Below are positions 1 through 64,000 of a stretch of DNA of 64,000 bases, piece by piece. The notes under the pieces are model-generated. The model saw nothing but the letters and a program-made list of their open reading frames with translations. It had not been told where the DNA came from and did not search any database. Both the position numbers and the translations under genes were made by a program. Each line of letters opens with the position of its first letter. Within the stretch, counting starts at the first letter, position 1. This DNA comes from an uncultured Clostridia bacterium. GTDB taxonomy: Bacteria; Bacillota; Clostridia; Christensenellales; UBA1242. Location: NCBI GenBank assembly GCA_947053595.1, contig CAMRSX010000002.1:83098-147097 (forward strand), in the 5' to 3' direction.

Positions 1-368
1 TCACAACTGGGATATTCATCATACGGGTCGTTGTAATATTCGCGTGGAAGGAGAATCCAGAAGCCCGAATCGACAAGGTGTGATAACTGCATTCTTTTTC
101 CATCATTAAGCTTGCTGTAATCATCCCCAAACATATCCTTCCAACTTTTCTTTATATCCCCAACCATCAGATAGTCCACTTTTCCGCTGAAAGTGTCAAA
201 CACCATCTTAGGAAAATCTCCAAGTTCAAATTCTTGCATTTTCTTAAAGGTTTCAGCATCATCAGGCGAGCCATGCAGAGTTCGATAAATCTTTTTCTCT
301 AAGCGTTGATATTCCTTATATTTTTTTGCAAGTTCCGGATATTCCTCAAATTTAAACTGCATTATCAT
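1..368 (-). CDS. Putative immunity protein, second copy (3' end beyond window edge)
   Basis: Minus-strand reading gives MQFKFEEYPELAKKYKEYQRLEKKIYRTLHGSPDDAETFKKMQEFELGDFPKMVFDTFSG...LLPREYYNDPYDEYPSCE, clearly homologous to the adjacent ORF at 397-771. Confidence 0.75.
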   Translation of the reverse strand, partial: MIMQFKFEEYPELAKKYKEYQRLEKKIYRTLHGSPDDAETFKKMQEFELGDFPKMVFDTFSGKVDYLMVGDIKKSWKDMFGDDYSKLNDGKRMQLSHLVDSGFWILLPREYYNDPYDEYPSC

Positions 369-396
369 TTTTATTTTTCCTTATTTTACTTTTTCA

Positions 397-771
397 TCAG
401 TTTTCACAACTGGGATATTCGTCATACGGGTCGTTGTAATATTCGCGTGGAAGGAGAACATAAAATCCTCCATCCACAATATTTGCCAATGTTTCTTTTT
501 GTTCATCAGTAAGCTTGCTATAATCATTACCGATTACTTCACTCCATGTTTTTTTTGTGTGTCCAACCATCACATATTCAATTTTTCCATTAAAGATGTC
601 AAACACCATTTTGGGAAAATCTCCGTGTTCAAACTCATGAATTTTTTTTAAAGTTTCAGCATCATCAGGTGAGCCATGCAATGTGCGATAAAGCTTTTTT
701 CTTAATTTTTCATACTCTTTGTATTTTTTAGCAATCTCTGGATATTCCTCAAATTTAAACTGCATTATCAT
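397..771 (-). CDS. Putative immunity protein, first copy (124 aa)
   Basis: ATG at 771 with GGAGGA upstream; starts 2 nt after the stop of the 2146-aa toxin-like ORF; paralogous to 1-368. Confidence 0.75.
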   Translation of the reverse strand: MIMQFKFEEYPEIAKKYKEYEKLRKKLYRTLHGSPDDAETLKKIHEFEHGDFPKMVFDIFNGKIEYVMVGHTKKTWSEVIGNDYSKLTDEQKETLANIVDGGFYVLLPREYYNDPYDEYPSCEN

Positions 772-773
772 TT

Positions 774-3700
774 TTATTTTCCTCCATTTAGCAAATAGTT
801 TTTTGTGTTGAAGAGGTCTTGTCGGAGTTTTGTAAAATCTCCATTGCACTCTCCAACCAAAAATTTGATTGCATCTTGCCCACCTGCGTGTGCAAGAGCG
901 TTGTGGTCTTTTGTTTTCACAAACAGGCAAGTGTGCATATCTTCCAATTCATCCCAAGTGTAGCCAAGTCCGCCAGATTTAACGCCCCTTCTAACCTCAG
1001 CGACATTATGATATCTCAATCTGTTGCGGGAAGGGTCATTATAGTCAATTTTAATTCCTTTATCTCTAAAGTATGCTTTTACATCATCTGGAATTGTATC
1101 TGGATGTTCATTCCATTGCTTTGCCATTTGTTCATCTGCATAGTCAAATGTTTTTTTGCGGTTGCCGGCAACAATTCCGCCCTTGATGAACACACTGCCC
1201 TCTGACATAACCTTTCTGTCAATATAGCCATTTTTGATTGGCATCAACTGCCCTGCGTTTTTGCCGTTTTTGATTAACACATAAGCTTCTTGTGTTGGGT
1301 CTTGCAGCAAATCTGCCTTTGTGAGTTTTCTGCTTGAGCCGTCAGGATTTCTTCCAACAATTTCATAGTTTTTGTTTTTATCGCTTGGCAGATGATATTT
1401 AATTCGATTTTGCATTCTGGCAAGTTCTTCTGGTGATGGACCAACTGTTGGACCCTTTGCCAAAAGATTTGTTTTGCCCCTATAGCCATTTTCGATTTTG
1501 TATTTTTGTGTGCCGTCTTTTGAAACAAGATATGCCTCTTGTTTTGGATTTTTAAGAAGGTCGGCTTTTGTGATTTTTTTGCCGTCTGCACCCTCATAAG
1601 ACCAGTTTTCGTTTTTGTCACTTGGAAGAGTGTGCTTAATTCGGCTTTTGGTTGCATTTTCTTCAATTTTTGCTGCGCGATGATTTTTTGCTGAGGTGAT
1701 TGCCGCATTGCCAAGCACCGCCATTCCGCTCATGAATGCGCCCATGCCAAGAGAAAGCAATGCTCCTTCAATGGACATTGGCTGTCCGGAAATTGCACAG
1801 CTGATTGCATAGCTCACAAAGCTGGTTATGGTGCCGGCAACAATGTCGCCAACAGCGCGGAACCATGCAAGTTTGCCGGCAATCTTTTCGGAGAATTTGC
1901 CAAGCAGTTCGCCGCCGCCATACATCAAAATGCTGGTTGCCATGCCAAGCCCAACGGACTTCATGCAATCTCGCAGTGATGGGGTTTCGCCGTTGGCAGC
2001 GCAAGTTATCATATATGAACATGTTCCGCCATAGAATGCCGACAGTGCCTGCGCGCCCGCTTTAATCAAGAATTTTTGGAAAACAGTTTTTCCAACAGAC
2101 GCAATTTTTGCAGCGCTGTTGAAATATGCGCCAAAGCCGCCTGTTATGGCACCCGTCAAGGCGCTCACTCCAACAGACTTCCAATCCACATTTGTGACAG
2201 CTTTTCCTGAAATTGTCACCTGTGTGAAAATGTCAATGGCAGCGCTTATCATTGCTCCTCCCGCAATGTCGCCCAGCCCCGGTGCAACAGCGCAAAGCAC
2301 AATGCCAGCAAACACAACTGCTGCCGCAGCAATGGCAATCATTATGCGTTCAAACAGGCTTGCTCTTGTGGAAGGTAAATCCAACACTTCCACTTGCCCG
2401 TCTTCGGTGATGAGGAAATATTGTGTTTTTTCGATGTTGGCTTCATACCACAGCAGCGTGTCTGCATCCACGCCCAAAAATTTTTCGTCTTGATTGTGCG
2501 ACATATATGAGTTTATTGCCGCTGCCGAAATGAAGTCTGCCTTTTCAACAAACACTTCCATGCCGTTTTGGTCTTGATTTGCCAAATAGCCTTGCAAGGT
2601 TTCCAGTGTCTGCTGGAAGGAAACATTGGAAGTTATGGAATAGGCATCAAACTTGTGCTCTTGCCCATAGTTTGGATAATGGCACACAGAGCCTGTGTCA
2701 TAGTTATACACTTTGCCATAAGCGTCCACATAGCAAGTTGGAGAATCTGGCATGCGTGTGCAAATGAGCGCGTGATTTGCAACATAATATGTGACATATT
2801 CTTCATAAGCAACATAGTGATTGACTCCCCACTTTTCGTCCAGCTTAAGCAAAAATTTGTTATATTCAAAATCTTCTTGATTTTCTTCCAAGCGCTCAAC
2901 AAAGATGTCTTTTTTGAGGTCTTCCTCTTGCAGCATATATTGCCCGTTGTATGCAATGAAGCCCGCGCCAAAATATTTCTCTTCGCCAACTTCAAAGCCT
3001 GTGGCATAGTGCGTGAAGCCAATGCCCTTGATGACTTTGTTTTCGCCAGAAATTGTGGCGGTGGCATCAAACACATCTTCATAGCCCATTTCCAGCAAGT
3101 CAACCATAACCAAAGAGTTTAGGAAGCTTTGTTTGTTGTTGAAGCCAAGCTCGTCAACATATTCTTCTGCAAGTGCATATTCGCTTGAGCGCACTTGCCA
3201 AGAAGCGTCCTCTTGCTGCGCCTGAAGCTGCAAAAGTTGTTGCTTTTCATTTTGCCGGTCAATCACGCGAGAGATGGTTTTTGTGAAAGCCTGCTCTTCT
3301 GCCAAGCCCTTTGATGCCATAAGCAGAATGCCTTGCGACAATGTCAACATGCAAAAGCACAAAACGGCAATGATGATTGGCACAATCACGCGGTCATAAA
3401 ACCCTTTTTTTGCACTGAGTTTAACTGCCTTTGCGCCCTTTATTTTTTGCGGCTGTGCATATTTTTGTCGGACATAAGTTTCAAGATTGTCCGCTGCGCC
3501 AAGGTTGCCACTTAAGTGAAGCTGAGTTTTGTATGCGCCCTCTGGTGCACTGAAAGCTTCCACGCAATAAGAGAATTTGTTGTTTTTGATGAAGCGCTTT
3601 AAGAATACAAACAAAAGCCCACCAAATGTGACAAGAAGCGCAAGATAAATCAAAAGCTTGGATGTTGTGGAGGCAAATCCGCCGTCTGCAATCACAAGGT

Positions 3701-6700
3701 TGGATTTCCCGCCAACAACGGCATCGTCTGCCACAGTTGCACTTTTCAGCCAGATTGCAGAAAGCTTGATGGCAGTTTGATTTTCTTCTGAAATCACATC
3801 CAAAAGGTCAATTTCGTCGGTGAAAATTTTTCCGCTGAGTTTGCTGCTTTCATACAGCCAGCCCTCAAACAAAAGGCCATCTTTGCTTTGCAGCTGTGGA
3901 AGCGAAATTTTGCCCGTTTTTGGGCAGCTGAGCACAGAGACAACATCTTTATCAACCAGTGTGATTTTCACCTCTGCCTCGGTGCCTTGCTGGATGTTGG
4001 TGATGTTGTCATTGCTTTTCCAAACGGCCTCAAGTGTCATGGATGCAACGTTTGGCACGTTGGCAATTTGTCCACGATAAAATCTGTAAGTGCCGTCGGC
4101 TTGTGTGAAGCGGAAGCCATAAAGTGAATATCCCTCTTTGGAAAGCTGTGGCAAAACTTGGCTGTCATCCACACTCTTGGTGTAGTGCGCAATTTCAGTG
4201 CCGTCCAAAATGGAAATTTCCACTTTTTCAAAGCTCCAAGCGGCAGTGAACGTGGTGTCGGAAGTTCCGTCAAACACAAATTCGCCTGCTGGCTTTATGT
4301 TGCCTTGTTCGTCTGCCCAGCCCAAAAATTTCAGGTTTTCGTCGTCAGACGAAAGCTGTGGCAGATTGATTATTTTGCCGGCATACACCTTTTCTTGGCT
4401 GAGAATTTCGCCGTTGTTTGAAAGTGTCAGATTGCAAATTTTGCTGGCATTGGTGATTCTGACAAACAGATTTGAGGTGTTGCCCAAGCGGTCTTGCAGC
4501 ACAATTTCATGCAAGCCCACTTCGTTGAGCATTGGCAGATTTTCCACTTCGTCCAGCTGGCAGATGATCTCTTGCCCATTTGCCTTTTTAAGTTTGATTA
4601 TGCCATATGGGTCAAGCTGATTGAAAGCTTCTTCAAAAATTATGCTGTTGGCACAAATGGTGGTGTTGTTGTCCATTTGGTTGAAGGTTTTTGTGGCAGA
4701 GGTGCCATCCAAAAGCACGGTCAGTTCAAGTGAAGTGGTGACATCACCCTTGCGGATGTAAACTGCTGAAAAAGTTGTTGTGCCAAACGCGTTGATTTCT
4801 GTGATGTTGTATTTGCCTGTTGGAGCTGATTTCATTTCCAAAAATTCTTGAATGGAAACGCCAAAAGGCACGCTGTATTTCATCGAGCCATCCTCTTTTT
4901 CAACGCACACGCCTTGCCCTGCAGATTCAAACTCTGCAACCTTAAGAAAATATAAATCTCTTGTTTCTTCGCTCACCTTTTTGAATACGCCGTCCTCTTC
5001 TTCAAGATAAGCAAGTTTTTGGCTGTTTAAAAACATTTCGCCAGCCGTCATGTCCAAAGTTGCATCAGCGTCGGCAAAAATGAGAACATCCTTTTCAAAA
5101 TTTCTGTTTGTGATGTTGACAAATTCTTCGACATCTTCGGCTTTGGCAGTTTTGGAGGCTTCTTCATCTTCAGCGTTGTCTGTTGGCAGAATTATGCTTG
5201 TTTTAAGCGTGAGGAAAGTGTCAGGATTGTTTGCGTCAAAATATCTTTTTTCCACCATGTTTTTTGCTTTTTGATGCAAAACGCTTAGCATTGCAATTTC
5301 TGAAGTGTAAGTTTTTCCGTCAAACACAAAACCATTCTCAAATTTTGTGACTGTGCTGACAAGATGCTTGCAAGCAAACTCGAAGGCAGCGTTTTCATTT
5401 AAAAACACCACCAAAAGCTTGCCTTTGCCTGCGGTTGGAATTTTGGCAACATAGTGCAAACTGGCAAAATCTCTGGTTGCCACCATGGTTTGCAAAGTTT
5501 CAAGGTTGGCAGAAGGTGCAAAGCCAGTGTCTCTCACCTCAAACTTGCTGACAAACACAAAATTGTCGCCTGTGGCTGTGCCAAGAAAATATTCTTCGTT
5601 GTTGGCAAAAATGGCAACATATTTTCCGCTTTCAAAGTTGCTGAAACTCCAATTTTTGTCGGTGGCAGTTTTTTGGGCAATCAAAGTGCCGTTTGGTAAA
5701 ACAGAGGCGCTGTATTTTTGCTGATGTTCATCCCATTCGCCTTCCACCTTAAAAACCTTTCCCACAAGTGGAGCATGCAGGATGCTTGAGTTTTTGTTTT
5801 CGTCCAGTGTCCTGATTTTTGTTTGACCTTTCACATAAACGGGATAGATGGAATTTGGGTCAAACACGCGCTGGCTGTCCTCGTCCACAAGGTTGCCGCC
5901 AAAATATATTTCTTTGTTTCTTTCTTTTCCGCTTTCGTGAATGTAAACGGTTTTGTTTCTCACCATGCCAAGCTTGGTTTTGATTTTGAAGTCATATCTG
6001 CCCGGTGTGTAAAACACATCGCCGTCCTTGGCAATTTTGCTGTTGGTGCTGCCATTTTGGGTGTATGAAATTTCATAGTTCTCGCCCATTGTGTCCAAAC
6101 GGAAGCCGTCAACAGAGCCCTGATTGTTGCTGATTGCGCCAGTTTTTCTTTCGGTGTCGGTGGCCTCGTCTGGCTGTTGAGTTTGTTCTTCGTCATCAGC
6201 GTTTGTGGCTTGAAAATAAAGATTTTGAAAAATTATTTCACCGCTTGAGTTGCAAAGATAGAATGTGGTTTGCTCCACAACATTTTTGTAAGAATATGTT
6301 TTGCCCTTAAACCATTTCCAGCCCTCATAGTGCCTGATTTCATAAGCAACGGTGATTTTGATGTAAACGCCTTTTTGCAAGTCTTCGCCAAGAGGAGTGT
6401 AAACTGTGAAAGGTGTGGTGTGGTTGTTTGGATTGAATTGATTGAAAAAGTCAACCGTGTGCAAGCCTTCCGCCATGGCGTTGTCTTTTGCGTAAGAGTT
6501 AACTCTCTTCCAATCCGCTTTGGATGTTGGCAAACTTTTGTCTTCTGTTGGAACAAACTTTTGCACAATCACCGCGCCATATCCCACGCAGCCAACAGAG
6601 GACATTCCATCAATGGAGCCCTCCCAGCCATCATCACTGATTGACCAATATTTGCTGCTTGCGTTGGACAAAGTTTTGTTGTCATTGAAAGAATAGTTAT

Positions 6701-7208
6701 ATTTCAGTGCAATGCCAACTTTTCTGTGCCCTGCAACAATTGGATTGCCGTTTTCGTCTTTTTTCAGCTCGCCTTGAGAGTTGTATGCCAGCACATCCTC
6801 GCCGCTTCCGGCAATATAGCCATAAGAATCATAGCCATTGATTTTTGCTTGGCTTTGCAAAACTTCGCCGCCCTCTCCATAGGTTTGAATGAAAAAGTTT
6901 GCAAAAGGCGCACTGGTGCCGTCTGCTTTTGAAAACACAAAACCATATGAAGAGGCTTTGCTTGTGTCATAGCCAACATTGTCCTTCATCACATAGCCCA
7001 CAGTGGCAAGGTTGGCACTTTTGTCTTTGCTGACAATCAACCCGTCTGTGTTTGTGCCCGGAAGGTCGGTTATGCTTTGAGATGCCACAGCATCTGCTTG
7101 GGCAGAAAATTTGGCTGTGGGCTGAACGCACAAAAACAGCCCGCCAAAGCCAAAGGTGATGCAAAGGCAAATCAGCAGCGCAAAAATTTTGTTTGAAAGC
7201 TTTGTCAT
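774..7208 (-). CDS. Large secreted/membrane polymorphic-toxin-like protein: InlB-type repeats, TM segments, pre-toxin repeats, C-terminal HNH/Endo VII WHH-like nuclease domain
   Basis: ~2144-aa ORF; signal peptide; repeats such as NLPQLSSDDENLKFLGWADEQGNI...FTAAWSF; Gly-rich hydrophobic segment; C-terminus GYTWDELEDMHTCLFVKTKDHNALAHAGGQDAI. ATG at 7208 has a GGAGG SD; the track start is GTG at 7214. Confidence 0.8.
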   Translation of the reverse strand: MTKLSNKIFALLICLCITFGFGGLFLCVQPTAKFSAQADAVASQSITDLPGTNTDGLIVSKDKSANLATVGYVMKDNVGYDTSKASSYGFVFSKADGTSAPFANFFIQTYGEGGEVLQSQAKINGYDSYGYIAGSGEDVLAYNSQGELKKDENGNPIVAGHRKVGIALKYNYSFNDNKTLSNASSKYWSISDDGWEGSIDGMSSVGCVGYGAVIVQKFVPTEDKSLPTSKADWKRVNSYAKDNAMAEGLHTVDFFNQFNPNNHTTPFTVYTPLGEDLQKGVYIKITVAYEIRHYEGWKWFKGKTYSYKNVVEQTTFYLCNSSGEIIFQNLYFQATNADDEEQTQQPDEATDTERKTGAISNNQGSVDGFRLDTMGENYEISYTQNGSTNSKIAKDGDVFYTPGRYDFKIKTKLGMVRNKTVYIHESGKERNKEIYFGGNLVDEDSQRVFDPNSIYPVYVKGQTKIRTLDENKNSSILHAPLVGKVFKVEGEWDEHQQKYSASVLPNGTLIAQKTATDKNWSFSNFESGKYVAIFANNEEYFLGTATGDNFVFVSKFEVRDTGFAPSANLETLQTMVATRDFASLHYVAKIPTAGKGKLLVVFLNENAAFEFACKHLVSTVTKFENGFVFDGKTYTSEIAMLSVLHQKAKNMVEKRYFDANNPDTFLTLKTSIILPTDNAEDEEASKTAKAEDVEEFVNITNRNFEKDVLIFADADATLDMTAGEMFLNSQKLAYLEEEDGVFKKVSEETRDLYFLKVAEFESAGQGVCVEKEDGSMKYSVPFGVSIQEFLEMKSAPTGKYNITEINAFGTTTFSAVYIRKGDVTTSLELTVLLDGTSATKTFNQMDNNTTICANSIIFEEAFNQLDPYGIIKLKKANGQEIICQLDEVENLPMLNEVGLHEIVLQDRLGNTSNLFVRITNASKICNLTLSNNGEILSQEKVYAGKIINLPQLSSDDENLKFLGWADEQGNIKPAGEFVFDGTSDTTFTAAWSFEKVEISILDGTEIAHYTKSVDDSQVLPQLSKEGYSLYGFRFTQADGTYRFYRGQIANVPNVASMTLEAVWKSNDNITNIQQGTEAEVKITLVDKDVVSVLSCPKTGKISLPQLQSKDGLLFEGWLYESSKLSGKIFTDEIDLLDVISEENQTAIKLSAIWLKSATVADDAVVGGKSNLVIADGGFASTTSKLLIYLALLVTFGGLLFVFLKRFIKNNKFSYCVEAFSAPEGAYKTQLHLSGNLGAADNLETYVRQKYAQPQKIKGAKAVKLSAKKGFYDRVIVPIIIAVLCFCMLTLSQGILLMASKGLAEEQAFTKTISRVIDRQNEKQQLLQLQAQQEDASWQVRSSEYALAEEYVDELGFNNKQSFLNSLVMVDLLEMGYEDVFDATATISGENKVIKGIGFTHYATGFEVGEEKYFGAGFIAYNGQYMLQEEDLKKDIFVERLEENQEDFEYNKFLLKLDEKWGVNHYVAYEEYVTYYVANHALICTRMPDSPTCYVDAYGKVYNYDTGSVCHYPNYGQEHKFDAYSITSNVSFQQTLETLQGYLANQDQNGMEVFVEKADFISAAAINSYMSHNQDEKFLGVDADTLLWYEANIEKTQYFLITEDGQVEVLDLPSTRASLFERIMIAIAAAAVVFAGIVLCAVAPGLGDIAGGAMISAAIDIFTQVTISGKAVTNVDWKSVGVSALTGAITGGFGAYFNSAAKIASVGKTVFQKFLIKAGAQALSAFYGGTCSYMITCAANGETPSLRDCMKSVGLGMATSILMYGGGELLGKFSEKIAGKLAWFRAVGDIVAGTITSFVSYAISCAISGQPMSIEGALLSLGMGAFMSGMAVLGNAAITSAKNHRAAKIEENATKSRIKHTLPSDKNENWSYEGADGKKITKADLLKNPKQEAYLVSKDGTQKYKIENGYRGKTNLLAKGPTVGPSPEELARMQNRIKYHLPSDKNKNYEIVGRNPDGSSRKLTKADLLQDPTQEAYVLIKNGKNAGQLMPIKNGYIDRKVMSEGSVFIKGGIVAGNRKKTFDYADEQMAKQWNEHPDTIPDDVKAYFRDKGIKIDYNDPSRNRLRYHNVAEVRRGVKSGGLGYTWDELEDMHTCLFVKTKDHNALAHAGGQDAIKFLVGECNGDFTKLRQDLFNTKNYLLNGGK
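777..1154 (-). other. C-terminal toxin-like domain (~126 aa) of the 2146-aa protein
   Basis: KTFDYADEQMAKQWNEHPD...GYTWDELEDMHTCLFVKTKDHNALAHAGGQDAIKFLVGE, layout matching the yTWHHH..d..mqLv....H....HtGG pattern. Confidence 0.6.
1225..1645 (-). repeat. Two tandem ~60-aa pre-toxin repeats
   Basis: RIKHTLPSDKNENWSYEGADGKKITKADLLKNPKQEAYLVSKDG..IENGYRGK and RIKYHLPSDKNKNYEIVGRNPDGSSRKLTKADLLQDPTQEAYVLIKNG..IKNGYIDRK. Confidence 0.85.
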
Positions 7209-7210
7209 GT

Positions 7211-10200
7211 TCACACCTCCTCAAACAGAATGGAAGAATATTTTTCAATCAGCCGCAAAATTTCTTGCATGGTTGTGCTGCCTTTTGCAAGGGCAATCTT
7301 AAGATAAGCCCCGCCAAACAAATCAAAAATTTCTGGTGGCACCTGTGCAAAATCTTCATAGGTGAAAAGCCCATATTTCTCAATGTCAGCCAGCATCTTT
7401 TCTTCATCAATTTTCATGGTTTCTTTGTCAACCTCAAAGATGTTGACAAACGCCTGAGTTTCTGAAGGCATCGACAAAAATCCATTCACATAAAGGCTTA
7501 AATAAGACGCCGTAACAGGGCTCCAAGCCGTGGTTGTCAGGCGGATGTTCTCCGCCTTCACAAGCCTGACATTGGTGTTTTGCATTCCGCTGGCTGTCAA
7601 ACTTGCCTTGTTAAACAAGTGTCCAACAAACTGTTCAAAATTGTGTTTTGTGATGTAAACAAATTTGTTTTCAGAGACATCCCAAAAACCATGTTCGTCA
7701 ATCATGTCCACAGTGGAGCCATCCTCAAAGGTTAAACGCGTGACAACATATTCCGCCTCTTCATGCACATCCACAAACAAGATGTCTGCGCTGTCAAATG
7801 CGCCTGTTTCAAAGTTCCAAACCAGCAGTTTGTCTGTCATTTCAAGCTGTTCAACTTTCTTCTGGCTGCCGTCTGCCAGTGTGACAAGTGTGCCAGACGC
7901 CACGCAAGTTGGAGATTTTTCATACACAATATAAACATTCACCGTTGCGCCGTTTGTGGAAGACAAATTGCCCGGTTTCCACGTATTACTTGCGCCGCAA
8001 TATTCGTTGGAAGCGCTGCCCACGCACCAGCGTAAAACTTGCCATTTGTCTATGGTTGGAGCAGTGAGAGTGTAATCTTGGTCATAAGAATAATTTGTTG
8101 TTCCTCTATGGGTTGTGGCATCATTTGCAACTGTGTATGTGGCAACTTTATAAGTGATTGCGCGCCACTTTCCATACACCTTTTCATTTCTGCCAGCAAG
8201 GTCGGTTTGCAAACTTCCGTTTTTGTCATAAAAAGTTTTTTCAATATTTCCTTCTTTAAAATAGAAGCCATCAAAAATATATCCCGTTTTTTGCGCATCC
8301 ACTTTGCTTACACTGCCCGCAATGTTGACAATGCTTGAAAAGTTTCCGCCGTTCTCCACAACTTGTGTGTTGATTGGCAGCAAAAGCGTGCAGCAAAAGT
8401 TTGGATGCCCCGCAATTTTTTGTCCGTTATATTTTTCTTCTGTTGAAATTTTAAGTGTTTGTGTGGCAGAAGCATTTGCTGCCGTCACTGTCACAATGCC
8501 GTCAGAAATGGAAATCCCGCCTTCTGAAGAACCCGCTTCAAAATCCAACAAGCCAAAGGTGTAAGTTGCATTGTTGTCAAAGCCTTGCCCAGCCACAAGG
8601 TTGCTTCTTAAGTTGGTGCCATTTGCCATAAGCTTAAAGCCGTCCGCAAACTTCACTTGCCCTTGCAGTGGACGGAACACGCCAATTTTTGGCAGTACAA
8701 TTTCATATTGCTCTTCTCCGTCACGGATGATGGCTTTGGCTTCAACAAAACTTCTTCCGCTTGCGGTTTGCTTAACGCAAATTTTTCCGCCAGCAGAAGC
8801 GTTTGCGTCCACATTATCTCCCAAAAATTCCAAGCCAGCAAAGCTAAGTCCAAAATCTTGCAGCGCCATGCCGCCAAACATAATTTCCACGTTGGCAGAA
8901 CGGCCAACAAAAATTTGAGGATTGTTTTTGTCCAACTTTACGCCAGCGCTGTCTTTGTCAAGCAAGATATTAAATTTTCCAGCTTCCAAAATGCCAAATT
9001 TGGAAACCACCTGAGAGTGCTGTGAAAACATCTTGTCAACCACAAACTCAAAGGTGCTTTCCTTTTTAAGTCTGTCATTGGTGCAAACTTTCACCCAAAC
9101 CTTGGTGCCTGCACTTGTGTTTTGCTTCACCTTTATGGTGCCAGAGGTTTGCGAAACCTCTTCAATGTGCTGCCTGTCAAAATCCACAACCTTCCAAGAC
9201 ACATCGTCTGCGTTTTTGGAATGTGTGACAGAAAATGTTTCAAATTTTCCTCTTGAAAGTGGCTGTGCAGAAAGTGTGAGCTCTTCGTTTGGAATGTAAA
9301 CCTCCAAAGCCACTTGCGCAATGATGCCGTCTTGAACAGCCTTCAGCACAATTTCCCTGTCAATCAAGCATTGCGAAAGATTTTTCTTCACCAAAAAACT
9401 CTTTTCAATTTGGTCGCCATTTTGGAAAGTTCCTTCAATGTTTTCTGCGCCCTTAACAATGCTTATGATTGCGTTGTTTTGGCTGGCGGTTGGGCTGGTG
9501 GCAGTGAAAAGGTTGACGCATTCTCCGCTTTGAATGCTGCTTATTGGATTGGTGTTGTCCGCAGTCAGCACAAGCGTTTTTGTTGGTTTGTAAATTTCAA
9601 AAGCCACTGTGTTGGAAACAACACCGTCTTTGGTTGTTGCCTGAATTTCCAGCATCAGTTTGCCAGCTGGAAGAGCGTCTTTCACAACAAGCTGCTCATC
9701 CACAAGGCTTGCATAAGCGTTGTCAAGCAGCGAATATGTCACCTCTTTGTTGGTGCAGTTGTGTGGCAAAAGTTGTGCTTGCAAAAGGTTGGAAAGTTTG
9801 TATGTTGTGCCTTCTTGCACATTTTCTTGCAAAGCAGTCAAGTGCAAACTTGTGGCAGGAACATACACCCCAATTTCCACATCTTGCTTCAAAGTGATTC
9901 CGTTTTGATTGGACAAAACACTCACCACAAACGAAGGATTTTCCATTTCAATTTCACTTGCCTTGGCAATTTTCACGCTGTGTCCTTCCACCTGTGCAAG
10001 CAGTGGATTGCTTACCTTCAAACTGAAGTTTTTGTTGCAATCAGAAACATTGAAAGGTGTTGGAAAAATCACATCAAAATCCAGCACTGTTTCTGGAAGA
10101 TATAAGCCATCTTTGTTTGGTTTTGTTTGTCTGGCAATCAGCATGCTGGTGGCATAAACTGGAACAACCGTCACCTCTTGTGTGTATGAGTTGTTGCCCA

Positions 10201-11098
10201 CAATTTCAATTTTCACATTGATTTTTGTGCCAATTTCCGCCGTTTCAGAAACTGACAAAACACCGTTTTCGTCAATGGTGGCAGTGTCGCTTTCAACATC
10301 CACACTGTAAACCACTTTGTTCCACTCGTTCAGGCTGTTTTCGTCCACCTTAAAAGAATATTTTCCCTGCTGCTGAACTTCCTTCAAATCAGAATTTGCA
10401 GGCTCAATTTCAATCACTGGAATGTAAAGTTCAAAAGTTTTGATTGCAAAAATGTCAGGGTCGCTGGCGCTTGCCACGCGCACGCAAACTTGCAGATTGT
10501 CTTGTGGCAGATGGCTGTTGATGCAAAGCAAGCCGTCTTGCGAAAGAGTGGCATATTCTTGCCCCTGTGTGATGCAAAACACAACTTCTTCATTTGTGAC
10601 ATCCAGTGGTTGCAAATCCACTGAAAGCATCAGCACCTCACCCTGCGCAAGACGCGTCTTTTTGTTTAAAATTTCCAATTTTTCTGCTGGCGTGCGCACA
10701 ACAGAAAACACAAGGCTGTTTTCGCCTTCCACTTTGTCAACAGTGGTTGCCACTTCCACCTCTTTGCCAACTGGCGCATCTTTGTTTATGCAAATTTGGT
10801 TGCCAGAAATGGAAGCAAATTGGCTGCCTCGGACAATTTTGAAAGAAACTTCTTCAACAGTTGCTCTGGCAATCTCTGGAAAAACCAGCGCTTGCAAGGT
10901 TGCACTTTGCCCCGCCCTAAGTTGCAAACTGCCGTTGACATCCAACTGCACTCTTTCAATTTCGTTTTTTTCAACAACAAAATCAATTCCACTTTTGGCA
11001 AACGCGTTGTTTCCCACCAAAAGTGTCATTGTGCCACAAAAAAGCATGGCAAGCATTGTCATCACACAAAACAAAATTCTTTTTCCACTTATTTGCAT
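7211..11098 (-). CDS. Secreted Ig-like repeat protein with InlB-like repeat and C-terminal Hint-like domain
   Basis: Signal peptide; CVASGTLVTLADGSQKKVEQLEMTDKLLVWNFETGAF...DEHGFWDV...SLYVNGFLSM Hint-type blocks; SD AAGGAGGG. Confidence 0.8.
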   Translation of the reverse strand: MQISGKRILFCVMTMLAMLFCGTMTLLVGNNAFAKSGIDFVVEKNEIERVQLDVNGSLQLRAGQSATLQALVFPEIARATVEEVSFKIVRGSQFASISGNQICINKDAPVGKEVEVATTVDKVEGENSLVFSVVRTPAEKLEILNKKTRLAQGEVLMLSVDLQPLDVTNEEVVFCITQGQEYATLSQDGLLCINSHLPQDNLQVCVRVASASDPDIFAIKTFELYIPVIEIEPANSDLKEVQQQGKYSFKVDENSLNEWNKVVYSVDVESDTATIDENGVLSVSETAEIGTKINVKIEIVGNNSYTQEVTVVPVYATSMLIARQTKPNKDGLYLPETVLDFDVIFPTPFNVSDCNKNFSLKVSNPLLAQVEGHSVKIAKASEIEMENPSFVVSVLSNQNGITLKQDVEIGVYVPATSLHLTALQENVQEGTTYKLSNLLQAQLLPHNCTNKEVTYSLLDNAYASLVDEQLVVKDALPAGKLMLEIQATTKDGVVSNTVAFEIYKPTKTLVLTADNTNPISSIQSGECVNLFTATSPTASQNNAIISIVKGAENIEGTFQNGDQIEKSFLVKKNLSQCLIDREIVLKAVQDGIIAQVALEVYIPNEELTLSAQPLSRGKFETFSVTHSKNADDVSWKVVDFDRQHIEEVSQTSGTIKVKQNTSAGTKVWVKVCTNDRLKKESTFEFVVDKMFSQHSQVVSKFGILEAGKFNILLDKDSAGVKLDKNNPQIFVGRSANVEIMFGGMALQDFGLSFAGLEFLGDNVDANASAGGKICVKQTASGRSFVEAKAIIRDGEEQYEIVLPKIGVFRPLQGQVKFADGFKLMANGTNLRSNLVAGQGFDNNATYTFGLLDFEAGSSEGGISISDGIVTVTAANASATQTLKISTEEKYNGQKIAGHPNFCCTLLLPINTQVVENGGNFSSIVNIAGSVSKVDAQKTGYIFDGFYFKEGNIEKTFYDKNGSLQTDLAGRNEKVYGKWRAITYKVATYTVANDATTHRGTTNYSYDQDYTLTAPTIDKWQVLRWCVGSASNEYCGASNTWKPGNLSSTNGATVNVYIVYEKSPTCVASGTLVTLADGSQKKVEQLEMTDKLLVWNFETGAFDSADILFVDVHEEAEYVVTRLTFEDGSTVDMIDEHGFWDVSENKFVYITKHNFEQFVGHLFNKASLTASGMQNTNVRLVKAENIRLTTTAWSPVTASYLSLYVNGFLSMPSETQAFVNIFEVDKETMKIDEEKMLADIEKYGLFTYEDFAQVPPEIFDLFGGAYLKIALAKGSTTMQEILRLIEKYSSILFEEV

Positions 11099-11125
11099 AG
11101 CTTTCCCTCCTTAAATTTCCAGCCC

Positions 11126-13387
11126 TTAAACCTTAGAAAACTGGCAGTCTTCCACAAAAATCAAGACATCATCCATAACAAACACATTTGCAATCAGCAA
11201 ATTTTCTTGAAGCGCAAAGGTAAAATCACCAACAGAAAGGTTAAAACTCTCATCCTCAAAGCTGATGACAACAATCTTGTCGTCGCTTAGCCTATAGTTT
11301 CCAGAAATCTGCACCAAATTTTGTGAGTTGAAAGTTGAAGAAAAGCTGAATGTGCCGTCCGTGTTGAAAGTGTAAGTTGCATTGCAAGTCACCTGCTCTT
11401 CTTCTGACTGGTCTTTCAAAACGCAAACCCAACTTCCAACAATGTCAGCGGAAGAATAGTCCACCTCTTCCAATTCCCAAAGTGCAAACAGCAAATATTT
11501 CTCTTTCTTTTCAGTCAAAAACTGATGAAAAGCCTCTTCGTTCAGCTTGCTTCCGCCTTCCGTTTTCGCCCAGCCCACAAAAACATATCCAACTCTCTCA
11601 AAGCCCGAAATGTCCAAAAGCGTGCTGTTTGCATCCAGCGTGATGTTTTCTTCCAGCTGGTCATAAAGTTTCAGCGTCAGTTCAATTTTGTCACTTTCTT
11701 TCTCCAGCTTCAAAACCGTCACATCACAGTTGCCAGAAAATTCCACAGTCTTAAGCTGAGCATAAGAAAAACTTTGTCCGTCAATCACAAATTGGAAGAA
11801 ATGGTTTTCAGTGTCGGCAAACACCATGCCCACGCGCTGATAATGATTGTCGTCCAGCGCGCCCGTGCGCCCAGCGCTGTAAGAGAAGTTGAGTTCTTTT
11901 CCATCGCCCACAAAGCGAATTAAAAATCTTTCTCCCTCAAGTTCAATCGTGGAAAGTGCAAGCGTCTGCCCCTTGGTGATTTTCAAAACAAGGGTGTTGT
12001 TTGGATATTTCGTGTTTTGTCTGACACCATCCAGCACAAAATCCAAAACAGACGGATTGATGGAGCGCACATTCAGCACTGCGCCAACTGGAATTTCATA
12101 AATGCCGTTTTGCGTGTCAAACAGCAGGTTGTGCTCTAAGAAGGCAGTGTTGTCGTTGTGCCTAACTCCGTCATCGTCCACATAGCTGAACGTCCAAGCC
12201 ACAGAAACATCACTTGGCGCTTCCACCTCCAGCCTTCTTTTGCTTTGATATGGCTTTTCAACATTCAAACCTTCCACTTTGGCGCTTTTGGTGATGCCGC
12301 CCTCAGAATAAGCAATTTCAACCCATGTTGTGCCCGACATCAAAATGCCTTGCTTGCAAACAAAATTGCTCACCTTTTCTGTCAGATTGCCCTCATAATG
12401 CGCTGTCACAATCAGTCCATTCATGTTGAAGTTTTCGCCTTGCACATATTCTTTCTGCACAGCCGTGTCATTCACTTCAAGGGCAGTCAGTTTTCTGCGC
12501 GCCACTTCAATGTTTTGCAGCGCGGTTTTTGTGACATTGTTGAAGGTGTAAGAAATCACCACACTTTCTTGCCCAAAAACAAGCGGTGTTTCTTCATCCA
12601 CCACAAAGCCTTCCTGCAAGTCTTCAAACAAAAATTCATAGTTTGCGCGGATTTTCAAGCCGCTCTTGTCAAAAGCTTCGCCCTCAAAATATGTGGTTTT
12701 GCTGGCAGAACTCAAAACCTGAATGCTTTGCAGGCTTTTTCTGTTCACCAACACAGGCACTTTCGCGGTTTTTTGTCCATAAAAAACAAAAATTTCCGTT
12801 GCGGCAGCTGTCAGTGGAGTGCGCTCAACTTCAAATTGCGAAATTTTTGCATCATAAACTCCAAAATTGCCCCAAACGGAAATGCTGGAAACATCAAAAT
12901 ATTGTCCTTCTGTGTAAGTTTGTGAAAAATCATCCTTTGTGATGGCATAAAGACCTTGCAAAGTGGTTCCATCACGCGGATTGATGAAAATTGGCAAGCG
13001 CGAAGAAAAAGTGTTGTCACTTTCAACAGTCACAAGAAGAGTAACCTCTCCAAGTGTGTTTCCAAAGTCAACAACACCATTTTCAGAAATCGTTGCAGCA
13101 AGAGAATTGCCCTCAAAATTCCAAGACACTTCGGGCTTTTCAAAAGCAGACAAATCTTCCATGCCATTGATTTTCAACTCAAAGGCAACATCACTTTCAA
13201 AAACTTCTGCATCAAAGCTGTCCACCACATTGCCTTCATGCACAAACTCAACAGACGAAATTGTAAACTTTGGCAAAGCAGCATTTGTGTTGCGAGGCAA
13301 AAAGACGCACAAAATTGCAACAACAACCCCCAGCACAACAACTGCACTTATGATTGGCAATATGATTTTAATCTTTTTGCAATTCAC
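11126..13387 (-). CDS. Membrane-anchored surface protein with bacterial Ig-like (Big_3-like) repeats and InlB-like motif
   Basis: N-terminal TM IKIILPIISAVVVLGVVVAILCVFLP; repeats YTEGQYFDVSSISVWGNFG..., YFEGEAFDKSGLKIRANYE..., YVQGENFNMNGLIVTAHYEG; GTG start at 13387 with GGAGAGG upstream (track ORF runs to 13426). Confidence 0.75.
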   Translation of the reverse strand: MNCKKIKIILPIISAVVVLGVVVAILCVFLPRNTNAALPKFTISSVEFVHEGNVVDSFDAEVFESDVAFELKINGMEDLSAFEKPEVSWNFEGNSLAATISENGVVDFGNTLGEVTLLVTVESDNTFSSRLPIFINPRDGTTLQGLYAITKDDFSQTYTEGQYFDVSSISVWGNFGVYDAKISQFEVERTPLTAAATEIFVFYGQKTAKVPVLVNRKSLQSIQVLSSASKTTYFEGEAFDKSGLKIRANYEFLFEDLQEGFVVDEETPLVFGQESVVISYTFNNVTKTALQNIEVARRKLTALEVNDTAVQKEYVQGENFNMNGLIVTAHYEGNLTEKVSNFVCKQGILMSGTTWVEIAYSEGGITKSAKVEGLNVEKPYQSKRRLEVEAPSDVSVAWTFSYVDDDGVRHNDNTAFLEHNLLFDTQNGIYEIPVGAVLNVRSINPSVLDFVLDGVRQNTKYPNNTLVLKITKGQTLALSTIELEGERFLIRFVGDGKELNFSYSAGRTGALDDNHYQRVGMVFADTENHFFQFVIDGQSFSYAQLKTVEFSGNCDVTVLKLEKESDKIELTLKLYDQLEENITLDANSTLLDISGFERVGYVFVGWAKTEGGSKLNEEAFHQFLTEKKEKYLLFALWELEEVDYSSADIVGSWVCVLKDQSEEEQVTCNATYTFNTDGTFSFSSTFNSQNLVQISGNYRLSDDKIVVISFEDESFNLSVGDFTFALQENLLIANVFVMDDVLIFVEDCQFSKV

Positions 13388-13449
13388 CAAAATACCCTCT
13401 CCTTCAAAGCCACAATCACAGCCCAAAAATTCAGGTAAAATTCAGTTTG

Positions 13450-13478
13450 ATTATACATAAAATAATTTTATTTGTCAA
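13450..13478 (-). promoter_or_regulatory. Sigma-A consensus promoter of the surface/toxin operon
   Basis: Minus strand TTGACA-AATAAAATTATTTTATG(17)-TATAAT, ~60 nt upstream of the GTG start at 13387. Confidence 0.85.
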
Positions 13479-13653
13479 TACATTTTTACAAAAATATAAA
13501 AAATAGCTAATAATTTAATTTTGGCGCAAAACGCCCACATTTTCAGTATATGCAACGCGCCCGCCAGCTGTGGAAGAGGAATCTGCCCAAGCGTTTTGTT
13601 GCCGCACACTTTTGTTTTTTTTGCAGTTTTACTCTTATTGCCGCTTTCTGCAC

Positions 13654-14274
13654 TTATTGAGCTTTTTGGTCTTTTCCCTCCTTGTTTTTTTGTGCTTTCT
13701 TTGTTTTGCATTTGTTTTTGTTTTCAGCCTTGCCTTTGATTTTGCGCTTTTTAAAAACAGAAAGCAGCGGGGTTTCCACCATCTTGCCCGTCAAAAGCAC
13801 CACTCTTTCGCAATTTTCCACCGCATAGCCTTTCATTATGGCTTTGGCAAAGATGGTTAGCCCTGCAATCAGCGAGCTGACAAGGCAAGTGACAATGTAA
13901 TACACATTTGCGTTGTGAATGTGCATGTTCACCACCAAGCTCACGCCGCCGGCACCGCTTAAAATGCCGCATATGTCACCCACAACATCTCCGCAAAAAG
14001 AAGACACCTTTTCTGTGTTTTGGCAAAGTTTGATTGCGGTTTTATAGCCTTGCTTGCTTGCGTGCTTTTCCAGCAAGGCAATGTCCATGGAAGTCACTGC
14101 CACGCCAACCATGTCAAACACCGTGCTGAGAAAAATGAAAAACAAAATTATGAAGATGGAAGGAATGATGGATAGGCTGGGAAACAAGCTTTGAGAAATC
14201 ATGCTGAACAAAATGGACATCGAAATGGACAAGATGAAGGTTTTTGTTGCCCACCTTAAGTTGCTTCTTTTCAT
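13654..14274 (-). CDS. Conserved membrane protein (CorB/DUF21-like) with Lys-rich tail
   Basis: MKRSNLRWATKTFILSISMS... several TM helices; VFDMVGVAVTSMDIALLEKHASKQGYKTAIKLCQNTEKVSSFCGDVVGDICGILSGAGG. Confidence 0.55.
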   Translation of the reverse strand: MKRSNLRWATKTFILSISMSILFSMISQSLFPSLSIIPSIFIILFFIFLSTVFDMVGVAVTSMDIALLEKHASKQGYKTAIKLCQNTEKVSSFCGDVVGDICGILSGAGGVSLVVNMHIHNANVYYIVTCLVSSLIAGLTIFAKAIMKGYAVENCERVVLLTGKMVETPLLSVFKKRKIKGKAENKNKCKTKKAQKNKEGKDQKAQ

Positions 14275-14324
14275 AGATATAATATATTTGCGTGTTTGCA
14301 AATTTAGGACAACCCAAAAACAAA

Positions 14325-14353
14325 AAAACAGGGCAAAATTTTGCCCTGTTTTT
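14325..14353. terminator. Inverted-repeat terminator
   Basis: AAAACAGGGCAAAATTTTGCCCTGTTTTT at the 3' end of the 878-aa gene. Confidence 0.75.
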
Positions 14354-16926
14354 CAAGCATCTGCAAGTTCTTTTTTGACGTGTTGCTCAAAAGCAGCAAT
14401 CAAGCTGTTTCCAAAGCCTACATTTGTGATTTCATACACTTTAAAGTCCTCTGGAAGCTCTTTAAGCACATCCACTTTCAAGTTTGCCATTCTCTCTTTG
14501 TCCAAATTTTCATCTGGGAAGAAAAGAATGGATTCTTCCTTTGCAAAAAAGATGTATAAGCCTTTGTCATCAAACCTTATATCTGTGCCAATGGCTTCGC
14601 CTCTAAGTTTATTGACATCCATGATTGTAAGGATGTTCATTGCACATTTTGCAACTGCCTGAGCCTTCATGGTGCTGCTTGGAATGAACATTTCGTCATC
14701 GTCCTCCTGCTTAATTCCAGCAGCTTCCAGTGCTGAAGCGGACACATGAATGTTTGGCGCTTTGTTGACAAGCAAGTGATTTGTTTTCATCTTTTGCACA
14801 GCGTCTTTGGATAAGCAATATCCCTTTTGCATCAGGCTTTCCAGCGCCAGCATCAAGTTTTGAGAGTGGAAGGTTTTGTTTCCATAAACACCATCCAAAA
14901 GTTGATTTGGAACAACAATTTCAAGATTTTCTTTCAAAACCTCTTCTGCGTCCAGCATCATCTGCGAAACAACAGCATTAAACTTAAGTTCTGGCAATGT
15001 GTAAACACTTGTCACAACGGCTGGGCAAATTTCCGTAAAAGCAAGATATGTGTTTTCTTTCAGGCAACTTTCAAACTTGTCCAGTTGCTCGCTGATTTTT
15101 TTGAGGTTGTTGAAGCCATTTGCCAATTTCTTTGTTGCGGCGTTGAAGATTGATGAAAAGTTTCTCATCTGAATGCCAAACTCTTTCTGTGCAGAAAGAT
15201 AATCTGCATCTGTTTCGCGGGCAAAAATCATGACATCCAGCTTGTCAAACATTTCGTGCAATTTTGTCATTGCGTTTTCCACAAGTTTGAAGTTGACATT
15301 TTCGCATACATCCATCAAATCGTTGTAAAGCGTGCGGAAGAACTGCAAATTAAATTTTTTCTCTGCCTGCCCCTCGCCTTTAACAAGGTCATAAGCCACT
15401 TCAATTCTGTCCAAAATTTCAAACATTGGATGACGATATTTCTTGCTTTTTAAATCTTCCAGCGCATAAGAGATGTCTTCTTCCATGTCTTTAGAGCTTT
15501 CCAGCAGCCCTTCAAACATGCTTTTGATTTTGCTGCTTTGTGCAGCGGACATGTCGTCCAAAATGGCCTGAGCTTCACTTTCGTTCATTCCCACAGGCAC
15601 TTTTTCCAGTTTAATTCTTTCTCTCTTGACAGTTGAGTTTCTGGATGCGGTTTCTTTTTGAGAAGTCCCCATAATGGACTCGCCTTTTTTCAGATTTTCC
15701 AAAACTCTTGAAGGATGTGAAAGGAAATATTCGCGATATTTTTTGCCAGTCTTGCGCTCTTCCAGCGTCAGCTTTGCAAGAAGTCCGTCCAAAAGCTTAT
15801 AGTCCATGGAAAGAATGTAAGGATTTGTGATGCACTTCAAAAGATTTTCAGCGCCAATTTTGTGCTTACTTAAAACCTCTTTTGTGCGCATCATATATTG
15901 CATTCTGTCACTGCTGATGTTGTTGATGCTGATGAGGTTTTTATAATCACTGCAAAATGCGTGTGCCTGCGTTTTGGCAAAATCTGCTGGCTTGTTTAAG
16001 GCGTTTTCAGACAGAATCTGCTGAAAGCACTCAAAAAGTTTCTCTTCAAAATCGGCAATCTTCTTTGGAGAAACCGTCAAAATTGAAGGTGCATCTTTAA
16101 TATACTTAATCAAATCCAGTTTTGTCACATTTTCGTTGAGGCAATTTGCCAACAAAAATTTGATGTTCTTTTCAATTCGCTCTGGCCCAACTGTCAGCAA
16201 ACTTGGCAGCGAAAGAATGATGTCGCGAGGCTTGGTTATGTAACTTCCATTTTCGTCCTTAAAATAATCGTTTAAGCTTTCGTCATAAACCAAATCGCTC
16301 AAAATGTCCAGTGTGCGCTGAATGTTGTCGGCAGACAAATCGCATGCAATGGTTGCGCACTTTTCAAACATTGCCTTCACAAGTTTTTCATCAAACAAGG
16401 TTGAGGTGCTTTTGTCCACTTTGTCCACATATTTTTCTTTCACAAGCGCTTCAACGCTCTCTTGAAACCTCTCAGCAACACTTTTGTCATCTTTTCTTCT
16501 TATGCTGCTGTTGGCAAAATCAAAGTTTTTCATGATTGCCAAGGCATAAGGGTCAATTTTCAGCTTCTTTGCCTCTTCCAGCATATCAAAAAACTCTTGC
16601 TCGATATAGCCATTCTTTTTGGAATAATAGTCCACTGTGCTTCGGATGACAGTCTTTGCAAACTCGCGGCGTTTTTCGCTGCACTTAAAGCCGCCGTCCA
16701 ATTTGACAAACTTGTCATAAACATCAGAAAGCCTTTCCACAATGTTTCTGTCGTTGGTGGCAAAAATCTTTGAAATGGCATCTTTGATGTCACTTGCCCT
16801 AAAACGGAAATGCTTGTTGAAAGTGATTTCAAAATCTTCTGCAAACAATCTGACATCATCTTCTGTCATGTCAAGTTTTCTGTTTTTTTCCAAAATGCTT
16901 TGTATGTCTTGTTGTGAAAGCAACAT
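14353..16926 (-). CDS. Hypothetical protein with mTERF-like helical repeats
   Basis: MLLSQQDIQ start with SD; repeats IILSLPSLLTVGPERIEKNIKFLL / YIKDAPSILTVSPKKIADFEEKLF / CITNPYILSMDYKLLDGLLAKL. Confidence 0.6.
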   Translation of the reverse strand: MLLSQQDIQSILEKNRKLDMTEDDVRLFAEDFEITFNKHFRFRASDIKDAISKIFATNDRNIVERLSDVYDKFVKLDGGFKCSEKRREFAKTVIRSTVDYYSKKNGYIEQEFFDMLEEAKKLKIDPYALAIMKNFDFANSSIRRKDDKSVAERFQESVEALVKEKYVDKVDKSTSTLFDEKLVKAMFEKCATIACDLSADNIQRTLDILSDLVYDESLNDYFKDENGSYITKPRDIILSLPSLLTVGPERIEKNIKFLLANCLNENVTKLDLIKYIKDAPSILTVSPKKIADFEEKLFECFQQILSENALNKPADFAKTQAHAFCSDYKNLISINNISSDRMQYMMRTKEVLSKHKIGAENLLKCITNPYILSMDYKLLDGLLAKLTLEERKTGKKYREYFLSHPSRVLENLKKGESIMGTSQKETASRNSTVKRERIKLEKVPVGMNESEAQAILDDMSAAQSSKIKSMFEGLLESSKDMEEDISYALEDLKSKKYRHPMFEILDRIEVAYDLVKGEGQAEKKFNLQFFRTLYNDLMDVCENVNFKLVENAMTKLHEMFDKLDVMIFARETDADYLSAQKEFGIQMRNFSSIFNAATKKLANGFNNLKKISEQLDKFESCLKENTYLAFTEICPAVVTSVYTLPELKFNAVVSQMMLDAEEVLKENLEIVVPNQLLDGVYGNKTFHSQNLMLALESLMQKGYCLSKDAVQKMKTNHLLVNKAPNIHVSASALEAAGIKQEDDDEMFIPSSTMKAQAVAKCAMNILTIMDVNKLRGEAIGTDIRFDDKGLYIFFAKEESILFFPDENLDKERMANLKVDVLKELPEDFKVYEITNVGFGNSLIAAFEQHVKKELADA

Positions 16927-16997
16927 CTTTTTTCTCCTTAAAATAATACACTTTATTGTAACACAAAAACACAAAAAGTCAAGGGGCAAAAAATAAA

Positions 16998-17036
16998 AAT
17001 ATATGGTGTATTATGTTGCGTAATACACCATATATT
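16998..17036. repeat. Dispersed palindrome, GTGTATTATG family (copy 1)
   Basis: AATATATGGTGTATTA-tgttgcg-TAATACACCATATATT, 16-bp perfect arms. Confidence 0.85.
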
Positions 17037-17044
17037 GTGGCAAA

Positions 17045-18769
17045 TTATTTTTCAATCTCTTCAATTTCGTCGCGAATCAGCACTTTCAGCTCTGAAATCA
17101 GCTCTCCCATTGGAATGAAAAGCTGCTCTCCTGTTGCCCTGATTGTCACCTCAGCCTGCCCATTTGCAATGGTTTTTGGGCTGACGACAACTCTGATTGG
17201 CATGCCCATAAGCTCGCTGTCTGTCAGCTTGATGCCTGCAGAGAGGTTGCGGTCGTCAAACAGCACTTCAATGCCAGCGTCCAACATGTTTTTGTAAAGC
17301 TCGTCAGACACCGCGCTAACATTTTCGTTGTCCAACCTGATTGGACAAAAGTGCACTTGCCATGGCGCAATGGTCATTGGCCAAACCAAGCCTTTTTCGT
17401 CTGCCTTTTCTTCAATTATGCTGGCAAGTGAGCGCCCCACGCCAATGCCATAGCAGCCCATGATTGGCTCTTTGTTGCTGCCGTCTGGCATTGTCACCTT
17501 CATGCCCATTGGCTTTGTGTATTTTGTGCCAAGCTGAAAGATGTTTCCAATTTCAATGCCGCGCGTGAGAGTGAGTTTCTGTCCGCAATGCACACACTTT
17601 TCGCCTTCTTTCACCAGTGCAACATCCACAAAGGTTGTTTGTGGCAAATCTCTTGAAAAACTGCAATGCACAATGTGAAACTCTGGCTTGTTGGCGCCCG
17701 TAACAAAGTTTTGCAAGTTTTGCAGTGTCTTGTCAAAAAACACAAAACTGCCCTCTGGCACATTCAAGTTGATGCAACCAATGTTGCCTGCGCACAGCCC
17801 AAACTCTTCCACATCCACTGGCAAAAGCTCGCTTTGCACCAGTTTTTGAAGCTTTGTTTCATTCACTTCAGCATCGCCACGAAGGAAGACAATCACAAGT
17901 TTGCCTTCTGTTTCGGTTTTAAAGCAAACCGCCTTGCAAGCGTGCTTGGCGTCCGTTTCCAAAAAGGCACAAACATCCTCAATGGTGTGGGCATTTCCTG
18001 TGAAAATTTCTTCTTTTTCGCCGGCAATTTGGGTGTCGTTTTCTTCTTTTTCAGAGGTTGCAACTTCCATGTTGCTGGAGTGTCCGCAATGTGGGCAAAT
18101 CACCAAACTGTCCTCTCCCGCAGGTGTGACAGCCATATATTCGTGTGAAATCTTGCCGCCCATCATGCCGTTGTCGCCTTCCACCACAACAAAGTTTTTA
18201 AAGCCAATGCGCTTATATATGCGCTTGTATGCGTCATACACTTTTTTATAAAAATTGTCCAAATCTTCTTGCGATGAGTGGAAAGAATATGCGTCCTTCA
18301 TCGTGAACTCTCTCACCCTGATAAGCCCGCCTCTTGACCTTGCCTCGTCGCGAAACTTGGTTTGAATTTGATATATCAGAAATGGCAGCTGGTCGTGGCT
18401 TTTCACGGTGTTAAGCGCCATATGCACGGCTGCTTCTTCATGCGTCATGCCAAGCACCATGTCATGTCCGGTTCTGTCCTTAAAGCGCACCATTTCGCTT
18501 TTTATGGAGCCATATCTTCCGCTCAGTTCCCAAAGCTCGCGTGGCATAACCACAGGAAACAAAACTTCTTGCCCGCCAAGCTTGTTCATCTCTTCGCGGA
18601 TGATGTTTTGAATTTTCAAACTCACCTTTTGCGCTGGTGGCAACAAAGAAAAAATCCCCGCGCTGACTTGCTTAATAAAGCCCGCACGCAGCAGCAAAAT
18701 GTGGCTTTTGATGCTTGCCCCAGCTGGAGCCTCTTTAATTCTTTCTCCCACAATTTTTGAAAGTTTCAT
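17045..18769 (-). CDS. proS: Prolyl-tRNA synthetase
   Basis: Class II aaRS with ProS hallmarks (LLRAGFIKQVSAGIFSLLP, TKFRDEARSRGGLIRVREFTMKDAYSFH). Confidence 0.97.
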   Translation of the reverse strand: MKLSKIVGERIKEAPAGASIKSHILLLRAGFIKQVSAGIFSLLPPAQKVSLKIQNIIREEMNKLGGQEVLFPVVMPRELWELSGRYGSIKSEMVRFKDRTGHDMVLGMTHEEAAVHMALNTVKSHDQLPFLIYQIQTKFRDEARSRGGLIRVREFTMKDAYSFHSSQEDLDNFYKKVYDAYKRIYKRIGFKNFVVVEGDNGMMGGKISHEYMAVTPAGEDSLVICPHCGHSSNMEVATSEKEENDTQIAGEKEEIFTGNAHTIEDVCAFLETDAKHACKAVCFKTETEGKLVIVFLRGDAEVNETKLQKLVQSELLPVDVEEFGLCAGNIGCINLNVPEGSFVFFDKTLQNLQNFVTGANKPEFHIVHCSFSRDLPQTTFVDVALVKEGEKCVHCGQKLTLTRGIEIGNIFQLGTKYTKPMGMKVTMPDGSNKEPIMGCYGIGVGRSLASIIEEKADEKGLVWPMTIAPWQVHFCPIRLDNENVSAVSDELYKNMLDAGIEVLFDDRNLSAGIKLTDSELMGMPIRVVVSPKTIANGQAEVTIRATGEQLFIPMGELISELKVLIRDEIEEIEK

Positions 18770-18990
18770 CTCTCTTCCTCCGTAAATCCGTCAAGCTCTC
18801 TCTTGATTTCATAAAGCTTGCCAGTGGTTTTTTTCAGCTCTTCTTGCGCAAACTTCGCCAAAAAGCTGGCGCGCTCAAACAGCGTTTGTGCCTCTTTCAA
18901 CGGCAAATTTTCGCTTTCCAACTTTCCAACAATTTCTTCCAGTTCTTTCAGCGCTTCTTCATAGTTCATTGTTTTTCCTCCATTCTTCAA
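18766..18990 (-). CDS. xseB: Exodeoxyribonuclease VII small subunit
   Basis: MNYEEALKELEEIVGKLESENLPLKEAQTLFERA; 4-nt overlap with proS. Confidence 0.93.
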   Translation of the reverse strand: MKNGGKTMNYEEALKELEEIVGKLESENLPLKEAQTLFERASFLAKFAQEELKKTTGKLYEIKRELDGFTEEER

Positions 18991-18995
18991 AGCTT

Positions 18996-20177
18996 TCAGT
19001 TTTGATTGATTTTAATGTCAACTCGCCCATCCACAAAGTTGATTTCCACCGTCTTGTTCAAATCCAACTCGCCTCGCTTTGCAATTGTCTTGCCCGCTTG
19101 CTCTATTTTAGCATATCCAAGGCTTAAGATGTCAAGCGGATTAAGTTTTTTCAGCGCCAGAAGTTTCAGCTCCAGAGCGTGGCTTGTTTCCGTCACAAAG
19201 CGCTCCAAACAACCAGCCACATTTTGCGAAAGTTTTTCCAGTTTTCTTGCCCTCCTGTCTGCTTGCGCTTGCATCAAAAACATGGCTTGCTGTTGCAGCT
19301 CTTGAAGCTGCGTTGTTTTGTCTGCAACAATGCCGTCCAAAAGTCTGGAAAGCCGCTCAACTTCTCGCTTGAAAGTGGAGTGCAAATTGGCGGTGTCTTT
19401 GGTGAGAAGCTCGGCTGCCGCACTTGGCGTTGGAGCCCGCAAATCTGCCGCAAAATCCGAAATTGTGAAGTCTGTTTCGTGACCAACTGCCGAAACAATG
19501 GGCTTGTTGCACGCAAAAATTGCCCGTGCAATGATTTCGGTGTTGTAGGCTGCAAGGTCTTCCAAACTGCCGCCGCCTCTTGCCACCACCACAACATCCA
19601 CACCGTCATAGTCCGAAAAAAAGTTGATGCCATCTGCAATTTCTCGCTCGGCGTCTTTGCCCTGAACTTTGGTGTGAAAAAGCACAATGTCCACGCCGGC
19701 GTTTCGCCTCCATGTGACATTTTTGATGTCTTGAATCACCGCTCCGTCGCGAGATGTCACCACGCCAATTCTTTTCACCACAGAAGGAATGGCTTTTTTG
19801 TGAGCCTCATCAAAAAGCCCCTCTTTTGTCAGCTTGTCCTTCAAAATCAAAAAGTTTTTAAACAGCATTCCCAGCCCAAACGCTTCCACGCCAGACACCA
19901 AAAAACTGAATCTGCCGCCCTTGACATAAAAATTTGGCGAGCCCGTCACAACCACCTGCTCACCTTCCACAATCTGCGAAAAAATTTCGCTTTTAAAGCA
20001 CACGCAAGGCAGTGAACTTTCTTCATCCTTAATCTGAAAATAAAGCGCCCCTCTTGCACAAGAAATGCCAAAAACTTCTCCCACGATTTTGACGTTGTGG
20101 AGAAGTTCTTCTGCATTAAAAATGTTTTTAATGATGCTATTAAATTTTGTGACCGAAAGGGTGTATTCGTTGTTCAT
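18996..20177 (-). CDS. xseA: Exodeoxyribonuclease VII large subunit
   Basis: NNEYTLSVTKFNSIIKN... VTSRDGAVIQDIKNV... VVARGGGSLEDLAAYN... GHETDFTISDFAADLRAPTPSAAAE. Confidence 0.96.
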   Translation of the reverse strand: MNNEYTLSVTKFNSIIKNIFNAEELLHNVKIVGEVFGISCARGALYFQIKDEESSLPCVCFKSEIFSQIVEGEQVVVTGSPNFYVKGGRFSFLVSGVEAFGLGMLFKNFLILKDKLTKEGLFDEAHKKAIPSVVKRIGVVTSRDGAVIQDIKNVTWRRNAGVDIVLFHTKVQGKDAEREIADGINFFSDYDGVDVVVVARGGGSLEDLAAYNTEIIARAIFACNKPIVSAVGHETDFTISDFAADLRAPTPSAAAELLTKDTANLHSTFKREVERLSRLLDGIVADKTTQLQELQQQAMFLMQAQADRRARKLEKLSQNVAGCLERFVTETSHALELKLLALKKLNPLDILSLGYAKIEQAGKTIAKRGELDLNKTVEINFVDGRVDIKINQN

Positions 20178-20179
20178 TT

Positions 20180-20560
20180 TCAGTTTAATATGGCTGACAG
20201 CAGCCCGTTGATGAATTTGTGCGATTTGTCTGTGCTGTATTCCTTTGCCAATTCCAGTGCTTCGTTGATTGCCACCGCCTTTGGCGTGCCGCAATACAAA
20301 ATTTCACAAAGTGCCAAATACACCAAAGCCAAATCAATTTTAAAAAGCCTGTCATAGTTGAAATTTTTGAGATGTGCCTCAATTTTTTCTTTCATTTCAT
20401 CTTTGTGCAACTTAAAAGCACTCATAATCTCTTCAAAAAACTTTTGATTTTCTTCCTTGTTAAGCGGAAGAAGATTTTCTTTTGAAAGGTTTTCATCGCA
20501 TTCATGAAACAGCCCTTCAAAGATGAGAATGAAAGCATTCACACGTGCATCATTACGCAT
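20180..20560 (-). CDS. nusB: Transcription antitermination factor NusB
   Basis: MRNDARVNAFILIFEGLF... IDLALVYLALCEILYCGTPKAVAINEALELAKEYSTDKSHKFINGLL. Confidence 0.93.
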   Translation of the reverse strand: MRNDARVNAFILIFEGLFHECDENLSKENLLPLNKEENQKFFEEIMSAFKLHKDEMKEKIEAHLKNFNYDRLFKIDLALVYLALCEILYCGTPKAVAINEALELAKEYSTDKSHKFINGLLSAILN

Positions 20561-20924
20561 TGGAAACCTCGCTGTCGCACTCAACATTGATGACATGGAT
20601 GTTGATTTTAAGCGGTTTAAGTGCCACCATGGTTGCCAACGAATTTCTGATGTTTTCCTGAACGCGATATGCAATGTCTGGCACACTATAGCCAATTGCA
20701 ATGTTGATGAAAACATCCACTGTCAGTGCGCCATTTTTTTCAAACTTAATTTCCACGCCATCGTCATAGCGATTGAACAGCCTCTTAATCCACGGCCTTG
20801 CAGAGTTTGTCACGCTTTCAACGCCAACAATTTCCTTTGCTGCCAAGTTGATGATTGAAACCAAAATCTTTCTGTCCAGCGTGATTTTTCCGCTTCCTGC
20901 TGCGTCTTGGGTTTTTGCTGCCAT
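20553..20924 (-). CDS. Asp23/Gls24 family protein
   Basis: GKITLDRKILVSIINLAAKEIVGVESV... DVFINIAIGYSVPDIAYRVQENIRNSLATM. Confidence 0.9.
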   Translation of the reverse strand: MAAKTQDAAGSGKITLDRKILVSIINLAAKEIVGVESVTNSARPWIKRLFNRYDDGVEIKFEKNGALTVDVFINIAIGYSVPDIAYRVQENIRNSLATMVALKPLKINIHVINVECDSEVSNA

Positions 20925-21012
20925 AATTTTCTCCTTATGTTAAAAACATTTTAACACATTTAAAAAGCAATTTGCAAATTTTTAAGCAGACAAAACAAAG
21001 AAACTTTCAAAA

Positions 21013-21480
21013 TTATTCTGCACTGAACACAACAATGTTTCTAAGCTTGGTGCCAAGTTGCTCCATAACAATGGTGGAAATTTTGGCAACTTCATTGTCG
21101 CTGAGAGAAGAAGCCTTCACAACAACGTTCACTTTTGTGTCAGAAATTGCAATCACGCAGTCCGAAAAACCTTGTGCCTTAACAAGCCCTTCCACTGCAA
21201 GTTCTTTGTCCATTGTTTCAATAAGTTTAAGCTTTGCGCTTTCTGCAGCTGCAATGGCAGTTTCTGTGGAAGATTCGCTGTCAATGATGGCATCATAATA
21301 CAAAATCTCTTGGTCACGAGTGCTGCTGCGGTCGTTGCGATATGAAGTGAAATAACTGGTTGTTGCAACATTTGTGTTGGTTTCTTTGATGGAATTGTTA
21401 AGTGCAATGTTTAAATATCCTGTCACACCCAAAAGCACAACCATAAGTGTGAGGATGATGATTTTTGTTCTTTTTTTCAT
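21013..21480 (-). CDS. spoIIIAH: Stage III sporulation protein AH
   Basis: N-terminal TM and C-terminal QGFSDCVIAISDTKVNVVVKASSLSDNEVAKISTIVMEQLG; operon position. Confidence 0.9.
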   Translation of the reverse strand: MKKRTKIIILTLMVVLLGVTGYLNIALNNSIKETNTNVATTSYFTSYRNDRSSTRDQEILYYDAIIDSESSTETAIAAAESAKLKLIETMDKELAVEGLVKAQGFSDCVIAISDTKVNVVVKASSLSDNEVAKISTIVMEQLGTKLRNIVVFSAE

Positions 21481-21552
21481 ATTAATCTCCTTTAAAGCCC
21501 TTTTGGCTTTGTTTTTGTTTTGCCCCGTCGGGCTTGTCCATGCAAGAATTTT

Positions 21553-22071
21553 TTAAGCAAGAATTGTGATGTTTTCTGCATCCACCTCCAGCACTGTCAA
21601 AGCGGCTGTATGGATGCTCATCTTCACAGCAAAATTTTCAGCACCTTTGGCAACAATCACCACCCCCTTTATCACAGGATAATTTTGCTTGACAATAACT
21701 GGCTGATTGGAAACCATGATGATTGTTTCTGTTTTTATTGTTGTTTCGGTGTCGCCAGAAACAACCGTCTTGGTTTCGGTGTCAGTTGCATACTCGTAAG
21801 TGAAGCCGCACTCAAGCGTAATCACAACACTTGTTTCTCCCACGCCAGCAATCTTGGACAATACATTAACCAACTTATTCTCAAGCGCGTGCACATATTC
21901 CTCGGTGGAAGAATATTCTTGTGTCGAATTGTCACTAATCTTGTCACTCTTTGGCTTGGTGCAAAAAGAGAAGTATGCCACGCACAAAATCAGCCCAACA
22001 ACCACCGCAATGATAATTTGAATATGTTTCACGCCTTTCAGCTTTTCCCACAGATTTTTGATTTTACTCAT
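21553..22071 (-). CDS. spoIIIAG: Stage III sporulation protein AG
   Basis: N-terminal TM; ALENKLVNVLSKIAGVGETSVVITLECG... GVVIVAKGAENFAVKMSIHTAALTVLEVDAENITIL. Confidence 0.9.
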   Translation of the reverse strand: MSKIKNLWEKLKGVKHIQIIIAVVVGLILCVAYFSFCTKPKSDKISDNSTQEYSSTEEYVHALENKLVNVLSKIAGVGETSVVITLECGFTYEYATDTETKTVVSGDTETTIKTETIIMVSNQPVIVKQNYPVIKGVVIVAKGAENFAVKMSIHTAALTVLEVDAENITILA

Positions 22072-22558
22072 TAAATTTCACCTCCACATTTTCAAGAGTT
22101 TCGTCAATAATTTTCCTAATCACAATTTTGGCTGACGCCTTGTCTTTGCACTGACTGTCAGTGTCAAAGCTGAGGTTTTCAAGGTTAACAAACACCCCAA
22201 AAATTTCCAGCTTTTCACTCAGCACATTGGCATTGATGGAAATTTCAACATTTTTCAATCCCTCCTTTTTTACTTTGTCAGAAAGCCCCTCTGTTATGGC
22301 ATTAAGTTTGTCAATGTTAAGTTGATATAAATAGTTTTCCTGAAGCTGCGAAGAGGAGCTGTTGTTGAACAAGTTGCCAAAGTTGTAATCTTTTCCAAAC
22401 AACTTTGGAAGCGGAGAAACAATCACAAGAATAATCACAAAGGAAAAAATCACCTTGATATATCTGTTGACTTGCCCCTCCGGAAGCACCAACTCTGCCA
22501 ACACAGAAAGAATGACAATGCCCGCAACACTCAAAAGCCACGCCGAAATTCCGCTCAC
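22064..22558 (-). CDS. spoIIIAF: Stage III sporulation protein AF
   Basis: Two N-terminal TMs, LAELVLPEGQVNRYIKVIFSFVIILVIVSPL. Confidence 0.9.
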   Translation of the reverse strand: MSGISAWLLSVAGIVILSVLAELVLPEGQVNRYIKVIFSFVIILVIVSPLPKLFGKDYNFGNLFNNSSSSQLQENYLYQLNIDKLNAITEGLSDKVKKEGLKNVEISINANVLSEKLEIFGVFVNLENLSFDTDSQCKDKASAKIVIRKIIDETLENVEVKFNE

Positions 22559-22571
22559 TTTTGCCCTCCTT

Positions 22572-23834
22572 TTAAATCACCAAATTTGCCGAGCACATCA
22601 CCAGCCCTGTCAGCACCAAATACATAAACGAAATTGCCACCAAAAGCGCCACCAGAAGCGAGAGGCTTTTTGACATGTCGCTCATGAAGTTTGCAATCTT
22701 TCTGTCGCCAATAGGCTCGATGATGCCCGCCATAAACTTGAGTGCCAGCATAAAGATGACAAGGTTCACAAGTGGCGAAATGATGCTGGCAAGAAGCAAA
22801 AACAATCCCACTCCGCCAACGGCATTTTTAATCAGCATGCTGCTTGCCATGATGATGGAAAGCCCATCCGAAACATATCCGCCCACAATTGGCACATAGC
22901 TTTTGATGGCATATTTGGCAGTGCGAATGGAAAGTCCGTCCACCGCGCCCGCCATCACGCCTTGAATGCTGACAAAACCCAAGAATATGGTGAAGCAAAG
23001 CCCGATTGTCCACTTAAACGTGCTTTGAAGAAAGCTGACAAACTTGTCCAGCCGCACATTGTTGGAAAGGTTTCCCACAATGGAAAAGATGATGGAAAAG
23101 ATGAACAGCGGCAAAAGGAAATAGGTTATGAAGTTGATGATGACATCACTCAAAAGCGCAATGGCAGGCTGATAAATGCCCACCGACACAGTTCCTCCCA
23201 CGGCAGTCAAAAGCGTCAGCAGAATGGGAAATATTGCATCAAACATCGCCTTCAGTGTGGTGAGCGTTGTGGATGTCAGTTTGATGATTTGCACCAGCGA
23301 CGCCCCCAAAAACACAATCACAACCCCATATGTGACAAAGTGGATTATGTTGCCAATGGACTTGCCGCTTGTGGCAGGCTTTAGGTTTTCCACCATCCCG
23401 CCCAAGATGGCAATGGAGATGATGCCTGCAATGATGGGCAAATATCCTTTCAGCCCATCCCAAAAGATGGAAAGCACGCTGGCAAAGAAGTTTTGCGAAT
23501 TTTCTGCATATTCTCCCGAAAGCACCAACTCCAACTTGCTGACAAAAGAGTTTGCAGCAAACAGATTTTTTGCGCTGATGTTAAGCTTTTCAACAATCTT
23601 TTCCAAGCTGTCAAAATCCAAATTGTCAATTTGCTTTTCAACCTCTTCTTCCAACTCTTTTTCAATGTCGCTTTCACTTTCAGAATCGGCATAGGCAGCG
23701 TTTGGAACAAAGCCATTGCAGATGTCAAAGCGACCATAAAAGCAAGAGAGAAAAATCAGCGCAATAATCAAAAAGGGATAAATTCGTCTGCCACGGCTCT
23801 TCTTTTTGGCAGCACAACCAAACAATCTCATCAC
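22572..23834 (-). CDS. spoIIIAE: Stage III sporulation protein AE
   Basis: Multi-TM protein in spoIIIA order; AYADSESESDIEKELEEEVEKQIDNLD. Confidence 0.92.
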   Translation of the reverse strand: MMRLFGCAAKKKSRGRRIYPFLIIALIFLSCFYGRFDICNGFVPNAAYADSESESDIEKELEEEVEKQIDNLDFDSLEKIVEKLNISAKNLFAANSFVSKLELVLSGEYAENSQNFFASVLSIFWDGLKGYLPIIAGIISIAILGGMVENLKPATSGKSIGNIIHFVTYGVVIVFLGASLVQIIKLTSTTLTTLKAMFDAIFPILLTLLTAVGGTVSVGIYQPAIALLSDVIINFITYFLLPLFIFSIIFSIVGNLSNNVRLDKFVSFLQSTFKWTIGLCFTIFLGFVSIQGVMAGAVDGLSIRTAKYAIKSYVPIVGGYVSDGLSIIMASSMLIKNAVGGVGLFLLLASIISPLVNLVIFMLALKFMAGIIEPIGDRKIANFMSDMSKSLSLLVALLVAISFMYLVLTGLVMCSANLVI

Positions 23835-24223
23835 GATGGCAACAACTCAACCACAATGTCCAAAATGCTGGTCACAATTGGAAGAGCCATGACCAGAATT
23901 ATGATTTTTCCGCCAAGAAGCACTTTGTCTGCCAAGCTTGCATTGCCGGTGTCTTGACAGATGCTTGCCGTAAACTCTGTCAAATATCCAATTCCAATAA
24001 TTTTGAAGATGATGGAATAAAGCGAACTGTTGATGCCTGTCACATTGAAGATGTTGTTGAAACTTTCAAACACATTGGAAAGATAGGAGATGAGATAGAA
24101 GATGATGATAATCCCCCCAACAATGGAAAGCATGATTGCAAAGTCAGGACGCACAGGCTTGATAATCAAGCTTGCAATGCAGGTGATTATGGCAATGCTG
24201 ATGATTTTGTACAAAGTATCCAA
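23831..24223 (-). CDS. spoIIIAD: Stage III sporulation protein AD
   Basis: MDTLYKIISIAIITCIASLIIKPVRPDFAIMLSIVGGIIIIF. Confidence 0.92.
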   Translation of the reverse strand: MDTLYKIISIAIITCIASLIIKPVRPDFAIMLSIVGGIIIIFYLISYLSNVFESFNNIFNVTGINSSLYSIIFKIIGIGYLTEFTASICQDTGNASLADKVLLGGKIIILVMALPIVTSILDIVVELLPS

Positions 24224-24256
24224 AAACGCGCCCTCCTTTAAAAAATTTTCTTTAAC

Positions 24257-24469
24257 TTACAAAAACGGCAACACAGAAAAATTGAACATGGTTTTTATGG
24301 TGGAGAACAAATCTCCAATCATTCCAATCACCATGAAAAGCACAATCACAACTCCGGCAAGAGTTGCCAAAGTTGAAATATCCTCTTTGCCGCTGTTCTT
24401 CAAAATTTGGCTGACCACGGCAGTTAAAATTCCAATGGCAGCAATTTTAAAAATGATGTCAACATCCAT
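24257..24469 (-). CDS. spoIIIAC: Stage III sporulation protein AC
   Basis: MDVDIIFKIAAIGILTAVVSQILKNSGKEDISTLATLAGVVIVLFMV; start ATG at 24469 (track ORF extended). Confidence 0.92.
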   Translation of the reverse strand: MDVDIIFKIAAIGILTAVVSQILKNSGKEDISTLATLAGVVIVLFMVIGMIGDLFSTIKTMFNFSVLPFL

Positions 24470-24480
24470 AATGTCCTCCC

Positions 24481-24560
24481 AAACTGCGCTTTTGCTTGTT
24501 TTTGTCGCTTGCGACAAAAAGCGGCGCCCTAACACTTGTTTGCTCGGCCTCGCGCCAAAC
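24481..24560 (+). repeat. Dispersed hairpin repeat family A (copy A1)
   Basis: AAACTGCGCTTTTGCTTG-TTTTTGTCGCTTGCGACAAAAA-GCGGCGCCCTAACACTTGTTTGC; related to 33566, 33165-33252 and 50359. Confidence 0.7.
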
Positions 24561-24774
24561 TTCATCGCAACCTGCGCCTTAACTTGGCTTGCCATACTGG
24601 CAAGCGCTCGTGAAACACTTGGTTGCTCCTTCTTCCCAAAAATGGCAAGCATTTTTGGGAACCCTAAAAACCGCTGGCGATTTAGCGCGGCTTAAAGCGG
24701 TGCAAAAATTAAAACAAAATTTTAATTTTTGCAATTTTTCATGTCTTCTTTTGTAAAAGTCATTCTCACCGAAG

Positions 24775-24835
24775 CGCAAGCGCTGCCTTTTGATGTCATT
24801 CTGAGCGAAGTCGAAGGAACTCGCTGGCACAACAC
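24775..24835 (+). repeat. Dispersed GTCATTCTGAGCGAAGTCGAAGGAAC-type repeat (copy B1)
   Basis: gatgtcattctgagcgaagtcgaaggaactcgctggca; spurious peptide SSFDFAQNDIK on the minus strand. Confidence 0.8.
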
Positions 24836-24880
24836 TGCAACAAGACAGCGGGTGTGCCTGTCCGCTTTCCTTCTTTTCAA

Positions 24881-25375
24881 TCAAATCAAAATAATCGCGC
24901 AAAAGATGCCTGCCACAATGCCCAGTTTGATTGAAAGCCCTCCATACTTTTTTTGCTCCACATCGCAAGCCAATTTAATTTCGTTGAAGCGCGCAATGAA
25001 GGTTTGAATTTCTTTGGTCTGATTTTCCACATCGCTTCTGCCCAGCGTCTTCAAAAACAGCAAGATGACGTCCTTCTCTTCTGGCTTAAGACATGCTGCT
25101 TTTTTGAAAATCTCTTCGTTTGTAAGCTCGCATTTCTTATCCAAAAAGTCCACAAATCGCTCGTCAATTTCCAGCAGATTTTTCTTGTTTGCGCCATCAA
25201 AGTTTGCAAGCAGCACCCTCAGCCTTTCTCGCGAAAAGTTGATTTCCAATGACAGCTTGTCCGCCAGCGCAATCAGTGACGCCCAAAAGCGCTTTCTTTT
25301 CATATATTTGATGGAAAAGAAATATCCCACACCGCAGCAGACGCAAAACATAATCACAATCAAAACATATTTCAT
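24881..25375 (-). CDS. spoIIIAB: Stage III sporulation protein AB
   Basis: MKYVLIVIMFCVCCGVGYFFSIKYMKRKRFWASLIALADKLSLEINFSRERL. Confidence 0.9.
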   Translation of the reverse strand: MKYVLIVIMFCVCCGVGYFFSIKYMKRKRFWASLIALADKLSLEINFSRERLRVLLANFDGANKKNLLEIDERFVDFLDKKCELTNEEIFKKAACLKPEEKDVILLFLKTLGRSDVENQTKEIQTFIARFNEIKLACDVEQKKYGGLSIKLGIVAGIFCAIILI

Positions 25376-25392
25376 ATATCTCTCCCTTAATG

Positions 25393-26304
25393 TCACCTAG
25401 AATTGTAAATGCGTGCCAAATTTTCGTTGTAAATGCCCTCAAAAGTTCCGGGGCCATTGCGCTTGGAAAGCAACACAAAGCGCTTAAAAATCTTCTCCTT
25501 CAACAGCCCTTCAAAAAGAGGCTTTTTTAAGAAGGTTTCCATGCTGTCCGCGTGCGTGGACGCCAGCACCTTAACCCCGCAAGATGAGGCATATCTGATT
25601 GCCTCCACATCTTCCATTTGCCCAATTTCGTCCGTCACAATGATGTCTGGCGCCAGCGAGCGAATGCCATTTTCAAAGCCCACTTTTTTGCTGGCAAAGG
25701 CAATGCGGTCTGTAAATTTTGAGTTGATGCCTTGGTCCAGCTCTCCGCGCTCGTCCAAAAGCAAAATGTTGAAAGCAAGGTTGCGCTCGGAAAGCTGATA
25801 AACAAAATCTCGCAAAAAGGTGGTTTTTCCGCAAGCTGGCGGGCTGATGACAAGTGTGTTTTCCACTCCATGTTCGCCCACCATGTAAGGAAACGCCGTC
25901 AGACAGCAGTTTTTCACCACATGAGGAACGCGAATGTTGCAGCTGGAAAAATTGGTCATGGTTTTGATGCGCCCATTCTCTTCAATCATGTTACCGCCAA
26001 TGCCAATTCTCACCGCTTCGTCTGTGACAATGAAGCCCTTTTTGATTTGCTCGTTCACCGAATATATCGAGCATTCGCTTGCCCGAAAAATGACATCCTC
26101 AATGATGATTTTGCTGGCATAAAGCGCCCCGCGCACATTGCTTGTCACCCCGCTTTCGCAAAGAAAGAAGTTTTTTCCGCTTACATTCACCACAACTGGC
26201 CTGTCAGCACGCAAGCGAATTTCATTCACTGCGCGCATGTTCACCTTTTCACTCAAAATTTTGTGGAAGTTGTCAGGAAGAATTTTTTCCAGCATTTTGT
26301 TCAC
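25393..26304 (-). CDS. spoIIIAA: Stage III sporulation protein AA (ATPase)
   Basis: Walker A SPPACGKTTFLRDFVYQLS; NILLLDERGELDQG; alternative ATG at 26295 has a better SD. Confidence 0.95.
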   Translation of the reverse strand: MNKMLEKILPDNFHKILSEKVNMRAVNEIRLRADRPVVVNVSGKNFFLCESGVTSNVRGALYASKIIIEDVIFRASECSIYSVNEQIKKGFIVTDEAVRIGIGGNMIEENGRIKTMTNFSSCNIRVPHVVKNCCLTAFPYMVGEHGVENTLVISPPACGKTTFLRDFVYQLSERNLAFNILLLDERGELDQGINSKFTDRIAFASKKVGFENGIRSLAPDIIVTDEIGQMEDVEAIRYASSCGVKVLASTHADSMETFLKKPLFEGLLKEKIFKRFVLLSKRNGPGTFEGIYNENLARIYNSR

Positions 26305-26468
26305 CTCTTTGGAAGCAGTTTATGAGCCGCGTTTTTCAAATAAATAAAAAAAGATGGCACCTCTTGTCACCTTTTGTCAGTTTCAGTTTTTTTTGCAATA
26401 CAGCTTTTAAAAAGTTGCAAAAACCTTGCCACAAAATTTGCTTCAGCGCAAAAAGTGTGGCATTTTTC

Positions 26469-26497
26469 TTGACTTTTGTGTTGTTTGTGGATATAAT
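26469..26497 (+). promoter_or_regulatory. Sigma-A promoter of SRP RNA
   Basis: TTGACT-17 bp-TATAAT immediately upstream of the SRP RNA. Confidence 0.85.
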
Positions 26498-26503
26498 ATA
26501 AAC

Positions 26504-26780
26504 ACTGGGCTAGATGGGGAGTTAGCGGTGCCCTGCAACCTGCAATCCGCTACAGCAGGATTGAACAGTTGTTTGCGGTGCAATTTGGTTGAATATGTGC
26601 GCAAGGTTTTGGCGTTGAAATCAAGGTCTTATGCAATCGGCTCCTACGAATCGTGTCAGGTCCTGACGGAAGCATCACTAAGAAGACCAGCCGTTGTGCC
26701 ATGAGGAAGCTTTGGTGGAGCCAAGGCTTTGCGAGGCAGTCGGTCAATTTGCAACAAAGCAACCGCCCAGTTATGAAAAA
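26504..26780 (+). ncRNA. ffs: Signal recognition particle RNA, long Bacillus-type with Alu domain
   Basis: GGGCTAGATGGGGAGTTAGCGGTGCCCTGCAACCTGCAATCCGCTACAGCAGG ... GTGTCAGGTCCTGACGGAAGCATCACTAAGA; boundaries approximate. Confidence 0.93.
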
Positions 26781-26813
26781 AGCAAGGTTAAACTGCCTTG
26801 CTTTTTTGTGTTT
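26780..26813. terminator. Rho-independent terminator after SRP RNA
   Basis: AAAAGCAAGGttaaactGCCTTGCTTTTTT. Confidence 0.85.
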
Positions 26814-27039
26814 TTATTTTGAAGTTTGTGTTTGTGGCTTGCGTTTTTTGAGGCTTTGTAACTTGCTTTTTGACATTTTTTGCCTCAGTTTTCACAGCGC
26901 TTTTGAGGTTTTCAACTTCCTCTTTCACTGCTTTTTCGCCCTTGTTTACAAGTTTTTTTGCATCATCGCAATGCTTATACAACAAAGCGCCTGCAACAAT
27001 TCCTGCGCCAAAACCCATAACCATCCAGATTTCTTTCAT
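26788..27039 (-). CDS. Small membrane-anchored YtxH-like coiled-coil protein
   Basis: MKEIWMVMGFGAGIVAGALLYKHCDDAKKLVNKGEKAVKEEVENLKSAVKTEAKN. Confidence 0.65.
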   Translation of the reverse strand: MKEIWMVMGFGAGIVAGALLYKHCDDAKKLVNKGEKAVKEEVENLKSAVKTEAKNVKKQVTKPQKTQATNTNFKIKTQKSKAV

Positions 27040-27108
27040 TTGTCCTCCTCCTGTTGTTATGATGCGCAAAAAGTGTGAAATTATGCACAGTGTCACAACA
27101 AAAGAGAG

Positions 27109-28059
27109 TTAAAACTTAAAGCTGTCCAGCATGGAAATAATCTTTCCAAAATCCATCTGCGCGCCAGCGTTTAAAACCAATTTTTCTTCAAACAACATTC
27201 TGCTTGTGTCGCAAATTGAAGGAATGCTTTTTGGGTCGGCAATTCTGATGAAGTTTGCCACATTCACAAAGCTTTGATATACATCATCCGCCTTAAACAG
27301 CACATCTGGGCAATTGTTAACCAAGCTTTCCACCAAAATCTGATTTGGAATGCGATTATATTCCTTTGAAAAGATGTCGTTGATAAGCGCAACCATCTTC
27401 ACAAACATATCTCCGCAAGCGTTGTATTTATAATTCAAATTGGCATATCTATCGCCAAATTCCACAATTCTAAACTTGTTTTTAAACTCGTTTAAAATCT
27501 TAAATTGTCCCAGACCTGAATTGTAAGCGCAAATGAAAATGTTGATTCTGACATTAGAGCCAAAATCATCCCTTCCAATCAGCGTCAGCACACTGTTATA
27601 GTCATAGATGACAGAGGTTTCTGTCAAATATTGTGCCATTGTGGCAACAACATCTTTTCTGAAGTCCGACAAGCCATAGCGCTCGATGCTTCTGATTGAA
27701 ACGCCTTCCTCTGCCTTCTTTTTTTTATATTTCTTTTTGCCAATTCTCCACGACGCCTTAAATTCTGTCCAAAGAAATTTGAAAAGATATTTTTTGCTTT
27801 TTGAGTTGATTTCCAACTGAGGGTTTTCCACCCCAAGAAAATAGTCATAAGTGGAAAGTTGAGAAAAAGCACCCAAATAGTTTTCATTCACAGGCAAAAG
27901 CACCCACTTATCTTTTCTGATAAATGGCGATTTTTCGCTTATGTCAGACATGGTTTGTTCCACCAAAGAAAACACAACATTGTTGACAAATTCCAAAAAT
28001 TCGTCATTTTTGCTTTCACTTAAGCTTTCAATCAGTGCCCTGTTTATTTGAGTTTTCAT
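27109..28059 (-). CDS. Hypothetical protein
   Basis: ORF with ATG at 28059 (MKTQINRALIESLSESKNDEFLEF); no family recognised. Confidence 0.6.
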   Translation of the reverse strand: MKTQINRALIESLSESKNDEFLEFVNNVVFSLVEQTMSDISEKSPFIRKDKWVLLPVNENYLGAFSQLSTYDYFLGVENPQLEINSKSKKYLFKFLWTEFKASWRIGKKKYKKKKAEEGVSIRSIERYGLSDFRKDVVATMAQYLTETSVIYDYNSVLTLIGRDDFGSNVRINIFICAYNSGLGQFKILNEFKNKFRIVEFGDRYANLNYKYNACGDMFVKMVALINDIFSKEYNRIPNQILVESLVNNCPDVLFKADDVYQSFVNVANFIRIADPKSIPSICDTSRMLFEEKLVLNAGAQMDFGKIISMLDSFKF

Positions 28060-28072
28060 GCTTTCATCCTTT

Positions 28073-28306
28073 TTATTTAACTCTTTTGTCAACATCCGAT
28101 AAGTTTCTGTAAGCCTTGCCGTCAATGTGCACTCTGTCTGGATAATGTGGCGCAACTGGAGTTGTGTTTCCAAAGTTCACAATTTGCAAATCATCTTCAC
28201 AAATTGAGGTTTCGTCAAATTTTTTGCCCAGCACCCCTGCTTTTTTCTGAGCTGTGCCTGCGGCAAGGTTAAAATCTTCAAGTTGAATTTCTTTTGTTTT
28301 TTCCAT
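28073..28306 (-). CDS. Hypothetical small protein
   Basis: MEKTKEIQLEDFNLAAGTAQKKAGVLGKKFDE..., between two co-oriented genes. Confidence 0.5.
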   Translation of the reverse strand: MEKTKEIQLEDFNLAAGTAQKKAGVLGKKFDETSICEDDLQIVNFGNTTPVAPHYPDRVHIDGKAYRNLSDVDKRVK

Positions 28307-28320
28307 TTATTCCTCTTAAA

Positions 28321-29376
<1,056 letters not shown>

Positions 29377-29413
29377 TTAGGTCACAAAGTTGTTTTTGCA
29401 GCTTTCCGCCTCT

Positions 29414-30514
29414 TTATGCTTTTTTGGATGTGGGTTTTTCAGCCGCGCTTTTTGCCATTGGCTGTTTTGCCGTTTTTTGCTTGGCTGTTGTTTTGCCAGA
29501 AGGCTGCGCAGAAACCTTTGCCAAAGTTTTGTTTGATGCTTCTTTTTTGTTTGTGTCTTTGTTTGGTTGTCTTGCAGCTTTTGGTGTCACTTTTGCGTCT
29601 GTCCTCTTGTTGCCAGCTGTCGTCTTGAAGGCTGCAACATCTTTTGAAACTTTTGTTTTTGTTGAAGCAGCTTTCGTGGCTGTCTTTTTCTTCGCTTTTT
29701 GTGCTTGCTCTTTTTTAGGTTCTTCTTCAACAGGCACAACCCTCAACTCAGGCACCTCTTCCGCAATTCCAAAGCGTAAGTTTCCCACCGAAACAGTTCT
29801 GGTGAAATTGACAATCCCCACAAACAGAAGCAAAAGCGCAATCAAAATCCAAAAGAAAACGCCAATCACCGTCAGTGCCACAAGTGGTGTGAACAGACAA
29901 AGCAAAACACCTCCTGCAACGCTGCCCAAGAAAAACAAAATCCACATTGCAAACTTGAGGTTGTTGAGATGTTTGTTAAACTCCCGCGCCACCGGCTTGC
30001 TGTTGGTTTCAAACTGTGCAGTTGTCACGCCCACATATCTGTTCACCCTTGTTGCCATGGAAATGTTTGGGCAAACCGACATCAGGTCAAACATGCTTTC
30101 TCCATAACAAATTGCCGAGATGTCCTCAAAAAAACTGAAGGCAAAAAAGCGGTTCACAAGTTTTTTGGCAAAACTCTTAAAAGCACTCATCAGCTTGCCG
30201 TGGCGAGCTTTCAAAGTTGCAATGTCACTTTGTGAGGTGGTCAGATGCAAAAACTCTTCGTCAGAAAGCACTCTGCGCACAATCAAAATCTTGCCTTTTG
30301 TCAGCTTGCAAGTGGCAAGCGCGTTGATGATTTCTTCTTTGTTGCAGCCGTCCTTAAACACGCGAATTTCAACATTTTTGCTTTTAAGCACCAACTGCGG
30401 CAAAAGGCTTTCCCTCACCCCCACAAAAAACTTGAGATGGTTGTCGCTGCGGCTGTCAATAAACTCACAAAACTTGCCAACATCTTCCACAATTGGCACA
30501 ACAACATTAATCAT
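29414..30514 (-). CDS. Membrane protein with Lys/Ala/Thr-rich C-terminal tail
   Basis: Two TM helices then ~110-aa KKKTATKAASTKTKVSKD...KQKTAKQPMAKSAAEKPTSKKA tail. Confidence 0.65.
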   Translation of the reverse strand: MINVVVPIVEDVGKFCEFIDSRSDNHLKFFVGVRESLLPQLVLKSKNVEIRVFKDGCNKEEIINALATCKLTKGKILIVRRVLSDEEFLHLTTSQSDIATLKARHGKLMSAFKSFAKKLVNRFFAFSFFEDISAICYGESMFDLMSVCPNISMATRVNRYVGVTTAQFETNSKPVAREFNKHLNNLKFAMWILFFLGSVAGGVLLCLFTPLVALTVIGVFFWILIALLLLFVGIVNFTRTVSVGNLRFGIAEEVPELRVVPVEEEPKKEQAQKAKKKTATKAASTKTKVSKDVAAFKTTAGNKRTDAKVTPKAARQPNKDTNKKEASNKTLAKVSAQPSGKTTAKQKTAKQPMAKSAAEKPTSKKA

Positions 30515-30951
30515 TTGCTCTCCTTAATTTCTCCTGAAATTTTCTTCAGCCTTCTTGCATGGCGTCCGCCTTCAAAACTGGTTGTAAGAAAAATTTTGAC
30601 AATGGCAATGGCCTTTCTTTTTCTTATAGACCCCGGAATGCACAAGATGTTGGCATCGTTGTCCTTTCTTGCAAGGGCTGCCATTTTGGTGTTCAAGCAA
30701 AGCCCCGCGCGGATTTTTGGATTGCGATTGGCAGCAATGCTCATGCCAATGCCCGAGCCGCAAATGAAAATGCCCACATTGTTTTTGTTTTCCAGCACCT
30801 TTTCCATTCCAAGCTTTGCAAAGTCAGGATAATCCACTGGCTCTTTGCTGTAAGTTCCAACATCAATGGTGATGATGTTTTCTTGGTTGAAAAAAGTTTT
30901 CAACTCTTCCTTCAACAGATATCCTCTGTGGTCACTTGCCATAATAATCAT
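30511..30951 (-). CDS. rpiB: Ribose-5-phosphate isomerase B
   Basis: MIIMASDHRGYLLKEELK... VDYPDFA... GIFICGSGIGMSIAANRNPKIRAGLC. Confidence 0.94.
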   Translation of the reverse strand: MIIMASDHRGYLLKEELKTFFNQENIITIDVGTYSKEPVDYPDFAKLGMEKVLENKNNVGIFICGSGIGMSIAANRNPKIRAGLCLNTKMAALARKDNDANILCIPGSIRKRKAIAIVKIFLTTSFEGGRHARRLKKISGEIKESK

Positions 30952-31376
30952 ACAACACCTCTCAATTTTTCAATCTTATCAAGCAAAACTTCAACGTTCT
31001 TCTCAATTTCTTTGGCTGTTTTTTCATAAACCTGCAAACTTTGCCCATAAGGGTCGCCCACCTGCCCATAAAGCTCGTCAAAGCTGATGCACTTTGGGGC
31101 AGCAATCATGTTTTTGTGATTGTTTGTCACCGCAACATAAATGACTCCACTTTTGATTTTACCAAGTTTCACGCTTTTTCGGTTTCTGCCGTCACAGCCC
31201 ATCATCTTCAAAACCTTGGCAGCGTTTTCGGCAATGTTTTCCTTTTTGGCATAAATGCCCGCAGAAGAAAACTTCACATTTTTCAGTTTTCTGTCCTTTG
31301 CCAGTTTTTTTGCAATGCGCTCTGCCATAACAGACCTGCAAGTGTTGCCTGTGCAAACAAAACAAATTTCAATCAT
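30948..31376 (-). CDS. Low-molecular-weight protein phosphatase (YwlE-like)
   Basis: MIEICFVCTGNTCRSVMAE (CX4-5CR signature), VGDPYGQ. Confidence 0.9.
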   Translation of the reverse strand: MIEICFVCTGNTCRSVMAERIAKKLAKDRKLKNVKFSSAGIYAKKENIAENAAKVLKMMGCDGRNRKSVKLGKIKSGVIYVAVTNNHKNMIAAPKCISFDELYGQVGDPYGQSLQVYEKTAKEIEKNVEVLLDKIEKLRGVV

Positions 31377-31469
31377 AGGCTCCTCATAAAGTTTTGACTT
31401 ATTAGTTATATTGTAAACCAAAGTGCAAAAATTTCAAAGCAAATTTTGCTTCTTTCAAAAGAAATATAA

Positions 31470-31500
31470 AAAACAAGGCAAAACCTGCCTTGCAATTTTC
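31470..31500 (-). terminator. Terminator downstream of rsfS
   Basis: Minus strand GCAAGGCAGGTTTTGCCTTGTTTTTT. Confidence 0.7.
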
Positions 31501-31539
31501 AACCTTTCATTTTCTTTTTCAACAAAAATATAAAAAAAT

Positions 31540-31854
31540 TCAATTCAACACAATTTTCTTTGGCTTATAAAGTTTGTCAAGGTTATATTTTTCTCTCACC
31601 TTTGGCAAAAATATGTGAAGGTCAACATTTGAGAAATCAAACACAATCCACTCGCCTTTAAAATAGCCCTCAATCTTTTCGTCATAATGAAACTTTTCGG
31701 CAATCACATCGGCAACCTTTTTGCTGTCCACAACTTTGTTTGAGGTTGTCAAAACAACAAACTTTTCTTCCGTGGCAGAAGAAAGGTCATACACCGAAAT
31801 GTTTTTCATCTTATTGTCCTGCAAAACTTGCACAAGCTCTTTAACCGCAATCAT
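31540..31854 (-). CDS. rsfS: Ribosome silencing factor RsfS
   Basis: VQVLQDNKMKNISVYDLSS... FHYDEKIEGYFKGEWIVFDFSNVDLHIFLPKVREKYNLDKLY. Confidence 0.93.
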   Translation of the reverse strand: MIAVKELVQVLQDNKMKNISVYDLSSATEEKFVVLTTSNKVVDSKKVADVIAEKFHYDEKIEGYFKGEWIVFDFSNVDLHIFLPKVREKYNLDKLYKPKKIVLN

Positions 31855-31977
31855 AAGACATATTTTATCAACTTTTTCAACCTTTGTCAAACAAATTTAC
31901 AATCAAGCAAAAATGGCTTGCAAACGCAGAAAAATACTGCGCGAATAAAATGCCGCAAAAGTGTCAAAAATGCTGCC

Positions 31978-32880
31978 ATGAGAAAGATTAATCTGGCTTT
32001 TCAAGAGCTTCTAAAATTTTGTATGATTTTCCTTTTAAGTTTTGTGTGGATAAGATATTTTCTTCGCCGAAAGCTTGTTTTGGCGTTTGTGGTGACAGCA
32101 CTTGTCAGCATTGGCGTCTATTGTCTTTTGTTCTTTCTTGCCAGAAAAAAGCAAAAGAAATATGGTCTAAAACTGAAGGAAAAAACAGACGCAGAAAACA
32201 TGTTTCTTTCCCTCTCGTGCAGTGACAAGCCCATGGATTTTTTTGCCAAACTTGCCGCAAAAAAACACAAAGACATAACAAGACACAAAAATCATCTTGT
32301 CATAAAACATCAGTGTCATTCAGATTCAACACAGTCACAAATTGACACCAAAAAACATGAAAACACCAAAAACGCCACCGCTTCAGCAAAAAGCAAACAA
32401 ACTGCCAGCGTCAAAACAGTGCTTTATGTGGACTTGTCTTTTGAAGGACTGACAATCCCCCGCTTTATGGAAATTTACAGCAAAATCAAAAAAGAAAAAG
32501 CCACAAAAATTGTCATCTGCTGCAAACAAATTGCAGACAAGCAACTCTCCGCTTTTTGCCAAAATTTTGCGGAAAAGTTTTTAATTTTGGACGAATATCA
32601 AACATATCAAAAGCTGTATAAGTTCTATGATTGCTTTCCAGAAATCACAAAAAAATATTCCACCGCAAAAAAATTGGCATTCAAAGATTTTGTGGCATAT
32701 TCTTTCAATAAAAAAAGAACAAAAGGCTATTTCTTTTCAGCCTTCATTCTCATCATCAGCGGAATATTCATCCGCGCCACAATATATTATTGCATCGTGG
32801 CCTCACTGCTGGTGATGTTTGCCCTAATCTCGCAGTTCAACCCATATTTCAACACCAAAGGCGAAGCGGAAGTGCTGTAA
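31978..32880 (+). CDS. Membrane protein of unknown function
   Basis: Two N-terminal and two C-terminal TM helices around a soluble segment; ATG at 31978. Confidence 0.6.
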   Translation: MRKINLAFQELLKFCMIFLLSFVWIRYFLRRKLVLAFVVTALVSIGVYCLLFFLARKKQKKYGLKLKEKTDAENMFLSLSCSDKPMDFFAKLAAKKHKDITRHKNHLVIKHQCHSDSTQSQIDTKKHENTKNATASAKSKQTASVKTVLYVDLSFEGLTIPRFMEIYSKIKKEKATKIVICCKQIADKQLSAFCQNFAEKFLILDEYQTYQKLYKFYDCFPEITKKYSTAKKLAFKDFVAYSFNKKRTKGYFFSAFILIISGIFIRATIYYCIVASLLVMFALISQFNPYFNTKGEAEVL

Positions 32881-32884
32881 TTCT

Positions 32885-32990
32885 CCCAGTTCGTCATGTT
32901 GAGACGCGTGCGCCAAAGCCCAACATCTCTCACCAATGTGCCAGCGAAATTCTTCCACTTCGGTCAGAATGAAGCGCTGGCTTCCCGCAA
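32885..32990. repeat. Dispersed repeat family B (copy B2)
   Basis: GTCATGTTGAGACGCGTGCGCCAAAGCCCAACATCTC...attcttccacttcggtcagaatgaagcgctgg. Confidence 0.65.
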
Positions 32991-33097
32991 CGCCACGCTT
33001 ACACACTCCCAAAACCAATTTTCAATTTTGCATTGCAAAGGGCTTTGCCCGTGCAAGCAAAAATGAAAATCACCTTCAGGGAAGAGGACTGGGTTGA

Positions 33098-33252
33098 GAA
33101 ACCAAAGTTTTAGGCATTAGCCTTGCTTTTTTGCAAGGCGTGCTGCCGTTTAAAAACTTTGGTGTCTGTCCCAAGTGGGCGAAAACAAGCGTCAAAGCGA
33201 TACTTTTCAAGCGCAGCTTGAAAATGAGCCCCCAGCGCAGTTTTCGCCCACT
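33098..33252. repeat. Two adjacent hairpins; the second holds family A copy A4 (minus orientation)
   Basis: ACCAAAGTTTT(33101-33111)/AAAACTTTGGT(33153-33163); AGTGGGCGAAAAC(33174-33186)/GTTTTCGCCCACT(33240-33252) with inner TTTTCAAGC-gca-GCTTGAAAA. Confidence 0.8.
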
Positions 33253-33255
33253 GCC

Positions 33256-33552
33256 CTACGGCAACTCAATATGCTTAAACCCCTTTCTTGTGGATTTTTT
33301 ATACAAAATGAATATATTGCCAATCACCTGCACAACATCTGCACCAAGTTGTTCTGCAACAGCATTTGCAGCCTCTTTCACATCTTGCTCGCTGTTTTTA
33401 AGCAGCTTAATTTTCACAAGCTCTCTTGCCTCCAAAAGCAGATTTATGGAAGTGAGCACATTGTCTGTCACCCCCTCTTTTCCAATTTGCATAACAGGCT
33501 CAAGAGCATTGCCAAGCCCTCTCAAAAAAGCTCTTTGTTTTGTTGTAATCAT
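33256..33552 (-). CDS. yhbY: YhbY-family RNA-binding protein
   Basis: KQRAFLRGLGNALEPVMQIGKEGVTDNVLTSINLLLEARELVKIKLL. Confidence 0.93.
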   Translation of the reverse strand: MITTKQRAFLRGLGNALEPVMQIGKEGVTDNVLTSINLLLEARELVKIKLLKNSEQDVKEAANAVAEQLGADVVQVIGNIFILYKKSTRKGFKHIELP

Positions 33553-33565
33553 AAACCCCTCCCGA

Positions 33566-33647
33566 AAACTGCGCTTTTGCTCATTTTTGACAACAATGTG
33601 TCAAAAAGTTTCGCTCTAACGCTTGTTTCTCCTTCCTCTCGCCAAAC
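33566..33647 (+). repeat. Dispersed hairpin repeat family A (copy A2)
   Basis: AAACTGCGCTTTTGCTCA-TTTTTGACAacaatgTGTCAAAAA-GTTTCGCTCTAACGCTTGTTTCTCC. Confidence 0.75.
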
Positions 33648-33728
33648 GAAAATCGCATTCCACTTCGTCTCATTGGCGATTTTGCGAGTCTCTCTCGCGA
33701 AGTCCATCACAGCAGGTCTTTTCTGTAT

Positions 33729-33770
33729 GTTGTGTATTATGCCACGCATTTTGGCTGCATACTACACCAT
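33729..33770. repeat. GTGTATTATG palindrome family (copy 2, imperfect)
   Basis: gttgtgtattatgccacgcattttggctgcatactacaccat. Confidence 0.55.
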
Positions 33771-33775
33771 ATTTA

Positions 33776-35050
<1,275 letters not shown>

Positions 35051-35071
35051 TCACCTCTTTAAACAACATTC

Positions 35072-35575
35072 CTATGCCAAAAACTTAAAGACATTATAAG
35101 AAAAATCAAAGTCCAGTTTTTCATCATACTTCTTTTTTCTTCCCAGGCGCTTGAAGCCGTTGGCAAGAAAAGTCATTTCCAAATTCATCTTTGCAAAAGG
35201 CTGTGTCAAAAAGTCTGCATAAAGATTTTTGCCTTCAAACTCTGCCTTAACAAAGCCAATCAAAAAGTTTTCGATGTGCTTGTCCACATATTTTTCGTCC
35301 ACGCAAATTTTTTGCATGCAGATTGGATTTTCATCCCCTTCTTCCACTTCAAACCAGCCAAAATCTTCAGAGGCAATTTCCTCCAACTTCAGTGCGCCAA
35401 CCACCTTTTTGCCATCCTGCGCAACAACAATTTTGCTCATTTCATCTCGAGAAATAGGTTCCTTCGAGCCCAACCTTTGAATGAAACCTTCTTCAAAAAT
35501 CAAAGCGCACTGCTTTGAAAGCTCCACCGCTTTGTCAATGCTCATTTCATTTGCATAACCAACTTTAATTTCCAT
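35072..35575 (-). CDS. GNAT-like protein
   Basis: Acetyltransferase-like layout (KIVVAQDGKKVVGALKLEEI... ICMQKICVDEKYVDKHIENFLIGFVKAEF... FLANGFKRLG). Confidence 0.5.
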   Translation of the reverse strand: MEIKVGYANEMSIDKAVELSKQCALIFEEGFIQRLGSKEPISRDEMSKIVVAQDGKKVVGALKLEEIASEDFGWFEVEEGDENPICMQKICVDEKYVDKHIENFLIGFVKAEFEGKNLYADFLTQPFAKMNLEMTFLANGFKRLGRKKKYDEKLDFDFSYNVFKFLA

Positions 35576-35619
35576 AGTTTTTCCTTTTTAAACAAATATA
35601 TTAATAAGTCTGCAGATTC

Positions 35620-35725
35620 TTCGACACTGCGCTGCTCTGTCATGTTGAGTGTGTCGTGCTGGCTTTGCCAGCCGACGCTGCCGAACCTTGCGTGCGTTGG
35701 GCCCAACATCTCGGGATGAATGACG
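35620..35725. repeat. Dispersed repeat family B (copy B3)
   Basis: TGTCATGTTGAGTGTGTCG...GCGTGCGTTGGGCCCAACATCTCGGGATGAATGACG. Confidence 0.6.
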
Positions 35726-35743
35726 CGATTGCCACAACTCTTC

Positions 35744-36397
35744 TTAGATTCTGCTGCTTGGGCAAGAGCAATTAAACACGCATCTTTCGCACTCTGGCTT
35801 CATTGCCTTGCAGCAATATCGCCCAAACAGCACCATTTGATAGTGAAGTTTGCTCCAAGTTTCCTTTGGGAAGATGCTGCACAACTGCTGCTCAACCTTG
35901 TTTGGGTCTTGGAAGTGAGCAAGTCCCAGCCTGTTTGAAACCCTAAGCACATGAGTGTCCACAGCAAAATTATCTCCACCAAATGCCTCTGCCATAACCA
36001 CATTTGCGGTTTTTCTTCCCACGCCTGCAAGAGTTGTGAGGTCATCAAAGTTGCTTGGCACCTTTCCGTCAAACCTTTCAATGATGTCGCGGCTGGCAGA
36101 TTTAATTGCCTTTGCCTTGTTATGAAAAAAGCCGCAAGAATGAATTTTTTCTTCCAACTCTTCTTGGCTGATGTTCACAAAAGCCTCTGGCGTGCTGTGA
36201 GTTTTAAAAAGCTCACTTGTCACCTGATTGACGCGCTTGTCAGTGCATTGGGCAGACAAAACCACTGCCACCAAAAGCTCAAACGGCGTCCTAAACTGCA
36301 ATTCGCACTTTGGGTTTTCCACCATAATGTCCAGCCCATCCATAACAAACTGCGCAGACAAACCAGCGTCTTGAATATTTTCAATTTTTCCATCCAT
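35744..36397 (-). CDS. nth: Endonuclease III
   Basis: FELLVAVVLSAQCTDKRVNQVT... LAGVGRKTANVVMAEAFG... VDTHVLRVSNRLGL; C-terminal Cys cluster CERCVFNCSC. Confidence 0.95.
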   Translation of the reverse strand: MDGKIENIQDAGLSAQFVMDGLDIMVENPKCELQFRTPFELLVAVVLSAQCTDKRVNQVTSELFKTHSTPEAFVNISQEELEEKIHSCGFFHNKAKAIKSASRDIIERFDGKVPSNFDDLTTLAGVGRKTANVVMAEAFGGDNFAVDTHVLRVSNRLGLAHFQDPNKVEQQLCSIFPKETWSKLHYQMVLFGRYCCKAMKPECERCVFNCSCPSSRI

Positions 36398-36675
36398 AGT
36401 TTTCTCTCATTTGTTTTTTTTAAGGTTATAATGCTGCTGTTGACAAGCCCCAAATCATATTCCCTCGTGCAAATTCTGCGAAAAGCAAGAGTTTTGAGAC
36501 ACGAATCTTCCGTTAAACATTCTAATTTTCTCTCAACGCCATACTTCGCAAGAGAGTCGCGACAAAGCTTGTTTCAGCAACTCCAACACCAAAATTCTAC
36601 GAATAAGCAAGATTTACAAAACTCATTCTTCAAAATATTCCTGACAGTTAAGAAGCAAGCAATGCAAGGCTCGGT

Positions 36676-36723
36676 GCGCTTTTAAGGAAGGAATTTAGTT
36701 CTCTAAATGACTGACTTAAAAGC
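36676..36723. repeat. Nested hairpin upstream of nth
   Basis: CGCTTTTAAG(36676-36685)/CTTAAAAGCG(36714-36723), inner ATTTAG-ttct-CTAAAT(36692-36707). Confidence 0.75.
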
Positions 36724-36764
36724 GTGCCAGAAACGCCGCAGTGCGATGCTTATTGGCTGTCAGG

Positions 36765-38222
36765 TTATTTCATCAGTGGGAACAAAACAACATCTCTGAT
36801 GTTTGGACAATCAAATACAAACTGCAAAAATCTGTCAATTCCAAAGCCAAGTCCGGAAATTGGTGGCATTCCATGCTCCATGGCAAGAAGGAAATCTTCA
36901 TCCACATCCATAGTTTCGTCGTCACCCGCCGCCTTTTCTTCCAACTGAAGTTCCAGTGTGCGTCTTTGTGTGATTGGGTCAACCAGCTCGGAATATGCTT
37001 TCACAAGTTCTGCGCCGCCCGCAACCACTTGGAAAACGTCGATGATGCGCTCGTCTTTATCATTTCTTCTGGCAAGCGGAATGAGAGAAGCTGGATAGTT
37101 ATACAAAATGGTTGGATTGACAATTTCGGCACGAATTTTGCGCTTGTATATATAGTCAATGAGGGTGCGCACAGTTTTGCACTCTTCAAGTTCAGCATAT
37201 CCAAACATGCCCTTTTCAACCACAATCTTTTTAAGTGCATCCACATCGTCAATGCCAAGAAAATCGCAGCCCAAAAGCTCTCGCATTGTTGCAACATAGT
37301 CAATTCTTGGCCACTCTCCGCCAAAATCAATTTCTTGACCTTGATAGTTCACTTTTGTTGTGCCAAGGCACTCTTCAAAAAGCTTGGTTGTCAGCTGTTT
37401 AAAAAATTTGATGTTGTCTTCAAAGTTCCAATAAGCTGCATACCACTCCACTTGTGTGAACTCCTGCAAATGTGATGGGTCCATGCCCTCATTGCGGAAA
37501 TCTTTGCCAAGTTCAAACACTCTGTCAATGCCAGCGCCTATGCACTGCTTCAAATAACACTCTGTGGCAATGCGCAAATTGCACTGCAAATCCAGCGCGT
37601 TGTGATGTGTAAAAAATGGCTTTGCGCTTGCGCCCGAAACGCTTGTTTGCAAAATTGGAGTTTCCACTTCAATGAAGCCGTTGTCTTCCAAAAATCTGCG
37701 CACAAAAGAAACAACCTTGCTTCTGGTGAGGAAGATTTTGCGACTTTCTTCATTTGTGATGAGGTCAAGATATCGCTGGCGATATTTGATTTCTGTGTCG
37801 GCAATTCCGTGAAACTTTTCTGGAAGTGGACGCATTGCCTTTGACAGCAAGGTGATTTTTTCTGCCTTAACTGTCACCTCGCCGGTTTGCGTTTCATACA
37901 CTTCGCCTTCAACCCCCACAAAGTCTGCAATGTCAATCATTTTTTTATAAAAATTATAGTCTTCTTCTGAAAACTCGTTTCTGCCAACAGAAACTTGAAT
38001 TTTGTCATTCACATCTCTGATTTGACAAAAGCCAAACTTGCCCATTATGCGACGAAAAACAATTCTTCCAGCAATTTTCACATGCTGCCCAAGTTTTTCT
38101 CTTGCCTCACCGATGGTGCAAGTTCTCTCAAACTTTTCTTTGAATGGGATTTCGCCCATTTTTTTCAGCTCGTCAATTTTTTGACGCCTGATGTCAACTT
38201 CATTGGTTGAAAATTCTTCCAT
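36765..38222 (-). CDS. lysS: Lysyl-tRNA synthetase (class II)
   Basis: RYLDLITNEESRKIFLTRSKVVSFVRRFLEDNGFIEVETPILQ... GLGFGIDRFLQFVFDCPNIRDVVLFPLMK. Confidence 0.97.
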   Translation of the reverse strand: MEEFSTNEVDIRRQKIDELKKMGEIPFKEKFERTCTIGEAREKLGQHVKIAGRIVFRRIMGKFGFCQIRDVNDKIQVSVGRNEFSEEDYNFYKKMIDIADFVGVEGEVYETQTGEVTVKAEKITLLSKAMRPLPEKFHGIADTEIKYRQRYLDLITNEESRKIFLTRSKVVSFVRRFLEDNGFIEVETPILQTSVSGASAKPFFTHHNALDLQCNLRIATECYLKQCIGAGIDRVFELGKDFRNEGMDPSHLQEFTQVEWYAAYWNFEDNIKFFKQLTTKLFEECLGTTKVNYQGQEIDFGGEWPRIDYVATMRELLGCDFLGIDDVDALKKIVVEKGMFGYAELEECKTVRTLIDYIYKRKIRAEIVNPTILYNYPASLIPLARRNDKDERIIDVFQVVAGGAELVKAYSELVDPITQRRTLELQLEEKAAGDDETMDVDEDFLLAMEHGMPPISGLGFGIDRFLQFVFDCPNIRDVVLFPLMK

Positions 38223-38317
38223 ATTGCCCCCTAATATATATTAAAGAATGTTATTATCTAACTTGTTTGAGTTTAGCACATAAAGCGCTTTAAGTCAAAT
38301 AATTGCCCAATTTTCTT

Positions 38318-38345
38318 TTGAAAAACAAAAATTTCGTGATATAAT
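38318..38345 (+). promoter_or_regulatory. Sigma-A promoter of SDR gene
   Basis: TTGAAA-16 bp-TATAAT. Confidence 0.65.
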
Positions 38346-38376
38346 AGACGAGAGAAAAAATAAAAAAGGATTTGTT

Positions 38377-39114
38377 ATGATTAAAAAAACAGCACTGATT
38401 GTGGGCGCGTCTGGCGAAATTGGGCTTGCCACCGCACAAAAGCTGGCAAAGGCTGGCTATAACTTGGCTCTTACATACAACAGCGCCAAAGTTGACTTTG
38501 AAAAAGAAATCGGCATGAAAAAAGATGGCGTTTTGAAGTCATATCACCTTTCTTTGGGGCAAAACGGCAACATTGAAGAGGTTTTTGGCGCCATTGCAAA
38601 GGACTTTCCTTATGTTGACACCCTTGTGTTTTGCGCGGGAAAAGCACAAAAGCGAGAGCTTATCATTGACGCCACCAACGAGGAGATTGACTCGCTTTTT
38701 TCTGTCAACATCTCTTCTGCCATCAAGTGCGTGAGAGAGTTTGTCAAGCTTTCCATCAACAAACATCCTGCAAGCATTGTGCTGGTGGGCTCTTTTGTTG
38801 AAAAGGTTGGCTGCTCTTGCGAAAGCGTCTATGCCTCCACAAAAAGCGCCATGAGCGGGCTTTGCAAATCGCTTGCAAGCGAACTTGGAAACTTGGATGT
38901 GAGAATCAACGTTGTTGCACCCGGCTTTATTGACACAAAAATGAACAACAATCTCTCGCAAGAAGAAAAGGATGAAATCGCTGCCATGACACCACTCAAG
39001 CGCCTTGGCACCGCCCAAGATGTTGCAAACGCAATTGCGTTTTTGTGCCAAGAAGACGCAGCCTTCATCACAGGGCAAACGCTGTTTGTGGATGGCGGCT
39101 TGATTTTGGAATGA
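38377..39114 (+). CDS. SDR-family oxidoreductase (FabG-like)
   Basis: ALIVGASGEIGLATAQKLAKAG... YASTKSAMSGLCKSLASELG... GQTLFVDGGLILE. Confidence 0.93.
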   Translation: MIKKTALIVGASGEIGLATAQKLAKAGYNLALTYNSAKVDFEKEIGMKKDGVLKSYHLSLGQNGNIEEVFGAIAKDFPYVDTLVFCAGKAQKRELIIDATNEEIDSLFSVNISSAIKCVREFVKLSINKHPASIVLVGSFVEKVGCSCESVYASTKSAMSGLCKSLASELGNLDVRINVVAPGFIDTKMNNNLSQEEKDEIAAMTPLKRLGTAQDVANAIAFLCQEDAAFITGQTLFVDGGLILE

Positions 39115-39180
39115 CAAAGCGCGCAAAACAAAGTTAATACAAATGTAAATTACAAAAATTAAAAAAAAAGGTTTTAAAAT

Positions 39181-39960
39181 ATGTTAGGTGCAGTTGTTGG
39201 AGATGTTGTTGGCTCCATTTGTGAATTTGACAACATAAGAACAAAGGATTTTCAGTTGTTTGCTCCTTCTTGTTTTTTCACGGACGACAGCGTTATGACT
39301 TTTGCCGTGGCTGAAGCTTTAAGAAAAACACAAAGCAAAAACTTTAAGAATTTGGAAAAACAAGCCGTAAAAGAAATGCTTAAGTTTGGAAAGTTATATC
39401 CTCACGCAAGCTATGGCATGAATTTTGGTTTTTGGCTGAGAGAAAAGCATCCACAGCCTTATGAATCTTGTGGCAATGGCAGCGCAATGAGAGTGAGTCC
39501 CGTTGCCTACTTTGCAAAAAACATCAGTGAAGTGAAGAAACTTTCCAAAGCAGTCACCCAAGTTTCACACAATCATGTTGAAGGCATCAAAGGCGCAGAA
39601 GCAACAGCCGTTGCCGTGTGGTTGGCATTAACTGGAAAAAGCAAGCAAGACATCAAAGAATATATTCAGCAAAATTATTATGACTTAAGCTTTGATTATG
39701 AAGATTTAAGAGCAAATTACACCTTTGGCGAAACCTGTCAAGACACTGTTCCCCAAGCAATTTTTTGTTTCTTAATCAGCAGCGATTTTGAAGATTGCTT
39801 AAGAACAAGCATCTCCATTGGTGGCGACAGCGACACTTTGTGTGCCATTTCCTGCGCAATTGCAGAAGCTTATTATGGCCTCCCTGAAGAAATTGAAAGC
39901 CAAACATTAACATTTCTAGACAAAAGATTGTCAAAGTTGTATAACAAGCATTACAGATAA
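39181..39960 (+). CDS. ADP-ribosylglycohydrolase (DraG) family protein
   Basis: MLGAVVGDVVGSICEF... FTDDSVMTFAVAEAL... SYGMNFGFWLR... NGSAMRVSPV... SIGGDSDTLCAISCAIAEAYYGLP. Confidence 0.93.
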   Translation: MLGAVVGDVVGSICEFDNIRTKDFQLFAPSCFFTDDSVMTFAVAEALRKTQSKNFKNLEKQAVKEMLKFGKLYPHASYGMNFGFWLREKHPQPYESCGNGSAMRVSPVAYFAKNISEVKKLSKAVTQVSHNHVEGIKGAEATAVAVWLALTGKSKQDIKEYIQQNYYDLSFDYEDLRANYTFGETCQDTVPQAIFCFLISSDFEDCLRTSISIGGDSDTLCAISCAIAEAYYGLPEEIESQTLTFLDKRLSKLYNKHYR

Positions 39961-40029
39961 AAAACCAGACAAAAAAGAAGCGCTTACTGCAGGCTTGTTT
40001 TTAATGTTTTTCTTGTGCGTAAAGAAACA

Positions 40030-40058
40030 AAAACTCTCAAAAAAGAGAGTTTTTTTGT
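40030..40058 (+). terminator. Rho-independent terminator
   Basis: AAACTCTCaaaaaaGAGAGTTTTTTT. Confidence 0.8.
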
Positions 40059-40108
40059 TTGTTTTTTGAGATTTTGCATTTTTGTTTGGTGTGTTTTGAA
40101 AGTTTTCA

Positions 40109-40166
40109 TTGCACAACATGTGGTGTATTATGTTTGCATATCACACAATGCGCGGTGTATTATGCA
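40109..40166. repeat. GTGTATTATG palindrome family (copy 3)
   Basis: tgtggtgtattatgtttgcatatcacacaatgcgcggtgtattatgcaagc. Confidence 0.6.
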
Positions 40167-41134
40167 AGCAAAAAGTTGACATCCACAAGCGCATAGAAAA
40201 TGTCGTTTTCGGTTCGGTCAACATTTTCATCCAATGTGAGATTGTCCACCAAAATTCCGCAACCAGCCAAAAGCTGAAAGGAAAAAACTTGTGCATTTTC
40301 ATCAGTTTGTTTGCAAGGCACAAACTGCCCATTGCTGTTTTTTTGCACAAACATCTTTTGTCCATTTTTGTCTAAGATGTTGCCTTCTGCATCGGCAGAC
40401 TGGCTGAAAAGCGCGCTTTCTGCTGCAAACATTTTTTGCACTTTGTTGGCAAAAGCAAAGTTGATGTTGCCAATCACAAACTTTCTGCCTTCAAAGGTTG
40501 TCAGCTGCAGGCAATCGAATTGTTTTTTGCTGAACTCGTCCACATTTTTGCAAAGCTTGAGTTTTTGGAATTTTCCAAGCTGCTGCGACAAACTTCTGTT
40601 GTTTGCCAGCATAACCGAAAAAAATTTCAGCATAGCGCTTTGCTCAACCTTCAAAAAATCGCCCACTTTCACATCTTCATTTTCAAACTCCAGCCCTTCC
40701 AGCAGCATGGCATTGCTTTGAGTGGAAGAAAAGCCGCTTTGTGTGCGAAGCACGCGAAAGTCTCTGTCACAAATCAAAAATTGTCCACCATTTTCCACGG
40801 CAAAAAGTTCTTCTCTTTCTGACAGATGGATGACAAACTTGTTTGGGAACACCGTTTCAATGTTTTGCACCCTAAGATAGGCAAAATTTGGATTTATTGC
40901 AGCGTGATTTTCAATGTTTGAAATTGACCTTTTTTTGCTTTCAAACAGCACACACGCGCCCTTGCGAAAGCCGCCCGCCTCAATAATCTCTTGCTGTGAC
41001 GCCAAAAAATTTTGCGTTGTGGATGCAAACTGCACCGAAACTGACGACAGCGCAAAAAGCGTCCAAAATAAGATGAGCACAGCGGCAACAACGCAAACTA
41101 TGGCAGAAAGTGTGATGATAAGTTTTTTGTTCAA
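40160..41134 (-). CDS. FtsQ/DivIB-like cell division protein (POTRA)
   Basis: N-terminal TM; AAINPNFAYLRVQNIETVFPNKFVIHLSEREELFAVENGGQFLICDRDFRVL; adjacent to murA. Confidence 0.75.
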   Translation of the reverse strand: MNKKLIITLSAIVCVVAAVLILFWTLFALSSVSVQFASTTQNFLASQQEIIEAGGFRKGACVLFESKKRSISNIENHAAINPNFAYLRVQNIETVFPNKFVIHLSEREELFAVENGGQFLICDRDFRVLRTQSGFSSTQSNAMLLEGLEFENEDVKVGDFLKVEQSAMLKFFSVMLANNRSLSQQLGKFQKLKLCKNVDEFSKKQFDCLQLTTFEGRKFVIGNINFAFANKVQKMFAAESALFSQSADAEGNILDKNGQKMFVQKNSNGQFVPCKQTDENAQVFSFQLLAGCGILVDNLTLDENVDRTENDIFYALVDVNFLLA

Positions 41135-42390
41135 TCTTCAATCCTTTTGATTTCAGCGCCCAAAAGTTTATATTTTTCTTCAATTCTTTCATAGCCACGG
41201 TCGATATATTCCACATTGTGCACGGTGGTGTACCCTTCTGCTTTTAAGCCCGCAATCACCAGCGCAGCCCCTGCGCGAAGGTCGGTTGCAAAGACATCCG
41301 CCCCATACAACTGCTCCACGCCAACAACGCAAGCAGAGCGGTCTTTCACCACAATGTTTGCGCCCATTTTGCGCAGTTCCATAACATGCCCAAACCGATT
41401 TTCAAACAAGTTCTCTTGAATGATGCAAACACCGCTGCAAACAGATTGCAACGTCATCATCTGAGGCTGAAGGTCGGTTGGAAAATGTGGATATGGCAAA
41501 GTTTGAATTTTTTCAATTGAAGAAAGCCTTCTGTCCGCTTTCACCCTTATTTTATCATCAAACACATCAATTTGGCAAGCACTTTGCCTTAAAAACGAAA
41601 TTAAGCTTTCGTTGTGGCGATATATTGCATTTTCAATCATCACATCACCGCCGCAAGTTGCAACCGCCAAAAGATATGTGCCGGCAACAATGCGGTCGCT
41701 CATCACGGCAAACTCTCCACCATGCAGGCTTTTAACGCCTTCAATTTCAATGCAGTCAGTGCCTGCACCTCTCACCTTTGCGCCCATTTTGTTGAGAAAA
41801 TTTTGAAGGTCAACCACCTCCGGTTCTTTTGCCACATTCTTAAGCGTGGTGACGCCGTCAAGCAAACACGCACAAAGCATCAGGCTTTCGGTGGCGCCCA
41901 CACTTGGAAACGGAAAGACAACTTCACCACACCGCATGTTTTCGCCGTGGCAATATATGTAACCATGTTTTTCAACCACCCTCACCCCAAGCGCCTTAAA
42001 GCCATTGAGATGAATGTCAATGGGTCTGGAGCCAATTTTGCAGCCGCCCGGATAGGCAATCACTGCCTTCTTAAATCTTCCCAGCATTGCTCCCAAAAAG
42101 ATGATGGAAGCCCGCACCTTTTGCGCAAGAGTGTGCGTGATGCTTTTGTTTTCCAAACCGGTTGTGTCCAAAAGTAACTTCTTGCCCGACAACTGGCTTT
42201 TTGCGCCCAAGGTTTGCAAAATTTGCCTCATGCAATCAAGGTCGGACAAATCCACATAATCAGAAAGTTGCACCTGTCCGTCGCACAGCACAACCCCCGC
42301 CATAATTGGCAAAAAAGCGTTTTTGGAGGCTTCAACACTCACAACCCCCTCCAGCTTCTTGCCGCCATAAATCATCAAATTTTCACTCAT
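41131..42390 (-). CDS. murA: UDP-N-acetylglucosamine 1-carboxyvinyltransferase
   Basis: KLEGVVSVEASKNAFLPIMAGVVLCDG... FPTDLQPQMMTLQSVCSG... DLRAGAALVIAGLKAEG. Confidence 0.96.
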   Translation of the reverse strand: MSENLMIYGGKKLEGVVSVEASKNAFLPIMAGVVLCDGQVQLSDYVDLSDLDCMRQILQTLGAKSQLSGKKLLLDTTGLENKSITHTLAQKVRASIIFLGAMLGRFKKAVIAYPGGCKIGSRPIDIHLNGFKALGVRVVEKHGYIYCHGENMRCGEVVFPFPSVGATESLMLCACLLDGVTTLKNVAKEPEVVDLQNFLNKMGAKVRGAGTDCIEIEGVKSLHGGEFAVMSDRIVAGTYLLAVATCGGDVMIENAIYRHNESLISFLRQSACQIDVFDDKIRVKADRRLSSIEKIQTLPYPHFPTDLQPQMMTLQSVCSGVCIIQENLFENRFGHVMELRKMGANIVVKDRSACVVGVEQLYGADVFATDLRAGAALVIAGLKAEGYTTVHNVEYIDRGYERIEEKYKLLGAEIKRIED

Positions 42391-42595
42391 ATAAAATAGT
42401 TTATGAAAGTTTGCATTTTTTGGTTTTATTTTCGGAAAAATAACATCAAAAACGGAGAAAAAAATTCACAAAAAGCGCTTAAAAATAATTTTTCAAAAAT
42501 TTACATAAAAAACTGTCTTTTGCTTGTAAAAAGTGTCGAAATCATGATATACTATAGATGACAAATTTTTGCACACAAAAATAAGGAGAATTGAA

Positions 42596-43777
42596 ATGGC
42601 AAGAAACCCATCTTATGACTTTAAAAACCTTTCAAAAGCGCACCAAGACTGCCTTAGTTTAATTGAGACCTTGGGCATATATGAACTGCGCGCTTTGGCA
42701 AGAGTGTTTGGAGATAATTCCCCAACAGTTTCAAAGAGGGATGACCACATCCGCATTGTCATGGACAAAATCATTTCTGGCGAAGAAGTTAAATCCATTC
42801 CAATGCGTCCGGGCAGACCATACAAACAGCTGTCTAACATTGAAGGAATTTTGGCAGAATTGTCGCAAATCACTGGAAAGGATTACACTCTCAAAACAAA
42901 TCAAACCAGAAACGTCAACCGCTCTCAAAAGATTGTTGTTTTCAGACAAGTTGAGGAAGACATCCTGAGTCAACAACTTTTTCCAATTGAAGTGCGCGGC
43001 GTTTTGCTGGAAAAAAGCGAAAAAGAGTTTGTGCTTAGCGACATCGAAACCAACACCATTGTGCTTGTGAAAAAAGATGGAAACGAAATGTTGAAGCCAT
43101 TTGACTTCATAACTGGCACCGCCGTGGTTATGAACACACAAAATGAATATATGATGAACGACATCAAAAGCATAAACTTCCAAAGCGCAAAAACATATCA
43201 CGACTTTGTTGCCCCATACAAACTTGCCGTGCCAACCGAAACACTTGACTTGGACGGAAAGAAAATTTTGCTTGGCTCCAGATATTTGTTGAAAGATGTT
43301 AAATTTGCCGACAACAAAACAGAAATTCAAGCAATCCTTAAAAAACTGAACGAAAACAAAATTGTTTCGCTTGCCATTGTGCCAAATGTTATGTATGAAG
43401 ATGTGATGCCAATCAAACAGCTTGGCTTCAACAATGTGTTCATGATTAAATATGACGAAAGCCCATTTGTTGCGTCTGAAATTTTTAACAACTTCATCAA
43501 TCACATCATTCGCCTGCAAGAGCAAGGCTTGAGCATTGCAATTTTTGTTCAAGACCTCACCACCCTTGCCGATTTTGTGGATTATGCATACAAAAACAAC
43601 ACCAAAGCCCTGATGGGACACACCGAAATGGCTGTGGAAGCCATCAAAAAAGTGGTGCTTTTGGCAAGAGATGGCGGAGATGGCAAACACACCACTCTTT
43701 TTGCAACGCTGGACGATTCCGACCTCACCGACCCACTGTTTGTGACAAGCGTATACAAAGTTTCAAAGCGTCTGTGA
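42596..43777 (+). CDS. Rho-like protein with no visible Walker A P-loop
   Basis: Rho_N-like N-terminus, cold-shock-like RNA-binding region, and C-terminal stretches alignable to Rho; ATG at 42596 with AAGGAG. Confidence 0.6.
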   Translation: [393 protein letters not shown]

Positions 43778-43917
43778 CGCTTTTTCTTGTGCAAAAAGTG
43801 CATTTCACTTGCCGCATTTGTTTTTTGCACTTTCATCGCGCTTTTTCTTGCCGCTTTTTGCAAGCGCATCCCCTTTTTGTTTGACTTTTGCTGATTTTTT
43901 AAATTATAATATCAATT

Positions 43918-44769
43918 ATGAACATTCTTCAACTTTCAATTCCAAGCGGCTTTTCAATTGGAAAGCTGACAATAAATTTTTATGGGCTGATAAGCGCCCT
44001 TTCATATCTTTTGGGCGTTGTGATAGCCATGAAAAATGCCAAAAAGCGAGGCTTTAAGTCTGAAGACATCCTCACCCTTGCATGTTATGTCATTCCGCTT
44101 TGCATTGTTGGCGCAAGGCTTTATTATGTGTTGTTCAAGCTGGATAATTACACCAATTTTGTGGACATCTTCAAAATTTGGGAAGGCGGTTTGGCGTTTT
44201 ATGGCGGGCTGATTGGCGGCGCTGGGGGCGTGCTGCTGTTTTGCCTCATCCACAAAAAAAACTTTGTTGCTTTGGCTGACATCATTGCCCCTGCTCTCAT
44301 CATCTCACAAGCGCTGGGGCGCTGGGGAAATTTCTTCAATCAAGAAGCTTATGGCAACTTTCTTGAAAACCCTTCCACGCACTGGTTTCCACTTGGGGTG
44401 TTCATCGAAAACTGCACACAAGAGGGCTGCCTATGCACAGGAAGCGGCTGGCACCAAGCAACATTTTTTTATGAAAGCCTTTGGTGCGCCGTGTCCTTTG
44501 TCATTTTGCAGCTGATGCTTTCAAAAGTGAACTTCAAAAAAAATGGCGCCATTGCAGCGGGATATTTCATTTTGTATGGCATTGAAAGAGCCATTGTTGA
44601 GGGTATGAGAACGGACAGCTTATATATTGGCAGCGTGAGGGTTTCGCAGCTTCTCAGCGGGATTTTCATTGCTGTGGGCGTGGCATATTTTGCCCTTTAT
44701 TTCCTTTCAACCAAAAGGAAAAAGGACAGTTTTTCAAAAATTATGGATGTGCTTAAAAAGGATTTATAA
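43918..44769 (+). CDS. lgt: Prolipoprotein diacylglyceryl transferase
   Basis: INFYGLISALSYLLGV... GGLAFYGGLIGGAGGV... ALGRWGNFFNQEAYG... GIERAIVEGMRTDSLYIG. Confidence 0.96.
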   Translation: MNILQLSIPSGFSIGKLTINFYGLISALSYLLGVVIAMKNAKKRGFKSEDILTLACYVIPLCIVGARLYYVLFKLDNYTNFVDIFKIWEGGLAFYGGLIGGAGGVLLFCLIHKKNFVALADIIAPALIISQALGRWGNFFNQEAYGNFLENPSTHWFPLGVFIENCTQEGCLCTGSGWHQATFFYESLWCAVSFVILQLMLSKVNFKKNGAIAAGYFILYGIERAIVEGMRTDSLYIGSVRVSQLLSGIFIAVGVAYFALYFLSTKRKKDSFSKIMDVLKKDL

Positions 44770-44904
44770 CCCGTCAAGCCCCTGCCGGCAAAAGGGTGCA
44801 AATTGAAAAAGAAGAAATAAAGAAATAAAGAAGAAAAAAAAAGAGGAAAGTGATGGCTTCCTTTTTTTTGATATTTTTCACATTTTTGAGCCATAATCTT
44901 TTTA

Positions 44905-45404
44905 TGAACGGAAGAGTTTTTGGCATAAGAAAAAGCAACATCCTAAAAGCAATCACACTGCTGTTGCTGTTGCTGTTTGCGGCATATGTTGTTGCCTCAA
45001 TTTTTCTCTTCAAAAATTCTTCGCTTTGGTTTTACGCTTTTTGCATCTTTCTTGGAAGCTATGAGGCCGTTAAAAGCTTTTTGTTTAAGTATGACAGCTG
45101 CCTATACATCGGTTCGCTGTTTCTTGCAGTTGGTGTGGTGGGCTTTGTGTTTTCTTACACCAACACCTCCAATTTTGCCGCCTTTTTCATTGCGCTGGCT
45201 TTCATTGCCGCCTCAGTTTCCACTTACATCTTCACAGGGCAAAGTTTTCACCTTGTGATTGCTTTTTCGATATTTTTCGTGGGGATTTATTGCTTCTTAT
45301 ATATAAAAAATTTGATTACCACCCCAATTTTAATTGCTTTTTTGGTGCCATTTTTGGTATTATTGATTTTGGAGATTTTAATATTATGTTTTCACAAGAA
45401 ATAA
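44905..45404 (+). CDS. Multi-TM membrane protein
   Basis: MNGRVFGIRKSNILKAITLLLLLLFAAYVV...; overlaps the next gene by 19 nt; start approximate. Confidence 0.55.
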
Positions 45405-46003
45405 ATGGATATAACAAATCTGAGGTGGATGCCTACGTTCAAAAACTTAGGGCAAGCTATGAAGCCAAGCTTATGGAGGAGAAGCTGAAAACCCTTGACA
45501 GCGAGAAGCGGCTGCTTGACTTAAAAAACGAACACAGCGAAATTGAAAACAAAGAAAAAAACATTCTCAACGCGCTTAATGTGATTGAAAAAGCCAAAAA
45601 GTTTCAAGAGGAAGGCTCAAAAAACTTTTATAAGCTGATTATGGACAAACTGGAGCTGTTGATTAAGGAATTAAGCTCCAAGTTCCCTTCTTTGCGAAGA
45701 GACCAAAACTTTGAGGACATCATCAGCGAGTTTACAAGCATGCTGACAAACTATAAGGACAATTTGGACAAAGTGACGGACATCACCCGCCCAATCTATT
45801 CGGACAACGACAGCATGAGAATGCTTTTGGGTAAAATGCAAGACTATAAAAAAACTCAGGATGCGCCAAAGGAAGTGCACATTGCAACCACCCGCACGCG
45901 TGGCATCCCAGCAAGCGAAAGCGGCTTCAGCTTTGAAGAAGCGCTCAACCCAACAGACAATTTGGAAGAAATTATGAAAGCGTTTGATTTTTACAACGAA
46001 TAA
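45386..46003 (+). CDS. DivIVA-domain coiled-coil protein
   Basis: MFSQEINGYNKSEVDAYVQKLRASYEAKL; ATG at 45386 with GGAG upstream. Confidence 0.75.
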   Translation: MFSQEINGYNKSEVDAYVQKLRASYEAKLMEEKLKTLDSEKRLLDLKNEHSEIENKEKNILNALNVIEKAKKFQEEGSKNFYKLIMDKLELLIKELSSKFPSLRRDQNFEDIISEFTSMLTNYKDNLDKVTDITRPIYSDNDSMRMLLGKMQDYKKTQDAPKEVHIATTRTRGIPASESGFSFEEALNPTDNLEEIMKAFDFYNE

Positions 46004-46107
46004 GCACAAAAAACAACCTCTTGCGCTGCAATTTCAAGCGCCCTGCCTTTGCCACTTTTTTCGGGCTGAGGCAAAAGCAAAAAAAACAAAATCAAAGGAG
46101 AAAGAAG

Positions 46108-46359
46108 ATGATTGAATTTAAGTTTGATACACAACTTTTGATTGAAGGCAAAAACCTTTCTGACGATGCAATCAGAGAATACATCACCCAAAACATCGAG
46201 GGCGATTGCCTGCTGGTGGTTGGCGACGACGAGATGATTAGGCTTCACTTTCACACCAACACGCCTTGGAAGGTGCTGGAATATTGCGACAGCCTTGGCG
46301 ACATTCAAGACATTGTTGTTGAAAACATGCAGCGCCAAGCAAACGGCCTCAATGGCTGA
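46108..46359 (+). CDS. Stand-alone small domain similar to the FakA (YloV/DAK) C-terminal region
   Basis: IEGDCLLVVGDDEMIRLHFHTNTPWKVLEYCDSLGDIQDIVVENMQRQ; SD AAAGGAGAAAGAAG. Confidence 0.7.
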   Translation: MIEFKFDTQLLIEGKNLSDDAIREYITQNIEGDCLLVVGDDEMIRLHFHTNTPWKVLEYCDSLGDIQDIVVENMQRQANGLNG

Positions 46360-46368
46360 AAAAGCATT

Positions 46369-46401
46369 TAAAAAAGAGGGAAAGTTCATTCTCTCTTTTT
46401 T
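46369..46401. terminator. Bidirectional terminator
   Basis: AAAAAAGAGGGAAagttcaTTCTCTCTTTTTTT between convergent genes. Confidence 0.7.
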
Positions 46402-46445
46402 TATTTTGCTTAAAATTTCAACGCCACCAAAAAACGGTTTTTTGC

Positions 46446-47510
46446 TCACTTAAAAAACAAGGTTAAAAACATGCCGCTTGCCACGCCAATAACATATTGC
46501 AACAACACAATGCCCAAATTTTCAACAGGGTGCGCTTTGTTTTTTGTCCACAAAATCACCAAGCCAACGCCTGCCCCCGTGGTGAGCCCCGCCACCAACG
46601 CCGGAAAGCCCAAACTGCCCACCATAAACAGCTCCACCAAAAGCACAGAAGACGCGCAATTTGGAATCAGCCCAATCAAGCTTGCAATCACAACCTGCAC
46701 ATACAAGTTTTCTGTCAGCATGCTTTCCAAAAATTCTGTTCCGCAGCTGCCAACAATCATGTTGATTATGAAGGTTGCAACAAAGATGTAAATCACAATG
46801 TTGAATGTGTGGTCAAACGCATCCACCAAGATGTTGTTTCCACAGCACTGCCCATGGGTGTGTCCGCAGTCAGAATTGCAGTGTTCGCTATGCACATGCC
46901 CACATTGATGATGGCTGTGGATGTGCTGATGATTTTCTTCATGGTGATGCGTCGCACTCTCTTGCACGCATTCGTGAGCGCAACTTTCGTGATGCTTGCC
47001 ATGCTCTTCAGCAAAAGCCTCGCTATGCTTTTCAACAAAGGTTCCACCAGCCTCCTCAGCGCAATGCACCTTGCAATGCTGCCCAACACGCCTCTTTCGT
47101 TTTGAAATCAGCGCAATCACCAAATCAATCACATATCCCCACGCAATGGCCAAAACCAGTTTCAAACCAATCAAAATCAGCATGCTGACAATGCTGTCAG
47201 CGTTGGAAAGCATGATGGGAATGGCCTCGTCGGAGGTTGCAATGAAAACCGCCACCAGTGTGCCCAAAGAAAGCTTGCGAGAAGAATATAAATCTGCCAC
47301 CACTGAGGAAAAGCCACACTGAGGCACGCAACCCAAAAGCGAAGCATAAAAAACACTGGCTTTTTTGTTTTTGGAAAGAAACTTGGAAAACTTGTGGCTG
47401 TGGTCATGCGAAAGAAAAGCCACCAAAAGATAGGCAAGAAAAAGAATTGGAATCACCTTCATGCAATCCAACACAGCATCATACAAAGCGTCCACAAAAA
47501 TCTCTGCCAT
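46446..47510 (-). CDS. ArsP/putative Mn-transporter-like permease with His/Cys-rich loop
   Basis: Two related membrane halves (LLGCVPQCGFSSVVADLYS / LIGLIPNCASSVLLVELFM); loop HHHEENHQHIHSHHQCGHVHSEHCNSDCGHTHGQCCG. Confidence 0.8.
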   Translation of the reverse strand: MAEIFVDALYDAVLDCMKVIPILFLAYLLVAFLSHDHSHKFSKFLSKNKKASVFYASLLGCVPQCGFSSVVADLYSSRKLSLGTLVAVFIATSDEAIPIMLSNADSIVSMLILIGLKLVLAIAWGYVIDLVIALISKRKRRVGQHCKVHCAEEAGGTFVEKHSEAFAEEHGKHHESCAHECVQESATHHHEENHQHIHSHHQCGHVHSEHCNSDCGHTHGQCCGNNILVDAFDHTFNIVIYIFVATFIINMIVGSCGTEFLESMLTENLYVQVVIASLIGLIPNCASSVLLVELFMVGSLGFPALVAGLTTGAGVGLVILWTKNKAHPVENLGIVLLQYVIGVASGMFLTLFFK

Positions 47511-47576
47511 AACTCCCCTTTTGGAATATATTGTAACATATATTATTCAATATTTCAAATAAAATTTCAAAAATGC

Positions 47577-47634
47577 GTTGACTTATCAACCAGCTTGTGA
47601 TATATTTAATTTGTAAACAAGTTGATTAGTCAAC
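47577..47634 (+). promoter_or_regulatory. MarR-autoregulated promoter with two operators
   Basis: TTGACT(47578-47583)-17 bp-TATATT(47601-47606); near-palindromes GTTGACTTATCAAC(47577-47590) and GTTGATTAGTCAAC(47621-47634). Confidence 0.8.
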
Positions 47635-47665
47635 CAAACAAAAAAAACACAAAAAGGAGTTCAAA

Positions 47666-48076
47666 ATGGAGGACGAAGCTTTTGTCATAAAGAAGCTGAT
47701 GCTCATAAAAAAGATATATTCCAAATATTTTTGCGAAAAAGGTTCAAACAAACTCACTTCCGCCTTTGCAGTGTTTGTTGAAGCGTTAAGCGAAAGGGAG
47801 TTTTCCTCTCAGCAAGAGTTGTCGCAACACCTTGGCTGCAACAAGGCGCACACCAGCAGAACACTTTTAAAAATGCAACTCATGGGCTTGATTAAGCCCG
47901 TTTGCAAAAACATCACCCTCACAGAAAAGGGCAAGCAATATGCCCAAATGGTGAAGCAGAAGCAAAGAAAAATGAAGCAAGAACTGCTTTGTGGCATTTC
48001 AGAAAGCGAATTAAAGGTTTTTAAAAGCGTGCTGGACAAAATTTTAAATAACGGAAAAGTTTTTGAAAATAGCTAA
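47666..48076 (+). CDS. MarR-family transcriptional regulator
   Basis: Winged-helix: SREFSSQQELSQHLGCNKAHTSRTLLKMQLMGLIKPVCKNITLTEKGKQYAQMV. Confidence 0.8.
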   Translation: MEDEAFVIKKLMLIKKIYSKYFCEKGSNKLTSAFAVFVEALSEREFSSQQELSQHLGCNKAHTSRTLLKMQLMGLIKPVCKNITLTEKGKQYAQMVKQKQRKMKQELLCGISESELKVFKSVLDKILNNGKVFENS

Positions 48077-48087
48077 AGGAGAAAAAT

Positions 48088-50355
48088 ATGCAAAACAAAG
48101 AATTGAAGCTTGTTGGCGTCAACAAAAAATATAAACTTGAGGGCAAACAAACCTTTCAAGCGCTTTTTGATGTGAATGTGGAGTTTGAAAAAGGCGAATT
48201 GGTTTCCATTGTGGGCGAAAGCGGCAGTGGAAAATCCACACTGATGAACTTGATTGGCGGCTTGGACAGCGATTTTTCTGGCGACATCATTGTTGGGGAA
48301 GAAAATTTAAGAACCCTCACCGACAAACAGTTGGACAAATATCGCAAAAACAAAGTGGGATTTGTTTTTCAGTCTTTCAACCTCATCTCTCACCTGTCCA
48401 TTTTGGACAATGTCACCCTTGCCCTCACCCTTTCCAATGTCAGCGAAAAAGAAAAAGTGAAAAAAGCAACCAAAATGCTGGAGCGTGTTGGGCTTTCCAA
48501 TCAGCTTAAAAAGAAGCCAACGCAGCTTTCGGGTGGACAAAAACAGCGTGTTGCCATTGCAAGAGCACTGATTAATGACCCCGAAATCATCATTGCGGAC
48601 GAGCCAACTGGTGCACTGGACAGCACCACTTCCATGCAAATCTTGCAACTGCTGAAGGAGATTGCCGACAGCGGAAAGCTTGTCATCATGGTGACGCACT
48701 CCGAAAAAGTTGCCTCCGTCTCCTCACGCGTTGTGGAAATTTCGGACGGCAGAATCATTGCCGACAGAGTGAATGTAAAATATAAAAAAACCAAAAGTCT
48801 GGATGCGTCAACCAATCAAACTGAAACTGCCAACGCTGTCACAGACGCAGAGCCTGTTGCACACGAAAAAGTTGCCGAAAACACCTTTGCAAACAGAGAG
48901 GATGTCGCGGATGAAACTTCAACAGCAAACGCTCTTTCAAGCGCCCAGTGCAAAAAGCACAAAACTGGCAAAAACAAAAACTTTAAGGACAGGCAAAACC
49001 TTTCAATGTGGTCGGCAATACGCCTTTCCATGCACAACATGATGGCAAGCAAAACAAAAAACATCTTGATGTCCATTGGCGTTGCCATTGGAATTGGAAG
49101 CTTGATTTTGATGATGTGTTTCTCTTCTGGCATAACCGATTTCATTGACGACACCATGAAGTCATATTCCGACCCAACCATTGTCACCGTTTCCAAAAAG
49201 TCTGATAGCAAAGACATGTCTTCAATGTTTGCATATAATTCTTTTTCTCAAGACGAAATTTCCAATCTCATAACAGAAATCAATGCCGATTTGAAGAAAA
49301 AAAATGTTGAATTTGAAGTGACACAAGACAACATTTCTTATGGCATTCAAATGATGACCCTCACCATGGGCGCAAAGGTGATTTTCAAGATTGATGACAC
49401 CTATCCCGTAAACTATTTCGCAAACAATGGCAAAGACCTTGCCATTGCAAAGGAAGAAGGAAAACTGAACTATGATTCCATCTTCTATATGTACACCATC
49501 CCTCCTTATTATTCAGACTCAAATGTCTTGCAAGGCGAAATGTCCACCAACAAAAAGGGTGTGATGTTTTCAAAAGGCATATTGGATTTGTTTGAAGACC
49601 ACAGCATTTTCAACGAAGACGGCAGCAGCAAAACAGTGGACATCTGCCTCACATACACCAACCCAACCACAGGCAGCTCCAACCTCACCTTTTCCAATCA
49701 AGAAATAACCGGCATCATGGACACCTCCGTCATGTCCAACTTTTTGGTGATGTATGTTGATTATGACTATTTCCAAACCCTGTTCTCCAGCCAACAAGAA
49801 ACTGGCGGAAAGGAGCTAGACCCAAACTCGCTATACATCAAAACGCCTTCAGAGGCAGTCACCAACGCAATCAATCAATACCTTGCCTCCACAAGCGCTT
49901 ACACCGGCTCCATTGAAGACCAACTTGCCGGAATGTTTGACAATATGTCCAGCACCATTGGCACCTCCCTCATTGTCATCTCTTGCATCTCGCTGCTTGT
50001 TTCTGCCATGATGATTTTGGTTGTGCTTTACATGAGCGTTTCCGAACGCACAAAAGAAATTGGCGTGCTGAAATCCATCGGAGCCAGAAGAAAAGACATC
50101 AAGCGCATCTTCTCGTCCGAAAGCTTCCTGATTGGCGTGCTAAGCGGAGTATGCGGAATCATCTTCAACCTGCTTCTCACCCTTGTCATATATCTTGTGC
50201 TGAAAACAACCATTGGGCTTGCCCCAATCTCATACAGATGGTGGTATTTTGTGGTGGCAATGGCAATTTCAATTTGCATAAGCATGCTTTCTGGGCTATA
50301 TCCCGCAAGCAAAGCCGCAAAGTTGGACCCTGTGGAAAGTTTGCGCCGCGAATAA
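48088..50355 (+). CDS. ABC transporter, fused ATPase-permease (MacB-like)
   Basis: GESGSGKSTLMNLIGGLD, LSGGQKQRVAIARALINDPEIIIADEPTGALD, C-terminal FtsX domain SERTKEIGVLKSIGARRKDIKRIF. Confidence 0.96.
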   Translation: MQNKELKLVGVNKKYKLEGKQTFQALFDVNVEFEKGELVSIVGESGSGKSTLMNLIGGLDSDFSGDIIVGEENLRTLTDKQLDKYRKNKVGFVFQSFNLISHLSILDNVTLALTLSNVSEKEKVKKATKMLERVGLSNQLKKKPTQLSGGQKQRVAIARALINDPEIIIADEPTGALDSTTSMQILQLLKEIADSGKLVIMVTHSEKVASVSSRVVEISDGRIIADRVNVKYKKTKSLDASTNQTETANAVTDAEPVAHEKVAENTFANREDVADETSTANALSSAQCKKHKTGKNKNFKDRQNLSMWSAIRLSMHNMMASKTKNILMSIGVAIGIGSLILMMCFSSGITDFIDDTMKSYSDPTIVTVSKKSDSKDMSSMFAYNSFSQDEISNLITEINADLKKKNVEFEVTQDNISYGIQMMTLTMGAKVIFKIDDTYPVNYFANNGKDLAIAKEEGKLNYDSIFYMYTIPPYYSDSNVLQGEMSTNKKGVMFSKGILDLFEDHSIFNEDGSSKTVDICLTYTNPTTGSSNLTFSNQEITGIMDTSVMSNFLVMYVDYDYFQTLFSSQQETGGKELDPNSLYIKTPSEAVTNAINQYLASTSAYTGSIEDQLAGMFDNMSSTIGTSLIVISCISLLVSAMMILVVLYMSVSERTKEIGVLKSIGARRKDIKRIFSSESFLIGVLSGVCGIIFNLLLTLVIYLVLKTTIGLAPISYRWWYFVVAMAISICISMLSGLYPASKAAKLDPVESLRRE

Positions 50356-50358
50356 AAG

Positions 50359-50435
50359 AAAACTGTGCTTTTGGCTCAGTTTTGCCACAAGTGTCAAAAC
50401 GTTTCGCTTTGACGCTTGTTTTTTATTTCCGCCGC
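50359..50435 (+). repeat. Dispersed hairpin repeat family A (copy A3)
   Basis: AAACTGTGCTTTTGGCTCAGTTTTGCCACAAGTGTCAAAACGTTTCGCTTTGACGCTTGTTTTT. Confidence 0.65.
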
Positions 50436-50539
50436 CACACCTCTTCAAAGCCCACACTTAAATATCACTTGCCCTTTGTCAATCGCTTGGCGTGGCAAAT
50501 TTTTGTAACACACACAAAACCGCTTGCATAAATAAGCCT

Positions 50540-50647
50540 ATGGAAAAAGAAAAGAAGTCAAACATCAGAATAATTTGTGTGAAAGCTCCAAGGTGGTCTG
50601 TGCCATTTCTTAAAATGTTTTACAAGAAAAATCCAAAAGAGGAATAA
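50540..50647 (+). CDS. Candidate SpoVM-like micropeptide (35 aa)
   Basis: MEKEKKSNIRIICVKAPRWSVPFLKMFYKKNPKEE; matches the KxP[KR][FW]...[RK] layout of SpoVM (IKLPKFLGGIVRAML). Confidence 0.5.
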   Translation: MEKEKKSNIRIICVKAPRWSVPFLKMFYKKNPKEE

Positions 50648-50668
50648 AAATTTCATCGCACAAAACAA

Positions 50669-50709
50669 AAAATATAGTGTGGTACGCAATGCGTAATACA
50701 CTATATTTT
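50669..50709. repeat. GTGTATTATG palindrome family (copy 4)
   Basis: AAAATATAGTGT-gg-TACGCA-a-TGCGTA-at-ACACTATATTTT. Confidence 0.8.
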
Positions 50710-50724
50710 ACGTTTCATTTCAAC

Positions 50725-51597
50725 TCACACATTTGTGCCAGCAATTGCGCCATCGCTGCAGGCTGTCACAATTTGCTTCAAATTTTTTGAGCGAACATCC
50801 CCAACGGCATACACGCCAGAGATGGATGTTTCCATTTTTTCGTTGGTGAGAATGAAGCCGTCCTTATCCACATTCAAGCCTTCAAAAAGCGCTCTGTTTG
50901 GTTTTTTGCCAAGCTCAACAAAAAGCGCACTTGTGGCAAGCTCTTGTGCTTTGCCATCCTTTTCAAATTGCACCGCTTGCACACTGCCCTCGCCCACAAG
51001 TTTATTGATTTTGACATTGGAAAGCACCTCAATCTTTTGGTTTTTGTTTGCCGACGCAAACACACTCATGTCCTCGCTGTCCAGCACTGTCACAGAAGAA
51101 CAAACCCCCGCCAGTTCCAGTGCCGCCTTCAAGCCACTCCCCTTTTTGCTGACAACACAAACGGGTTTGCCCTTAAAGAAATTGGCGTCACACACCGCGC
51201 AATAACTCACGCCGCGCCCCAAAAACTGATTTTCGTTTTTGCCAAGTTCCACATAAGAAAGTCCCGAAGCAATGATGATGCTTTTGGCAAGATAGCTCTC
51301 TTTTTTGCCCACAACGCTTTTCTCTTCGCCGACAAAGCCCATTTCAAGCACATCGTCATAAATTACTTCCACATTCAGCGCCTTAATTTGCCCAGCAAAC
51401 ATCTGCGAAAGCGAAAAGCCGTCAATCATGGCTTGCGATGGAAAGTTTTCAATCTTTTCAATGCTGTTCACCTGCCCGCCCAGCATCATCTTTTCAACAA
51501 TGGCAACCTTTTTGCCACGACGCTTGGCATACACCGCTGCGCTCATCCCAGCAACCCCGCCACCAACAATCAACACATCATAAACCTTTGTTTCCAT
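50725..51597 (-). CDS. Thioredoxin reductase-like FAD/NAD(P) oxidoreductase
   Basis: DVLIVGGGVAGMSAAVYAKRRG... SYCAVCDANFFKGKPVCVVSKKGSGLKAALELA... SGVYAVGDVRSK. Confidence 0.9.
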   Translation of the reverse strand: METKVYDVLIVGGGVAGMSAAVYAKRRGKKVAIVEKMMLGGQVNSIEKIENFPSQAMIDGFSLSQMFAGQIKALNVEVIYDDVLEMGFVGEEKSVVGKKESYLAKSIIIASGLSYVELGKNENQFLGRGVSYCAVCDANFFKGKPVCVVSKKGSGLKAALELAGVCSSVTVLDSEDMSVFASANKNQKIEVLSNVKINKLVGEGSVQAVQFEKDGKAQELATSALFVELGKKPNRALFEGLNVDKDGFILTNEKMETSISGVYAVGDVRSKNLKQIVTACSDGAIAGTNV

Positions 51598-51689
51598 TTT
51601 GCTTTCCTTCTCTCCCCAACATCAATATTGACAGATTTTTTCTGCTTTAATTATATCATATTCCAATAATTTTTGTAAAACAATAAAAT

Positions 51690-51718
51690 AAAAGAAATGA
51701 CGCAAGGTCATTTCTTTT
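51690..51718 (-). terminator. rplS terminator
   Basis: Minus strand GAAATGACcttgcGTCATTTCTTTTATTTTA. Confidence 0.75.
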
Positions 51719-51727
51719 TTATTAAAA

Positions 51728-52078
51728 TTATTTGTTGTCTGCAGATTTAACTTTTGCTGCCTTGCCAGTGAGCTTTCTTACATAATAAAGTTTTGCTCTT
51801 CTTGGCTTACCTTTTCTCACCACTTCAATTGAGGCGATTTTTGGTGAATGAACAGGGAAAGTTTTTTCAACGCCCACACCGTAAGAAATTTTACGAACTG
51901 TGAAAGTTTCTCTAATTCCGCCGTTCTTTCTGGCAATAACAACACCTTCAAAGGCCTGAAGTCTTTCTTTGTCGCCTTCCTTAATTTTCACGGAAACCTT
52001 AACAGTGTCACCAATTCCAAACTCAGGAACGATTTCTTTCATGCCTTCTCTTTCAAGTTGGTCAATAATTGTTGCCAT
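51728..52078 (-). CDS. rplS: 50S ribosomal protein L19
   Basis: [60 protein letters not shown]. Confidence 0.98.
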
Positions 52079-52167
52079 GACTTATCTCCTTTTTTCAGAT
52101 TTTCGACAAGATGCTCTTGAAACAAGTTTAAAGCAAAAAATAATTTTACAAATTCAATTTGCTTTTT

Positions 52168-52242
52168 AATAGGGTGCAAACTTTGTGTGTCAACAATCAA
52201 AACAAATTGTTGATGCCACCCAACTTTTCAGCGGAACATCCG
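52168..52242 (-). promoter_or_regulatory. Probable L19 (rplS) leader RNA
   Basis: GGATGTTCCGCTGAAAAGTTGGGTGGCATCAACAAT..ATTGTTGACACACAAAGTTTGCACCC upstream of rplS; -10 TATACT at 52254-52259. Confidence 0.65.
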
Positions 52243-52360
52243 AAGTCTTTGTAAGTATAACACACTTGTCCCGCCCAAAGCAAGCATTTTTGCAAACTTT
52301 CTTCAAATATTTTCATCTTCTGCCCTGCCTCATTATCTTTGCGGCTTAAAGTCTGAAAAC

Positions 52361-52729
52361 TTAAAATGCGTTTTCTTCGTGATTCAGCTGGTCGCCCAAA
52401 ACCTCAATCACATCAAAACGGCAGTCGGCATAGGGTTTGCGCTTGATGGACAAATACACTTCTGCCACCCTTCTGATTTTTTGCTGTTTGCGAAAGTCCA
52501 CCGCTTCAATTGGTCTGCCATAGCAAAGCGTAGAACGATTTTTAACCTCCACAAACACAATGACGCCATCTTTGAATGCCACAATGTCAATCTCTCCAAA
52601 TTTGGTTTTGAAGTTTGTTTGCAAAATGCGATATCCCTTCTCTTCCAAAAAGTGCGCTGCTTTTGCCTCTCCGCCATCGCCTTCAATTTTGTTTCGCACT
52701 TTTGCAAAATCTTTTGTGAAATCTTCCAT
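52361..52729 (-). CDS. UPF0102 YraN-family nuclease-like protein
   Basis: GGEAKAAHFLEEKGYRILQTNFKTKFGEIDIVAFKDGVIVFVEVKNRS. Confidence 0.92.
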   Translation of the reverse strand: MEDFTKDFAKVRNKIEGDGGEAKAAHFLEEKGYRILQTNFKTKFGEIDIVAFKDGVIVFVEVKNRSTLCYGRPIEAVDFRKQQKIRRVAEVYLSIKRKPYADCRFDVIEVLGDQLNHEENAF

Positions 52730-52869
52730 GCTTTCATCCTTTTTTTGGTTATGTTTTCATAACAGCTTCAGCCACAATTCTTTAAAAATCCAACGCCCTC
52801 ATCAAAAATCCAATTTCCCTTCAAACACCAAAATTTGCGTGAGGTTGCCACAGGTTTTCTGTTTGAAAC

Positions 52870-53682
52870 TTAGTCCAGTGTCAGTTTGCCAATGCGGCCT
52901 TTGCGGAAATCATCAATCAGACTTTTGCCCGCGCGCTCCAAATCCAACTCGCCGCCGGACAAGACAAACTTACGAAGCTGAGCAATTTCTGTCAGATTTT
53001 GTGCGGCTTTATAGCGGTTTGCTGTTTCGGCTGGATATATTTTTTTGAGAGTTTGCAAAAACTCTTCTCCAAGTTCCACAAAATCCAAAATCTCATCCCT
53101 CACGCTGCCAACATATGCCAGCTTTTTTGCAACATCTTGATTTTCAATGTTTGGATAAAGGGTGCCCGGCGTGTCATAAATTTCAATGCCCTCGCCAACA
53201 AAAAGCCACTGCCCGCGCTTTGTTACGCCAGCCTTGTCGCCCGTCACCGTTTTTGCCTTTTTGCACAAATTGTTCACCAAAGTGCTTTTGCCACAATTTG
53301 GAATGCCCACCACCATTGTGCGGATGCTTGCCTTAACGCCCTTCTTGGCATATTTTTCAATCTTTTCCTTTGCAAGGGCTTTGATTTTGTTTAAAATAAC
53401 TTCACTTTTGCCAAGCAGAGTGCTGTTAAACAAAACATAATCACTTCTTTCACTTCTAAACTGTGGCAAAAACGCTTTCACCTTCTTCTCGTCTGCCATG
53501 TCGATTTTATTGACAACATAAAGCACTGGCTTGTTTTGCGTAAGCCTATCAAGGCTTGGATTTACAGAAGAAAGCGGAATGCGTGCGTCAAGAACATAAG
53601 TGACAACATCCACCTTTTTCAGGTTTTCACTTATGTCGCGAAGTGCCTTATTCATATGCCCCGGAAACCAGTTGATTTTCAT
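52870..53682 (-). CDS. rbgA: Ribosome biogenesis GTPase A
   Basis: INWFPGHMNKALRDISENLKKVDVVTYVLDARIPLSSVNP... GIPNCGKSTLVNNL... YDTPGTLYP. Confidence 0.95.
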   Translation of the reverse strand: MKINWFPGHMNKALRDISENLKKVDVVTYVLDARIPLSSVNPSLDRLTQNKPVLYVVNKIDMADEKKVKAFLPQFRSERSDYVLFNSTLLGKSEVILNKIKALAKEKIEKYAKKGVKASIRTMVVGIPNCGKSTLVNNLCKKAKTVTGDKAGVTKRGQWLFVGEGIEIYDTPGTLYPNIENQDVAKKLAYVGSVRDEILDFVELGEEFLQTLKKIYPAETANRYKAAQNLTEIAQLRKFVLSGGELDLERAGKSLIDDFRKGRIGKLTLD

Positions 53683-53850
53683 GTTTCGCTCCTTAAAAGA
53701 GGCACCAAAAGTTAGCGCACTTTATGGCGCAATGCAACCAAAGCTCACAAACTTTCAATTCCTCAAATTTCTCTTCAACTCTGCTCGCAAAACGGAAAAA
53801 CTTTTTTGCTTTCTGCATTTTAAATTTAAAAAAATTTTTATATTTTTCCA

Positions 53851-53903
53851 TAGGTTGTGTATTATGCACTGCATATCACACAATTTATTGCGTATTATGC
53901 AAC
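53851..53903. repeat. GTGTATTATG palindrome family (copy 5)
   Basis: aggttgtgtattatgcactgcatatcacacaatttattgcgtattatgcaac. Confidence 0.6.
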
Positions 53904-53937
53904 TTTTAAGACAACTTAAGTGTCATCATTGCACCTT

Positions 53938-54600
53938 TCATTGCAACAAGTCACTTCGGCTTGCTTTTGTGCGTTGCAGCGACTGCTGCTGCCTCCATTT
54001 GTCCACTTCTGCGTGATTGCCCGACACCAAAACTTCTGGCACACAAATCCCCTCAAACACCTGAGGTCGCGTGTATTGTGGATATTCCAACAGCCCATTT
54101 GAAAAGCTTTCATTTTCCAAGCTTTCCTTGGCAATCACTCCGTCCACAAATCTTGCAAGAGCATCCACAATCACCATTGTTGGCAATTCGCCGCCCGTCA
54201 AGACATAATCTCCAATGGAAATCTGCTGAATTGGAAACAGCTGAAAAATCCTTTCGTCCACACCTTCATAGTGTCCACACACAAAAATGAGATGTGTGTG
54301 TTTTGAAAGCTGTTCTGCCTTTTTTGCAGTCAACACTTGCCCCACAGGCGAAGGAAAGATGATTTGACAACTTTCATCATAAACAGATTTTATGGCGTCA
54401 AAAAGAGGCTGGACAGTCATCAACATGCCTGCCCCTCCGCCAAAAGGATAGTCGTCACACTTTTTGTGCTTATCCTTGGAAAAATCCCTTATGTTCACAA
54501 TGTTAAACTCCAACTTTCCAGCTTCCTCTGCACGCCCCAAAATGCTGGTTTTAAGTGGTGCAAACGCCTCTGGAAAAAGAGTTAAAATGTCAATCTTCAT
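53938..54600 (-). CDS. trmD: tRNA (guanine-N1)-methyltransferase
   Basis: MKIDILTLFPEAFAPLKTSILGRA... HLIFVCGHYEGVDERI... SIGDYVLTGGELPTMVIVDALARFVDGV. Confidence 0.96.
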   Translation of the reverse strand: MKIDILTLFPEAFAPLKTSILGRAEEAGKLEFNIVNIRDFSKDKHKKCDDYPFGGGAGMLMTVQPLFDAIKSVYDESCQIIFPSPVGQVLTAKKAEQLSKHTHLIFVCGHYEGVDERIFQLFPIQQISIGDYVLTGGELPTMVIVDALARFVDGVIAKESLENESFSNGLLEYPQYTRPQVFEGICVPEVLVSGNHAEVDKWRQQQSLQRTKASRSDLLQ

Positions 54601-55090
54601 GCTCAATTTTCGCTCCGTCATATTCTGCCCTAATCACAAACAAATTGTTATTTTCACAGCCAAAAATAGCTTTTCTGAAAGGCACTTCATAAAGCCTGTC
54701 TTCCTCTTTGATGAGAAGAATGTCATCAAATCCATAATCTGTCACACCCATAATCTGTCCCACAAGATTGCCCGCCTCGTCACAAATCACTGTTCCAATC
54801 AAGTCTTCAATCAAAAAGTCATTGGTGGAGAGAGTTTTAAACTCTTCTTTTGTGATATAAACAAGTTTATTGCGATATTTTTCCGCCACATTGCGGTCGG
54901 TTATTTCTTCAAACTGCACAAAGCCATAGCCCATACGAAAACTTGCCGATTTAATTTTTGCCTCTCTTTTCTCGATGAAAAGTTGATGCTTACCATTAAA
55001 AATCGCAGGAATATCAATGGAAGGAAGAATTTTCACCTCCCCCTTGATACCCTGCGGTTTAATGATTTTGCCAACACACACAAAATCCAT
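54590..55090 (-). CDS. rimM: Ribosome maturation factor RimM
   Basis: VCVGKIIKPQGIKGEVKI... DLIGTVICDEAGNLVGQIMGVTDYGFDDILLI. Confidence 0.93.
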   Translation of the reverse strand: MDFVCVGKIIKPQGIKGEVKILPSIDIPAIFNGKHQLFIEKREAKIKSASFRMGYGFVQFEEITDRNVAEKYRNKLVYITKEEFKTLSTNDFLIEDLIGTVICDEAGNLVGQIMGVTDYGFDDILLIKEEDRLYEVPFRKAIFGCENNNLFVIRAEYDGAKIEHED

Positions 55091-55093
55091 AAA

Positions 55094-55324
55094 TCAGTCC
55101 TCAAACTTCACAAAAACCTTCTTGTGAAGCTTTGCAGAAACAGACTTCATGATGTTTCTGATGCTTGTTGCAGTTTTGCCATTTTTGCCAATCACCTTGC
55201 CAAGGTCGCCATCTGCCACCTTAACGCGATAGGTGATTTGCCCATCATCTTCTTCCTTCTCAATTGCAACGGCCTTTTCATCTTCAACCAAAGCTTTGAC
55301 AAGAAATTCCAATAATTTGTCCAT
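55094..55324 (-). CDS. khpA: KH-domain RNA-binding protein KhpA
   Basis: ITYRVKVADGDLGKVIGKNGKTATSIRNIMKSVSA. Confidence 0.92.
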   Translation of the reverse strand: MDKLLEFLVKALVEDEKAVAIEKEEDDGQITYRVKVADGDLGKVIGKNGKTATSIRNIMKSVSAKLHKKVFVKFED

Positions 55325-55374
55325 AATTTCTCCTTTGGGTGTTTAAACACCATTATAGCACCGCAAAATGCAGT

Positions 55375-55626
55375 TTATTTGTCCTCAAAAACGCCACTTT
55401 TTGTCAAGATAGACTTTGCTGTTTCTGTTGGAGTTGCGCCATTTTTAAGCCATTTTTTTGCTTTTTCGGCGTCAATCTTAATTTCAGCTGGGTTTGTGAG
55501 TGGGTTGTATGTTCCAAGCAAGTCGATGTATTTTCCATCTCTTGGGCTTTTGGAATCTGCCACAACAACGCGATAGAAAGGTGATTTCTTATCTCCCATT
55601 CTTGTAAGTCTGATTTTAACTGCCAT
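55375..55626 (-). CDS. rpsP: 30S ribosomal protein S16
   Basis: [43 protein letters not shown]. Confidence 0.97.
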
Positions 55627-55789
55627 TTTCTCTTTCTCCTTTTAAGACACATAAAGATGCGCCCATTTGTGATTTTTTGAAAGACCATTTGTGATTATCT
55701 TTCGTTATGGCAAGTGAACGGCTGTTTGCAGCAAACATCCGCTTGCCAAATATATAATTCAAAGTGTTCACTTTGAGTTATAACAATTT

Positions 55790-57103
55790 TTAAAACATTC
55801 CCCTAAAGCCGCGCTTACCTTTAAGCTGTTTCATCATCTCTTTGGACTGCTCAAACTGCTTGAGAAGGGTGTTCACCTGCTGAATGGACGTTCCGCTGCC
55901 CTCGGCAATGCGCTTTCTGCGGCTTGCTTTAATGATGTCCGGATTTAATCGCTCTTGCCTTGTCATACTTTGGATGATGGCTTTGTTGACATGCAGTTGT
56001 TTTTCATCGATGTTGATGCCCTTCATCTTGGATGAAAGCCCCGGAATCATGCCCAATATGTCTTGCAAGTTTCCCATTTTGCTTAAGGATTCCATCTGCG
56101 TGAGATAGTCCTCAAACGTGAAGGAATTTTCACGAAGCTTCTCTTGCATCTTTTTGGCTTCTTCTTCAGTGACTGCCTCTTGCGCCTTTTCAATCAGCGA
56201 AAGCACATCGCCCATACCCAAAATTCTGCTGGCAATGCGGTCTGGATAAAACGGCTCCAAATCGCCAATCTTTTCGCCCACGCCAGAAAACTTGATTGGC
56301 TTTCCTGTGATGGCTTTGATGGAAAGCGCCGCACCGCCGCGGGTGTCGCCATCAAGTTTTGTAAGCACAACGCCAGAGATGTCCAAATCGTTGTTGAAGC
56401 TTTCGGCAATTGTCACAGCGTCTTGTCCTGTCATGGCGTCCACAACCAGCAAAATCTCGCTTGGCTTAACCTCTTTTTTGATTTCTTTCAACTCTTGCAT
56501 CAGCTCGGCATTGATGTGAAGCCGCCCAGCTGTGTCGATGATAACCACATCAAAACCTTGCTTTCTTGCGTGCTCCAAGGCTTGCTTGGCGGTTTTGACA
56601 GGGTTTTGTGTGCCGCGCTCAAACACTTCAGCGTTTGCCGTTTTGCCCACAACTTGAAGCTGATTGATTGCCGCGGGCCTGTATATGTCACACGCCACAA
56701 GCAGAGGTTTTTTGCCACTTTTTTTAAGGTGATATGCCAGCTTGCCGCACATTGTGGTTTTGCCCGCACCCTGAAGCCCGCACATCATTATAATTGTTGG
56801 CGGATTGGATGCAACGCACAACTTTTGATTGTCAGAAGAAATCAGCTTTGTCAGCTCATCCTTCACAATCTTAATCACCATCTGCCCCGGGGTGAGGCTT
56901 TTCATGACATCTTCGCCGCTGGCTTTTTCTGTGACATCGGCAACAAACTTTTTGGCAACCATATAGTTGACATCGGCCTCAAGAAGCGCAATGCGCACCT
57001 CGCGCATAGCCTCCTTAATTTCAAGCTCTGTCAACTTTCCGCGCTTTGTCAGTTTGGAAAATATGTGATTAAATTTTTCTGATAATGATGAAAACAATGC
57101 CAT
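55790..57103 (-). CDS. ffh: Signal recognition particle protein
   Basis: GLQGAGKTTMCGKLA... VVIIDTAGRLHINAELMQEL... TKLDGDTRGGAALSI; C-terminal M domain. Confidence 0.98.
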   Translation of the reverse strand: MALFSSLSEKFNHIFSKLTKRGKLTELEIKEAMREVRIALLEADVNYMVAKKFVADVTEKASGEDVMKSLTPGQMVIKIVKDELTKLISSDNQKLCVASNPPTIIMMCGLQGAGKTTMCGKLAYHLKKSGKKPLLVACDIYRPAAINQLQVVGKTANAEVFERGTQNPVKTAKQALEHARKQGFDVVIIDTAGRLHINAELMQELKEIKKEVKPSEILLVVDAMTGQDAVTIAESFNNDLDISGVVLTKLDGDTRGGAALSIKAITGKPIKFSGVGEKIGDLEPFYPDRIASRILGMGDVLSLIEKAQEAVTEEEAKKMQEKLRENSFTFEDYLTQMESLSKMGNLQDILGMIPGLSSKMKGINIDEKQLHVNKAIIQSMTRQERLNPDIIKASRRKRIAEGSGTSIQQVNTLLKQFEQSKEMMKQLKGKRGFRGMF

Positions 57104-57441
57104 TATAAATCCTTTAAAATTTGTTCGACTTTTTCTTTAATTTCTCTATTGTCTTTTGCAAGTTTTGCAAGCTCTTGAAACTCAACAACCATTTTTTGCT
57201 TTTGCGCAACAACCCCCAAAACTTCTTCAAAATTTTTCAGTTTGTCACAACCCTTGCCCACTGCATCCAAAACGGCTTGACGCGAAATATTGCGCTCTTT
57301 TGCAATTTCAGCAAGCGTCATATTGAAGGTGAAATAACTTTCCAAAATGCTTTGCCTGTCCGCACTTAAAAGCTTGCCATAAGCCTCAAAAAGTTGCCCA
57401 TATTGCACAAAACTTTCCAGCTGCATCTTTGACATATTCAC
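57103..57441 (-). CDS. ylxM: YlxM/p13-like SRP-associated HTH protein
   Basis: YFTFNMTLAEIAKERNISRQAVLDAVGKGCDKLKNFEEVLGV; start overlaps ffh. Confidence 0.9.
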   Translation of the reverse strand: MNMSKMQLESFVQYGQLFEAYGKLLSADRQSILESYFTFNMTLAEIAKERNISRQAVLDAVGKGCDKLKNFEEVLGVVAQKQKMVVEFQELAKLAKDNREIKEKVEQILKDL

Positions 57442-57596
57442 CTCTAATAATGTAAAGCAAAATCACTTTACATTGCAATTATAGCACATCGAAACCCAAA
57501 ATTGCAAGCACTTTTCAAAAAATTTCAACTTTTTTAAGCATATTCCCAGTTTAGTTTAATCCAGCTTAGTCCAACTTAACAAGTCCGCAACACAAC

Positions 57597-57630
57597 AAAA
57601 ACATCCATGAAAGTTTCATGGATGTTTTTT
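57597..57630 (-). terminator. hemW terminator
   Basis: AAAAACATCCATGAAAGTTTCATGGATGTTTTTT. Confidence 0.85.
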
Positions 57631-58870
57631 AATTGGGTAACAAATTGGAAATTATGGTGTTGGAAAGGTGCCAAAACAGCGGATTGAGAGTGACAATGTT
57701 CCCATTTTGCCTTAAGATGCCTTGGCTGATATATTCTTCAAAATATGGATTTTTTGTCAGGTCATAACCCTGCAACTCGCTGATGTCCACACCCAAGCTG
57801 CAGCGCAAGCCCAGCATGATTTTCTCTTCATTTTCCTCACTTTGTGAAAGCGTTTCAAACTTTTCAAAAATCCAATTATTTTTTTCTGATTGAGCTTCAG
57901 GCTTTTTGATGCCATGCCAGCGTTTGTCATCCTGAGCGAAGTCTAAGGAACTTTCTGGCACTTGCTCACCATCACAAGAAGAAAACTCGCACTTTTGCAC
58001 AATATTTTCATAGTCTGGCAAAGTTCCCGCGTTTTCGCTGCGCCTTCCATCCAAAAATGAGTGTGCGCCAATGCCAAAGCCAAGATATTCTCCGCGCTTC
58101 CAATAATTTAGGTTGTGCTTGCTTTCAAAGCCTTCAGCAGCAAAGTTGCTTATTTCATATCGCTGCATCCCCTCATCCTGCAAAAACAACGCAAGCTTGT
58201 GAAAAGCTGCCACCATTTCGTCGTCCGAAAGTGGTGCATATTTTTTCTTGGCAATCATGGAAAAAAGCGGCGTGTTTTGATAGACTTCCAAAAGATAGCA
58301 AGAGATGTGCCTAACGCCCAACTCCAGCAATTCTTTTGCATGCTTGCACAAAACTTTTCCGCTTTCGCCTTCCAGCCCCACAATCAAATCGCAAGACACA
58401 TTGTTGAAAAATTTCTTTGCAAGCGCCACCTTTTCAAGTGCCATTCTGCGGCTGTGCAGCCGCCCAATTTTGTGCAGAGAACTGTCTTTCAGCGACTGCA
58501 CCCCAATGCTGAGCCGATTGATTTTCAACCCTCTCCACTTTTCAAGCCGCTGCTGCGTGATGGAATTTGGATTTGCCTCAATGGTGAACTCCGCAAACTT
58601 CTGCACATTAAAATTTGCATAAATTGCTTTGACAATCTTTTCAATCTGACCTTCACTCAAAACACTTGGAGTGCCACCGCCAATGTAAATTGTGGAAATT
58701 GGCCTGTCAGTTTTTCTTGCTGCCATCTCTTTGCAAAGCAAGTCAACATATCTCTCTCGTTCTTCCTCGCCCGCACAAAAAGAATTGAAGACGCAATATG
58801 CACACTTCCTTTCGCAAAATGGAATGTGGATGTAAATTGAGAGGTCTTGCCTCTTTGCAGTTGTTTCCAT
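57629..58870 (-). CDS. hemW: Radical SAM heme chaperone/coproporphyrinogen oxidase-like HemW
   Basis: IYIHIPFCERKCAYCVFNSF... TIYIGGGTPSVLS... SIGVQSLKDSSLHKIGRLHS; contains repeat-derived ESSLDFAQDDK. Confidence 0.93.
   Translation of the reverse strand: METTAKRQDLSIYIHIPFCERKCAYCVFNSFCAGEEERERYVDLLCKEMAARKTDRPISTIYIGGGTPSVLSEGQIEKIVKAIYANFNVQKFAEFTIEANPNSITQQRLEKWRGLKINRLSIGVQSLKDSSLHKIGRLHSRRMALEKVALAKKFFNNVSCDLIVGLEGESGKVLCKHAKELLELGVRHISCYLLEVYQNTPLFSMIAKKKYAPLSDDEMVAAFHKLALFLQDEGMQRYEISNFAAEGFESKHNLNYWKRGEYLGFGIGAHSFLDGRRSENAGTLPDYENIVQKCEFSSCDGEQVPESSLDFAQDDKRWHGIKKPEAQSEKNNWIFEKFETLSQSEENEEKIMLGLRCSLGVDISELQGYDLTKNPYFEEYISQGILRQNGNIVTLNPLFWHLSNTIISNLLPN
57905..57962. repeat. Dispersed repeat family B (copy B4) inside hemW
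   Basis: TGCCAGcgtttGTCATCCTGAGCGAAGTCTAAGGAACtttCTGGCA. Confidence 0.8.
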
Positions 58871-58963
58871 AATAACACCTCAGCTTGCCAAAAAGCAACA
58901 ACTCAAAAGCCCCTAAAAAACTGCCCGCTTTCAAGCAAAAGCAGAAAAGCCGCAAAGCGCTGC

Positions 58964-60772
58964 TTATTTGTCGTCAGAATCCAGTTTGAGAATGCTCATG
59001 AATGCCTCCGATGGAATTTCCACCGAGCCAATCTTTCTCATTTTCTTTTTGCCTTCTTTTTGTTTTTCAAGCAGTTTGCGCTTTCTTGTGATGTCGCCAC
59101 CATAGCACTTTGCAAGCACATCTTTGCGCATAGCAGAAATGGTTTCGCGCGCAATGATTTTGTTGCCGATGCACGCCTGAATTGGCACCTCAAACAACTG
59201 GCGAGGAATGATTTTTTTTAAGCGCTCGGCCAGTTCTCTTCCGCGAGAATATGCCTTATCTTTGTGCACAATCAGTGAAAGCGCGTCGCACTTGTCGCCA
59301 TTAAGCAGCAAATCCACCTTCACAAGGTCGGACTCTTGTGTGCCTGCAAACTCATAGTCAAAGCTGGCATAGCCCTTTGTGCGAGATTTTAGGCTGTCAA
59401 AAAAGTCGTATATGATTTCTCCCAGCGGCAGAACATATTTCAGTTCCACACGCCTCTTGTCAAGATATATCATGTCCTTATAAATTCCGCGCTTGTCTTG
59501 GCACAACTCCATGATTGCGCCAACAAACTCTGGCGGAGTGAACACGCTGGTTTGCACAATTGGCTCTTCAATTTTGGCAATTTCAACCGCCGGCGGCAAA
59601 TTGGAAGGATTGGAAATCTCCACCATCTCCCCGTTGGTTTTAAAGACGTTGTATGACACACTTGGCGCGGTGGTGATGATGTCCAAATTAAACTCGCGTT
59701 CCAGCCTTTCGGTGATGATTTCCAAGTGCAAAAGCCCCAAAAAGCCGCATCGGAAGCCAAAGCCCAGTGCCGAAGAGACTTCAGGCGCAAACTGCAAACT
59801 TGCATCGTTAAGCTTCAACTTTTCAAGGCTGTCTTTAAGGTCGTTATATTTTGCGCCGTCCACGGTGAAGATGCCGCAGAACACCACCGGCTGCACCTCT
59901 TTATATCCCGCAAGTGGCTGTGGCGTTGGATTATCTTTCGTTGTGACAGTGTCCCCAACCTTAACATCCGAGATGGTTTTGATGGAAGCCGCAATATATC
60001 CCACATCTCCAGCAGAAAGCATGGAAACCTCTTTTGTGTTTGGCACAAAAATGCCAACCTCGGTGACATCAAAAACTTTGCCCGTTTGCATCATCAAAAC
60101 TTTGTCACCCGCCTTCACCGTGCCGTCAAAAATTCTCACAAGGCAAATTGCGCCCTTAAAGTTGTCATAATGGCTGTCAAAAATCAACGCCTTAAGCGGC
60201 TTGCTTTCATCCCCAGTTGGCGCCGGAATTTGTGTGATGATAGCTTTCAAAACTTGGTCAATGTTTATGCCTTCTTTGGCAGAAACACAAGGGCAGTTTT
60301 CGGCTGGCAGGCCAATCACTTCCTCAATTTCCGCCTTCACTTCTTCCACTCGCGCAGAAGGAAGGTCAATTTTGTTGATGATAGGCACAGTTTCCAAATT
60401 GTTGTCCAGCGCGAGATATGTGTTTGCCAACGTTTGCGCTTCCACCCCTTGCGAAGCATCCACCAACAGCAGCGCCCCTTCACAAGCAGCAAGCGAACGC
60501 GAAACCTCATAAGTGAAATCCACATGACCGGGTGTGTCAATGAGGTTAAGCACATATTCCTTCCCTTCAAATTCATACACCAATCTGGACGGAGCCAGCT
60601 TGATGGTGATTCCCTTCTCTCGCTCCAGCTCCATGCTGTCCAAAATCTGAGATTGCATATCTCGCTTTGAAACAGTGCCGGTCATTTCAATAAGCCTGTC
60701 CGCCAAGGTGCTTTTGCCGTGGTCGATGTGCGCAATAATGCAAAAATTTCTGATGCAACTTAAATCTTTCAA
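58964..60772 (-). CDS. lepA: Elongation factor 4
   Basis: [26 protein letters not shown]... [22 protein letters not shown]... 602 aa. Confidence 0.98.
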
Positions 60773-60886
60773 AAAACTTCTCCCAAAACTCTCACTTTTT
60801 TAAAACATTTTACAACAAAAACCGCTGCTTGTGCAAACAAAAAAACAAATCTGCAAAAATTTGACAAGTTTGTTTTGGAAATTTGT

Positions 60887-60914
60887 TTTGAAAAAAACAA
60901 AATTTTTGATATGA
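60887..60914 (+). promoter_or_regulatory. Candidate promoter of tdk
   Basis: TTGAAA-16 bp-TATGAT. Confidence 0.45.
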
Positions 60915-60967
60915 TGATTTTGAAACATGCAATCAAGGCAGGGCAAAAGATAAAAGAGAGGTGAAAA

Positions 60968-61918
60968 ATGAATAGATTATATTTCAAATTTGGTGTAATG
61001 GGCTCTTCCAAAACCGCGTCGGCGCTTATGTGCAGGTTCAACTATATGCAAAAAGGCTCCAACGTTCTGCTGTTGAAGCCTGCAATCGACACCCGCGTGA
61101 AGGTGAACGAAGTCACCTCTCGCATTGGCTTGTCCGCACCTTGCTATGCGTTTTGCGAAGACAAAAACCTGATTGAAATTTTTGAATATGAAAATCAAAA
61201 GCAAAAAATTGACGTCATCATTGTGGACGAGGCTCAGTTTTGCACAGCACAGCAAGTTGACCAACTTCGCCAACTCACAGAAGAGGTGCCTGTGTTGTGC
61301 TATGGGCTTAAAACCAATTTCAAAACCCAGCTTTTTGAAGGCAGCAAGCGTCTTTTGGAACTTGCCGACAGCATTCAAGAAATTAAGGCTGTCTGCCAGT
61401 GCGGCAAAAAATCCATATTAAACGGCCGCTTTGTTGACGGGCTGCTTGTCACCGAGGGCGAAGAAGTTGTGATTGGCGGAGATGAAACTTACAAAGCGCT
61501 GTGCTATTCTTGCTTCAAAAAAGAAAAGCAAAAAGCAAAAATTCAAGACAAGCTGGTGAAATATTTGAAGATTTTCAAAGATATGGACGACGCCGGCACT
61601 TGGTCTGGTGACAGCACTGCAGACAACATTGTGCTGCAAGAGCCATATGTCATTTATGACGAAGATGTCAGCGCCTTCATTGAAGATTTCAAAGAGTTTC
61701 AAGTGCCTCACCCAGAGCAAACCGTGGTGGTGAATGACTGCGTGAAAGATTTGAAAAAAATTGCTGTTAAGGACAAATCTTTTGACTATGTCATGACGCT
61801 CATCTCCTATGTTTTGCAGATGGAAACCATCCGTCCGGGGCTGCTGAAAACGTTGATTGAAGACGGCACCATAACAAAGTGGCTGAAACAAATCAAAAAA
61901 GTCACCTCCAACATATAA
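60968..61918 (+). CDS. tdk: Thymidine kinase (type II) with extra C-terminal domain
   Basis: YFKFGVMGSSKTASAL P-loop, VIIVDEAQF, zinc Cys pairs CQC/CYSC; ~115 aa extra beyond TdK. Confidence 0.9.
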   Translation: MNRLYFKFGVMGSSKTASALMCRFNYMQKGSNVLLLKPAIDTRVKVNEVTSRIGLSAPCYAFCEDKNLIEIFEYENQKQKIDVIIVDEAQFCTAQQVDQLRQLTEEVPVLCYGLKTNFKTQLFEGSKRLLELADSIQEIKAVCQCGKKSILNGRFVDGLLVTEGEEVVIGGDETYKALCYSCFKKEKQKAKIQDKLVKYLKIFKDMDDAGTWSGDSTADNIVLQEPYVIYDEDVSAFIEDFKEFQVPHPEQTVVVNDCVKDLKKIAVKDKSFDYVMTLISYVLQMETIRPGLLKTLIEDGTITKWLKQIKKVTSNI

Positions 61919-61943
61919 GGTGGTTAAATTAAAAAGTATGACA

Positions 61944-61976
61944 AAAAAATAAGCAACTTTGGTTGCTTATTTTACT
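61944..61976. terminator. Bidirectional terminator between tdk and efp
   Basis: AAATAAGCAACtttgGTTGCTTATTT. Confidence 0.75.
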
Positions 61977-62527
61977 TTTTCCATGTAAGAGCCATCTCTG
62001 GTGTCCACACGAATGATGTCGCCAATGTTGACAAAAAGTGGAACTTGAATTGTGTAGCCAGTGATGAGTGTTGCTGGCTTTTTTGAAGCCTTGGAGGTAT
62101 CACCCTGAATGCCTGGCTCGGTGTCTGTAACTTCCAACTCCACAAAAGTTGGTGGATAAACCGCAAAAGGCACACCCTTATAAATATACATTGTGGTTGG
62201 CATGTTTTCTGTGATGAAGTTGAGCGCATCTGCAACAATGTCATGATTGAGTGGCATTTGCTCGTATGTTTCGTTGTCCATGAAATAATAAAGCTCGCCA
62301 TCGTTGTAAAGATAAAGCATCTCTTTCTTTTCAATCACTGCATCTTGAAATTTGTCAGATGGGTTGAAAGTTGTTTCTTGCACTTTGCCTGTCATAACAT
62401 TTTTAATGGTTGCCCTAACAAATGGGCTGCCTTTGCCCGGTTTAACGTGCAAAAATTCCACCACGTTGTAAACCGCTCCATCCATTTCAAAAGTTGTTCC
62501 TTTTCTGAAATCTCCAGCTGTAAGCAT
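61967..62527 (-). CDS. efp: Elongation factor P
   Basis: [47 protein letters not shown]. Confidence 0.98.
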
Positions 62528-62626
62528 ATAAAAATCTCCTTAAGTTTCTTATTTTATAAAAATATTTTAACATATTTTTTGCAACATTTCAAGCGATTTT
62601 GAAAATTTGTTTAAAAACAATGGTTT

Positions 62627-63496
62627 TTAAGACAAATAAATCTCTTTCATTGCAACACTATCCTCCGCCATTGTGCCATTGCTTTCACAAATCACATGAC
62701 AAGACATCTTGTTTTTGACAAGCACTTCGCAAAGTGGCTGAAATTCTGGGCCATAAAAATTGTCCTCAAAGGTGAGATGTCTAATTTCGCCTTTTGTGCC
62801 AAACTCAATTTTGGAAAAGTGGATGTGCGCATTTTTGGTGCGATATTCCCCCAGCTTTTCTTGACAAAAGTCAAAAATTTCCTGAAAGTCTGCCGCCGTC
62901 TTAAGCGAGCCTTGTGTCAGCGCGTTGATGTGCCCAAAGTCAAAGGTTGGCATCAGCTTTTCTGAAATTGTGCAAAGATTGATAATCTCTTTCCAAGTTC
63001 CAATTTGCATGGTTTTGCCCATGGTTTCTGGGCAAAGATACATCCCTTCATCCAGCTCTGCTTCAAACTCAGGCATAAACTCCTTAAAGCGCTTTGTCAA
63101 AAGCGCAATGGCATTTTCTCTGCTTTCTTTTCCGCAAGAGCCCGCATGAAAAATCAGCCGCTTTGCCCCAAAAGCCTTCATAAACTTGATGCCCGTTCTG
63201 ACATATCCCAAAGATTTTTCATACATCTCTGGGTCTGGATTTGCAAAGTTGATGAAATATGGTGCATGGATGGAAAGCTCAATTCCATGCAAGGCAAACT
63301 CTTTGCCAAGTTTTTCTGCCATTTCCATCTTCATGCGATAGCCTTGCCCAAAACTGTATTCAAACAACTCCAAGCCGCCCTCAAATTTGCCTTTGCCTTG
63401 CACCTTCAGCCACGCTGGCGCTTCCAGTGTGGATTTGTGCCCCTGCTCATAAAACGAATTGCTGTTGCCTGATGGGCCAAAAAGTACCTTGTCCAT
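62627..63496 (-). CDS. Endonuclease IV-like TIM-barrel protein
   Basis: LSIHAPYFINFANPDPEMYEKSLGYVRTGIKFMKAFGAKRLIFHAGSCGKESRENA... HIHFSKIEFG. Confidence 0.85.
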   Translation of the reverse strand: MDKVLFGPSGNSNSFYEQGHKSTLEAPAWLKVQGKGKFEGGLELFEYSFGQGYRMKMEMAEKLGKEFALHGIELSIHAPYFINFANPDPEMYEKSLGYVRTGIKFMKAFGAKRLIFHAGSCGKESRENAIALLTKRFKEFMPEFEAELDEGMYLCPETMGKTMQIGTWKEIINLCTISEKLMPTFDFGHINALTQGSLKTAADFQEIFDFCQEKLGEYRTKNAHIHFSKIEFGTKGEIRHLTFEDNFYGPEFQPLCEVLVKNKMSCHVICESNGTMAEDSVAMKEIYLS

Positions 63497-63537
63497 TTTT
63501 CTCCTTTTTAAGTTAAAAGTGCTAAATCTCCAAAAAT

Positions 63538-64000
63538 TTAAAGCAATCTCAAATCCAACTTCAAGTTGTTGTCTTTCACAAGTGCAATCCCCAAAAACTT
63601 CCCCTTGCCATAAAGCTTATATTTTCCGTCCAGCGCCTCACAATGCAAGATTTGTCCGTTCAAAATTTTGTCTGAATCTTCATTGCAAAGCTGAATTGCT
63701 TCATTTTCAAACAAACTTTCGCAAGAAAGAAGCGCAAATTTGCCCGCTTCAATGTCTTGCAGAGTGAAAGCATCCACAAGATGAAAACCACCACATCTTG
63801 TGCGTGTTATGCAATGCATAACACCATAGGTTGACATTTTTTCTGCCATATCTCTGCACACACAACGGATGTAAGTGCCGCTGGAACACGAAATGGAAAA
63901 TTTGAAAACATTTTCTTTCACGCAGTCAAGCAAAGTTATGTCAAAAATTTCAATTTCTTTTGGCACAAGCGCCAGCGTTCTGCCTTTGATTGCTTCTTTG
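63538..64000 (-). CDS. truB: tRNA pseudouridine synthase B (N-terminus outside window)
   Basis: KEAIKGRTLALVPKEIEIFDITLLDC... FSISCSSGTYIRCVCRDMAEKMSTYGVMHCITRTRCGGFHLVDAF. Confidence 0.87.
   Translation of the reverse strand, partial: KEAIKGRTLALVPKEIEIFDITLLDCVKENVFKFSISCSSGTYIRCVCRDMAEKMSTYGVMHCITRTRCGGFHLVDAFTLQDIEAGKFALLSCESLFENEAIQLCNEDSDKILNGQILHCEALDGKYKLYGKGKFLGIALVKDNNLKLDLRLL
63795..63825. repeat. Palindrome inside truB resembling the GTGTATTATG family
   Basis: GTGTTATGCA-a-TGCATAACAC (10-bp perfect arms). Confidence 0.6.

Follow-up and report, generated by a model that had tools for sequence, protein, structure and literature searches.

Why should the gene of a large polymorphic toxin be followed by two tandem copies of one small gene that are alike at their ends and different in the middle? 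This question is raised by the left edge of the window, the 64,000-nt stretch of DNA analysed here (G000:C2:83098-147097), which belongs to a 1.17-Mb genome that is 99.6% complete. The toxin gene and the two copies, referred to as imm1 and imm2, form an operon-like run on the minus strand, with a gap of 2 bases between the toxin stop and imm1 and a spacer of 28 nt between imm1 and imm2 (Table 1). Both open reading frames (ORFs) of a preliminary description of this DNA were confirmed, each encoding 124 residues, and the proteins are 73% identical. The second one starts at 368 and runs past the edge of the window (L009:16592-16966). The expectation in the same description that more copies may lie further to the left was not borne out, as the whole host genome holds exactly two and the left-hand neighbours are unrelated. 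Directly after imm2 lies an ORF of 117 aa (L009:16217-16570) that is unrelated to imm2 and shows neither a family match nor a relative among the loci compared, and is a possible candidate for a further immunity gene; to its left are genes that we take, judging by eye, to be infC, rpmI and rplT. Upstream of the toxin and on the same strand (window 7211-13426), two more large ORFs carry Big_2/Big_3 Ig-like domains; close to the end of the first, there is also a weak match to Hint (15.6 bits, under the cut-off). A search of phages and plasmids gave no match.

Table 1. Features at the left edge of the window (positions in the window)
Feature	Position	Strand	Description or basis
Polymorphic toxin, 2146 aa	774..7214	-	N-terminal hydrophobic stretch, List_Bact repeat, hydrophobic pre-toxin region, nuclease tip
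Toxin tip, weak WHH (HNH/EndoVII) nuclease match	777..1220	-	PF14414; aligns with the tips of G157 and G088
Linker module, tandem duplicate preceding the tip	1221..1643	-	Sequence: RIKHTLPSDKN.. / RIKYHLPSDKN..
imm1, immunity-like, 124 aa	397..771	-	ORF; 12-row family profile E=3e-40; adjoins the end of the toxin gene
imm2, second tandem copy, 124 aa	1..368, last 6 bases outside the window	-	ORF; profile E=6e-40
5' homology block of imm1, 41 nt exact (9 nt upstream and first 32 nt)	740..780	-	Exact-match comparison
5' homology block of imm2, 41 nt exact	337..377	-	Exact-match comparison
3' homology block of imm1, 69 nt, 1 mismatch to imm2, covering the stop and 7 nt of spacer	390..458	-	Exact-match comparison and dS
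3' homology block of imm2, portion within the window	1..55	-	Exact-match comparison

The preliminary description recognised no known family in the two copies, and this is in line with searches of Pfam, NCBIfam and PHROGs, and of the PDB by sequence and by fold, none of which gave a credible match. Weak matches to the Drc1-Sld2, YxiJ, I-OnuI and GST folds were considered as an identity and rejected; since they are scattered, lie below the cut-offs and are not shared among the members, they were taken as chance. The AlphaFold2 model of imm1 is of fair quality (pLDDT 83) and combines three helices with a short hairpin and additional short helices, and its comparison with the folds of the PDB gave no match (best E 1.2). 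A family profile found members in 8 of 396 genomes of the order, in 16 of 310 genomes of the taxonomic family and, among 392 genomes of the class, in none except the window's own. Among the genomes searched the family was found only in this order.

An association with toxins emerged from the genomic context of the relatives. Many members are orphan genes remote from toxins, yet in six genomes the family is located directly behind WHH-type nuclease toxins, usually as tandem copies. Such arrays in relatives of the same order comprise two to four copies and mostly follow toxins with a WHH tip, several of them being interrupted by contig ends. For instance, three copies follow a toxin in G157 that shares the pre-toxin region of the window toxin, and four copies follow a toxin of 2088 aa in G088. 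G609, G610, G612 and G616 have two or more copies each; in G609, and on split contigs in G610 and G612, they come after toxins of the window's tip type. In addition, G054 encodes the family domain in fusion with SUKH-1, an established immunity domain. The fusion protein (L010 5925-7058) has 377 aa and is composed of a hydrophobic N-terminus, SUKH-1 and the family domain; its gene lies between what are presumably gyrB and gyrA. Position, arrays, type of tip and SUKH fusion together point to imm1 and imm2 as putative immunity proteins against WHH-type nuclease tips, so that the earlier naming of the pair as immunity genes is supported by its context.

The comparison of the two window copies revealed how unevenly they have diverged; the uniform divergence that would have contradicted the earlier reading was not seen. 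They are identical at 295 of 375 nucleotides and in 91 of 125 aligned codons, stop included. The sliding identity amounts to 98% in the last 20 codons against 60-70% across codons 61-95, and the differing middle sequences that had been quoted for the two copies are correct. The variable centre is flanked by a 5' block at coding coordinates -8..32 and a 3' block at 314..382; the stop ends at 375, and the second block thus reaches into the spacer. The synonymous sites separate the two ends: dS reaches 1.16 over the first 20 codons and 1.20 over the middle, both saturated, versus 0.08 in the last 20 codons, with synonymous changes in 6 of 17, 18 of 49 and 1 of 19 codons, respectively. As dS is low only in the last 20 codons, homogenisation at the DNA level is evident in this pair for the 3' end alone. 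The earlier proposal of conserved, homogenised ends thus holds in part. The 3' end is homogenised or kept at the DNA level; at the 5' end past codon 11, conservation is confined to the protein. The contrast in synonymous change between the last 20 codons and the middle is significant (Fisher p=0.007), with a segment border prompted by the earlier observation itself, and a longest-run permutation of the same synonymous codons is not (p=0.37); for these reasons imm1 and imm2 alone constitute modest evidence. In none of the segments of any pair analysed did dN exceed dS, and positive selection on the middle, being unsupported, was rejected.

Two explanations that dispense with recombination have to be weighed against this pattern. 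In the first, the pair results from a plain tandem duplication, after which selection on the protein fold kept the ends and the middle drifted. The family at large provides reasons to take it seriously: the residues that are invariant across genomes of different species are situated at the ends (F5, F7 and P11; L107, P108 and Y112), and the frequency of the majority residue is 0.57 for residues 1-20 and 0.71 for residues 105-112 versus 0.35-0.48 between. In the window pair, whose synonymous sites are saturated at the 5' end, such a duplication would account for most of that end. It fits poorly with residues 113-124, the majority frequency of which is only 0.24 in the family and which are nevertheless identical between imm1 and imm2, as well as with the low dS and the identity beyond the stop codon. 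In the second explanation, the 3' identity represents a conserved nucleic-acid element, such as a terminator, an RNA structure or a signal for translational coupling; in agreement with this, the block takes in the stop codon and extends into the spacer that precedes the next gene. However, neither a stable fold (z -0.26) nor a terminator-like site is present at the 3' block, and the 3' sequences of other arrays are unrelated, so that we attach only a very slight probability to this explanation.

The arrays of the relatives were more informative with respect to plain duplication. Copies 1 and 2 of G088 show no difference in their first 60 and last 80-odd nt and hardly any in the spacer, whereas part of their middle is 50-60% identical; synonymous changes affect 0 of 17 and 0 of 18 codons at the ends versus 26 of 94 between (p=9e-5). 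Moreover, copy 2 is a mosaic, the ends of which resemble copy 1 and codons 58-154 of which resemble copy 4, with a split of 77 to 20 among informative sites that none of 2000 permutations equalled. The cross-species comparison of G612_b with G609_b gave 12 differences among the 519 sites of the middle (98% identical) versus 10 over the initial 60 nt (p=1.7e-5), and over these 60 nt G612_b is nearer to the paralogue in its own genome (93%) than to its orthologue G609_b. The 5' ends of this pair have been exchanged. The proposed end homogenisation is in this respect strengthened by the mosaics in sister arrays. Furthermore, 40 nt of 3' flank are identical between G610_a and G610_b. The pattern is not found throughout: the mosaic test on the G157 triplets is not significant (p 0.05-0.41), the ends of the within-genome pairs of G609 are ordinary, and the pairs of G508 and G573 are too divergent to show end blocks. 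In summary, the recombination statistics are significant in G088 and in G612/G609, and the window pair shows only the 3' contrast in dS. Plain duplication cannot yield the mosaics and is refuted as far as the relatives are concerned; in the case of the window pair we regard it as distinctly improbable, and the 3' block was presumably made by recombination rather than by constraint. Another tandem immunity-like pair, unrelated to the present family (198 and 201 aa), lies behind a related toxin in G200 (L048 6162-7384), and its 3' end is homogenised as well (synonymous changes 1 of 17 vs 28 of 69, p=0.005).

The toxin itself was analysed with respect to the tip that the pair would recognise. Its hydrophobic pre-toxin region is common to toxins across the order, and a scan of GTDB with the toxin backbone gave as its sole match the rumen Clostridiales MAG RUG146, which has the same arrays as G157. 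Across the order one and the same pre-toxin region precedes quite different tips (L038 (G157:C2) and L048-L052), several of which are set, as we assume from inspection by eye, after a Hint-like segment. Judged from these sequences, the shared region appears to belong to an order-specific polymorphic toxin backbone. The tip of the window toxin scores 22.3 bits against PF14414 (Tox-WHH), under the curated cut-off of 25.1, which is passed by the tips of G157 (34.5) and G088 (26.1); those of G609 (23.8) and G610 (23.3) are under the cut-off too. In the WHH motif the window tip reads TWDELED where relatives read TWHECED or TLHETVE, i.e. Asp for His, and it retains the later H and H.GG. The score below the cut-off and the Asp in place of His in TW-H-E make the activity of the tip uncertain; the nuclease may be a variant form or a weakened one. 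The structure model of the tip (pLDDT 37) was set aside as a basis.

The region preceding the tip bears on a third explanation, in which imm2 is an orphan left behind when an older toxin tip was displaced, as known from Vibrio T6SS and from Rhs arrays, and the 3' identity is the join of the recombination rather than an exchange between copies. Displacement is reported to build immunity arrays elsewhere (PMC5361080). The linker module of about 60-79 residues before the window tip is duplicated, with one copy in the toxin of G157, and this duplication may have been left by an exchange of tips. Moreover, the C-terminus of the G616 toxin has no WHH match, yet copies of the same immunity family are found nearby. 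On the other hand, the 28-nt spacer between imm1 and imm2 holds no toxin remnant, a second matching tip was searched for in the host genome and is absent, and the identity of the two proteins marks them as paralogues of one family. We therefore consider displacement unlikely, although less so than plain duplication. The G616 locus (L085 1190-2350) shows two further peculiarities: its two family copies come after a gene that resembles the SUKH-like neighbour of G088, and its toxin gene is apparently split into two ORFs by a frameshift or an assembly error.

Taken together, the data make it probable, in our view, that imm1 and imm2 are immunity proteins against WHH tips, built as a scaffold with conserved ends around a variable specificity centre, and that the copies recombine through their end blocks. 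The most likely target of imm1 would be the tip of the adjoining toxin, which it would bind and neutralise, whereas imm2 would neutralise a variant WHH-type tip borne by sibling or competitor strains. The variable centre (about residues 20-104) would set the specificity, and the conserved ends of the protein would serve as the scaffold. At the DNA level the end blocks would offer the homology for RecA-dependent recombination between the tandem copies (RecA is found in the host genome), which could homogenise the ends, alter the copy number and swap the variable centre as a cassette. A more far-reaching proposal, to which we give somewhat less than an even chance, is that this order-specific and structurally unassigned family carries its centre as a mobile cassette, within and between species, that tracks the changing tips of a toxin outside type VII secretion. 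The sister species offer natural experiments in this respect: G612 and G609 combine a near-identical middle with swapped 5' ends, and G616 has retained its array next to a toxin with a different tip. The proposed role of the centre in specificity is thereby directly testable.

Several known systems resemble the window locus in part. In the T6SS arrays of Vibrio cholerae, as reported in PMC5361080, extra immunity genes pile up behind an effector via recombination, as they do here; whole effector-immunity pairs displace each other there, whereas here paralogues exchange segments without effector remnants. The homogeneous polyimmunity loci named by Zhang et al. 2012 (PMC3482391) are likewise tandem, same-strand and closely spaced paralogues of one family, and SUKH-like genes are intermixed in the relatives of the window as well. 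Unlike those loci, the window copies are directly downstream of the toxin, and their family matches none of SUKH, Imm28 and Imm37, which that study lists for Tox-WHH. The closest parallel is provided by esaG and tipC, which also consist of tandem, non-identical immunity paralogues behind a polymorphic toxin. According to Garrett et al. 2022 (PMC9484751), the copies recombine in both; tipC has two homology blocks, at the 5' and 3' ends, around a variable centre, and in esaG a third block covers the gene end and intergenic DNA. The window pair shares the end blocks around a variable centre, and their lengths (41 and 69 nt) are near the 40-70 nt cited there as sufficient for recombination. In contrast to esaG and tipC, which belong to type VII secretion, the window family is unrelated to them by sequence searches and has only two copies, its toxin is large with an N-terminal hydrophobic stretch and a WHH-like tip, no WXG100 gene was found in the host genome, and the toxin has no LXG or WXG match in Pfam. 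The window toxin is thus probably delivered without type VII secretion. By analogy, the mechanism proposed here is the one already described for the esaG and tipC arrays, and the family appears to be new. End-block recombination, known from the T7SS toxins of Staphylococcus and Streptococcus, would thereby extend to an uncultured lineage with small genomes, to a new immunity family and probably to another delivery route.

Follow-up and report, generated by a model that had tools for sequence, protein, structure and literature searches.

Rho is by textbook definition an ATP-driven RNA translocase. The Rho of Mycobacterium tuberculosis (MtbRho) was at one time suggested to work independently of its motor, but has been shown to be a genuine motor (PMC4499133). 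In plastids, the protein RHON1 has been linked to transcription termination, as cited in PMC13289151, and some bacteria live without Rho, among them the cyanobacteria and some Bacilli (PMC13289151, PMC13323073). A search of the open-access literature for Rho proteins that are inactive or degenerate, or for pseudo-Rho, yielded no relevant paper.

Here, we analyzed a Rho homolog encoded in a 64,000-nt stretch of DNA from an uncultured Clostridia bacterium, which as a whole we call the window. The window protein shares with MtbRho the idea of a motor-independent dissociation of elongation complexes (PMC4499133), but MtbRho retains its ATPase, whereas the ATPase site of the window protein is gone by evolution. 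RHON1 likewise has a link to termination without canonical Rho and carries a Rho_N-type domain; compared by description only, it differs in not being a complete bacterial Rho that still carries a fossil RecA domain. As in Rho-less bacteria, the cell would lack an active Rho motor, but rho is absent from those bacteria, whereas the family studied here retains a motor-less rho under selection. The NCBIfam model NF041509 (paralog_Rho2; Rho, short form) also describes a divergent short Rho; the window genome has no second Rho, hence the window gene is no paralog. With Rho itself (TIGR00767; E. coli 1pv4 and 3ice; M. tuberculosis 7oqh), the window protein has a Rho_N, a putative cold-shock and a RecA-like domain in collinear order, and profile, fold, intermediates and gene order all show common descent. 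In contrast to Rho, it lacks the P-loop, the catalytic Glu, the Q and R loops, the arginine finger and the C-terminal subdomain, it scores far under the equivalog cut-off, and its constraint has shifted to the N-terminus.

Homology to Rho and genomic context

The reading frame is open throughout, from an ATG at 42596 to a stop at 43775-43777 (read directly; Table 1). Searched alone, the window protein gave no significant match in Pfam or in the PDB, and its sole NCBIfam match was paralog_Rho2 (E 0.06; 12.6 bits, with the cut-off at 628). Calls of rho presence or absence that are based on annotation miss this motor-less class.

We searched 61 related genomes for orthologs of the window gene, which is present in 34 of the 36 other congeneric genomes, and compared a 30-row alignment of congeneric orthologs (A1) with 17 canonical Rho proteins from the same order. 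The two aligned by hhalign over 348 collinear columns, from Rho_N through the end of the ATPase core (probability 99.6, E 5e-24), and the A1 profile retrieved E. coli Rho from the PDB at E 2.9e-6. An AlphaFold2 model of the window protein, built from 78 sequences, reached a pLDDT of 86.8, and the best 50 matches listed by Foldseek against the PDB were all Rho. The Pfam domain Rho_N (PF07498) was matched by 35 of the 78 aligned sequences (best 1.5e-6) and Rho_RNA_bind (PF07497) by eight; the window protein itself falls below the PF07498 threshold and aligns gap-free across the Rho_N region. In genome G093, from another genus, a single ORF is matched both by the Rho profile (6.5e-57) and by that of A1 (2.3e-29). 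The window protein shares ancestry with Rho along its whole length. The original prediction of a Rho-like protein thus holds, and the segments it had aligned to Rho lie where it had placed them. A likeness to ParB/Noc, hinted at by the single-sequence PDB search (E 0.1), was rejected, as the family profile ranks Rho far ahead.

This homolog is the only Rho of its genome. Profile search (TIGR00767) found no canonical Rho in the window genome (1.17 Mb, 99.6% complete) or in the 36 congeneric genomes, and none of 147 sampled family genomes holds a Rho above the TIGR00767 cut-off (509 bits), the best reaching 191 bits; the window gene itself yields no TIGR00767 match. The decayed form, defined by an A1 match, occurs in 131 of the 147, with frames open in nearly all of them and a few matches with one stop. 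Several of the remaining 16 genomes carry more divergent Rho-profile matches in ORFs of ~300-430 aa, of which those at L137, L148, L149, L156 and L161 were read individually. Most other families of the order hold a full-scoring Rho; in two genomes from other families (G047, G048) no Rho-profile match was found at E 1e-20. The genomes are mostly or wholly metagenome-assembled (MAGs). One relative in the set is Candidatus Caccovivens faecavium (Clostridia; L063), and the other records are labelled uncultured Clostridia or are MAGs under the name Christensenella; judging by record titles, many apparently come from animal-gut samples.

In at least 12 other genera of the family, spoIIR-sleB-ypeB (identities assigned by Pfam) lie directly upstream of decayed rho on the same strand. 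The same three genes stand beside an intact rho, with two genes between, in a different family (G041), and directly upstream of a full-length, P-loop-broken rho in G044. Because the decayed gene occupies the same slot as intact rho, it is rho itself and not a paralog; synteny with intact rho, joined by graded intermediates, shows that it was inherited vertically. The decayed gene is thus the positional descendant of rho. Within the genus of the window species, it adjoins lgt, its downstream neighbor in 59 loci, so that for the window species the link to the orthologous position runs through the family orthologs. Its other neighbor in the window is a divergently oriented murA, which we rejected as a conserved rho neighbor since it is not conserved across genera.

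Decayed rho has its own ribosome-binding site and promoter-like site, and a hairpin lies across its stop codon; it thus looks like an independently transcribed gene. Terminator-like sites number 36 in the whole window against 25.3 in shuffles (sd 4.6), and as this excess is modest we rested no conclusion on terminator counts.

Table 1. Features of decayed rho and its surroundings, in window positions
Feature	Position	Strand	Basis
Promoter-like site TTGTAA-18-TATACT, TG preceding the -10	42524..42553	+	consensus match only
Ribosome-binding site AGGAG, 7 nt 5' of the ATG	42584..42588	+	read directly
Decayed rho ortholog, the genome's only Rho homolog, 393 aa	42596..43777	+	profile, PDB, Foldseek and genome searches
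Rho_N (SAP-like) domain, aa 19-62; 9/17 invariant columns of the 78-row alignment	42650..42781	+	Pfam in relatives, alignment
AT-hook-like GRP motif RPGRPYK, aa 71-77	42806..42826	+	motif, alignment
Degraded cold-shock/primary RNA-binding domain, aa 129-200	42980..43195	+	hhalign, model, alignment
RecA-like core kept as a fold, aa 216-393; stops before R-loop, arginine finger and C-terminal subdomain	43241..43774	+	model, Foldseek, alignment
P-loop position, aa 234-242, DVKFADNKT in place of SPPKAGKTT	43295..43321	+	alignment
V265 where Rho has its catalytic Glu (E. coli E211)	43388..43390	+	alignment
D320, coinciding with or adjacent to the Walker B Asp (E. coli D265)	43553..43555	+	alignments, within one residue
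Terminator-like hairpin AAAGCGTCTGTGACGCTTT + TTCTTG across the stop codon	43765..43783	+	consensus match only
DivIVA-like coiled-coil ORF (MFSQEINGYNKSEVDAYVQ...)	45290-46003	+	family name from sequence alone
Predicted permease with long His/Cys-rich loop (HHHEENHQHIHSHHQCGHVHSEHCNSDCGHTHGQCCG)	46446-47510	-	

The RecA core and the N-terminal module

We examined the residues of the Rho motor, with E. coli numbering derived from the PDB chain numbering in the Rho alignments. The P-loop SPPKAGKTT lies gap-free opposite DVKFADNKT, with K184 replaced by N and T185 by K, which bears out the claimed absence of a Walker A motif. In the window protein, no counterpart exists or can be aligned for the Q and R loops, R353, the arginine finger R366 and the C-terminal subdomain. 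All 78 aligned sequences share D320, which the multiple alignment puts one residue after the canonical Walker B Asp (IFVQDL vs ILLDSL). Among 64 family proteins, GK[ST] is kept in three, all with E211 replaced by K, and E211 in five, none of which has a P-loop, so that no protein combines the two. All three keepers of GK[ST] belong to genus g26, in which others have lost it, and motif loss therefore went on after the family arose. These alignments show a RecA core without the features that would bind a nucleotide (P-loop), hydrolyze it (Glu, arginine finger) and translocate RNA (Q and R loops), and strongly support the earlier suggestion that the protein is ATPase-dead.

Selection has kept a different part of the protein. 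Decayed rho is under strong purifying selection, with a dN/dS of 0.04-0.17 (median 0.07, 26 close pairs), and 13 of the 17 invariant columns in the 78-row alignment fall within the N-terminal 80 residues of the 393 (p 5e-7). Four of the 17 belong to the GRP motif (G73, R74, P75 and K77); the likeness of KKGRPPK-like sequences to an AT-hook is one of motif only. The Rho_N domain is SAP-like. Between canonical families, identity is 0.71-0.79 in the motor, 0.33 in Rho_N and 0.48 in the GRP motif, whereas between genera of the decayed family it is 0.16-0.19, 0.41 and 0.58, respectively. Constraint is thus inverted, from the motor to the N-terminal Rho_N/SAP-like domain and the AT-hook-like GRP motif. 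The cold-shock region is beta-rich in the model and aligned by hhalign, and its GYGFLR residues, the classical aromatic motif of primary RNA binding, are degraded in the window genus, the window protein reading EEFVLSD. RNA binding by the window protein is plausible.

Motor state across the order

A broken sole Rho is also found in parts of other families. In f15, a within-genus series leads from SPPKAGKTT/DERPEEV to LPRTIKSKD/AARPEDI. In f4, Rho is broken in g4 and separately in g96/g133/g118/g114; in f6, G346 has a broken Rho and G290 of the same genus an intact one; in f9, it is broken in G044. Several of the f4 genomes that keep a broken sole Rho measure 2-3.3 Mb, and motor loss is therefore not merely genome reduction. 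We built a tree from which the motif columns were removed and f1 was left out. On it, the broken label requires at least seven changes, and well-supported branches make three of them unavoidable; a single origin of broken Rho is rejected with f1 outside the tree (p-AU 2.9e-89). The motor has, by this tree, decayed independently several times in the order. The clearest separate losses are those of f4 and f15, and by taxonomy f1 adds another; the exact number of events is unsure, since some branches are long and the bootstrap did not settle. One family and parts of several others that keep a motor-less sole Rho are natural experiments separating the motor from the rest of the protein.

Some of these loci show intermediate states. 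L193, L195, L196 and L200-L202 (f15, genus g15) form a gradient from an intact to a fully broken Rho motor, which lends itself to working out the order in which motifs were lost. At L185-L188 (f4, 2.1-3.3 Mb), the sole Rho has an almost normal P-loop and is without R353 and the arginine finger; around E211, DERPEE has become DMTPED, DVNPED, DETPED or DVTPED. These proteins possibly represent a state that would bind but not hydrolyze nucleotides.

Possible roles of a motor-less Rho

Since the sole Rho has lost its ATP-driven engine, its remaining role must need no motor. The most likely candidate is an ATP-independent nucleic-acid-binding transcription factor, which we regard as the probable function. 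The N-terminus would grip nascent RNA and/or AT-rich DNA without ATP, and the fossil RecA domain would serve as an assembly scaffold or as a contact to RNA polymerase. The elongating polymerase would then be slowed, trapped or silenced stoichiometrically, instead of a motor pulling the RNA out, and actual release would be left to intrinsic terminators. In many bacteria, NusG is the partner of Rho. We found it in 40 of 40 genomes; being near-universal, it is weak evidence for a role in transcription and permits, without proving, such a role for decayed rho.

Several other explanations have to be weighed against this one. The original prediction took the protein for an ATPase-dead paralog that could bind RNA, regulate true Rho or act independently; such a paralog might also assemble with true Rho. 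Other families do include homologs without ATPase activity that control the active members, but there is no true Rho here to regulate, whether in the near-complete window genome, the 36 congeners or the 147 family genomes, and in other genera the decayed gene sits in rho's own syntenic slot; this idea is almost certainly wrong. We also find it very improbable that the protein is still a motor, using a cryptic nucleotide site or that of another subunit. The invariant D320, which coincides with or adjoins the Walker B position, and the three g26 members with GK[ST] would suit such a motor, but the P-loop K/T, the catalytic Glu, the arginine finger and both RNA-translocating loops were lost together, and neither the genome nor the 147 family genomes offer a second Rho-type subunit. 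Graded decay, C-terminal truncation and small genomes, together with the existence of rho-less Bacilli (PMC13323073), could instead mark a dying pseudogene, drifting once Rho had become dispensable in reduced genomes. The low dN/dS, the open frames in nearly all of the 131 genomes (a few matches have one stop) and the N-terminal residues invariant across 78 sequences make this highly unlikely, and the f4 genomes of 2-3.3 Mb with a broken sole Rho argue that reduction alone is not the cause.

Purifying selection is equally compatible with a new, non-transcriptional role. The protein may have been recruited outside termination, for example as a nucleoid-associated protein or a silencer of AT-rich DNA, through its SAP-like and AT-hook-like N-terminus. 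Its two most constrained elements resemble DNA-binding modules, and one family member (L151) matches a SAP profile at 5.5e-6, just under the profile cut-off. However, Rho_N is known from RNA-binding proteins as well, among them plastid RHON1, the AT-hook is matched by motif only, and a simple DNA-coating protein would need neither the RecA fold nor the putative cold-shock fold retained here. We consider recruitment of this kind rather unlikely.

A broader idea is more tentative and somewhat less likely than not. Besides its motor, Rho may possess a second, ATP-independent activity of ancient origin, such as trapping RNA polymerase or coating nucleic acid through Rho_N and the GRP hook. This activity could have been so useful that, within one order, several lineages independently dropped the motor and retained a sole Rho with nothing but that activity. 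The decayed proteins make a disputed question directly testable, namely whether Rho can act on RNA polymerase or on nucleic acid when no ATP is hydrolyzed.

Rho-less Bacilli lose the coding-strand purine bias (PMC13323073). A comparison of 37 loci of the decayed family with 16 loci from the order that have canonical Rho gave a median wobble purine content of 0.44 against 0.48. It was uninformative, because the canonical-Rho members of the order, unlike the Bacilli of that study, show no strong bias at wobble positions either (loci L162-L178).

The surroundings of decayed rho hold further conserved genes. The DivIVA-like ORF and lgt are conserved downstream neighbors in about 50 congeneric loci, and relatives of the permease with the His/Cys-rich loop occur near decayed rho in 33 congeneric loci and in three other genera. 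In family f1, L123, L124, L128, L137, L147 and others come from genomes of ~1 Mb with spoIIR, sleB and ypeB, genes of spore formation and germination, directly upstream of decayed rho; these bacteria are possible endospore formers with very small genomes.
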